Shown here in pieces: positions 1 to 34,924 of a stretch of 34,924 nt of DNA (the stretch's first letter is position 1; the number at the start of each line of letters is the position of its first letter). The position numbers and the translations under genes were made by a program. The notes beneath the pieces were generated by a model. It saw only the letters and a program-made list of their open reading frames with translations, was not told the DNA's origin and made no database searches. The stretch comes from an uncultured Saprospiraceae bacterium (GTDB lineage: Bacteria > Bacteroidota > Bacteroidia > Chitinophagales > Saprospiraceae), in contig CALBWK010000184.1 in assembly GCA_937969415.1 (NCBI GenBank), positions 1-34,924 on the forward strand, in the 5' to 3' direction.

Positions 1-1
1 C

Positions 2-493
2 GGTGACTTCAAGAATTCTAAGTTTGGATACAATCTAGGTTATAGTATGGCCTTTGAGGTGGGTAGGCAAGATTTGCTCTTGCGACCCTCTGTAGGTGTG
101 GCGATAGGAGATGGGACATATGAGTTGGCACAGCAGAATTATAGCGTCGGTACTCCACTTGTATTTGATACTCTCAATCTTACAGAACCTGTGACCTTTG
201 ATCTACGACGCAATGTAGTGACTATCAATCCTGGTATAGAATTAACTTACTTGATCAATCAGAAGTATGCCCTTGTTGTGCAGGGTCATTATGACTTAGA
301 TATAAGCAACAGGACGCAGAGAGTTACCCTAGATGCGGATAGCATAGATGGAAGTCGTCCCGCATACGAGTTTAGTGATCTGATCACTGTCAATCATATG
401 GGGAGTCCTCTCTCTAGCAAGTTATTAGATTATTCTGGCTTGCGGTTCTCCATTGGTATCAGCAGTTATATCAATAAGCAATTGTTTAATTAG
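2..493 (+). CDS. Outer-membrane beta-barrel protein, C-terminal part (5' end outside window)
   Basis: The reading frame is open from the first bases of the window and ends at a TAA at 491-493, so only the last ~163 residues are seen. An internal ATG at 47 is probably not the start, because the frame continues upstream with similar composition. The visible part has alternating hydrophobic/polar stretches (for example ELTYLINQKYALVVQGHYDLD), and the C-terminus carries a strand-like GLRFSIGISSYI segment typical of Bacteroidota outer-membrane barrels. No specific family is recognised. It is convergent with the WG-repeat gene, and the two stop regions overlap by 8 bases. The barrel call is inferred from strand pattern only. 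Confidence 0.55.
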   Translation, partial: GDFKNSKFGYNLGYSMAFEVGRQDLLLRPSVGVAIGDGTYELAQQNYSVGTPLVFDTLNLTEPVTFDLRRNVVTINPGIELTYLINQKYALVVQGHYDLDISNRTQRVTLDADSIDGSRPAYEFSDLITVNHMGSPLSSKLLDYSGLRFSIGISSYINKQLFN

Positions 494-2102
494 AGGGTCT
501 TTGCATTACACCCCACTTGCCCTTCTTTTCTGCGAGGAAGTAGCCTTTGTATTCCCCACTTGTTTTATCTAGACCTGATATTTTGTCTAGCTCACAGGGG
601 AGGATTGATTTGCCATCTTTGTCTGTGAAGCCAATCTTGCCGTTTTGCTTGACGATGTAGATGTCAGAAAATCCTTTCGCTGCCTTGACGGCCTTTGGTA
701 ATCCGTCATACCAGACAGACTTGTCTTCTCTTAAGAAATTAGATATCGGATAGCCAATTCTTTCTCGCCCCTCTTTGTTTTTCTTCATTATCGCCCAGCC
801 ATTGCTGAATGTTATGTTATCTCTCCCTTTGGTGTAATAAGACCCGACTTCATTCATATCGCTATCTAGAAGTATTTTTGTGCTATCCGAGGTGACTACC
901 TGGTAGTATCCGTCTCCGACATAACCTATTCCATTGTTGATGCTAGAGTAGATGACTTCGCCTTGATTGTTGAGTATGTTTCTCTCAAAAGTCTTACTGT
1001 TTTTCTTTTTTCTTGAATATTTGTCATTAGCTCCATAATAGTAATTAGGGCCAAGAGGCTTAGCATACTTGTACTTCGGTGTTAGTTCTGTTTGTTTGGT
1101 TTTGAGGTTATAGATGCCCACGAGATCTCCTTCTTTAAAAGTATAGGCTGGAACTGAAGTGCCACGAATCTCTTCTAGTTTGAACGGAAGGGTAGTTGTT
1201 TCTTTGGTTGCCACTGTGTAGATGGAGGTTTCATTTTCGTTGTAGCCAAGGATAAATCTTTCATCATCATATTTTTTTACACCAACGTACTTATGTGGCT
1301 TATTAAATATTTGCTCAAGATTATAATCGTAGACAAATACTTTGTCTTTTTCTTTAGTGACTTTATAATAATCGGCTCTAAATATTTTCTCCACTTTTTC
1401 ATTGCCACTAAAGTGAATTTCTCCTTTTTCGTCTATAAGGATTTTATAACCTACTAGTGTGTGGCCATTGTCTTCATTTCTCCATACATCAAGTTTTTTT
1501 GATTCTAATAGTATGGTGCCAGTGTTGTCCGTCATAACCTGGTCGTCCTTTTTTCTAGTTTTTTTGTGAACAAGATATTTGTTAGCAACAACTTCCATGT
1601 GATGGGGTACTAAATTTTTCAGTAAGGTATCACCGTCGGATTTGATGAATGTAGAAGTTTTGTATTTGCCTTCTACCTTCTCTATTTCAGGATAGTTTTT
1701 AGTTAGCCATTGCTCAACTATCTCTGCTTTGTCGTCTCTTTCTTTTTGTTGTTTGGCAGCAAACTTTGGTTGAATTTTTTTATCATAGTCAATTTGATAG
1801 CCATCTTCATCAAAGAAGCTATTGACTTTGCCTTGATCATTTTTTTCGTGATAGGCACTGAAATACTCTTCTGTTACCTGTGAGATGCTTTTGTAAATGG
1901 TGGGTACTATCTCATCATTCTTAGGTGACCGTACACCATATTTGCCATCCTTCTGTACGATAATATACTTGATAAGTTGATTCTGAATCTCCACTTTGTC
2001 GTAACCTTTAAAGGTAGGCGGTACGACCCATTCCATTTTCTGTGCTTGTGAAAAAAGACTTAAGAAAAGAATAAAACCCAGAGGTATAAATTGTTTTTTC
2101 AT
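486..2102 (-). CDS. Exported WG-repeat protein
   Basis: This 538-residue protein begins with a Sec signal peptide (MKKQFIPLGFILFLSLFSQAQ) and is predicted to be periplasmic or surface-exposed. WG-type repeats (KxGhhd..G....P..Yd.h) are visible near the N-terminus (QKDGKYGVRSPKNDEIVP), in the middle (EGDLVGIYNLKTKQTELTPK) and at the C-terminus (QNGKIGFTDKDGKSILPCEL, then KKGKWGV). WG repeats are common in Bacteroidota secreted proteins and probably serve as binding scaffolds; no enzyme motif is seen. The ATG at 2100-2102 directly precedes the signal peptide. The gene diverges from the CsgG-like cluster across a 61-base gap, so the two may be co-regulated. The function is unknown. Confidence 0.7.
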   Translation of the reverse strand: MKKQFIPLGFILFLSLFSQAQKMEWVVPPTFKGYDKVEIQNQLIKYIIVQKDGKYGVRSPKNDEIVPTIYKSISQVTEEYFSAYHEKNDQGKVNSFFDEDGYQIDYDKKIQPKFAAKQQKERDDKAEIVEQWLTKNYPEIEKVEGKYKTSTFIKSDGDTLLKNLVPHHMEVVANKYLVHKKTRKKDDQVMTDNTGTILLESKKLDVWRNEDNGHTLVGYKILIDEKGEIHFSGNEKVEKIFRADYYKVTKEKDKVFVYDYNLEQIFNKPHKYVGVKKYDDERFILGYNENETSIYTVATKETTTLPFKLEEIRGTSVPAYTFKEGDLVGIYNLKTKQTELTPKYKYAKPLGPNYYYGANDKYSRKKKNSKTFERNILNNQGEVIYSSINNGIGYVGDGYYQVVTSDSTKILLDSDMNEVGSYYTKGRDNITFSNGWAIMKKNKEGRERIGYPISNFLREDKSVWYDGLPKAVKAAKGFSDIYIVKQNGKIGFTDKDGKSILPCELDKISGLDKTSGEYKGYFLAEKKGKWGVMQRPSN

Positions 2103-2163
2103 AATAGATGTTATCTTTTGACTAATTTAATCAGTTTTTATATCTCACAGTACAGAATTTCCT

Positions 2164-2628
2164 ATGCATAGGTTAAAATCATTATGGCTACAACTCATTT
2201 TTATCTCCTTTCTGATGATATCGAGCTGTAGCACAGCTAAGTTTACCGCAGAAACTAGGTCCGTAAAATCCGTAGAGTCTACCCAGATAGAAGTGATTTC
2301 TGGCGGATATGGAGCGACAAAGAAGGCGGCCTACCAAAATGCGGTAGAAAACGCATTTAAAACTTTGTTAATGTATGGAGTACCTAATTCCAATCAGGAA
2401 ACTCCTCTTCTAGGGAGCAACGCTGAGCAAAAGTTTCAAGATCAACAAGCATTCTTCGATAATTTCCTAGCTTCCTCATTGGACAACTTTATCGTCAGCA
2501 AAAAGGTGAGAGGTTATAAATTCACCAATAGTAAGACCCCTTCTACGGAGGTTTCTATGCTCATCAATCTGCGCTCTGTTAGAAATCATCTCATTGCCAA
2601 TAATATTATATCAGATTTTGGATTATAG
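2164..2628 (+). CDS. LPP20/FlgT-N-like lipoprotein
   Basis: This is a 154-residue lipoprotein. A hydrophobic signal is followed by the lipobox LMISSC, with Cys22 as the likely lipidated residue. The mature part has the pattern GGYGATKKAAYQNAVENAF, the 'repeated-Ala helix after a Gly-rich strand' typical of LPP20 and FlgT N-terminal domains, and ends in strands such as TEVSMLINLRSV. These domains occur in envelope accessory proteins, including flagellar FlgT, but no flagellar genes are visible here. It is the first gene of the envelope cluster; the next start lies 4 bases after its stop. The family assignment is by pattern, not by search. Confidence 0.55.
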   Translation: MHRLKSLWLQLIFISFLMISSCSTAKFTAETRSVKSVESTQIEVISGGYGATKKAAYQNAVENAFKTLLMYGVPNSNQETPLLGSNAEQKFQDQQAFFDNFLASSLDNFIVSKKVRGYKFTNSKTPSTEVSMLINLRSVRNHLIANNIISDFGL

Positions 2629-2632
2629 CCTT

Positions 2633-3523
2633 ATGTATAAATTGAAAAGTTGCTTTTTATTAATGTTTGTAGGATTAGCTAGTTTAGCAACTAGTCAAGA
2701 CAGTTCACCTAACAAAGCTACAAGCAAGACAGTACAACCCAAGATCATAGTAGTGCCGTACACACCTGTGGATGTCTCCATAGCAGACGAGTTGAAAGCC
2801 AATGATAATGCAAGGCTGGCCATCAGTATTGTAAAGGAAGGTTTCGATAGTAGAAACTTTCCTACGGTAGATCTCAATGCTAGGCTGAAGCAACTCAGCA
2901 ACGATAGGGTTATGGAAATGGAAGATCGTACTTCTATCAAGCAAGAAGTCATCGAACTATCAGGCGCAGATATTCAGGTTGAGGTTGAGACAACAATTAA
3001 TAAGTCATCATCTGGCAATAGTGTTACGGTAATTTTATCGGCTTTTGATGCTTTCACTGGAGTGTCGTTAGCCAACAAGTCAGGTGTCTCGCCTAAGTTC
3101 TACACAGACAGTTACGAGAAGTTGATCAAAAAGGCGACGGACGAAATGATAGATGAGTTTCTCAATGTAATAAATACTCGCTTTGAAGATATAAGAGCTA
3201 ATGGTAGAATGCTGGCAATGAATATTAATTTTTCCGAGGAGTCAGAATTTGATATGGATTATGAGTTTGAGGACTATGATACATTGTCTGATAAGATTGA
3301 AAGTTGGCTTGAGGACAATGCTTACAATTCTTATTTCCATATACAAGGAATTACAGCCACTAAGATGATAGTTGATGAAGTAAGAGTTCCCCTAAAGACC
3401 CCTGAAGGAAAAAATTACCGCTACTCAAATTTTGTTCGCGAATTTAGAAAACATCTCAGATCATTGGGGCTAGAAGCTGAGCGCGACCTCCAAGGTGGAA
3501 GAATATTTATAACGATACTATAG
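2633..3523 (+). CDS. DUF6175-family exported protein
   Basis: I place the start at the ATG at 2633, giving 296 residues, because MYKLKSCFLLMFVGLASLA is a good signal peptide. An in-frame TTG at 2594 would overlap the previous gene and spoil it. The mature protein opens with a strand-rich KIIVVPYTPVDV segment, has GADIQVEV at 111-118 followed by VILSAFDAFTGVSLANKS, and ends in an alpha/beta region with VRVPLKTPEGKNYR. This order matches DUF6175, a Bacteroidota family of unknown function, as I remember it. The GADhhhph...hDhhTG pattern is also that of CsgG-type domains, shared with its neighbours. The role is unknown. Confidence 0.6.
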   Translation: MYKLKSCFLLMFVGLASLATSQDSSPNKATSKTVQPKIIVVPYTPVDVSIADELKANDNARLAISIVKEGFDSRNFPTVDLNARLKQLSNDRVMEMEDRTSIKQEVIELSGADIQVEVETTINKSSSGNSVTVILSAFDAFTGVSLANKSGVSPKFYTDSYEKLIKKATDEMIDEFLNVINTRFEDIRANGRMLAMNINFSEESEFDMDYEFEDYDTLSDKIESWLEDNAYNSYFHIQGITATKMIVDEVRVPLKTPEGKNYRYSNFVREFRKHLRSLGLEAERDLQGGRIFITIL

Positions 3524-3531
3524 AAACGACT

Positions 3532-4359
3532 ATGAAGCACTTTATCTTCTCTTTTCTCTTGATGTGCCTAGGATTCCATACGGGATTTTCTCAGAAGGCC
3601 ATAGTGAGGATTTCTGATAACAATATGGCGTCTCTGCAAGATGCGCAGTTTAAAAAAGCACTTACCGGCTTAGGCTTGAGGTTCGATTATCCTATTGCAC
3701 TAGATGTAAGTCTCTCTGAAGAGCAGTACGAAACTATAAATGGTCTTGACACCAGAGAGGTCTTTAATGCCAATCTAAATGTGCAGTATACGGACTTGAT
3801 AACAGGTAAGATTTTAGATTCCAAAGATTATCAGTTGATGGGTAGTGCTAAGAATAAGAGAGTCCTGTATAAAGGCTTATCGCAAGCTGTGCGCAAAAAG
3901 AAAAAGCAAATTCAGAAAGATGTTACGACAATCCTGGACGACAAAGAACCACTAGGGTGTGATCAAGTTGTCGCGGCAATGAAAGAGAATAGGCAGCTAG
4001 GTCAATACCAACAGGCTTTGCAACTTTCGCCATATGCCCCTGATGCCTGTACTCAAGTGGCTCCCTTGCGCCAGCAAATCTATGCTGATTACCAAGCCCG
4101 AAACTGCACTGCACACTTAGTAAAAGTAAAAGCCTTTATGGCGGTGGATGATTACAGAGGTGCTTCTAGAGAGATTGTCAAAGTAGATCCTGAGTCTGAT
4201 TGCAGTGACGACTTGCTAGTTTTGGTTACAGAATTAGATGAAAAAGTCCAAAGCGAAAAAGACAAGACGCTAGAAGCCTATATAGAATATGTCAAGAGTG
4301 AAAACCGAGGTGAATCAGCTTTTCGTTCTAGATTAATCGAAATTCTTATCAGGGAGTAA
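3532..4359 (+). CDS. Exported CsgG-cluster protein with cysteine-containing helical C-terminus
   Basis: This 275-residue protein begins with signal peptide MKHFIFSFLLMCLGFHTGFSQ. Residues ~25-120 are strand-rich and include NVQYTDLITGKILDSKDYQL, similar to the LPP20/CsgG-type beta unit of its neighbours. The second half (~140-275) is helical, with spaced cysteines (GCDQV, DACTQ, ARNCTA, SDCSDD) and TPR-like helix pairs, and could carry disulfides in the periplasm. Its start lies 8 bases after the DUF6175 stop. Its TAA overlaps the next ATG by one base (TAATG), so translation is probably coupled. I do not recognise a named family. Confidence 0.6.
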   Translation: MKHFIFSFLLMCLGFHTGFSQKAIVRISDNNMASLQDAQFKKALTGLGLRFDYPIALDVSLSEEQYETINGLDTREVFNANLNVQYTDLITGKILDSKDYQLMGSAKNKRVLYKGLSQAVRKKKKQIQKDVTTILDDKEPLGCDQVVAAMKENRQLGQYQQALQLSPYAPDACTQVAPLRQQIYADYQARNCTAHLVKVKAFMAVDDYRGASREIVKVDPESDCSDDLLVLVTELDEKVQSEKDKTLEAYIEYVKSENRGESAFRSRLIEILIRE

Positions 4360-5147
4360 TGAGATCAGCTATCCATCTTATTCTTTTGGTCTGTATGTTA
4401 CTGATCAGTAACAGTCTATCAGGTCAAGCAATAAATTTTGTTGTCGAGAAACTTGATAGTGATCAGCTCGGCTTTAGTGCAGCAGCTAGAATTACAAACC
4501 ATAATATAGAGGAAACTATAGTTGCTAACCCTGCAGCTGTCGTCGTAGATAGAGAGACCTTTGTAGATGTAGAGACTGAGCGAGAGCGGCAAAAGTCAGA
4601 GTCGTTTATCGATGGTCAGTATGTCGAGCAAGGGAAGGCTCTGGGGGCGGATTTTATGATTTTCCCAAGCTATACGAGTGCTTCTAGGCTCCTAATTTTA
4701 CGTGTTGTAGATGTGGCTAAGTCTGCAGTTGTTATCAATAAAGAGTATCCACTGTCGCACTTTGTAGACAAAGACGGAAAACTAGATCGCCCCGACTATT
4801 ATGCTAGATATGTCAATGAAATAACGGAAGGGCTCTTGCAAGACTTCACAGCCTTTCATATGACAATAAAGTTGGTGGGTATAGAGAAAGTAGATAAGGA
4901 GAAAGCAAAGGAAGCCTTAATTTATTGTCCTAATGACTGTACGCTTAAGCCCAAAACAGAGATAGATTTATTTCATAGAAGGGCTATAAAGAACACAGAA
5001 CTTTTTAAGTATGACCAGATCGGAAGTGCAAAGATAAAAAATGATGAGTCCAACGGTCTTTATCTGATTTCGGTTAAGAAGGGCGGCGAGGTCCTACTAA
5101 AATTAAATAACGAAGAGCAAGAAGTGTATGCTAAAATTAAGTCTTAA
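4359..5147 (+). CDS. CsgG-like exported protein with C-terminal KKGG module (copy 1)
   Basis: This 262-residue protein has signal peptide MRSAIHLILLVCMLLISNSLSG. The N-terminal part carries a CsgG-like core: GADFMIFP at 96-103, then LLILRVVDVAKSAVVINKEY. The C-terminal ~45 residues form a separate module with IGSAKI (221-226), VKKGGEVL (239-246) and a closing NNEEQEVY. The same module recurs in the gene at 5955, and more weakly in the one at 5128. It is coupled to both neighbours: a one-base overlap upstream and a 20-base overlap downstream. By analogy with CsgG and FlgT it may be a periplasmic part of an envelope complex; this is inference. Confidence 0.6.
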   Translation: MRSAIHLILLVCMLLISNSLSGQAINFVVEKLDSDQLGFSAAARITNHNIEETIVANPAAVVVDRETFVDVETERERQKSESFIDGQYVEQGKALGADFMIFPSYTSASRLLILRVVDVAKSAVVINKEYPLSHFVDKDGKLDRPDYYARYVNEITEGLLQDFTAFHMTIKLVGIEKVDKEKAKEALIYCPNDCTLKPKTEIDLFHRRAIKNTELFKYDQIGSAKIKNDESNGLYLISVKKGGEVLLKLNNEEQEVYAKIKS

Positions 5148-5958
5148 GGTGATATTGATGTTGGCAATTGCAGGCCAACTCCTGGGGCAATCTAATTGGA
5201 TTGCGGAGTTAGAAGGAAGTTCTTATGGTGATAGTCCAACAATTTCCTATATAGAGCAGGATGATAGCTACAGTCTGCTTCCAAAAAATTGGATTGAAGA
5301 GTTTAATACTGGAATCGAGTATGGATTTAAAAACGCGAATGTATTTAGCAAAATTTACCCAATGGGGTGGAGCGGCGGCTCTTATCTGTCAAAAAAGAAG
5401 GGGGCACATTATTTGGCCAAGCTCGATATTCAACAAGTATTGCTTGATGGTAAAGTGCCAGAGGAATATTATTCTGCAAAGTCGGCAGACGTTTTTGTCC
5501 TTGCCATCTTAAAGGTCTATGATGTTATAGATGGCACGCTTGAGATAGCTAAGGAAATAACCTTTGAAGATAAAATAAATCCGTACGATGAAGTGGATGA
5601 GATCGCTGGCCATTTCAGAAAAGAAGTGTCCAAGACTCTATGGTCGAGATTCGGAAAAATTACGCCTGTGTACAAGGCCAATATTGTAGAAGAAAAGGGT
5701 GGCAAGCTCCAGTCGCTTTTCATTAATAAAGTAAATTATGCGCGGATGCTTAGTCCTAAATATCTAACTGCATACAGAGTTGTTCAAGAAATCAATGGTA
5801 TGGCCATCTTTGAGATATTGGGCAATCTGCAAGCAACTAAGGATTCAAAGGCAGCAAGCCGTGTACACTTAAATGCAGTAAGAGGAAAGAAGGAAATACT
5901 TAATGCACTCAATGCTGAACAGCAGGTCTATCTCACCACTAAATCATTAGCGAAGTGA
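5128..5958 (+). CDS. CsgG-like exported protein (divergent copy 2)
   Basis: This 276-residue protein starts 20 bases inside the previous gene, at ATG 5128, and has signal peptide MLKLSLKVILMLAIAGQLLG. It follows the same design as its neighbours. GAHYLAKL at 92-99 aligns with GADFMIFP and GASYVMES, and LAILKVYDVIDGTLEIAKEI with the hDh(T/S)G strand pair. The C-terminal module is degenerate: LGNLQA, then VRGKKEIL at 251-258 and LNAEQQVYL. Its TGA overlaps the GTG start of the next gene by four bases. No catalytic motif is visible. It is probably a paralogue produced by old tandem duplication; the function is unknown. Confidence 0.6.
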   Translation: MLKLSLKVILMLAIAGQLLGQSNWIAELEGSSYGDSPTISYIEQDDSYSLLPKNWIEEFNTGIEYGFKNANVFSKIYPMGWSGGSYLSKKKGAHYLAKLDIQQVLLDGKVPEEYYSAKSADVFVLAILKVYDVIDGTLEIAKEITFEDKINPYDEVDEIAGHFRKEVSKTLWSRFGKITPVYKANIVEEKGGKLQSLFINKVNYARMLSPKYLTAYRVVQEINGMAIFEILGNLQATKDSKAASRVHLNAVRGKKEILNALNAEQQVYLTTKSLAK

Positions 5959-6938
5959 AAAAGTTATCTATTATATTATTCATAGGGTGGCTGTCTATTG
6001 CAAGCTTGATGTCTCAGGCCAACTTGCCAGGGGTGATTATCGAAAGACCTCAGACCAAGGCACAGTGGCATACATTCAATTTGGACAAGCATCTCTATAA
6101 TATTATGCTTGAAGCAGCTGTAAATCAAAGTGCTATCTATCACGTCATCGATGAGAGCAATTTAGAGTTAATGACTCAAGTAAGAGCGGAAGCTGTCAAA
6201 AATTTTTCTGATCTGCCTTCCGCTCAGATGATTGGCGCATCTTACGTAATGGAGTCAAAAGTTCTTGATTACAAGGAAACAACCAAAAAATACTATAAAC
6301 AAATAAAGCAAGATGATGGGTCTTATAAAGATGGGGCTTGTGATAAGCGAGGTATGGATGTCACCATTAAGCTCAATATGAATCTTGTTTCTGTTGAGAC
6401 CAGTGAAGTTGTGAGCTCAAGGGAATTTGTTGTGTCTGGATTTGCTACCCGTGATTGCAACAAGTTTAAGGTAGAGGAAGATAAAGTGCGCAAGGAATGT
6501 ATAGCAGATTTTAGATCCTGTATGGAACTCTTGTTTAAGAAAAATATGATGGACCTATTGCAGGCGAAACTAAAAGTGGAAGGTATGCTTAAGACCAAGA
6601 AGGAATCAGCCAAAGAGTTGATTATAAAATCTGGGCCTTTTGGCAACGTTGGTGCAGGTGTCAATCTAAAGGTGATCAGTATGTCTGCACAAGATGTAGA
6701 TGGTGTTGAGGTAGTTAGAGAAAAGCAGATTGGCGAAGCAGAGATTGTAAGCGTACGATATGGATCTTCATATCTAAAAGTAAAAAAGGGTGGCAAGGAA
6801 ATATACCAGAGTATGTCAAATAATGAGAACCTCTATGTCGTCTATGATAAGAATTACCGCTATGTGGATTGTAGCGGAAAAGGGGCACCTAAAAAGCGAC
6901 GCGAATTAAAAAGAAGATTGGAGGGGTATGATAAATAA
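5955..6938 (+). CDS. CsgG-like exported protein with C-terminal KKGG module (copy 3)
   Basis: This 327-residue protein starts with GTG in the GTGA overlap and has signal peptide MKKLSIILFIGWLSIASLMS. It is the clearest CsgG/FlgT-like member. It has the strand-helix order of that fold, with YHVIDESNLELMTQVRAEA, then GASYVMES at 94-101, then NMNLVSVETSEVVSSREF. Four cysteines (C129, C168, C181, C189) could form disulfides. The C-terminal module has IGEAEI (259-264), VKKGGKEI (276-283) and NNENLYVVYDK (289-299), followed by a basic tail (PKKRRELKRRLEG). It lacks a lipobox, so unlike CsgG it is probably soluble in the periplasm. It is the last gene of the overlapping run. Confidence 0.65.
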   Translation: MKKLSIILFIGWLSIASLMSQANLPGVIIERPQTKAQWHTFNLDKHLYNIMLEAAVNQSAIYHVIDESNLELMTQVRAEAVKNFSDLPSAQMIGASYVMESKVLDYKETTKKYYKQIKQDDGSYKDGACDKRGMDVTIKLNMNLVSVETSEVVSSREFVVSGFATRDCNKFKVEEDKVRKECIADFRSCMELLFKKNMMDLLQAKLKVEGMLKTKKESAKELIIKSGPFGNVGAGVNLKVISMSAQDVDGVEVVREKQIGEAEIVSVRYGSSYLKVKKGGKEIYQSMSNNENLYVVYDKNYRYVDCSGKGAPKKRRELKRRLEGYDK

Positions 6939-7018
6939 CCAACTCAATAATCTAGAATTGTAGTTCTTAATGTTACAGCCACACGAGAGAAAATTAAACA
7001 CAACCTAATATTATAATT

Positions 7019-8704
7019 ATGAATAAACTATCCCTAATGTTGCTTGTCTGGCTCATTGTCAGTATCGGCACAGTATCGGCACAAAAACTAGATCACGTAG
7101 AGTTGCCTTCCAATAGTACAGAGAAAATGTCTGTCATCAAAGTCATAGAAAATGGCGATGAGATGCGAGTCTTTGTGACTTCACAAGAAGTGGTGACAAG
7201 TATGGAAGTAGAAAATCTAAAAATTACTATCCTAGAAGTTTTAGACTTTAATGCAGAAGGGCAGTCTCGTACTGTAGGTAAGCACGTCTTACATAATGAA
7301 GCTTTTCACGGATTTAAGTTTACCCTTAAGCGTGGTAGGACGACTTTTGGAAATCAGGATGACGTGATGACGTACACTGCTCTGCAGGAAATGTATCCAG
7401 AATTAGCAGATGTAGACTACCTCGACTCAGCAAATAGAAAGATGCCAGTGGCGTTCTATCGTAGCACTTTGAATACTGGAGCATTTAAGCCAAAGGTTAA
7501 GGGATTTTCTAGTGTAAAATACTCGTCAGATGAGTCAGCTATAATGGAAAAGCCTAAAAAGAAAAAGAAAAAAGGGCTGATGAACAAATTGGCTAATGCC
7601 GCCGAAAGCGTTAACAAATTAGATAATAAACTCAATAAGAAAAAGCAAACCTATCAGGTTGTCAGCGAGGTAGAATTGAACTGGGAAGACCAGTATAATG
7701 GCGGACAAGACAAGAAGAATTTTTGGAAGGGAATGGCTGCAATGTCTTCTCAAGCAACTGGTAATGTTCTAGCTGTTAATGCTAAAAAAGTGAATAAGGA
7801 TGCGACTCATGAGCAAAAAAATAAAGAGATCGTTGTCTTTAGTCCAATGGGAGAAGTTGTTGCCAGAAAGGAATGGGTAACTGAGGTGCCTTGGATTAAA
7901 ATTGGTGCTAAGGAAAGATATAAGGAAAATGATGAGAAGGCTACAGATATAGATTTCTTGGCCTTAGCCTTTAAGCAGAATACTGCTAAAAAGCAGAATC
8001 CTGATGGGAATAAAAAGCAAATTTCCATATCGGCTATTGGTGCTGATGGAGCATTCTTGTATGACCATATTTATGACCTACCAGAGGAATTCCGTAGTAT
8101 GGATACTATGGTGACAAGAAAAGGTCAGAAAACTGTTTTTGTAGGGAAGATGAGCAATGGGCAAAAATTTGTGACTGTTTCTACACCTCAAGGACAGAAG
8201 TTACATACAGTTTCTCAAGATTCAGGAATAAAAGGAGACGTGGTCAATTATTTTACAACTAAGTCTGGAGAATATGTGGTTTATGCGAATAAGTCACTTA
8301 GGACGAAAGCCATTGAAAAATACTTTGTCTGTCCAGTGAGTGCAAGTGGAGTAGGCGAGCCTATGATCATACCTGTCGATCTCAAAGATGGAACAGATTC
8401 TAGGATTGATGTGCTCATAGATGAAGCGGATAGAACAATTATCCAAACCAAACAAATGGCTAAGGGCATCAATGATTTTAAGTATGCCCTCACATTACCA
8501 ACCTTGTATGAGTTGACAGATAGTGGTGTGACGCAAATAACGAATCTAGAAGATAATATGATGACAATGAATAAGGCAGAAGTCAATAGTAATACCAAGG
8601 TGTATAAAACCAATGACGCAAGTTATTTTGTCGCAAAAATCTTTAGACCTTGTGATAATGGCGATAAGTGTGTCACCAATGCACTAATGAAATTGACTTA
8701 CTAG
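7019..8704 (+). CDS. Orphan exported protein with internal lysine-rich linker
   Basis: This 561-residue protein has signal peptide MNKLSLMLLVWLIVSIGTVSAQ and no family that I recognise. The N-terminal ~160 residues are mixed alpha/beta. Then comes a very basic stretch (~181-215) with KPKKKKKKGLMNKLANAAES and LDNKLNKKK. The C-terminal ~340 residues are beta-rich, with recurring motifs such as EIVVFSPMGEVV, ISISAIGADGAFLYD and KFVTVSTPQGQKL, which suggest propeller-like blades. It lies 80 bases after the CsgG-like run on the same strand and is followed by a good terminator, so it may be the last gene of the cluster. No catalytic residues can be identified. Confidence 0.6.
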   Translation: MNKLSLMLLVWLIVSIGTVSAQKLDHVELPSNSTEKMSVIKVIENGDEMRVFVTSQEVVTSMEVENLKITILEVLDFNAEGQSRTVGKHVLHNEAFHGFKFTLKRGRTTFGNQDDVMTYTALQEMYPELADVDYLDSANRKMPVAFYRSTLNTGAFKPKVKGFSSVKYSSDESAIMEKPKKKKKKGLMNKLANAAESVNKLDNKLNKKKQTYQVVSEVELNWEDQYNGGQDKKNFWKGMAAMSSQATGNVLAVNAKKVNKDATHEQKNKEIVVFSPMGEVVARKEWVTEVPWIKIGAKERYKENDEKATDIDFLALAFKQNTAKKQNPDGNKKQISISAIGADGAFLYDHIYDLPEEFRSMDTMVTRKGQKTVFVGKMSNGQKFVTVSTPQGQKLHTVSQDSGIKGDVVNYFTTKSGEYVVYANKSLRTKAIEKYFVCPVSASGVGEPMIIPVDLKDGTDSRIDVLIDEADRTIIQTKQMAKGINDFKYALTLPTLYELTDSGVTQITNLEDNMMTMNKAEVNSNTKVYKTNDASYFVAKIFRPCDNGDKCVTNALMKLTY

Positions 8705-8735
8705 ATTTTACCAATCTAAAAATGGTCACCTAAAA

Positions 8736-8776
8736 AATAGAAGCGGGAGTCTGCAATAAAGGCTTCCCGCTTTTTT
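8736..8776. terminator. Bidirectional intrinsic terminator
   Basis: Stem AAGCGGGA (8741-8748) pairs with TCCCGCTT (8765-8772) around a 16-base loop. It is followed by a T run on the plus strand (8771-8776) and preceded by an A run (8732-8737), which gives a T run on the minus strand. It sits between the convergent orphan gene (ends 8704) and purine nucleoside phosphorylase (ends 8813), as expected for a shared terminator. Confidence 0.75.
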
Positions 8777-8812
8777 ACTGCACTTTATTGCTGGGTATGA
8801 TGATAAGCTTTT

Positions 8813-9631
8813 TTAAGAATTCAAGAGGGTGCTTATAATGGGCCCTAGCACCTTCCCACTCACCCTATCTGCAACCTCCACCACTTCCTCCAGTGTTGTC
8901 TCTGTCACCGCTTCAGGTGGATAACAGACATTGGTGACGACAGAGAGGACAGCCGTCTGGATGCCACAATGATTGGCAATGATAACTTCAGGGACGGTAG
9001 ACATGCCCACAAGATCACCACCTATAATATTGAGATACTTGTACTCTGCAGGTGTCTCCAGACTTGGCCCTTGGAAGCCAACGTAGACCCCTTCCTTCAG
9101 TTGGTGACTCAGCGAATGCTTAGCTGCCTTTTGTATTTCCGCTCTTAGCTCCTGAGGATAAGCCTGACTCATATCCGGAAATCTGATACCAAACCGCTCA
9201 TCATTAGCTCCTCTCAGGGGATGCTCCGGAAACAGATTGATATGATCTCTGACCAGTACGACTTCGCCTGCCTCGTAGTTAGGATTGAGCCCACCCGCTG
9301 CATTGGTCATCAGCAACTTGGTGATACCGAGCAGCTTGAGGATGCGGATAGGAAAGGTCACTTCTTGCATAGAGTAGCCTTCGTAGTAGTGCAGTCTACC
9401 GTTGAGGATCAAGATAGAGCGATTGCCGACCCTTGCTGAGATCCACTCACCTTTGAGATAAGTTGCAGCCACCAGGTGGGGGACTGCACTAAACGGAATT
9501 CGCTTTTGGATATCCATATTATCCAGCAAGCGCTCACCACCTGAACCAATAATAAGGGCTATATCGTGGTCTTTTTGGAATTGGTCTTTTAGGAAATGGG
9601 CGGCACTCTCAGCGGCATTATAATAATCCAT
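8813..9631 (-). CDS. punA: Purine nucleoside phosphorylase
   Basis: The enzyme cleaves purine (deoxy)nucleosides with phosphate to free base and (deoxy)ribose-1-phosphate, for cytoplasmic purine salvage. Motifs of the trimeric PNP family are in order: a phosphate-binding Gly-rich loop (IIGSGG), NGRLHYYEGY, TNAAGGLN, FQGPSLETPAEY, GMSTVPEV and VTNVCYPPE near the C-terminus. From the ATG at 9631 it has 272 residues, the usual family length, and the Gly loop falls at ~27-32 as expected. A TTG at 9673 would add 14 residues and has a GGAGGA immediately upstream, so I cannot exclude it. The Gly loop reads GSGGERL rather than the common GSGLG. It is divergent from rimP. Confidence 0.9.
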   Translation of the reverse strand: MDYYNAAESAAHFLKDQFQKDHDIALIIGSGGERLLDNMDIQKRIPFSAVPHLVAATYLKGEWISARVGNRSILILNGRLHYYEGYSMQEVTFPIRILKLLGITKLLMTNAAGGLNPNYEAGEVVLVRDHINLFPEHPLRGANDERFGIRFPDMSQAYPQELRAEIQKAAKHSLSHQLKEGVYVGFQGPSLETPAEYKYLNIIGGDLVGMSTVPEVIIANHCGIQTAVLSVVTNVCYPPEAVTETTLEEVVEVADRVSGKVLGPIISTLLNS

Positions 9632-9698
9632 AGGGCTAAGGTAGTGGTCTAGTGGGTCTTTTCGAGACTCCAATCCTCCACTTATGGTATAAAAAACC

Positions 9699-9706
9699 TA
9701 TATTTG
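9699..9706 (+). promoter_or_regulatory. Candidate -7 promoter box for the rimP operon
   Basis: TATATTTG followed by C matches the Bacteroidota -7 consensus TAnnTTTG exactly. It would place the RNA start near 9712, about 65 bases before the rimP ATG and just ahead of the hairpin at 9726-9750. No clear -33 TTTG is seen at the usual distance, which lowers confidence. Confidence 0.4.
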
Positions 9707-9725
9707 CAGCAGATTATGATTATAG

Positions 9726-9750
9726 GAGGGAGCAGATGTTCCCTCTTTTT
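9726..9750 (+). promoter_or_regulatory. Terminator-like hairpin in the rimP-nusA-infB leader
   Basis: GAGGGA (9726-9731) pairs with TCCCTC (9740-9745) around an 8-base loop and is followed directly by five T (9746-9750). It lies upstream of rimP and downstream of its probable promoter. The upstream gene is divergent, so no plus-strand gene there needs terminating. This arrangement suggests transcription attenuation of the operon, possibly sensing NusA or translation. The attenuation role is inference; the hairpin and T tract are seen directly. Confidence 0.45.
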
Positions 9751-9778
9751 AATTTGGGTCAGGTTTAAGTCACGCGAG

Positions 9779-10261
9779 ATGTCAGAGACAGGATTACACG
9801 CAGCAATTACAAAAATCGCTAAAGAGCGCTTTAAAGAGGAGGATCTCAGCGATTGCTTTCTGCTCAGTATCGAGCAAAATGCTAAGAAACTAGAGGTCTA
9901 TGTAGATAGTGATGATGGGGTCAAGTTTTGGCAATGTCAGAAGCTGAGCCGTGCTATCGAGGAGTATCTCGACGAAAGCCAGGCCCTCGGAGAGGATTAC
10001 ACCTTGGAGGTCTCCTCACCAGGCATCGATAAGCCCTTGCAGCTCCAGCGACAGTATCCTAGAAACATAGGCAGAGAGCTGGAAGTTACTCTTAAGGAAG
10101 AGGAGGCAATGGTGACAGGAAAGCTGCTAGAAGTTGACGAAGAGGGCATCCTCATCAAAGCTAAAGGCGCCAAGAAGGGACAGTTTAAGGAGAAGAGAAT
10201 AGCTTTTAGTGATATCATCGCCACTAGGGTGCTGGTATCTTTTAAGAAGAAGAAAAAATAG
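9779..10261 (+). CDS. rimP: Ribosome maturation factor RimP
   Basis: RimP helps assemble the 30S subunit in the cytoplasm. The 160-residue protein shows the family signature LEVSSPGIDKPL at ~76-87 in the N-terminal alpha/beta domain, preceded by the strand KKLEVYVDSDDGVKFWQCQKLS. A C-terminal SH3-like domain follows and ends in a lysine tail. I chose ATG 9779 because family members start just before the first helix (HAAITKIAKERF). A longer frame from a TTG at 9704 would overlap the probable promoter and leader hairpin. It is the first gene of the rimP-nusA-infB operon; nusA follows after 77 bases. Confidence 0.93.
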   Translation: MSETGLHAAITKIAKERFKEEDLSDCFLLSIEQNAKKLEVYVDSDDGVKFWQCQKLSRAIEEYLDESQALGEDYTLEVSSPGIDKPLQLQRQYPRNIGRELEVTLKEEEAMVTGKLLEVDEEGILIKAKGAKKGQFKEKRIAFSDIIATRVLVSFKKKKK

Positions 10262-10338
10262 ATGTGTATCAGATGTGGTATGCAGATAAATTAACATAAC
10301 GGACAAAATTTTATAACAGATGAAAAAGATGATTTAAG

Positions 10339-11577
10339 ATGAATCTTGTTGAATCATTTTCAGAGTTTAAAGCGGGTAAGAACATTGATCGGCCCACTAT
10401 GGTCAGAGTACTGGAGGATGTCTTCAGAACCTTGATCAAGAAGAAATACGGATCTGATGACAATTTTGATGTCATAGTCAATGACCAGAATGGTGACCTT
10501 GAGATGTGGAGAGTGCGGGACATCGTCCCAGACGGAGAGGTGACCGATGAGATGAGTCAGATATCTAGTTCAGAGGCATTATCGATAGATGATGACTATG
10601 AGATAGGTGATGAGTGCTATGAGCAGTTAGGATTAGAGGATTTTGGCAGAAGAGCCATCCTTGCGGCGAGACAGACCTTGATATCAAGGATTATGGAGCT
10701 GGAGAAGGACGAGATCTACAAGAGATACTCAGATCGTATAGGAGAACTTGTACTCGGAGAAGTAGCCCAAGTGCTTAAGAGAGAATTCCTCATCATCGAT
10801 GATGCCACAGGTAGTGAGATACTCCTGCCGAGGTCAGAGATGATCAGAGGAGATTTCCTCAGAAAGGGCGATATGATCAAAGGTGTTATCCGTAGAGTAG
10901 ATATGAAAAACAACAATCCTGTTGTCATCATGTCTAGAACGGATAGTCGATTCCTCGAGAAGTTGATGGAGCAAGAAGTTCCTGAGATAGAGGATGGCCT
11001 GATTACAATTAAGAAGATCGTCCGTATTCCGGGCGAAAGAGCCAAGGTAGCGGTAGAATCCTATGATGATAGGATAGATCCAGTAGGGGCTTGTGTAGGT
11101 ATGAAGGGATCTCGTATCCATGGTATCGTCAGGGAGCTAAAGAACGAAAACATCGACATCGTGAATTACACGAACAATGTTTCGCTCTTTATACAGAGAT
11201 CATTGACACCGGCTAAGGTGTCCAACATAGATTTGGACGTAGAGAAATTGACAGCCTCAGTTTTCTTAAAGCAAGACCAAGTATCTCTTGCAATAGGAAA
11301 AGGTGGTTCCAATATCAAGCTGGCCAGTAAGTTGACTGGCTATGAAATAGATGTTTATAGAGAAGATGACGAAATCGGCATGGAAGATGTCGATCTTGAC
11401 GAATTCTCTGATGAAATAGAAGAGTGGGTAATCGATGCCTTGAAGAATATCGGGTGTGATACAGCGAGAAGTGTTCTCGATCTTAGTCCAGAAGAATTAC
11501 TCAGAAGGACAGATCTAGAAGAGGAGACCATCACGGGTGTCATCAAAGTATTGGAGGCAGAGTTTGCCAATGATTAG
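10339..11577 (+). CDS. nusA: Transcription termination/antitermination factor NusA
   Basis: NusA binds RNA polymerase and nascent RNA to control pausing, termination and antitermination. The 412 residues show the N-terminal polymerase-binding domain (~1-125), an S1 domain (~135-200, with GELVLGEVAQVLKREF), KH1 with the Gly loop VGMKGSRIHG (~253-262) and KH2 with AIGKGGSNIKLASKL (~318-332). An acidic tail and a short helical C-terminal domain (~358-412) follow. The acidic repeats found at the end of E. coli NusA are absent, as is usual outside Proteobacteria. It sits between rimP and infB in the conserved order. Confidence 0.96.
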   Translation: MNLVESFSEFKAGKNIDRPTMVRVLEDVFRTLIKKKYGSDDNFDVIVNDQNGDLEMWRVRDIVPDGEVTDEMSQISSSEALSIDDDYEIGDECYEQLGLEDFGRRAILAARQTLISRIMELEKDEIYKRYSDRIGELVLGEVAQVLKREFLIIDDATGSEILLPRSEMIRGDFLRKGDMIKGVIRRVDMKNNNPVVIMSRTDSRFLEKLMEQEVPEIEDGLITIKKIVRIPGERAKVAVESYDDRIDPVGACVGMKGSRIHGIVRELKNENIDIVNYTNNVSLFIQRSLTPAKVSNIDLDVEKLTASVFLKQDQVSLAIGKGGSNIKLASKLTGYEIDVYREDDEIGMEDVDLDEFSDEIEEWVIDALKNIGCDTARSVLDLSPEELLRRTDLEEETITGVIKVLEAEFAND

Positions 11578-11624
11578 TGCAGCATGAGTTAACTAGAGAG
11601 ATTAATATTTAGCATACAGAATAA

Positions 11625-14372
11625 ATGGCAATACGCTTAATTAAAATAGCGAAAGAATTAAATGTTGGTACATCGACCATCGTGGAGTTCCTCACTGAAA
11701 GCGGGTTTGAAATAGAAAACAAACCTACCTCTAAAGTGACTGAGGAAATGCACAATGCGTTGCTCGTCAAGTTTAGTAATTCTATGGCGGTCAAGGAGAA
11801 AGCCGACAAGCTTGTTATAGGTACACGTCAGGAAGAGGTCAAAGCTGACCCACCTCCTGCACCTAAGGCCCCACCAGTGGTCATACCTGAGCCTACGCCA
11901 GAACCTGAGCCTACGCCAGAGCCAGAAGTGAAGGTAGAAGAGCCTACGCCAGAGGTTGTCGAGGAGCCTAAGAAAGAGGACGAAGTTATCAGAGCCGAAG
12001 TGCCAAAGCAAGAGCTAAAAGTAGTAGGCAAAATAGATCTCGAAGCAACTAAGCCTAAAAAACCGGCCCCTAAGCCAAAGCCTGCAAAAGCAGCTAAGCC
12101 TGAGGTAAAAGCCGAACCTAAAAAGGATGATGCTCCTATACCTGCAGAAAAAGTAGAAGAGGCTAAACCAGCTCCTGCTGCAGCAACGCCTAACAAGCCA
12201 GAAGAAGAACTCGTCAGAGCCAAGACGCCTCAGCTGAAAGGTCTTAAGATTCAGGGCAAGATAGATATGAAGAAATTTGACAAGCCGCCAGTGAAAAAAC
12301 CTGCGGCAGGTCAGAAAACTGATGGCGCTGCCAAGAGAAAAAGAACAAGAAAAAAAGTTACAGCCCAGTCGAGCTTCAAAAGAAATCAAAGAAGTGGTGC
12401 TGACGGCGGCGGAGGTCGCGGCGGCAAAAGACAACAAGATGAAGTCAAAGCAGTCTCTAAAAAAGAGATAGAAGACAAAATCAAAGCAACTATGGCCAGA
12501 ATCTCTGGTGGTGGTAGAAACAAGAGACAAAAGATACGTCGTAGTAATAGAGAAGAAAAGAGAGCAACAGCAGAAGCAAATGAAATTGCAAATGTTGAGA
12601 CAACACTAAAAGTCACAGAATTTATTTCTGCGTCTGAGTTGGCATCACTAATGAATGTCTCCGTTTCGGATATCATTCTCAAGTGTATGAATCTCGGTGT
12701 GATTATCTCCATCAATCAGCGTATGGATGCAGAGATTATCGAATTGGTGGCGAGTGAGTTTGGTCATGAAGTAGAATTTATCGGTGTCGATGCAGAAGAG
12801 GAAGAAGAGGAAGAAACAGTAGTAGATGATCCTAAAGACTTGGTCCATAGAGCACCGATAGTGACGGTTATGGGACACGTGGATCACGGTAAGACTTCAC
12901 TTCTAGATTATATTAGAAAAGCTAAGGTAGCTGAAGGCGAGGCAGGGGGAATCACCCAGCACGTCGGTGCCTACAGTGTGCCTGTAGGTAAACAGATGAT
13001 TACCTTCTTGGATACACCGGGTCACGAAGCCTTTACGGCGATGAGAGCCAGAGGAGCCAAGTTGACCGATATTGTAGTCGTTATTGTAGCGGCAGATGAT
13101 TTGATAATGCCTCAGACCAAAGAAGCAATAAGCCATGCCCAAGCAGCAGGTGTGCCTATCGTCTTTGCCATCAATAAAATAGATAAGGACGGTGCTGATC
13201 CTAACAGAATTAAGCAAGGACTTTCTGAAATGAATATCCTCGTAGAGGAGTGGGGTGGTAAATTCCAGTCTCAAGATATCTCTGCTAAAGCAGGAACCAA
13301 TATCGATCTCCTTCTAGAAAAGATAGTCTTAGAGGCGGAGATGCTAGAGCTCAAGGCCAATCCAAATAAGATGTCTGTAGGTACAGTAGTAGAGGCCTCT
13401 CTAGATAAAGGAAGAGGCTATGTCACCAAGTTACTCGTACAAGCAGGAACGCTTAAGGTCGGAGATCCTATCGTTGCAGGTGCTTACGCGGGTAAGATCA
13501 AGGCGATGTTTAACGATAAGGGTAAGAAAATTAAGGAAGCTGGTCCTTCAGTACCAGTCGCTGTACTCGGTCTCGATGGAGCACCCGCTGCTGGTGAGAA
13601 GTTTAAGGTGATGGAGAAGGAGCAAGAAGCTAAAGCCATCGCCACTAAGAGAAGTCAGATCCAAAGAGAACAGACCAACAGAGCAAGTCGTAGAATCAGT
13701 CTCGATGAGATCGGTCGTCGATTGGCACTAGGAACTTTTAAGGAGCTCAACCTTATTGTCAAGGGTGATGTGGATGGGTCTATCGAGGCACTTTCAGATT
13801 CATTGATCAAGTTGAGTCAAGAAACCGTCCAAGTAAATGTTATACACAAGGCCGTCGGTCAGATTGTTGAATCAGATGTCCTATTAGCATCTGCATCGGA
13901 TGCCATCGTTATCGGATTCCAAGTACGTCCATCAGGAGGTGCCAGAAATCTAGCAGAAAAAGAAGGCGTACAGATCAAAACATACTCGATTATCTATGAG
14001 GTTATCGATGAGATCAAGAAGGCCATAGAGGGTATGTTAGATACCATCAAGGAAGAGAGAATCTTGGGTAATATCGAAATCAAAGAAATATTCAAGATTT
14101 CTAAGATTGGTACTATCGCAGGGTGTCTGGTTTCTGATGGTAAGGTCACAAGAGATTCTAAGATCAAGCTTATACGAGAAGGTATCGTTGTGTATCCTAC
14201 CAAGCAAGGCGTCGTAGCAGAATTGGCTTCTCTCAAGCGATATAAGGATGATGTCAAAGAAGTAAGAGCCGGTATGGAGTGTGGTCTGAGTATCAAGAAC
14301 TATAATGACATCAAAGTTGGTGACATCATAGAGTCTTACGAGATTGTAGAGATTAAGAGAAAGCTTGAGTAA
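11625..14372 (+). CDS. infB: Translation initiation factor IF-2
   Basis: This GTPase brings initiator tRNA to the 30S subunit and promotes subunit joining. The 915-residue protein has an N-terminal IF2N-like domain (~1-50), a long low-complexity linker rich in Pro, Glu, Lys and Ala (~70-330), and the G domain: GHVDHGKT at 417-424, DTPGHEAF from 463 and NKID at 517-520. Domains II-IV, which bind fMet-tRNA, lie at the C-terminus. The linker contains repeated PEPTPEP and KPAPKPKP units, as in other Bacteroidota IF-2. It starts 47 bases after nusA and overlaps the next gene by 8 bases. Confidence 0.97.
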   Translation: MAIRLIKIAKELNVGTSTIVEFLTESGFEIENKPTSKVTEEMHNALLVKFSNSMAVKEKADKLVIGTRQEEVKADPPPAPKAPPVVIPEPTPEPEPTPEPEVKVEEPTPEVVEEPKKEDEVIRAEVPKQELKVVGKIDLEATKPKKPAPKPKPAKAAKPEVKAEPKKDDAPIPAEKVEEAKPAPAAATPNKPEEELVRAKTPQLKGLKIQGKIDMKKFDKPPVKKPAAGQKTDGAAKRKRTRKKVTAQSSFKRNQRSGADGGGGRGGKRQQDEVKAVSKKEIEDKIKATMARISGGGRNKRQKIRRSNREEKRATAEANEIANVETTLKVTEFISASELASLMNVSVSDIILKCMNLGVIISINQRMDAEIIELVASEFGHEVEFIGVDAEEEEEEETVVDDPKDLVHRAPIVTVMGHVDHGKTSLLDYIRKAKVAEGEAGGITQHVGAYSVPVGKQMITFLDTPGHEAFTAMRARGAKLTDIVVVIVAADDLIMPQTKEAISHAQAAGVPIVFAINKIDKDGADPNRIKQGLSEMNILVEEWGGKFQSQDISAKAGTNIDLLLEKIVLEAEMLELKANPNKMSVGTVVEASLDKGRGYVTKLLVQAGTLKVGDPIVAGAYAGKIKAMFNDKGKKIKEAGPSVPVAVLGLDGAPAAGEKFKVMEKEQEAKAIATKRSQIQREQTNRASRRISLDEIGRRLALGTFKELNLIVKGDVDGSIEALSDSLIKLSQETVQVNVIHKAVGQIVESDVLLASASDAIVIGFQVRPSGGARNLAEKEGVQIKTYSIIYEVIDEIKKAIEGMLDTIKEERILGNIEIKEIFKISKIGTIAGCLVSDGKVTRDSKIKLIREGIVVYPTKQGVVAELASLKRYKDDVKEVRAGMECGLSIKNYNDIKVGDIIESYEIVEIKRKLE

Positions 14373-15153
14373 AGAGTCCTCTCTACATTTCCAAAAAGAT
14401 AAGACGGCCCTCAAGAGATTTCTGAATAAGCAAGTCAAGCGTATTAACAAGCCTGACTTCATTCTCGATGATCCCATATCTATACCTAAAGCTTACACAC
14501 ATAAGCAAGACATAGAAATCACTGCTTTCTGGACCTCTATGTTAGCCTGGGGCCAGCGGGTGACTATCATTAATAAGTCCAAAGAGCTCTTCGCTTTGAT
14601 GGATAATGCGCCGCACGATTTCATATTAAATCATAAGGAGAAAGATCGAGCACGGTTTTCTCAGTTTAAGCATCGTACTTTTCAGTACATCGATACCCTC
14701 TATTTTTTGGACTTCTTGCAGCGGTATTATAAAGAGCACGACAGTTTGGAGGAGGCCTTTGTAGAGCATAAAGGGATGCGAGAAAATCTGTCGGCCTTTC
14801 ACGAGGGCTTCTTTGAGGCAGAGCATGCGCCGCAACGTACCCGCAAGCATATCGCAACACCTGCCCGCAAGTCCACTTGTAAGAGACTCAATATGTTTAT
14901 GCGTTGGATGGTGCGATCAGATGCTACAGGAGTTGACTTCGGAATATGGAAGCAACTTAAGCCAGCTCAGCTGATGATACCACTAGATGTGCACGTCGAG
15001 AGAGTCGCCCGTCAGCTTGGTCTACTGGCTCGAAAGCAACGAGACTGGACTGCTGTCGAAGAGTTAACTGATAATCTCAAACAACTTGATGCAAAAGATC
15101 CTGTCAAGTATGATTTTGCTTTGTTTGGTTTAGGCGTTACTGGAGCACTGTAA
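14365..15153 (+). CDS. TIGR02757 / DUF2400 family protein, HhH-GPD-like
   Basis: This 262-residue protein matches the TIGR02757 family as I know it: KPDFILDDPISIP near the N-terminus, EITAFWTSMLAWGQR (~51-65), a middle FKHRTF, then KSTCKRLNMFMRWMVR (~169-184) and PLDVHVERVARQLGL (~206-220), ending in KYDFALFGLGV. The last two motifs resemble the Lys/Asp pair of HhH-GPD DNA glycosylases (an Asp-x-His-x-x-Arg-Val segment), so a base-repair role is possible but unproven. The likely start is TTG at 14365, overlapping the infB stop by 8 bases; no ATG lies in frame before residue 59. It is probably cotranscribed with infB. Confidence 0.75.
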   Translation: MSKESSLHFQKDKTALKRFLNKQVKRINKPDFILDDPISIPKAYTHKQDIEITAFWTSMLAWGQRVTIINKSKELFALMDNAPHDFILNHKEKDRARFSQFKHRTFQYIDTLYFLDFLQRYYKEHDSLEEAFVEHKGMRENLSAFHEGFFEAEHAPQRTRKHIATPARKSTCKRLNMFMRWMVRSDATGVDFGIWKQLKPAQLMIPLDVHVERVARQLGLLARKQRDWTAVEELTDNLKQLDAKDPVKYDFALFGLGVTGAL

Positions 15154-15159
15154 TAAGAA

Positions 15160-15537
15160 CTATATAGATCTTACCTTAATCTCACTGATTTTACGGGATG
15201 ACCCTTGTTCTGCTATGTGGACAAAGATTCTAAGACCTTGATTCTGATCGTTGTACAGCTTAGTAATGATATAATCACTATCCTCTACTTCAGATGAGCC
15301 TTTATGATTCTTCTCTATGCGAGTAGGAACAAAAGTAGATAGTGTTTTTTCTATCCCTCTCAATACTGCATCGGCACCTTTGATACGTTGTCCATTATCT
15401 ACTTTGAGACGGGCATCTGAAGATAGTAAGAGACCAATTTGATCAAAATCTTGATTCTTCAGTAACTGTGCTACGTCTTGTCCCGATAAGGCAAATTGCC
15501 CCAAGAACAAAAAGGATAATATGATAAGTAATTTCAT
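15160..15537 (-). CDS. DUF4783 exported small protein
   Basis: This 125-residue protein has signal peptide MKLLIILSFLFLGQFALSG. The mature part is a small NTF2-like alpha/beta fold: a helix with VAQLLKNQDFDQIGLLLSSD, then GADAVLRGIEKTLSTFVPT, then strands ending in LRIFVHIAEQGSSRKISEIKV. This matches DUF4783, a Bacteroidota family of unknown function. It is convergent with the DUF2400 gene, with 6 bases between their stops. No catalytic residues can be proposed. Confidence 0.65.
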   Translation of the reverse strand: MKLLIILSFLFLGQFALSGQDVAQLLKNQDFDQIGLLLSSDARLKVDNGQRIKGADAVLRGIEKTLSTFVPTRIEKNHKGSSEVEDSDYIITKLYNDQNQGLRIFVHIAEQGSSRKISEIKVRSI

Positions 15538-15659
15538 AATTGTATGACCTTATACCTGAATAACGCAATCTCTACACCATAAGTTATGGTAATTCAGCTT
15601 TCAGTGAGTTGCAGTAGCTAAGAGATGGCTGTAATCGACCTATTTACTTGTCTTAAGGT

Positions 15660-15667
15660 TATTTTTG
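15660..15667 (+). promoter_or_regulatory. Candidate -7 promoter box for gpmI
   Basis: TATTTTTG matches the Bacteroidota -7 consensus TAnnTTTG. It lies 26 bases before the ATG at 15694, giving a ~20-base leader. It also argues against a start at 15625, which would lie upstream of the promoter. A good -33 TTTG at the expected spacing is not evident. Confidence 0.4.
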
Positions 15668-15693
15668 ACTATAAAATTTACAAGCATAATTAT

Positions 15694-17199
15694 ATGTCAA
15701 AGAAAGCAATGTTGGTCATTCTAGATGGCTGGGGTCATAATTCTGACCCTAAGGTGAGTGCACTTACAGCTGCTCACACACCCTTTATAGATAACCTCTA
15801 TAAGACTTATCCACATGCAGAGCTAGTTACTTTTGGTACTGAGGTGGGCTTGCCAGAAGGCCAGATGGGCAATTCTGAAGTTGGACATCTTAATATAGGA
15901 GCTGGTAGGGTCGTCTATCAAGAGCTGGCTAGAATCAACAAAGCTATTGCAGAGGGCACATTGGCTCAACATCCTGTAGTCCAAGCAACAATCGATAAAG
16001 CAAAAGCGGAGAGCAAACCAATTCACTTGATGGGACTTGTGTCTGATGGGGGAGTACATTCTCATATCTCTCATATTATAGCCTTGGCTAAGCTCTTTAC
16101 CTCTTCAGGTATTCAAGTACATCTACACGCCTTTATGGATGGTAGAGATACTGGTCCTCAGAATGGAAAAGCGTATCTAGAAACCTTGTTGGCAGGAGTA
16201 GATCAATCTTTGTGTTCTTTAGAAACAGTGATAGGCCGCTATTATGCTATGGATCGAGACAATCGCTGGGAGCGGATAGCTAAGGCCTATAATTTATTGA
16301 CCAAAGGGGTAGGTGAGGTCACCAGTGATGTCTTATCTGCAGTCCAGAGTTGTTACGACAAGGGGATTACCGATGAGTTTATGGAGCCGCTCAAGATAGG
16401 TGACAAAGAAAGTGGTCTGATTGGAGATGGAGCTATTGTCTGTTTTACCAATTTCAGAACCGATCGGCCAAGGCAACTCACACGGGTGTTGACACAAGAG
16501 GCTATAGAAGGGATGACACCACTGGACTTGCACTATGTTACGATGACTAGATATGACGAGACTTTTAAGAACATCTCTGTTATATATGAAAAAGAGGAAA
16601 TAAAAAGAGGACTAGGAGAGGTTGTGTCTGCGGCAGGCTTGAAGCAATTGCGTATAGCAGAGACAGAAAAGTATCCCCATGTCACGTTTTTCTTCTCTGG
16701 AGGTCAGGAAGCACCTTTGCCTGGCGAGGAGAGAATTGTAGTTGCATCGCCTAAGGTGGCTACTTATGATCTGCAACCAGAGATGAGTGCTTATAAGGTG
16801 ACATCTGAGGTTGTAGGGCATATTCAGAAATCCATCCCTGACTTAGTAATCCTCAATTATGCCAATGCAGACATGGTTGGCCATACGGGAATTTTTGATG
16901 CTGCAGTGCAAGCAGCGGAGGTACTGGATGCTTGTATGGAGGTTCTTGTCGGGTCGGCTTTAAGGGAAGGATATCAAATCCTAGTTATTGCAGATCATGG
17001 AAATTCTGATATAATGGTCAATAGTGATGGGTCTCCTCATACAGCCCACACAACCAATATGGTCCCAGTAATATTGATACAGAATGAGTTAGAAGCACAA
17101 CTTAATGATGGAAAGTTGGCTGATATAGCACCAACCTTATTAGAATTAATGGGCCTAGGACAGCCTAGTGAAATGTCTGGCACTAGTTTGTTAGGTTAA
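15694..17199 (+). CDS. gpmI: 2,3-bisphosphoglycerate-independent phosphoglycerate mutase
   Basis: It interconverts 3- and 2-phosphoglycerate in glycolysis and gluconeogenesis using two metal ions and a phosphoserine intermediate. The 501 residues are of normal family length. Motifs include the metal-binding DGWG (11-14), the catalytic serine in GQMGNSEVGHLN (Ser61), FMDGRDT, GRYYAMDRDNRWER, FTNFRTDRPRQLT, ANADMVGHTG and IADHGNSD. I chose ATG 15694 because the family starts just before the AMLVILDGWG strand. An upstream in-frame ATG at 15625 would add 23 non-conserved residues. The gene stands alone between the DUF4783 gene and a long intergenic region. Confidence 0.96.
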   Translation: MSKKAMLVILDGWGHNSDPKVSALTAAHTPFIDNLYKTYPHAELVTFGTEVGLPEGQMGNSEVGHLNIGAGRVVYQELARINKAIAEGTLAQHPVVQATIDKAKAESKPIHLMGLVSDGGVHSHISHIIALAKLFTSSGIQVHLHAFMDGRDTGPQNGKAYLETLLAGVDQSLCSLETVIGRYYAMDRDNRWERIAKAYNLLTKGVGEVTSDVLSAVQSCYDKGITDEFMEPLKIGDKESGLIGDGAIVCFTNFRTDRPRQLTRVLTQEAIEGMTPLDLHYVTMTRYDETFKNISVIYEKEEIKRGLGEVVSAAGLKQLRIAETEKYPHVTFFFSGGQEAPLPGEERIVVASPKVATYDLQPEMSAYKVTSEVVGHIQKSIPDLVILNYANADMVGHTGIFDAAVQAAEVLDACMEVLVGSALREGYQILVIADHGNSDIMVNSDGSPHTAHTTNMVPVILIQNELEAQLNDGKLADIAPTLLELMGLGQPSEMSGTSLLG

Positions 17200-17323
17200 A
17201 TTTTGAAAAAACAATTTTTACCAAATAAAATACTGACTAATAAGTGATATTAAATTTAATCAACAGAATTGTAGCCAAGTCTAAGAATATATACTATCTT
17301 AGAAGTAACTAAAATGATATGCT

Positions 17324-17407
17324 ATGAATATATTTCTCGGAATTTTAGCATTCTTCGCCCTTGCAACGATTGGAGTTTATATACTAAATCGAAACGTAGA
17401 AGCTTAA
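17324..17407 (+). CDS. Possible 27-residue membrane microprotein
   Basis: An ATG opens a 27-codon frame ending at TAA 17405-17407. The product, starting MNIFLGILAFFALATIGVYI, is one hydrophobic helix with a short polar end (LNRNVEA), a typical single-pass small membrane protein. An inverted repeat lies upstream at 17280-17303, and a terminator follows 57 bases after the stop. Such a frame can arise by chance in AT-rich DNA, so confidence is limited. Confidence 0.35.
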   Translation: MNIFLGILAFFALATIGVYILNRNVEA

Positions 17408-17463
17408 AACGCTTGCACCTAGCAAGGTGATAATGCGGTAAAAAACTAAAAATCTAACCCATT

Positions 17464-17494
17464 GAAAAGCTCAGTTTACTCTGGGCTTTTCTTT
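17464..17494 (+). terminator. Intrinsic terminator after the microORF
   Basis: GAAAAGCTCAG (17464-17474) pairs with CTGGGCTTTTC (17481-17491), an 11-bp stem with one T-G wobble and a 6-base loop, followed by TTT. It lies 265 bases beyond the gpmI stop, so it could end either the gpmI transcript or a separate short transcript. The A-rich left arm makes it usable in both directions. Confidence 0.7.
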
Positions 17495-17800
17495 GTTAGC
17501 GTTATTTGGAAATTATTATGGTCTCTTGATGTTTGGTCATAGTGTCAGCTAATTTGCATTTAGCCAAATGGAGTAAGGGGGTGTCTTTGAAACAATGGTT
17601 TTAACGGTTAAAGTAAGTTTAGAAATTAGGTCAGATTGGTTGTAAATGCTAACTTGCAGTCCTGATCAACTTTTTTTCCTTTTTCCAGTAACCAAAAGAT
17701 TACTTGAGAAATAAAGAGGATAAATGACAAGTTTTTATTTACTTGCATTCACATTGAATATATAAGGCTAGCTTAATTAGCTTCAAGATAAATCGGCAGA

Positions 17801-17857
17801 GGAGGGTTTAGTTCGAATTTTTTAACCAAGAAGGCGGCTAGCCCTCCGTTTTTTTTT
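17801..17857 (+). terminator. Terminator-like stem with nine-T tract upstream of the helicase gene
   Basis: GGAGGG (17801-17806) pairs with CCCTCC (17842-17847), extendable by two inner pairs, across a ~35-base loop. It is followed by a nine-T tract at 17849-17857. A GGCTAGC at 17766-17772 could instead pair with GCTAGCC at 17838-17844, giving an alternative fold. The element ends 78 bases before the helicase start, so it is either the end of a short RNA or a conditional leader. Confidence 0.5.
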
Positions 17858-17935
17858 GCCCCCATCCAAATCTCTTACCTTTCTTCTCAAGTTTGTTATA
17901 AGATAATAGACAGCTTATTCCCATTTTCGTGGCAT

Positions 17936-19849
17936 ATGGAGTCAAGATATAACAATATCATCGCTGCAATCGAGCACGAAAGAGCTGCCGAGGAGCAACA
18001 TTATAAGGCACTATCAGCGAATAAGAGTATCGCTGAGCGCATAGACTCTGGTATTCTATGGTATCCCCTCAGCCCCCTTAGTCAAGTCTATACTGTAGGT
18101 GAGCAAATAGAAATGACGTTTGAGCGCACCAAGCATCTTGACAAATCACACAAGTTAAGATCGGGAATGGGCTGCCACCTTTTCAAAATGGATGGTAACC
18201 AGAAAGTTATAGAGCTACGGGCTACAATCTCCTATATCAGAAAACATAAAATTTCCATTATCCTCAGCCAAGCTATACTGTCTAAGAATGATTTGCAGGA
18301 TGTAAAGGGCAACCTCGGTATAGAACTCATCCATGATGAGCGACCATACAAGGTCATGCACAGAGCTATGGAGGAACTCCTCAAGACTCGTGAGCCGCAT
18401 CTATTGACACTAAAGGAAGGCATCGACAGACTAAAACCACTGGCGCAGACTCGACGCAGAGATTTCGAGATTACACCAGATCATCTCAACCACAGTCAAG
18501 TAACTGCGCTAAACGGGTGTATCGACGCAGAAAATATTGCCATCATACACGGTCCACCAGGTACAGGCAAGACAACAACGCTAGTATCAATAGTGAAATC
18601 TCTACTCAAGACAGAAAAATCTGTGCTGGTTTGTGCGCCAAGTAATAATGCTGTTGATCTCTTGGCTAAGCATCTCAGTCACTCTGGCTTATCAACACTG
18701 AGAGTCGGAAATGTTACGCGTATAGCCGACGAGCTGACTCACTTGACCCTCGCGGAAAAAGCCCGCGAGCATCCAGAATGGCAGCACATAAAAAAAGTGA
18801 GAATAGAAGCTGATCAGATAAGAAAGCAAGCCTCTAAATTCAAAAGAAAATTTAGTGCTGCCGATAGAAATGAGCGCAGACACAATTATAAAGAGGCCAA
18901 GGACTTGATGAAATGGGCCAAGGATCTGGAGCGCAAACTAACAGAAACTCTCATTAGAGAAGCTCAGGTTGTTTGTACAACTTTAATAGGTGTCAGCCAT
19001 AAATCTATTGACGATTTTAGGTTCAAAACCCTAGTGATTGATGAAGCCTCACAGGCTCTAGAACCTGAGTGCTGGAACGCAATACTCAAAGCAGAACGTG
19101 TGATTCTTGCAGGTGATCACCTACAACTTGCTCCTACTGTAAAGTCCAAGAAAGCAGAAGCACTTGGCCTAACCGAGACCTTGTTAACTCGACTGACAGA
19201 TAAGATCCATCATACCTACTTGCTCAATGTACAGTATCGGATGCACGAGAAAATCTTGTCGTTCTCTAACAAGAGATTTTATGAGAACCGATTGAGCTCA
19301 GATGCTTCCAATAGCCAACGCAGTCTCGAAGGGGATGAGGCACCTTTAGTGTTTATCGACACCAGCGGTTGTGGGTTTGAGGAAGCCTTTAATCCTAAGA
19401 CCTTGAGTAGAAAGAATGAAGGCGAATACTTTATTCTACGTGAACATTTTCTCCAAAATCAAGAAAAATATGAGGGCGCCTCGATAGGGATCATCAGTCC
19501 CTACTCTGAGCAGGTCAAATATCTCAGGGCGAGTATCGAGGAAGATACCATCTATGCCACTTATGATACTATAGTGAATAGTATTGATGGATTTCAAGGT
19601 CAAGAAAAAGATGTCATTTATATCAGCCTTGTTAGATCCAATATGAATGGAGAAATAGGTTTCCTCGCTGATGAGCGCCGACTCAATGTTGCTATGACCC
19701 GAGCTAAAAAGAAGTTAGCGATCATAGGGGATATGAGCACTTTATCTAAGAGTGAACTGTTCACTGCGCTGGCCGATCATATAGAAGAGATAGGTGTCTA
19801 TCAATCTGCTTGGGAGTATATGGGGGAGTCGTTTCAGTTTCCTGCATAA
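17936..19849 (+). CDS. Superfamily 1 DNA/RNA helicase (UPF1/IGHMBP2-like)
   Basis: This 637-residue cytoplasmic ATP-dependent helicase carries the SF1B motif set in order: HSQ (Q motif region, 186-188), Walker A GPPGTGKT (206-213), motif Ia CAPSNNAVD (233-241), Walker B VIDEASQALEP (367-377), GDHLQLAPT (393-401), QYRMH (433-437), GFQGQEKDV (552-560) and RRLNVAMTRAKK (581-592). An N-terminal beta-rich region (~40-135) fits the OB-like domain 1B of IGHMBP2/SMUBP-2 relatives. Bacterial members are common in Bacteroidota, but their substrate is not well defined. The ATG at 17936 follows a terminator-rich gap. It is convergent with the FadL-like gene, with 25 bases between. Confidence 0.88.
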   Translation: MESRYNNIIAAIEHERAAEEQHYKALSANKSIAERIDSGILWYPLSPLSQVYTVGEQIEMTFERTKHLDKSHKLRSGMGCHLFKMDGNQKVIELRATISYIRKHKISIILSQAILSKNDLQDVKGNLGIELIHDERPYKVMHRAMEELLKTREPHLLTLKEGIDRLKPLAQTRRRDFEITPDHLNHSQVTALNGCIDAENIAIIHGPPGTGKTTTLVSIVKSLLKTEKSVLVCAPSNNAVDLLAKHLSHSGLSTLRVGNVTRIADELTHLTLAEKAREHPEWQHIKKVRIEADQIRKQASKFKRKFSAADRNERRHNYKEAKDLMKWAKDLERKLTETLIREAQVVCTTLIGVSHKSIDDFRFKTLVIDEASQALEPECWNAILKAERVILAGDHLQLAPTVKSKKAEALGLTETLLTRLTDKIHHTYLLNVQYRMHEKILSFSNKRFYENRLSSDASNSQRSLEGDEAPLVFIDTSGCGFEEAFNPKTLSRKNEGEYFILREHFLQNQEKYEGASIGIISPYSEQVKYLRASIEEDTIYATYDTIVNSIDGFQGQEKDVIYISLVRSNMNGEIGFLADERRLNVAMTRAKKKLAIIGDMSTLSKSELFTALADHIEEIGVYQSAWEYMGESFQFPA

Positions 19850-19874
19850 TGTAGATAAGCGACGGGCAGGAGCT

Positions 19875-21308
19875 TTAATAATTGGTGTCAGATTTTTCAT
19901 CTATTGGTTCCATAGAACTAAAGATAAAATCATACGTACAAAAGATCATAGCAGAAAAGAAAGTGGAGGTTACGATGGGTTCTCCACGCTGCTCGAATAG
20001 ACTGTTTTGATCGATGTTGCTAAAGTTGGCTAATTGCTGGCCTCCTGGTTTTCGACCATATCCAAAATCGATGCCTAAAGAAAAATTATTTTTTCCGCGC
20101 TTAAACAAGCCTCCACCAGAAAGATGAAAGACATTGCCTACAGTACCTAAATACTCTGGTAATTCATTTATTGCAATTCTATTAGAAGGATCTAAGTCTG
20201 TTCTGAAGCCAAAGATTATCGTTGTGTTTTCAGAAATTTCTTGTTGGGCGCCCACAGCAAAATTGAAAACGCTATTGTTGCCTTCTATAATTTCTACGAC
20301 TGTAGGTAGATCTGTATTTACTTGCGCATCGAAAGGATCATCTGTGTCCTGGAGAGTTACATATCTAGGGATCTCAGAAAAATATTCTGCGGAAAAGGAA
20401 TAAGTGCCAGAATCTGTAAGTAGATCAATACCAAAGCCATAGGAGGCCGGCGACTTTTTCTGAATAGAAATATTATTATTTCTGTTAGATACGGTCTGAT
20501 TTGTATTGGTAAGTACGTTGATGCGTTGATCTTCCAGGGCATAGCTACCTGTCCGTCTGATGGCTCCGTATTCCGGAGAAGTATAAGTTAGGCCTAGTCT
20601 AATCCAGTGGGCTCTATAGGCTAGGCCTAATTTGGTGATAAAGCCAGAGTAGACATTAAGGCCATAATCAAATTCTGATCTCCAAGATTGTACGATTTCA
20701 TCTGGCTCAAGAGAGGAGATTATTTCTCGTTTAAAGTTAAATCTTGTGTCTTGATTATGGAACGTGCTGAACTGGGTGACGCCAATACCTAGACCTTCAG
20801 TAATATTGTAGGCCATACTCAACCCTACCCAATGCTCGGATAGTTTTCTTTCAAAATCTAAATCTCCTCTGAGAAATAATGTTTGCGCTTGATTAATAGG
20901 TAGAATAACCCTTTCCTCAAAAGAAATATCTGTTCTGTATCTCTGAAAAGTACTAATGCCAAAAGTTACTTTTTTCTCTTTGCGAGGTTTAAAGGTGACG
21001 CCAACAAAGCCAGAACCATTGTCCAGCCTCCGCCCAAGGATCTCATTGTCTTCACCTAGAAGGTTGTTGGTTTTTAACTGGGAATAATTGGGTGTGACAA
21101 AACTCAATTCAAAACCCTGAGACGCCATCCCTATAGCACCCGGATTATAGAACAGTGCAGTCTCACCTTGTGTATTGGCTATTACGGCTCCATTGAGAAG
21201 TAGTCCTTGTGCGCCATATTGATGTGTCCAGTAATGGGCATCTACCTGAGATAGAAGTGTCCCACTGGTTAGAATAAATACGGCAAAGAGAGCACTAAGG
21301 ATTCTCAT
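19875..21308 (-). CDS. FadL/OmpP1-like outer-membrane transporter
   Basis: This 477-residue protein has a signal peptide (MRILSALFAVFILTSGTLLSQ) followed by the FadL-family N-terminal pattern: GAQGLLLNGAVIANTQGETA, then LFYNPGAIG. The rest shows alternating beta strands with aromatic ends, as in FadL barrels that import hydrophobic compounds such as fatty acids. The extreme C-terminus (SSMEPIDEKSDTNY) extends past the final strand FFSAMIFCTYDFIF. It lies 81 bases downstream of the acyl-CoA dehydrogenase on the same strand, which would fit fatty or aromatic acid uptake. The substrate cannot be told from sequence. Confidence 0.72.
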   Translation of the reverse strand: MRILSALFAVFILTSGTLLSQVDAHYWTHQYGAQGLLLNGAVIANTQGETALFYNPGAIGMASQGFELSFVTPNYSQLKTNNLLGEDNEILGRRLDNGSGFVGVTFKPRKEKKVTFGISTFQRYRTDISFEERVILPINQAQTLFLRGDLDFERKLSEHWVGLSMAYNITEGLGIGVTQFSTFHNQDTRFNFKREIISSLEPDEIVQSWRSEFDYGLNVYSGFITKLGLAYRAHWIRLGLTYTSPEYGAIRRTGSYALEDQRINVLTNTNQTVSNRNNNISIQKKSPASYGFGIDLLTDSGTYSFSAEYFSEIPRYVTLQDTDDPFDAQVNTDLPTVVEIIEGNNSVFNFAVGAQQEISENTTIIFGFRTDLDPSNRIAINELPEYLGTVGNVFHLSGGGLFKRGKNNFSLGIDFGYGRKPGGQQLANFSNIDQNSLFEQRGEPIVTSTFFSAMIFCTYDFIFSSMEPIDEKSDTNY

Positions 21309-21389
21309 AACTCTAAGTTAGTCCTTTACTCAATTAGTTGTTTTCTGAGGGCGATTTTTACTTATTCACCTTATGGAATATGTAGAAGC

Positions 21390-22601
21390 CTACTTAAAAG
21401 CATTGAGACCCGTTACTTCCATACCCGTAATCAGGAGGTGAATGTCGTGAGTGCCTTCGTACGTAAGTACCGTTTCGAGATTCATCATATGCCTCATAAT
21501 AGGATACTCATTGGTGATACCCATACCGCCATGTATCTGTCTGGCTTCTCTCGCGATAACTAGAGCCATATTGACATTGTTTCTCTTGGCCATAGAAATC
21601 TGGGCAGGAGAAGCCTTCCCTTCGTTAGCCATTTTTCCTAGTTTCCAAGCGAGGAGTTGTGCTTTAGTAATTTCTGTTATCATTTCAGCCAACTTCTTTT
21701 GAGTGAGCTGAAACTGCGCCAAGGGCTTGTCAAATTGAATTCTTTCCATACTATAACGCAAGGCAGAATCGTAACACTCCAATGCAGCGCCTATAGCTCC
21801 CCAAGCGATACCATATCTTGCTTTGCTGAGGCAAGAGAGTGGTCCCTTGAGTCCTGCAACTTCTGGAAGTATGTTAGCCTTAGGTACTCTACAATCCTCA
21901 AATACCAACTCACCTGTGATACTTGCTCTAAGCGAAAGCTTACCGTTGATCTTTGGAGCAGAAAAGCCTGGAGCATCTTTCTCTACGATAATACCTCGGA
22001 TTTTTCCTTGAGGATCCTTGGCCCATACAACGGCAAGATCCGCAACTGGACTATTGGTGATCCACATCTTGGCTCCATTGAGGATGATATGATCGCCATC
22101 TTCTACATAACTGGTGACCATCCCGCTAGGATTAGAACCGTGGTCTGGTTCCGTTAGTCCAAAACAACCGATGTATTCTCCAGACCCTAATTTGGGTAAG
22201 TATTTTCTTTTTTGTTCCTCAGAACCAAAGCGATAGATAGGGTACATAACCAAGGATCCCTGGACTGAAGCCATACTTCTGATACCGGAATCACCTCGCT
22301 CTAGTTCTTGCATAATGATACCGTAGGCAATCTCGTCCATACCGCCACCGCCATATTCCATAGGGAGACTCGGCCCATAGGCCCCGATTTCAGCGAGCCC
22401 CTTAAAAAGATGCTTAGGGCATTCCGCTCTTTCGGAATAATCCTCTATGATAGGCTTCACTTCTTTGCTGACCCAATCTCTGACAGCACTTCTAGCCAAT
22501 AGGTGGTCTTCAGACAATAATTCGTCTACATTATAGTGGTCGTGAAACTGATAGCGATCTACATATTGAGCCTTTGAGGCTGTGGTCCCATTTTGATGCA
22601 T
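21390..22601 (-). CDS. gcdH: Acyl-CoA dehydrogenase, glutaryl-CoA dehydrogenase-like
   Basis: This FAD enzyme would oxidise and decarboxylate glutaryl-CoA to crotonyl-CoA. The 403 residues resemble the glutaryl-CoA dehydrogenase subfamily closely: CFGLTEPDHGSNPSGM (~146-161), MWITNSPVADL, GKLSLRASITGELVFEDCRVP (starting ~220), ARYGIAWGAIGA (~261-272), QLTQKKLAEMITEIT, and the catalytic Glu382 in TYEGTHDIH (380-388). Ordinary acyl-CoA dehydrogenases place different residues around several of these positions. The ATG at 22601 fits the family length. A family III CoA-transferase lies 4.3 kb away and could supply its substrate. Confidence 0.85.
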   Translation of the reverse strand: MHQNGTTASKAQYVDRYQFHDHYNVDELLSEDHLLARSAVRDWVSKEVKPIIEDYSERAECPKHLFKGLAEIGAYGPSLPMEYGGGGMDEIAYGIIMQELERGDSGIRSMASVQGSLVMYPIYRFGSEEQKRKYLPKLGSGEYIGCFGLTEPDHGSNPSGMVTSYVEDGDHIILNGAKMWITNSPVADLAVVWAKDPQGKIRGIIVEKDAPGFSAPKINGKLSLRASITGELVFEDCRVPKANILPEVAGLKGPLSCLSKARYGIAWGAIGAALECYDSALRYSMERIQFDKPLAQFQLTQKKLAEMITEITKAQLLAWKLGKMANEGKASPAQISMAKRNNVNMALVIAREARQIHGGMGITNEYPIMRHMMNLETVLTYEGTHDIHLLITGMEVTGLNAFK

Positions 22602-22715
22602 TATTCAAAGTTTTTGTGGCCATAAAGGTATTACTCCCACATTGGAATTGCTGAATCGTTATTAAAAGATTTCAAGTAGTGTATTTTCGCCTTCACATTT
22701 GATAAATTGTAATAT

Positions 22716-23399
22716 ATGGCCGGATCACAGATAAAGGCAGGTTGCTTTACGATACTTCTTTTTGGAGGTGCCTTGTGGTTTGTCTTAGGGAAGCCTGGTC
22801 TAGAGGAGATCAAGGCATTTATACCTAAGTTACCACAATCAACAGAAAAACCTGCTACATCACCCTCTAAGGGAAAGCGGTCTAATAAAGCTCGTTCTGG
22901 TACTGCTCCCGGTAAAGTTATAGACCAGTATAAAGGCGTCAAAGTGTACTACAATGGTTCCGTAGGCCACGTATCGGGTAGGAATAGAACGGCTGATGGT
23001 TACAATCTCGGTCTCAAATATCAATGTGTCGAGTTTTCTAAAAGATACTATTATGAGAGATTTGGTCATAAGATGCCAGACAGCTATGGCCATGCTAAAG
23101 ACTTTTTTGATGCCAGTATCCCTGATGGAGCGATCAATAGGGCAAGAGGTATGCGTCAGTATAGAAATGGCGGACTTAGAAGACCCCAGTCTGAGGATCT
23201 AATTGTCATAGGAGCTACACCGGAGAATAGCTATGGTCACTTGATGGTGGTTACTGAAGCGTCTGATAGCGAGATCTCTTTTATCCAACAGAATCCTGGA
23301 CCTCATAATCCCAGTCGAGGCACTTACAGATTGATACAGCGTGATGGTGGCTGGTATATAGATGGGCGAGCAATATTAGGCTGGCTGAGAATGCCCTAA
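22716..23399 (+). CDS. Membrane-anchored CHAP-domain amidase-like protein
   Basis: This 227-residue protein has an N-terminal membrane segment (residues ~8-25, CFTILLFGGALWFVLG), a Pro/Lys/Ser-rich linker (~38-66) and a CHAP domain (~70-227). The catalytic Cys104 in KYQCVEFSKR, His175 in YGHLMVV and Asn193 in QQNPG fit the NlpC/P60-CHAP fold. CHAP enzymes cut peptidoglycan amide bonds or glutathionylspermidine-type amides. With its anchor it probably acts on the periplasmic side of the inner membrane. It begins 114 bases from the divergent gcdH start and lies 49 bases upstream of hemJ on the same strand. The substrate is not known. Confidence 0.8.
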   Translation: MAGSQIKAGCFTILLFGGALWFVLGKPGLEEIKAFIPKLPQSTEKPATSPSKGKRSNKARSGTAPGKVIDQYKGVKVYYNGSVGHVSGRNRTADGYNLGLKYQCVEFSKRYYYERFGHKMPDSYGHAKDFFDASIPDGAINRARGMRQYRNGGLRRPQSEDLIVIGATPENSYGHLMVVTEASDSEISFIQQNPGPHNPSRGTYRLIQRDGGWYIDGRAILGWLRMP

Positions 23400-23448
23400 T
23401 GGCTTGTCATATTGATTTGTCCTTGGTTTCTTATAATTTCGGTTCTTG

Positions 23449-23997
23449 ATGGATAGCTACTTGATATTTAAAAGTCTACACTTAGTGAGTATGGTTGCAT
23501 GGTTTGCAGGCATTTTCTATCTCGTCAGATTATTTGTCTATCATGTAGAAGCGGAGGAAAGGCCTCCTTCCGAAGCTCAAATTCTCAAGACACAGTACGC
23601 CATTATGGAGGAGCGGCTCTTTAAGATCATTGTCAGACCAGCAATGATATTGACTTGGGTATTTGGTGTCTTACTGATACACTCCAGAGGTCTAGAATGG
23701 CTTAAGATCAGTCCTTGGTTACACGTCAAGTTGTTGTTTGTGTTTTTATTATCTGGGTACAGCGATTATCTGGGTCGTATTGCTAAGCACCTTCGTGCTG
23801 GCAGAAAGGTGATGAGCTCCTATCAATTTAGATTGTTCAATGAAGTGCCTACACTATTTTTGCTGGCGATAATTTTATTGGCGGTATATAAGAATTTAGC
23901 GAATTTTGGCTGGACCTTCTTAACACTCGTCGGTTTTGCTGTCCTCTTGTTTATCGGGACAAGGTGGTACCGAAAGATAAGAATGGCCAAAAAGTAA
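23449..23997 (+). CDS. hemJ: Protoporphyrinogen oxidase HemJ
   Basis: HemJ is an inner-membrane protein that oxidises protoporphyrinogen IX to protoporphyrin IX in haem synthesis. The 182 residues give four to five membrane segments. Family motifs include SLHLVSMVAWFAGIFYLVRL (~10-29), the MEERLFKIIVRPAM loop, PWLHVKLLFV with the conserved His and Lys, and RLFNEVPTLFLLAII. I chose ATG 23449 over an adjacent TTG at 23446. A 5-base gap to the next gene implies cotranscription. hemB lies 2 kb downstream and hemW further on, which supports a haem role. Confidence 0.9.
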   Translation: MDSYLIFKSLHLVSMVAWFAGIFYLVRLFVYHVEAEERPPSEAQILKTQYAIMEERLFKIIVRPAMILTWVFGVLLIHSRGLEWLKISPWLHVKLLFVFLLSGYSDYLGRIAKHLRAGRKVMSSYQFRLFNEVPTLFLLAIILLAVYKNLANFGWTFLTLVGFAVLLFIGTRWYRKIRMAKK

Positions 23998-24002
23998 AAG
24001 TT

Positions 24003-25031
24003 ATGATTAAAAAATTACTAAAGATTCTCATTGTTATTTTGGTGTTGATAGCTATTGCAGCTATAGCCTTGATGTTTTTTTCTCCAAAGAAATTGGTATT
24101 TCAAGAATCAATAACTGTCGATGCACCCTCTATGACCGTCTTCAATATGGTTAACGATTTTAGGCAGTGGGAAGCGTGGTCACCTTGGAAAGAAATGGAC
24201 CCAGAAGCTATCAATACCTATACGGACAAGTCTACTGGTGTCGGCGCCAAATGGTCGTGGGTCGGCAATAGTCAAGTAGGGGAGGGCTCTCAGACTATAG
24301 TAGCTTCTGAGCCTGGGAAGTTGATTAAGACAGCTTTGGCCTTTAGTGGCTGGGATGGAGAATCTGGAACTGAATGGAATTTCACACCGGATGGAGATAA
24401 GACAAAAGTAAGTTGGGGGTTTGATGGAGCAGAGACACCTTTTGTCTTCAGACCATTTAATCTATTGATGAAGTCAGGACTCAAAAAAACTTATGTCAAT
24501 GGACTAAACAAGATTAAAGACCTTGCTGAAGACAGAGCAAAAAACAGAAAGTATATCGGCTACGTCGTCAATGAAGTCTATCAAGGCACGACCAACTATG
24601 TGATGAATCGACAAGTTGTCAATATGCAGGACATCAATAATTTCTTTACAACCAATGTCGGGGCACTCCTCCAGAAAGCACAAGGCGTAGAGATGGAAAT
24701 GACTGGGAAACCGAGTGCACTGTTTTATAGTTGGGATATGACAAATGGCACGACAGATATGGCAGCAGCTATACCAGTGGCAGCACCTGTGGCTATTCCA
24801 GGAGCTATTACACAAACTCTCAGCGATGGGAAGGCGGTGCAAGTAGAATATTATGGAGATCCTGACAAGTCAGAAGTGGCACATCAAGCTATAGAGTATT
24901 ATATGAATGACAAAGGACTCCTTGTCAATTATCCTATAGTGCAAGAAACGGTTACCGATCCACTCGAAGAAAAAGATATGAGCAAGTGGCTAACTAAGAT
25001 TACCTACTATGTAACCAATAGCACTCAATAA
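24003..25031 (+). CDS. Membrane-anchored SRPBCC and GyrI-like two-domain protein
   Basis: This 342-residue protein has an N-terminal membrane helix (MIKKLLKILIVILVLIAI). An SRPBCC/polyketide-cyclase-like domain (~35-165) follows, with VDAPSMTVFNMVNDFRQWE, WSPWKEMDP and WNFTPDGDKTKVSWGFD, then a C-terminal GyrI-like effector-binding domain (~185-342) with GKPSALFYSWD, VQVEYYGDPD and WLTKITYYV. Both domains bind small hydrophobic ligands in known relatives. I placed the start at ATG 24003, after the hemJ stop; an earlier in-frame GTG or TTG would overlap hemJ. It is in the hemJ operon, so a tetrapyrrole ligand is possible but speculative. Confidence 0.75.
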   Translation: MIKKLLKILIVILVLIAIAAIALMFFSPKKLVFQESITVDAPSMTVFNMVNDFRQWEAWSPWKEMDPEAINTYTDKSTGVGAKWSWVGNSQVGEGSQTIVASEPGKLIKTALAFSGWDGESGTEWNFTPDGDKTKVSWGFDGAETPFVFRPFNLLMKSGLKKTYVNGLNKIKDLAEDRAKNRKYIGYVVNEVYQGTTNYVMNRQVVNMQDINNFFTTNVGALLQKAQGVEMEMTGKPSALFYSWDMTNGTTDMAAAIPVAAPVAIPGAITQTLSDGKAVQVEYYGDPDKSEVAHQAIEYYMNDKGLLVNYPIVQETVTDPLEEKDMSKWLTKITYYVTNSTQ

Positions 25032-25044
25032 TCGTTATCCATCT

Positions 25045-25545
25045 GTGAATATACTTCTCCATATATGGGTAGCATTGGTTGTAGCGGGTAGTGGCGTACA
25101 TGATTTTCATCTGAGCAAAACAGACGTCCGATACAGCACCAAAGACAAAGCCCTACAAGTTACACTGCACACCTTCATTGACGACACACAACTTGCCTTA
25201 GAAGCTAGAGATTCGCTGGAGTATAAGCTAATGGAAAATGCTGAGCATATCTTAGCAGACTCTATTTTGGGTGCTTACTTTAAAGACAATTTTCTTATCA
25301 AAGTGGATGGGAACCCTGTAGAGTTTGAGTATCTCGGAAAAGAAGCTAGCGAAGATATAGAAGGACTCTATGCGTATCTAGAAGTACCCAACTTAGCCCT
25401 GCCTTCACAGATAGAAGTGACCAACAAAATTCTAATGGAACAGTTTGATGATCAAAAAAACATCATCAAAGTGATGCTCGATAATGACAATAAAGCTTTC
25501 CATCTTCTTTCTTCAGATGACTATACCAAAACAATCCAGTTTTGA
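25045..25545 (+). CDS. DUF6702 exported protein
   Basis: This 166-residue protein has a short signal-like N-terminus ([17 protein letters not shown]). It is followed by [20 protein letters not shown], a beta-rich middle with [14 protein letters not shown], and a C-terminal strand set ending in [17 protein letters not shown]. This matches the DUF6702 family of Bacteroidota as I recall it; its function is unknown. The start is a GTG at 25045, 13 bases after the previous stop. The TGA overlaps the yidD ATG by one base (TGATG), so translation is probably coupled. Confidence 0.65.
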
Positions 25546-25766
25546 TGAAGTTTCTCATCATCGGTCCTATTAAGGCCTATCAGAAATTTATTTCTCCTTT
25601 AATTGGTCCTAATTGTAGATATCAACCTACGTGCTCCCATTATATGATACAGGCCGTGCAAGAGTGGGGTGTTGTCAGAGGTGCTTGGCTGGGCCTTAAG
25701 CGTATTTTCAGATGTCACCCTTGGGGTGGAATGGGGGAAGATCCTGTACCTAAGAAAGAGCGCTAG
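25545..25766 (+). CDS. yidD: Membrane protein insertion efficiency factor YidD
   Basis: YidD is a small amphipathic protein that assists YidC in inserting inner-membrane proteins. The 73 residues contain the full signature: [20 protein letters not shown], then [14 protein letters not shown], then [17 protein letters not shown]. The conserved cysteines are present. The ATG at 25545 overlaps the DUF6702 stop; a TTG one codon earlier is less likely. In many bacteria yidD lies near rnpA and yidC, so its place behind hemJ, SRPBCC and DUF6702 genes is less common. Confidence 0.93.
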
Positions 25767-25860
25767 GCTTTCTAACCCGGCGGCTAAGTTAGAATTATAA
25801 ATTCTGAGTAGGAGCTTGGTTAGTTAGAGCTATTGCTCTAGAGAATGGCATTTTCTACAC

Positions 25861-25889
25861 TTGTACTACTCAAGAATCCCTTACTTTTG
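25861..25889 (+). promoter_or_regulatory. Candidate hemB promoter
   Basis: TTG at 25861-25863 and TACTTTTG at 25882-25889 are separated by 18 bases, fitting the Bacteroidota -33/-7 pattern (TTTG, then TAnnTTTG). The RNA start would fall near 25896, about 9 bases before the hemB ATG. The 138-base gap also holds hairpins at 25789-25807 (TTAGAATT/AATTCTGA) and 25825-25840 (TAGAGC/GCTCTA) without T tracts. Confidence 0.5.
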
Positions 25890-25904
25890 CGCCAAAATTA
25901 ACTT

Positions 25905-26921
25905 ATGCTTCAGCGTCCACGAAGAAATAGAAAGTCAGCCTCCATCAGAAAGATGATTCAAGAAAATAAGGTGACGGCTGATGACTTGATTATGCCGTTG
26001 TTTCTTGTAGATGGTAAAGGTGTAGAGCAAAAGATTTCCTCTTTGCCAGTAGCCTATAGGAGATCACTAGATAAGATGCTTAAGGAAATTGCTGCTTGTG
26101 TCAAGCTAGGGTTGCATAGCTTTATTTTGTTCCCAAAGATTCCGAAGAAGCACAAGGATAAGACGGGGACGTATAGTTATGATCCAGATAATTTTTACCT
26201 CAAGGCAGCTCAGAAAATCAAAAAGAAATTTCCGCAGATTACGCTGATAAGTGATGTCGCTTTAGATCCTTACAGTATCGATGGTCACGATGGCATTGTA
26301 GAGGATGGCCGCATAGTCAATGATACTTCAGTCGGCGTATTGGCGAGGATGGCTATAGCACAGGCAGAAGCAGGCTTTGATGTTATAGGTCCTTCTGATA
26401 TGATGGATGGTAGAGTAGAGGCTATTAGGGAGGCGCTAGATGAAGCCGAGTACACAGAGGTCTCTATTATGAGTTATACAGCTAAGTATGCGAGTGGCTT
26501 TTACGGTCCTTTTAGAGATGCCCTAGACTCTGCACCAGTCAATGATCCCAACATACCAACTGATAAGAAGACTTACCAAATGGATCCCGCCAATAGTCGC
26601 GAGGCGCTCATAGAGGCAGAGCTCGACGAGATGGAAGGTGCAGATTTTATGATGGTCAAACCGGCCGTTCATTATCTAGATGTTATCAGACAACTCAAAG
26701 ACAATACTTCCTTGCCGATAGCGGCATATCATGTAAGTGGGGAGTGTGCGATGTTGATTGCCGCTTGTAAGAATGGATGGCTAGATTATGAGACAGTTAT
26801 GCCTGAAACGTTATTGTCGATTAAGCGGGCAGGTGCTGATCTGATATTGACTTATTTTGCTAAAGAGTTCTTGTTGCTCCAGAAGAAAAGAAGTAAAATC
26901 AAGCTGCTCTATACTAACTGA
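25905..26921 (+). CDS. hemB: Porphobilinogen synthase (delta-aminolevulinate dehydratase)
   Basis: It condenses two 5-aminolevulinate molecules to porphobilinogen, the second step of tetrapyrrole synthesis, in the cytoplasm. The 338 residues carry the two active-site lysines, Lys194 in SYTAKYASGFYGPFRDA and Lys252 in MMVKPA. They also have the PSDMMDGRV motif (163-171) and AYHVSGECAML. The metal region reads DVALDPYSIDGHDG (117-130), with Asp where zinc enzymes have Cys, so the enzyme is probably of the Mg-dependent kind. The C-terminal end (QKKRSKIKLLYTN) is slightly longer than usual and overlaps the convergent CoA-transferase gene by 8 bases. Confidence 0.95.
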   Translation: MLQRPRRNRKSASIRKMIQENKVTADDLIMPLFLVDGKGVEQKISSLPVAYRRSLDKMLKEIAACVKLGLHSFILFPKIPKKHKDKTGTYSYDPDNFYLKAAQKIKKKFPQITLISDVALDPYSIDGHDGIVEDGRIVNDTSVGVLARMAIAQAEAGFDVIGPSDMMDGRVEAIREALDEAEYTEVSIMSYTAKYASGFYGPFRDALDSAPVNDPNIPTDKKTYQMDPANSREALIEAELDEMEGADFMMVKPAVHYLDVIRQLKDNTSLPIAAYHVSGECAMLIAACKNGWLDYETVMPETLLSIKRAGADLILTYFAKEFLLLQKKRSKIKLLYTN

Positions 26922-27990
26922 TTTTAAAAACAGCCGTCTTCACTCTTTTATTTGTAGCGCCATCGGTCTCCAAACTTTCTAAGATGAGTGCTTGTGCTTT
27001 ATTGTCAGAGAATACAGTTTTAAGATCATTGATTGGGCCAAGGGGTACACTTAGTTTGTTGGCTTGAGTGATAGTAGTTTTTGCTGACATCGAATCTGCG
27101 TTAGCTTGTAGCAGTGGGAGTAGATCTTTTCTGTTTTTTACTCTCAGCGTGTTGTCACTAAAGCGAGTATCATTAAGCACTTCAGAACATCCAAGGATCT
27201 TACATAGATTTTCAAATTGTTTTTGATTGCCAATGGCGAGCAGCAATGGTATGCCATCTTGAGTAGTGATGATCTCTCCATAGGGTGCAATGTTAGGATG
27301 CAAAGACCCCTTGCGTTGTGGATTGTGGCCGAGGTTGAGCCAGTTGCTTGCCTGGTTGGCTAGGGAGGCGACGGCAGCATCATAAAGAGAGACAGTGACC
27401 TTGGCGCCTATCTTATTTTTTAGTTTTTGTATCAATGCGACTAAGAGACCTTCCTTGAGGTGATGGGCGGCGATGATATCCATCAGAGCAACTGGCATTT
27501 TTATGGGTGGTCCATCTTTGCTGCCATTCATATGCATCCAGCCGGTCTCTGCTTGTATCAGCGCATCGAAACCTGGCCGTTCGTCTTCTTCTCCATAAGC
27601 AGTTATCAACCCAAAGATGAGGGTAGGATTTATTTTCTTGAGACTCTCGTAATCAAAACCCAACTTTTTTGCTGGTACAGGTCTAAAGTTGGAGATAACA
27701 ATATCTGCAGATGCGATGAGGTCATACACTTCTTTTTTATCCTTAGGGTCTTTGAGATTCTTGAATAGAGCTTGTTTGTTCCAGTTGATAGAATAATAAT
27801 AGGCAGAGATATTTTTGTCTTGATCTTCGGCAGGTAATTTCCAAGTCCGAGTTACATCACCACCCGTTATGAGATTTTCTACTTTAACAACCTCTGCGCC
27901 TAGCTCAGCAAAAAACATCCCTACAGCTGGACCTGCCAGTACCGATGAAAGTTCTATTACTTTTAAATTGCTAAATACATCTCTACTCAT
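26914..27990 (-). CDS. Family III CoA-transferase (CaiB/BaiF)
   Basis: This 358-residue CoA-transferase belongs to the CaiB/BaiF (formyl-CoA transferase) family. Visible motifs are LKVIELSSVLAGPAVGMFFAE (9-29), GAEVVKVE (31-38), SADIVISNFRP (~94-103), GFDALIQAETGWM (140-152) and PVALMDIIAAHHLKEGLL (166-183). Asp171 corresponds to the family's catalytic Asp. It is somewhat shorter than the usual 380-430 residues, and the C-terminal part looks compact. The substrate is unclear: succinate- or glutarate-CoA transferase and alpha-methylacyl-CoA racemase are related options. The nearby glutaryl-CoA dehydrogenase makes a glutarate-type role worth testing. Confidence 0.8.
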   Translation of the reverse strand: MSRDVFSNLKVIELSSVLAGPAVGMFFAELGAEVVKVENLITGGDVTRTWKLPAEDQDKNISAYYYSINWNKQALFKNLKDPKDKKEVYDLIASADIVISNFRPVPAKKLGFDYESLKKINPTLIFGLITAYGEEDERPGFDALIQAETGWMHMNGSKDGPPIKMPVALMDIIAAHHLKEGLLVALIQKLKNKIGAKVTVSLYDAAVASLANQASNWLNLGHNPQRKGSLHPNIAPYGEIITTQDGIPLLLAIGNQKQFENLCKILGCSEVLNDTRFSDNTLRVKNRKDLLPLLQANADSMSAKTTITQANKLSVPLGPINDLKTVFSDNKAQALILESLETDGATNKRVKTAVFKIS

Positions 27991-28062
27991 AGAATAAATG
28001 TAGTAAAATAAAAATGGTCTGCCCTAAGGCAAGCCAATTCGATCATTCTGTTTTTACTTTAA

Positions 28063-28734
28063 TTAGCTGCTGTATGGAAATCTACGAGCACCTCTGCGCA
28101 TCAGACTCTCTATAACATCTATAGTTTCTGATCCTTCGCCACAATTGATGTCTTCTCTGTAGTACCAGAGTCTATCACCTTCGATACTTTCAAATAACCC
28201 TACACTGCAAGACCCTCTGTTGGTCGTTGTATTAATTCTAGATGTTATAAAGCCTGTAGGTGATTCTGATTGTCTGATCACCTGCCTGGCTATGTTTAAT
28301 CCACTAGCCAAGGCGTTAGACATAGGTTTTTCTGTTTTTATTTTACCTGTCACTACAGCATCGACCTTAAGTATCTCCGCTAATTTGGTGACATCATAAT
28401 CTCTTATGGTTGCTAGGTTGATGCCTGCTTCTGTCAATCTAGCATTAGTGACACTTTGACTTTGTATGCGGACACGAAGATCGCAATTGATCAAGTAGGT
28501 CTCTACAGCATTTTGCACCTCCTTGCCTTGGGCGAGATTGAGTGTAGCAAGTTCTTCATCAGATATCTTTTCTCGTTGCTTTTCTTTGAGTGTAATAGTA
28601 GATTCAAAGGGGAGGACAGCTATTCTTTGATGGTTGATAGTTCTGTCGTCAAAATCTTTTACTTTACTAGAAACTCTGCAAGAAATTAATGTGCTTAAGA
28701 GTAGGGCTATGAGCATTAGATGGGTTGCTTTCAT
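28063..28734 (-). CDS. CsgG/GNA1162-like lipoprotein
   Basis: This 223-residue lipoprotein has lipobox LISC, with Cys19 lipidated. The mature part opens with the CsgG-type strand QRIAVLPFES (36-45). A helix with GKEVQNAVETYLINCDLRV follows, then LAEILKVDAVVTGKIKTE (~118-135), the 'DAvVtG' strand that marks CsgG-like domains. It ends with strands such as CSVGLFESIEGDRLWYY. CsgG-like lipoproteins form envelope complexes or secretion channels, but this one is too short for a CsgG pore. It stands apart from the cluster at 2-7 kb and need not work with it. The exact family is uncertain. Confidence 0.6.
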   Translation of the reverse strand: MKATHLMLIALLLSTLISCRVSSKVKDFDDRTINHQRIAVLPFESTITLKEKQREKISDEELATLNLAQGKEVQNAVETYLINCDLRVRIQSQSVTNARLTEAGINLATIRDYDVTKLAEILKVDAVVTGKIKTEKPMSNALASGLNIARQVIRQSESPTGFITSRINTTTNRGSCSVGLFESIEGDRLWYYREDINCGEGSETIDVIESLMRRGARRFPYSS

Positions 28735-28939
28735 CGTTCTAAAATTTAATTTGAAAAGAAGTTATTATGATATATTCTTCTTTGCCGTTGTGTAGAAGAA
28801 GTTATCAGTATAATGAGCTAATGGTTCGGATTGTTACGCAGCTTTATATTTGCTTAACAAGAAAGTATATTTTTTAACAGTACATTCTAGTTTTTGTTAG
28901 AATATTAACGCTGGGATTTCGGAGCTCTTTAGTAAGTAT

Positions 28940-29554
28940 TTATGCGTGATTTGTTCTATTGTAGGCTTGATAGCTTGACCAAAGGGCTTTTAGCCGATTT
29001 ATTTTTTCAGACTCCTCTTCATTAGAAGTAATCAACTGATACAAATACTGTGGGCCTTGGTGGCGATGAAGGTAGGCTTGAAATTGCTTTAGTTTTGTGT
29101 TGCCCAGCTCAGCTTCTATTTCAAGTGGCGCTGCGTCGTGTCCATATCGGAGGTATTGATAAGCAAACACAATGAGATAGATAATCAAAAATTTATAACG
29201 TGTCGCGTGATGAAGATGCCCTGCTTCGTGTGCAGCTAATCTCAGCCAACTATTGAGGTCATTGGCATATGCTCTACCTTTGAAGAGCTCCTGATCTGTA
29301 GAAAAGAAATTCTCTGTGAAGGTGATACTCTGCCAACTATCACTACCTAAGGTAATGGCTCCTCCGCCTTTGTCAGAGGGGTAAAAAGGAATATACCTTG
29401 TGGCACTTCGAGAAAAGATTTTTGTCTCAGCAATAATATCTCTAGGCACCTCTGCGACTAAGTGTAAGAGCTCTACAATAATAGGACTAAAGCGATAGCT
29501 TTTATTTCTTGGGTTTTTAGTAAGCAAGTATCGATGTAGTAGACTTTTTTCCAT
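28940..29554 (-). CDS. HEAGH-motif membrane protein, putative zinc peptidase-like
   Basis: This 204-residue protein contains the zincin motif HExxH as LAAHEAGHLHHA (His109, Glu110, His113), followed by a membrane helix (~122-134, FLIIYLIVFAYQY). An acidic segment (APLEIEAELGN, with Glu145, Glu147 and Glu149) could supply the third zinc ligand. The order motif-helix-acidic segment resembles small membrane metallopeptidases. No signal peptide is seen. Its ATG overlaps the hemW stop by one base, so the two are translationally coupled. I do not recognise a named family; the peptidase activity is inferred from the motif alone. Confidence 0.65.
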   Translation of the reverse strand: MEKSLLHRYLLTKNPRNKSYRFSPIIVELLHLVAEVPRDIIAETKIFSRSATRYIPFYPSDKGGGAITLGSDSWQSITFTENFFSTDQELFKGRAYANDLNSWLRLAAHEAGHLHHATRYKFLIIYLIVFAYQYLRYGHDAAPLEIEAELGNTKLKQFQAYLHRHQGPQYLYQLITSNEEESEKINRLKALWSSYQAYNRTNHA

Positions 29555-30678
29555 CAGGTCACGAAAAGTTCTGAGGTGATTTGATCTGCGAGATACTTTC
29601 CTTCTTGGGTCAGTGTAATTGCAGTATCTATTTTTTGTAGCATCCCTTTATTTATTTGTAGCTGTACTTCTTTTGCGAAGTGTTCTGCATAGTCAGGATG
29701 ATTTTCTATTATATCAGTAACATTGCATCCCCACTGTGTTCGGAGTTGTGTGAGGACATATTCATTATAGAGATCTTTTGAGGTGAGTATTTCTTTTTCA
29801 GAAGATGGCTGTCCCACGGCGAGGTCTTTTATATATCTGCTATTATTGGCTTGATTCCATTGGCGACTCTGACCATCAAAAGAATGTGCGGAGGGACCTA
29901 TGCCTAGATATGGGACTTGCTTCCAGTAATTGGTATTGTGATTGGAGTAGAGCTTGTTTTTGGCATAGTTAGAAATTTCGTATTGCTCATAGCCTTGTTT
30001 GCTGAGTTCTTTCATTGTTATGGCAAACTGTTCAGCATTACTTTCTTCATTGGGGAGTTGGCCAGTCTGTGTTTTCACTTGGTGAGCGAGCGCTGTTTTT
30101 TCTTCTATAGTAAGTCCATAACAAGAGATATGTGGAATATCTAATTGAGTAACCAACTCTAAGTTATTTAACCAACTCTGTTCTGTTGACGTAGGGCAAC
30201 CAAAAATTAGATCTATAGATAGATTATCAAACCCTAGTGCCTTCGCTTCTTTTATACTTGATCTCGCTTGTGTAGCGTTATGGGAGCGATTCATCCAAGT
30301 CAAGTCCTTGTCATCAAAAGACTGTATACCGATGCTGAGTCTATTGATGCCACCTGCTTTAAGTTCTTTTAGTTTTTCTATGGTGAGGTCATCGGGGTTG
30401 GCTTCTAAGGTAACCTCTGCTATAGCAGAGACAGTATAGTGCTTATGTATTGTCTCCATAAGTACGTTAATTTCACTTTCATCTAGTAAGGAGGGGGTGC
30501 CACCACCAAGATAGATTGTCTCTATAATGTCCTCTCCAAGGTAGACTCTTCTGAGTGTCAACTCTTGAGCGAGGGCAGTTACGAGCTCTTCCTTGTTCTT
30601 AAGAGAAGTAGAGAAGTGGAAATTACAGTAATGGCAGGCCTGACGACAAAAGGGAATATGTATGTAAATACCTGCCAT
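29554..30678 (-). CDS. hemW: Radical SAM haem chaperone HemW
   Basis: HemW belongs to the coproporphyrinogen III oxidase-like radical SAM family and is thought to deliver haem to target proteins. The 374 residues open with IYIHIPFCRQACHYCNFHF, whose Cys11, Cys15 and Cys18 form the CxxxCxxC iron-sulfur site. ETIYLGGGTPSLL, EVTLEANPDD and GINRLSIGIQSFDDKDL follow, then the C-terminal HemN_C-like domain. It lacks the extra N-terminal residues and spacing of true HemN oxidases, which favours HemW. Its start lies only 17 bases from the divergent Omp85 gene. It is followed by the coupled HEAGH gene. Confidence 0.92.
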   Translation of the reverse strand: MAGIYIHIPFCRQACHYCNFHFSTSLKNKEELVTALAQELTLRRVYLGEDIIETIYLGGGTPSLLDESEINVLMETIHKHYTVSAIAEVTLEANPDDLTIEKLKELKAGGINRLSIGIQSFDDKDLTWMNRSHNATQARSSIKEAKALGFDNLSIDLIFGCPTSTEQSWLNNLELVTQLDIPHISCYGLTIEEKTALAHQVKTQTGQLPNEESNAEQFAITMKELSKQGYEQYEISNYAKNKLYSNHNTNYWKQVPYLGIGPSAHSFDGQSRQWNQANNSRYIKDLAVGQPSSEKEILTSKDLYNEYVLTQLRTQWGCNVTDIIENHPDYAEHFAKEVQLQINKGMLQKIDTAITLTQEGKYLADQITSELFVT

Positions 30679-30685
30679 TCACGTT

Positions 30686-30693
30686 TATATTTG
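30686..30693 (+). promoter_or_regulatory. Candidate -7 promoter box before the Omp85-family gene
   Basis: TATATTTG matches TAnnTTTG exactly and lies in the 17-base gap between the divergent hemW and Omp85 genes. An RNA start near 30700 would fall inside the assigned reading frame, so the true start could be the TTG at 30714. On the other strand TAACTTTA (30707-30700) is a near match for hemW. No good -33 box is seen. Confidence 0.3.
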
Positions 30694-30695
30694 AA

Positions 30696-32465
30696 GTGGT
30701 AAAGTTATCCTATTTGTGGTATAGACAGACATATCTTATTCTAGGTTTTTGGTTATGTGCTTTTGCAATAGGAAAGGCACAGGTAGATACTATTGCAATC
30801 AAGTTGGATAATGCAGCCGATATAACACTCTTAGAGGATTCTATAGTTATCCAAGAGCGCTCGGCAGTCTTGTCTTACTTTGAGGAACTTGTGACAGGCC
30901 TGATTGCAGAAGATCATCTTGAGGCCAACCTAGATTCTTTGCTTGTTGATGAAAAGGAGGCTTACACAACTGCCTTGCTCCATATAGGACCTCAGTATAG
31001 TGTAGAAGCGCTAGAGCTAGATAGTCTGAGCGAAAATCTGCTTGATAAATTGAAAGTTAAAAAACCCAACTCCGCGAGAGATTTTCTTTCTATGCGCGAA
31101 TCTATCAAAGACTACTATGGAAATAATGGTTATCCTTTTGCCAAAGTCAAGTTAGATGACATTAGCCTTGAAAGTGGAAGGATAACCGGCGGCCTATCTA
31201 TAGACCTTGGCCAACAAGTCATTATGGATAGTCTAGTCATCAAGGGCGATCTGAAGTTGAGAAGGAGTTATCTTAGAAATTATCTTCAGATCTTTCAGGG
31301 TGAAGTGTATGATCATTCCAAAATGCGTACAGTCAGAAGGAAGCTGGATCAACTTAATTTTGTAACTGTTGTCAAGGATCCGGAGCTGAGTTTCATTACT
31401 AATTATGCTACACTTGATCTTTATGTAGATGCTAAAAATGCAAGTCGTTTTGATCTGATATTTGGCGTTATTCCGACCAATGCACTTAACAATCGGCAGC
31501 TTTTTTTGTCTCTAGACTTCACGGCAGAGTTGCGCAATAAGTTGGGCTATGGAGAGTATTTTTTATTTGACTTTGAGCGGTTGCGACCAGAGCAGCAGAA
31601 ATTGGATCTTAGATTTAATTATCCCTATTTGCTAGATACACCATTTGCGATAGATACGCGATTTAGCATATTCAGAAATGCACTCAATTATCAGACGGTC
31701 TTGGCGGATATGGGCTTGCAGTATTTTGTCAACAGCAGTGACAAGATCAAAGTCTCTTATTACGCAGAGACCTCTAGAGTTGTAGAGCTGGATACGGTAA
31801 CGATACTCAATGGTAATATACCTCAGGATCTGAGCATCAGGCAAGTGGGTTTGGCGGTAGAGCTAGATATGTCGAGATTAGACTATAAGTTTAATCCACG
31901 TCGAGGCTTTGCGCTTAATTTCCAGACGATAGTAGGTCGGCGACAGGTTTTGCAAGATGGTTCATTGACGGAGTTCATTGATCGTAGCGAGGCTTTTGCG
32001 ACAGCTTTTAATAGTCTAGAAAAACGGACTCCGAGATATGAGTTTAAGTTCTTGGGGTCATACTTCCTGCCCTTAGCGCAGCGTGGGGCCCTAGGACTGA
32101 TTGTTAATGTAGGGCATAAGCAATCCTCTGCCGAGCTCTTAAGAAATGAGCTGTTTCAGATTGGTGGGAATAAATTATTGAGGGGTTTTGATGATGCCTC
32201 TGTTTTTACGCCTACCTATGGTATAGCCTCGTTGGAGTATCGACTGGCTTTGGGCAAGAATTCTTATTTTCAATTGCCCTTTATTGATGCTGGCTTTGTG
32301 GATTTGGATGGCGAATTGACTTTTGTGTCAGGTGTAGGAGGCGGTATGGTGTTGGAGACGAAAGTGGGCCTATTTAATTTTTCTGTTGCGGCGGGAAGGT
32401 TGCCGGGTGAGTCTTTTGACTTCAGTCGACCGAAGGCGCATTTTGGGTATATCTCATTGTTTTAA
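30696..32465 (+). CDS. Omp85-family outer-membrane protein (POTRA plus barrel)
   Basis: This 589-residue protein has an N-terminal signal (YLILGFWLCAFAIGKAQ) and an acidic ~100-residue spacer. One or two POTRA-like domains follow (~120-250), with MRESIKDYYGNNGYPFAKVK and VIKGDLKLRRSYLRNYLQIF, then a C-terminal 16-strand-type barrel. The Omp85 signature RGF appears in LLRGFDDASVF (Arg496). The final strand ends in Phe (AHFGYISLF), as needed for BAM recognition. It is smaller than BamA and more like TamA or FhaC relatives. The start is GTG 30696; TTG 30714 is an alternative. Function in protein export or assembly is likely, but the client is unknown. Confidence 0.85.
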   Translation: MVKLSYLWYRQTYLILGFWLCAFAIGKAQVDTIAIKLDNAADITLLEDSIVIQERSAVLSYFEELVTGLIAEDHLEANLDSLLVDEKEAYTTALLHIGPQYSVEALELDSLSENLLDKLKVKKPNSARDFLSMRESIKDYYGNNGYPFAKVKLDDISLESGRITGGLSIDLGQQVIMDSLVIKGDLKLRRSYLRNYLQIFQGEVYDHSKMRTVRRKLDQLNFVTVVKDPELSFITNYATLDLYVDAKNASRFDLIFGVIPTNALNNRQLFLSLDFTAELRNKLGYGEYFLFDFERLRPEQQKLDLRFNYPYLLDTPFAIDTRFSIFRNALNYQTVLADMGLQYFVNSSDKIKVSYYAETSRVVELDTVTILNGNIPQDLSIRQVGLAVELDMSRLDYKFNPRRGFALNFQTIVGRRQVLQDGSLTEFIDRSEAFATAFNSLEKRTPRYEFKFLGSYFLPLAQRGALGLIVNVGHKQSSAELLRNELFQIGGNKLLRGFDDASVFTPTYGIASLEYRLALGKNSYFQLPFIDAGFVDLDGELTFVSGVGGGMVLETKVGLFNFSVAAGRLPGESFDFSRPKAHFGYISLF

Positions 32466-32485
32466 TTTAAGTAGAAGTACTTCCC

Positions 32486-33307
32486 TTAGTTGAGATAATT
32501 ACCGGCATCTACCAGACAAAATTTTGGACTGCGCTCGATCATATCGTGTAGAAATGCAGTGTGTGCTGCTCCACCTAAGATAAAAACTCTGTCGTCTTGT
32601 TTTAAGTCAATTTTGTTCAGGTTAGCAAACCATCTGGCATTCCTATGATACAATCTTAGCGCTTGATCGGTTGCATCGAAAGTGCCTTTGGAATTGACAT
32701 AGTGTAAGGCATCCATATTGATGTTGATAATGTAATCCCTAAATTCTTGTGAATTGATTTGAAGTAATCGTTCGATTAAAGGGAGTTTATCAATTTTAAG
32801 CCATTCAACTGATTCTTGTCTAATTTGCGCATAGGTGGGATCGTTAATGGTCTTTTGATTTCGTTCTCCAATTTTATAATCATAGTTTCTGAATTCATGG
32901 TCGTCAATCCCATATATTCGTTTCGTTTGGCTTAATCTCCCAACTTCAAACCCAACGATTCCAGTTTCACCACCATATTGACTCATCTGGATGTCGCTAT
33001 TGCAATATTCCCAAAAGAGTGTTTGCATATCATCATTGGCTGCGGGAGTTGCTTCTACTACAATTACTGTCGGTTTGAACTGAGATAGTCTTTCGTTAAG
33101 GTCTTTTATTTCTGCTTGCACTTTGGGGTCGTCGATGTCAATGTAGGATGTGTTCGCATCTGAGGATTGAGTGAAGTGGAAAATTCCGAGGTTGAGTACT
33201 TCAATTTTGCCGAGGCAAGGTTTAGTATTGTCGGTGTTGGTAGGCATTTTTGAATCAGAATTGCAACCAAGAGCAATTGTTAGGAGTAAGGGTATTAGTT
33301 TCTTCAT
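32486..33307 (-). CDS. DUF5694 lipoprotein (TraB/EreA-like)
   Basis: This 273-residue lipoprotein has lipobox IALGC (Cys15). The mature domain begins KIEVLNLGIFHFTQSSDAN, then has FKPTVIVVEATP and a C-terminal DRVFILGGAAHTAFLHDMIE. This is the fold pattern of DUF5694, related to TraB/erythromycin-esterase-like proteins, with conserved His in GIFHF and GAAHT and Glu in VVEA. These families are suspected hydrolases. It is convergent with the Omp85 gene (20 bases apart) and lies 42 bases downstream of the peroxiredoxin-like gene on the same strand. The function is unknown. Confidence 0.7.
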   Translation of the reverse strand: MKKLIPLLLTIALGCNSDSKMPTNTDNTKPCLGKIEVLNLGIFHFTQSSDANTSYIDIDDPKVQAEIKDLNERLSQFKPTVIVVEATPAANDDMQTLFWEYCNSDIQMSQYGGETGIVGFEVGRLSQTKRIYGIDDHEFRNYDYKIGERNQKTINDPTYAQIRQESVEWLKIDKLPLIERLLQINSQEFRDYIININMDALHYVNSKGTFDATDQALRLYHRNARWFANLNKIDLKQDDRVFILGGAAHTAFLHDMIERSPKFCLVDAGNYLN

Positions 33308-33349
33308 ATGTGGTCATCTGGCGAAGTACTGTCAAAGGTTAAGTTAACT

Positions 33350-34066
33350 CTATAAAAGCTCAATCACCTCTTTGACCTTAGATCTCTTTTTGTAGTCTGG
33401 ATCATAATGGACATATGTAATAGTCTTGTCTTGGCCGATAAGGTAAGTAGCAGGTACAGGCATCACGGGTTCTGGATTTCCATTAAATACCTCTATTCTT
33501 TTCCCTTTGGCTTCTTCTATATAATCATTGTATTTGTCCGTGACATGAAAGAATACTTTGTAATTCTTCATAGTAGAGTGATCGGCATCGTGTAGTATAG
33601 GAAAGGAAAATTGATTCTCCTTGTGGAATTCTTGCATATAGGACTTTTCTTGAGGACTGACAGCTAAGACTTGCACCTTACCTGAATGATGTATGTCTTG
33701 AATATTGTCTTGAAACTCCTGAAGATGTCTCACGCAAAACGAACACCATTCTGCTCTTAAAAATACTAGGAGTACAGGGCCTTCAAGTAGAGCCGACTCT
33801 AGGCTTCTCTCTTTGCCATCTTGATCTGACATCTTGAAATCTGGAGCCTTGTCGCCAACGCTTAGTCCACCTAGGATATTATTTGGGTTGTTGGCGATGC
33901 CGTACTTGGTCAAGTCTACAGTTGGTTCTGTTGTAACCTTTGTTGTTTTGGACTTTTTCTTAGTATCGGCGGCGTTCTTCACTGTAGAAGGCTTAGTGTT
34001 AGGATTGTTACAAGCTAATAGTAAGAGTAGAAAGGGTATGAAAATTTTATTGACACTTGTGTTCAT
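33350..34066 (-). CDS. Peroxiredoxin/AhpC-TSA-like lipoprotein
   Basis: This 238-residue lipoprotein has lipobox LLLAC (Cys19), a Lys/Thr-rich linker and a thioredoxin-fold domain. The fold shows GDKAPDFKMSDQDGKERSLE (71-90), VLLVFLRAEWCSFCVRHLQE with Cys108 and Cys111 (CxxC), VLAVSPQEKSYMQEF and a cis-Pro in VPATYLIG. AhpC/TSA-like proteins reduce peroxides or act as thiol reductases. The CSFC pair suggests Bcp-type or thiol-disulfide activity at the envelope. The ATG at 34066 fits the signal. It is probably cotranscribed with the DUF5694 gene downstream. Confidence 0.78.
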   Translation of the reverse strand: MNTSVNKIFIPFLLLLLACNNPNTKPSTVKNAADTKKKSKTTKVTTEPTVDLTKYGIANNPNNILGGLSVGDKAPDFKMSDQDGKERSLESALLEGPVLLVFLRAEWCSFCVRHLQEFQDNIQDIHHSGKVQVLAVSPQEKSYMQEFHKENQFSFPILHDADHSTMKNYKVFFHVTDKYNDYIEEAKGKRIEVFNGNPEPVMPVPATYLIGQDKTITYVHYDPDYKKRSKVKEVIELL

Positions 34067-34119
34067 GAGAGGCTGTTTGTATTTCTTTTGAACTAAAGTA
34101 GGTTATTTGACACTGAGTA

Positions 34120-34147
34120 TAGATAGATTGACGCCTTAGTCTATCTA
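34120..34147. repeat. 12-bp inverted repeat / hairpin
   Basis: TAGATAGATTGA (34120-34131) pairs with TTAGTCTATCTA (34136-34147) around the tetraloop CGCC. Eight outer pairs are perfect and the inner four include two G-T wobbles. It lies 53 bases upstream of the peroxiredoxin-like gene, so it could be an operator for that minus-strand gene. On the plus strand the downstream T-rich stretch is weak, so a terminator is less likely. Confidence 0.55.
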
Positions 34148-34386
34148 GGTTGTTTTATTAGTCAGTTAACTCCCTTGTAGATTGTGATCGTCTCCGTGAG
34201 CAATAAGCACATATGCAGTGATTATAAAGTGGTTATTTACCCGTAAGCAGGCAGTCTCAAAATTGGTTATTTAGTGCAAAATACCTGCTATTCTAGACTA
34301 TTGTTCAGACAGAATAAAGTATTTAACATATTTTCGTTTGAAGGTAATTTGCAGCCTGCGGCCGTTATGGTCCATAGCTAAATTGT

Positions 34387-34394
34387 TATTTTTG
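34387..34394 (+). promoter_or_regulatory. Candidate -7 promoter box before tandem hairpins
   Basis: TATTTTTG followed by C matches TAnnTTTG. The predicted RNA start near 34401 is immediately ahead of the hairpins at 34404-34454. The -33 region has TTATGG rather than TTTG, a partial match. It could drive either a small RNA or the gene at 34709 with a long leader. Confidence 0.35.
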
Positions 34395-34403
34395 CACTTG
34401 CCT

Positions 34404-34454
34404 AAGCTGTTCTCCATTTTCAGCTTGCCGATGACTACACCTTAGTCCCTCGGC
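34404..34454 (+). other. Two tandem hairpins, possible structured RNA
   Basis: Hairpin 1 is AAGCTG (34404-34409) with CAGCTT (34421-34426). Hairpin 2 follows at once: GCCGA (34427-34431) with TCGGC (34450-34454), then an internal bulge, then GACTA (34433-34437) with TAGTC (34443-34447) and a 5-base loop. No T tract follows, so this is not a simple terminator. It could be the 5' part of a leader or small RNA. Confidence 0.35.
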
Positions 34455-34708
34455 ACTCATTTTATATGCTGCGATATGTAGTATTACTATCACGTATGCA
34501 AATTATGCATGCTATGTAACAGACCTAATTTACGAGTGTAGAGGCTGGCGTATAATATCGTCACGACTTGTGTCTAGAGACTTTATTGTGTCATAAAGTA
34601 GCCATATACTCTAATCAAGGTATTTTAATACGCGGTATACTGCATGTTTGTAACTCAATGAAGATAAAAACTCTATATAATACTCTTTTGACTGACTAAA
34701 ATTGACTC

Positions 34709-34924
34709 ATGCAAAAAATTCTTTTACCCTTATTATTATTGATCACCCTTAGTGCTTCAGCCAATCATCTTTCTAGTCCTGAACTGAAAGATTACTCAGA
34801 AGCAGTAATGGCCACGACAACCTCTGTAGCCAATGGAAATTGGACAAATGCAGGTATCTGGTCTAATGGTGTGCCCAATGCCAATACCCGCGCTATCATA
34901 GGCAATAACACTACCGTTAATATA
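34709..34924 (+). CDS. Secreted protein, N-terminal part (3' end outside window)
   Basis: The ATG at 34709 opens a frame that stays open to the end of the window (72 codons). The product has signal peptide MQKILLPLLLLITLSASA and then SSVANGNWTNAGIWSNGVPN-like sequence (here TSVANGNWTN, AGIWSNGVPNANTRAIIG). This 'W..aG.WsnGvPn' pattern commonly begins beta-helical, G8-like or adhesin domains of large Bacteroidota secreted proteins, often with a C-terminal type IX secretion tag. The tag cannot be checked here. A ~640-base intergenic region precedes it. Confidence 0.6.
   Translation, partial: MQKILLPLLLLITLSASANHLSSPELKDYSEAVMATTTSVANGNWTNAGIWSNGVPNANTRAIIGNNTTVNI

Follow-up and report, generated by a model that had tools for sequence, protein, structure and literature searches.

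FlgP, Lpp20, FlgT and dodecin have an SHS2-like fold in common, and two of them, FlgP and FlgT, assemble into rings associated with the outer membrane (PMC12222027). Twelve PelC lipoproteins form a ring on the PelB barrel (PMC12141448). The window analysed in this study, a stretch of 34,924 nucleotides from a member of the Saprospiraceae, contains a run of six genes whose products bear likenesses to these proteins and also to CsgG and LpoB, the latter an outer-membrane lipoprotein.

An earlier note, made from the sequence alone, described six packed plus-strand genes for exported proteins between positions 2164 and 6938, and the open reading frames, junctions and signal-like stretches were all recovered as described. 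The genes are g1 (2164..2628), for a 154-aa lipoprotein, possibly LPP20/SHS2-like; g2 (2633..3523, with an ATG start), for a DUF6175 protein; g3 (3532..4359), for an exported protein with a TPR-like C-terminus and a doubtful CsgG-like N-terminal domain; and three paralogues for CsgG/LpoB/FlgT-type proteins, g4 (4359..5147), g5 (5128..5958, the most diverged) and g6 (5955..6938). Successive junctions measure +4, +8, -1 (TAATG), -20 and -4 (GTGA) bases. All six proteins begin with a hydrophobic signal-like stretch by visual inspection, and a simple pattern search places a lipobox in g1 alone (Cys22). Chance packing can be set aside, as the set is conserved in 80 loci. The extension of the array to position 8704 does not hold: g7 (7019..8704) lies 80 bases from g6, was found among the loci examined only in one very near relative (L035, identical with L067), and is not counted as a member.

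As in FlgT and FlgP, putative LPP20/SHS2-type domains are combined with CsgG/TolB-N-type (FlgT_M) domains in exported proteins, and FlgT_C matches 7 and FlgT_M 5 of the 83 aligned members of the CsgG-like family at E<=0.1; where g1 and g2 are fused (see below), the SHS2-like part precedes the CsgG-like part, as in FlgT. In the array, however, the domains lie on separate genes, the CsgG-like protein is present as three paralogues, and there is a DUF6175 C-terminal domain as well as the TPR-like g3. A flagellar ring proper was rejected because FlgI gave no match at E<=1 in the source assembly (95.1% complete), in a search that matched FlgI in 4 of 14 named genomes, including E. coli, and above the cut-off in 3. 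The likeness to PelB-PelC lies in PelC being the best structural match of the g2 N-terminal domain (Z 11.5), and in barrel and TPR-like parts that recur around the array operon, but no PelB-like TPR-barrel protein was identified and g2 has no lipobox. CsgG shares its core fold with the array family, 51 of the 83 members matching Pfam CsgG at E<=0.1, yet the family profile lacks one CsgG stretch between core strands and the members rarely have a lipobox. Curli are ruled out by this rarity, by CsgG scores below the cut-off and by the absence of CsgF, for which the same assembly gave no match at E<=1 (the control search matched 7 of the 14 named genomes, including E. coli, and exceeded the cut-off in 1); the earlier statement that no flagellar or curli genes are nearby is upheld for FlgI and CsgF. 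LpoB matches 55 of the 83 members at E<=0.1, but the array family differs from it in an extra C-terminal part, the rare lipobox and the multi-gene context. It had been suggested that no known system has such a composition; no account of one was found in the papers searched, partly judged by title, although g2 does belong to a named family, and a literature search found no paper mentioning 'DUF6175'.

Domain types of the array proteins

Protein g2 matches Pfam DUF6175 (PF19672) with an E-value of 3.6e-70 and 236.8 bits, against a curated cut-off of 23. In its AlphaFold (AF2) model (pLDDT 90.5), the N-terminal domain (model residues 34-190) is predicted to be of the PelC/CsgG/TolB-N/FlgT-M type, with structural Z-scores of 11.5 for PelC (residues 34-181, 114 aligned, 2.8 A), 10.6 for CsgG, 9.3 for TolB and 9.1 for FlgT (3w1e); this gives the DUF6175 N-terminal domain a putative structural assignment, and the family now has a place in a defined operon. 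Foldseek returned a match to the LPHT ring (E 8.4e-5), with low TM-scores for the g2 model. The fold is common to non-ring proteins as well, such as LpoB, TolB and LptE, and parts of prolyl-tRNA synthetase match it with Z up to 8.5. A search of PDB sequences with the g2 profile yielded nothing credible. Profile comparison (hhalign) of g2 with g4-g6 gave E 3.2e-10 untrimmed, partly owing to the signal peptide, and 6.7e-5 after trimming; other alignments gave 0.003 with the CsgG-like core and 0.083 with the g6-like set, and some g2 alignments used the g2 of the window without its initial Met. Because the profile link weakens on trimming, the CsgG-type assignment of g2 rests on the fold.

Iterated profiles place g4, g5 and g6 in a single CsgG/LpoB/FlgT-type family, to whose core the g6-like and g5-like sets align with E-values of 9.4e-40 and 2.7e-12, and they are clearly duplicates of one another. 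The proposal of a CsgG-type domain in at least four of the proteins is therefore borne out, for g2 by fold and for g4-g6 by homology. The CsgG-type motifs that had been quoted in its favour were located in these same four proteins, but the motif by itself is weak evidence of membership: GA[DHSENKQ][YFIVML] occurs within residues 61-160 in 76 of 80 g2 relatives and 40 of 122 CsgG-like relatives; of the 328 other ORFs with lengths of 240-400 aa at the loci studied, 30 have it in the same region.

Among the 62 members of the g3 alignment, 10 match TPR_19 and 31 match ARM_TT21 at E<=0.1, and for g3 hhalign against the CsgG-like core gives E 0.0017; its profile found nothing credible among PDB sequences. 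An NCBIfam search of g0-g7 was uninformative.

The description of g1 as an LPP20/FlgT-like lipoprotein stands in part. In its favour are the lipobox and an AF2 model (pLDDT 91.8) that weakly resembles Tip-alpha (Z 5.3), Lpp20 (Z 4.5) and dodecin (Z 4.5) in the best VIA-align rows, these values lying below the guide of Z 8. Against it, g1 has no Pfam match, LPP20 (PF02169) included; LPP20 is not among the 25 families listed, out of 26 in Pfam, for 59 g1 alignment members; Foldseek with the model gave no credible match (best E 0.099), nor did a search of PDB sequences with the g1 profile; and the source genome has no LPP20 match at E<=1e-6. In L150 and L162 it is neighbouring proteins that match LPP20; L162 comes from Bacteroides finegoldii, a species in which two lipoproteins with the RefSeq name LPP20 adjoin DUF6175. 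Only 34 of 69 g1 relatives carry the simple lipobox pattern.

Conservation of the set and the assembly it may form

Neighbourhoods were counted for 82 DUF6175 copies in the best 80 loci, using six-frame translations (a simple greedy ORF caller had missed g2 in L081 and L123) and profiles iterated on the very loci used for counting. On this basis g1 lies directly upstream of g2 in 70 of 80 testable copies, g3 directly downstream in 71 of 77, and a separate CsgG-like gene near DUF6175 in 69 of 71 (matches overlapping g2 excluded); 55 copies have it only upstream of g2 and 14 only downstream. Of 12 loci at greater distance, 11 keep g1, 11 keep g3 and 2 keep a CsgG-like gene (L156 and L161); no gene of the g4-g6 family was found in L021-L024 or L033. 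Conservation of order across genera, which the earlier note had named as support, applies to the g1-g2-g3 set, which is kept across genera, several orders and the distant loci, but not to the CsgG-like gene, whose position varies. In canonical operons the family represented here by the paralogues g4-g6 is a single gene. Two cultured marine species, Neolewinella persica and N. agarilytica, share the gene order of the window. One chain matches g1 and then g2 in L150-L153 and L157 (L150 and L157 come from one genus), and the same fusion occurs in the B. finegoldii locus. At the place of g5 and g6, L055, L057, L061 and L063 encode a two-domain CsgG-like protein, whose designation as a g5-g6 fusion rests on position because its first half scores with the g6-like profile at least as well as with the g5-like one.

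We tentatively read these genes as a Bacteroidota envelope module that may form an assembly in the periplasm, probably ring-like and attached to a barrel of the outer membrane. We put this at somewhat under an even chance, since most distant loci lack the g4-g6 family and the g5-g6 fusion is positional. It is likewise possible, if short of probable, that g1-g2-g3 is the core of the module and that the CsgG-like proteins are a frequent addition, expanded here. Lipidated g1 would be held at a membrane, probably at the inner face of the outer membrane, and would anchor the assembly; the CsgG-superfamily domains of g2, g4, g5 and g6 would form an oligomer encircling the periplasmic opening of an outer-membrane beta-barrel, and the TPR-like part of g3 would serve as a connector. 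By analogy with PelC on PelB or with the flagellar rings of FlgT and FlgP, such a collar, possibly of fixed stoichiometry, might position, seal or gate an outer-membrane passage, and its cargo, at a guess, would be an exported surface polymer or protein. If real, the complex would connect an accessory envelope system of the Bacteroidota with ring-forming folds familiar from flagella, from curli and from Pel export. A bolder version, which we regard as doubtful, is a phylum-wide, non-flagellar outer-membrane machine of the Bacteroidota, present also in gut Bacteroides and with no described counterpart, in which an SHS2 lipoprotein and varied CsgG-superfamily subunits form a multi-ring stack around a barrel.

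It is unlikely, in our estimate, that there is no common machine at all and that periplasmic proteins with separate ligands, some being duplicates, stay clustered through operon inheritance. The CsgG/TolB-N fold is common, g4-g6 are plainly duplicates, and profile comparison after trimming of the signal peptides links g1, g2, g3 and the CsgG-like family weakly or not at all, all of which would fit independent functions; the persistence of g1-g2-g3 together over several orders and distant loci, and the fusion of g1 with g2 in some of them, argue for the envelope module.

The CsgG-like proteins might instead be regulators of the LpoB kind, extending from the outer membrane and either stimulating or holding back a peptidoglycan synthase, with g1-g3 helping in their placement. 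LpoB is indeed the commonest Pfam match among the alignment members (best E 6.5e-11), and the L094 protein exceeds its cut-off with 36.9 bits, but no protein of the window reaches the curated cut-off for LpoB or for CsgG (g6 scores 15.4 bits against 22.3 for LpoB and 17.7 against 20.8 for CsgG; g4 and g5 have no Pfam match at E<=1). Moreover, g4, g5 and g6 lack the simple lipobox pattern, as do all but 5 of 122 CsgG-like relatives, whereas LpoB is lipidated, and many distant loci have g1-g2-g3 without a CsgG-like gene, so that we consider regulation of this kind decidedly unlikely. A secretion channel of the CsgG kind, with the CsgG-like subunits as a pore exporting a small partner such as an exported protein of ~190 aa encoded ahead of the CsgG-like gene in 28 loci, is highly improbable: Pfam CsgG matches and the PDB match of the g4-g6 profile to CsgG (E 4e-4; FlgT 0.029) speak for it, but the family profile has nothing that corresponds to a 13-residue CsgG stretch between core strands, presumably containing a portion of the first membrane hairpin (the second hairpin falls outside the alignment), no hydrophobic replacement is visible by eye in g4-g6, lipoboxes are rare, CsgF is not found at E<=1, and the ORFs of the window include no relative of the ~190-aa gene.

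Neighbouring genes and occurrence

The barrel and other partners of the putative envelope module may lie next to the array. The upstream ORF (2..493, plus strand) is the 3' part of a gene for an exported, beta-rich protein of ~260 aa, the contig starting inside it, and is, from inspection of its sequence, a candidate outer-membrane barrel and possible accessory; a Pfam barrel search with its L035 and L051 copies gave no match. It is followed by g0 (486..2102, minus strand), divergent from g1, which encodes an exported WG-repeat protein (WG_beta_rep, 26.5 bits against a cut-off of 25.6) and is likewise a possible accessory. Homologues of the upstream ORF precede g0-g1, and those of g0 occupy the matching place, in L051-L054 and L035/L067, and the related gene runs L160 and L163 each include a WG-repeat protein; both genes may belong to the system. 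In L024 and L154 the t2 protein has a C-terminal part with a barrel match below the Pfam cut-off, and in L160 a separate gene between t2 and g1 has such a match, while by eye no barrel gene adjoins the set in L083, L094, L095 or L110. The conserved ~190-aa gene is the first of the Bacteroides and Flavobacterium operons, and its Pfam search was uninformative.

Occurrence is patchy, the system being found in 19 of 395 genomes, and this offers no functional hint. Within the genus g6 is present in 3 of 14 genomes, its own included; scattering of the genes in close relatives had been named as evidence against the array, which in most of the genus is absent, not scattered. A mobile element was considered, since the L094 DUF6175 matched one plasmid-labelled and one phage-labelled record, and was dropped because both look like chromosomal Bacteroidales DNA by gene content and the g2 tree mostly follows orders. 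Carriers include Bacteroides, Barnesiella and Prevotellaceae, and isolates that carry it come from Neolewinella, Flavobacterium, Chryseobacterium, Sphingobacterium and Bacteroides congonensis.

The array and its surroundings

Within an assembly of 3.84 Mb whose nearest named relatives are Saprospiraceae, six genes, g1 to g6, occupy positions 2164-6938 of the plus strand with successive gaps of +4, +8, -1, -20 and -4 bases, which confirms the tight packing of exported-protein genes described in the earlier note. All six proteins begin with a signal-like stretch, and a simple lipobox pattern matches g1 alone. Upstream of g1 are a WG-repeat gene on the minus strand (g0, 486..2102) and, at the contig edge, a truncated beta-rich ORF (2..493, plus strand), the barrel candidate. 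Eighty bases downstream of the array, g7 (7019-8704) encodes a 561-aa exported protein with no Pfam match over cut-off, whose relatives among the loci examined occur only in the nearest relative; beyond it lies ordinary chromosome, such as a purine nucleoside phosphorylase gene. A POTRA and Omp85-superfamily protein is encoded far downstream, at 30696-32465.

The literature searched, which mostly excluded subscription papers, contained no mention of 'DUF6175' and, judged in part by listed titles, no account of such a set among CsgG, LPP20, LpoB, FlgT, TolB or WG-repeat proteins in Bacteroidetes. To that extent the view that no known system has this composition is upheld: the parts are of known kinds and their combination, as far as could be seen, is undescribed.

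Domain types of the six proteins

The second protein, g2, matches Pfam DUF6175 (236.8 bits), a named family without function. In its AlphaFold model (built on 69 sequences, pLDDT 90.5) the N-terminal domain is structurally closest to PelC (Z 11.5), CsgG (10.6), TolB (9.3) and FlgT (9.1), and Foldseek returned the LPHT ring, GNA1162, HpaA, FlgT, PelBC and CsgG at E-values of 8e-5 to 4e-4 with low TM-scores. This fold is widespread, with LptE and parts of prolyl-tRNA synthetase at Z 8.3-9.1; the C-terminal domain (about 191-295) had hardly any coverage in structural matches.

The proteins g4, g5 and g6 form one family, the core alignment of which matches g6-like and g5-like profiles at E 9e-40 and 3e-12, respectively. 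Among 83 members, Pfam at E<=0.1 gave LpoB in 55, CsgG in 51, FlgT_C in seven and FlgT_M in five; in the window only g6 matches CsgG and LpoB, both below cut-off. A joint g4-g6 profile matched CsgG (E 4e-4) and FlgT (0.029) in the PDB. The expectation of a CsgG-type domain in at least four members is therefore supported by fold for g2 and by family profile for g4-g6, but not by Pfam for g4 and g5, which have no match. At the position of g5 and g6, four loci (L055, L057, L061, L063) encode a protein of 634-675 aa that contains two domains of this family, the second g6-like and the first fitting g6-like profiles equally well or better than g5-like ones.

Relatives of g3 have TPR-like matches. 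Against the CsgG-like core its N-terminal domain gave E 0.0017, compared with 0.17-0.56 for the barrel candidate, g0, g1 and a ~190-aa protein, but a CsgG-like domain there is doubtful by sequence comparison, since g3 also aligns with g1 (E 0.0014, 25 columns). For g1 no sequence family was found with 59 members scanned. Its model (pLDDT 91.8) ranked Tip-alpha (Z 5.3), Lpp20 (4.5) and dodecin (up to 4.5) highest, all short of the 8 that the tool gives as a guide, and a Foldseek search by itself gave nothing credible, but one study describes a fold common to dodecin, Lpp20, FlgT and FlgP (PMC12222027). Of the LPP20/FlgT-like lipoprotein that g1 was taken for, the lipobox stands, but the LPP20 likeness reaches only the Z of 4.5.

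Conservation and gene order

A scan with g2 yielded 166 relatives, and the best 80 loci by likeness to g2, holding 82 copies, were kept. Among these, where contigs were long enough, g1 lies directly upstream of g2 in 70 of 80 copies and g3 directly downstream in 71 of 77. A separate CsgG-like gene occurs on the same strand within 5.5 kb in 69 of 71 (11 copies too close to contig ends were dropped); in 55 copies it is found solely upstream of g2 and in 14 solely downstream. The linkage of these genes is established, as are the domain types. In 12 loci elsewhere in the phylum, a g1-like stretch and g3 were each present in 11, whereas only two, L156 and L161, had a gene of the g4-g6 family. Because that gene is missing from most distant loci, and was not found in L021-L024 and L033, the core of the set is g1-g2-g3.

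The order is ~190-aa gene, CsgG-like, g1, g2, g3 in Bacteroides, Flavobacterium and Sphingobacterium; CsgG-like, double CsgG-like, g1, g2, g3 in many Saprospiraceae; and g1 to g6 in the window and its kin. Conserved order across genera largely holds for g1-g2-g3, but the CsgG-like gene is upstream, downstream or sometimes missing. The g2 tree mostly follows orders (seven changes, least possible five). Distribution is patchy, with DUF6175 in 14/61 family and 19/395 phylum genomes and g6 in 3/14 genus and 15/199 family genomes (own genome counted). The ~190-aa exported protein, first in the canonical operon (L094, 8081-8626, and 27 similar loci), is conserved in hosts that include the three genera just named; it has no convincing Pfam match and no relative among the window ORFs.

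Proposed assembly, fusions and partners

In published accounts, twelve PelC lipoproteins assemble into a ring on the PelB barrel (PMC12141448), and FlgP and FlgT form rings or disks associated with the outer membrane (PMC12222027, PMC11756786). By analogy, we infer a membrane-located complex of ring form, possibly handling a cargo, in which g1 would anchor the assembly, g2, g4, g5 and g6 would form a collar beneath a barrel, and g3 would be a connector. That the CsgG-like proteins make their own pore is less likely, because the g4-g6 family has nothing that matches one stretch of CsgG between core strands, a lipobox is rare among CsgG-like proteins, and no CsgF was found; FlgI was not found either.

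A single protein matches g1 then g2 in L150-L153 and L157; g1 is separate in L155 and was not detected in L154. A 421-aa fusion of this kind in Bacteroides finegoldii (L162) is preceded by a CsgG-like gene and followed by two genes for LPP20-type proteins, and the g3 equivalent of L150 begins with a Pfam LPP20 domain. In a second operon type a 400-640-aa protein (t2) precedes g1, and in L024 and L154 its C-terminal part is weakly recognised as a barrel (8.5e-4 and 5.2e-4, below cut-off). The order in L160 is g2, g3, WG repeat, t2, barrel (8e-6, below cut-off), g1, and in L163 WG repeat, t2 (by eye), g1, possible barrel, g1, g2, g3. As barrels and WG repeats recur in these runs, the barrel-like ORF and g0 upstream of the array, which are kept in L051-L054, are plausible members of the set.

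In L023 (409-4461) and L024 (11275-15363) g3 is followed, in the same orientation, by a gene for an exported protein of ~1350 aa; the L023 copy has no Pfam match, and no relative was seen in the other loci examined. The DUF6175 operon of L162 (NZ_OY725910.1, 83170-101164), which is diverged and includes two LPP20-type proteins and one that weakly matches a transglutaminase-like family (E 0.088), lies in a record labelled Bacteroides finegoldii 'plasmid 8'. Genes of chromosomal type, among them dusB and dprA, are also present in that record, which is perhaps a chromosomal contig. The faecal record labelled 'Bacteriophage sp.' (L163, MT836698.1, 9 kb in whole), with WG-repeat, g1, g2 and g3 genes, appears to be DNA of gut Bacteroidales and not of a phage.
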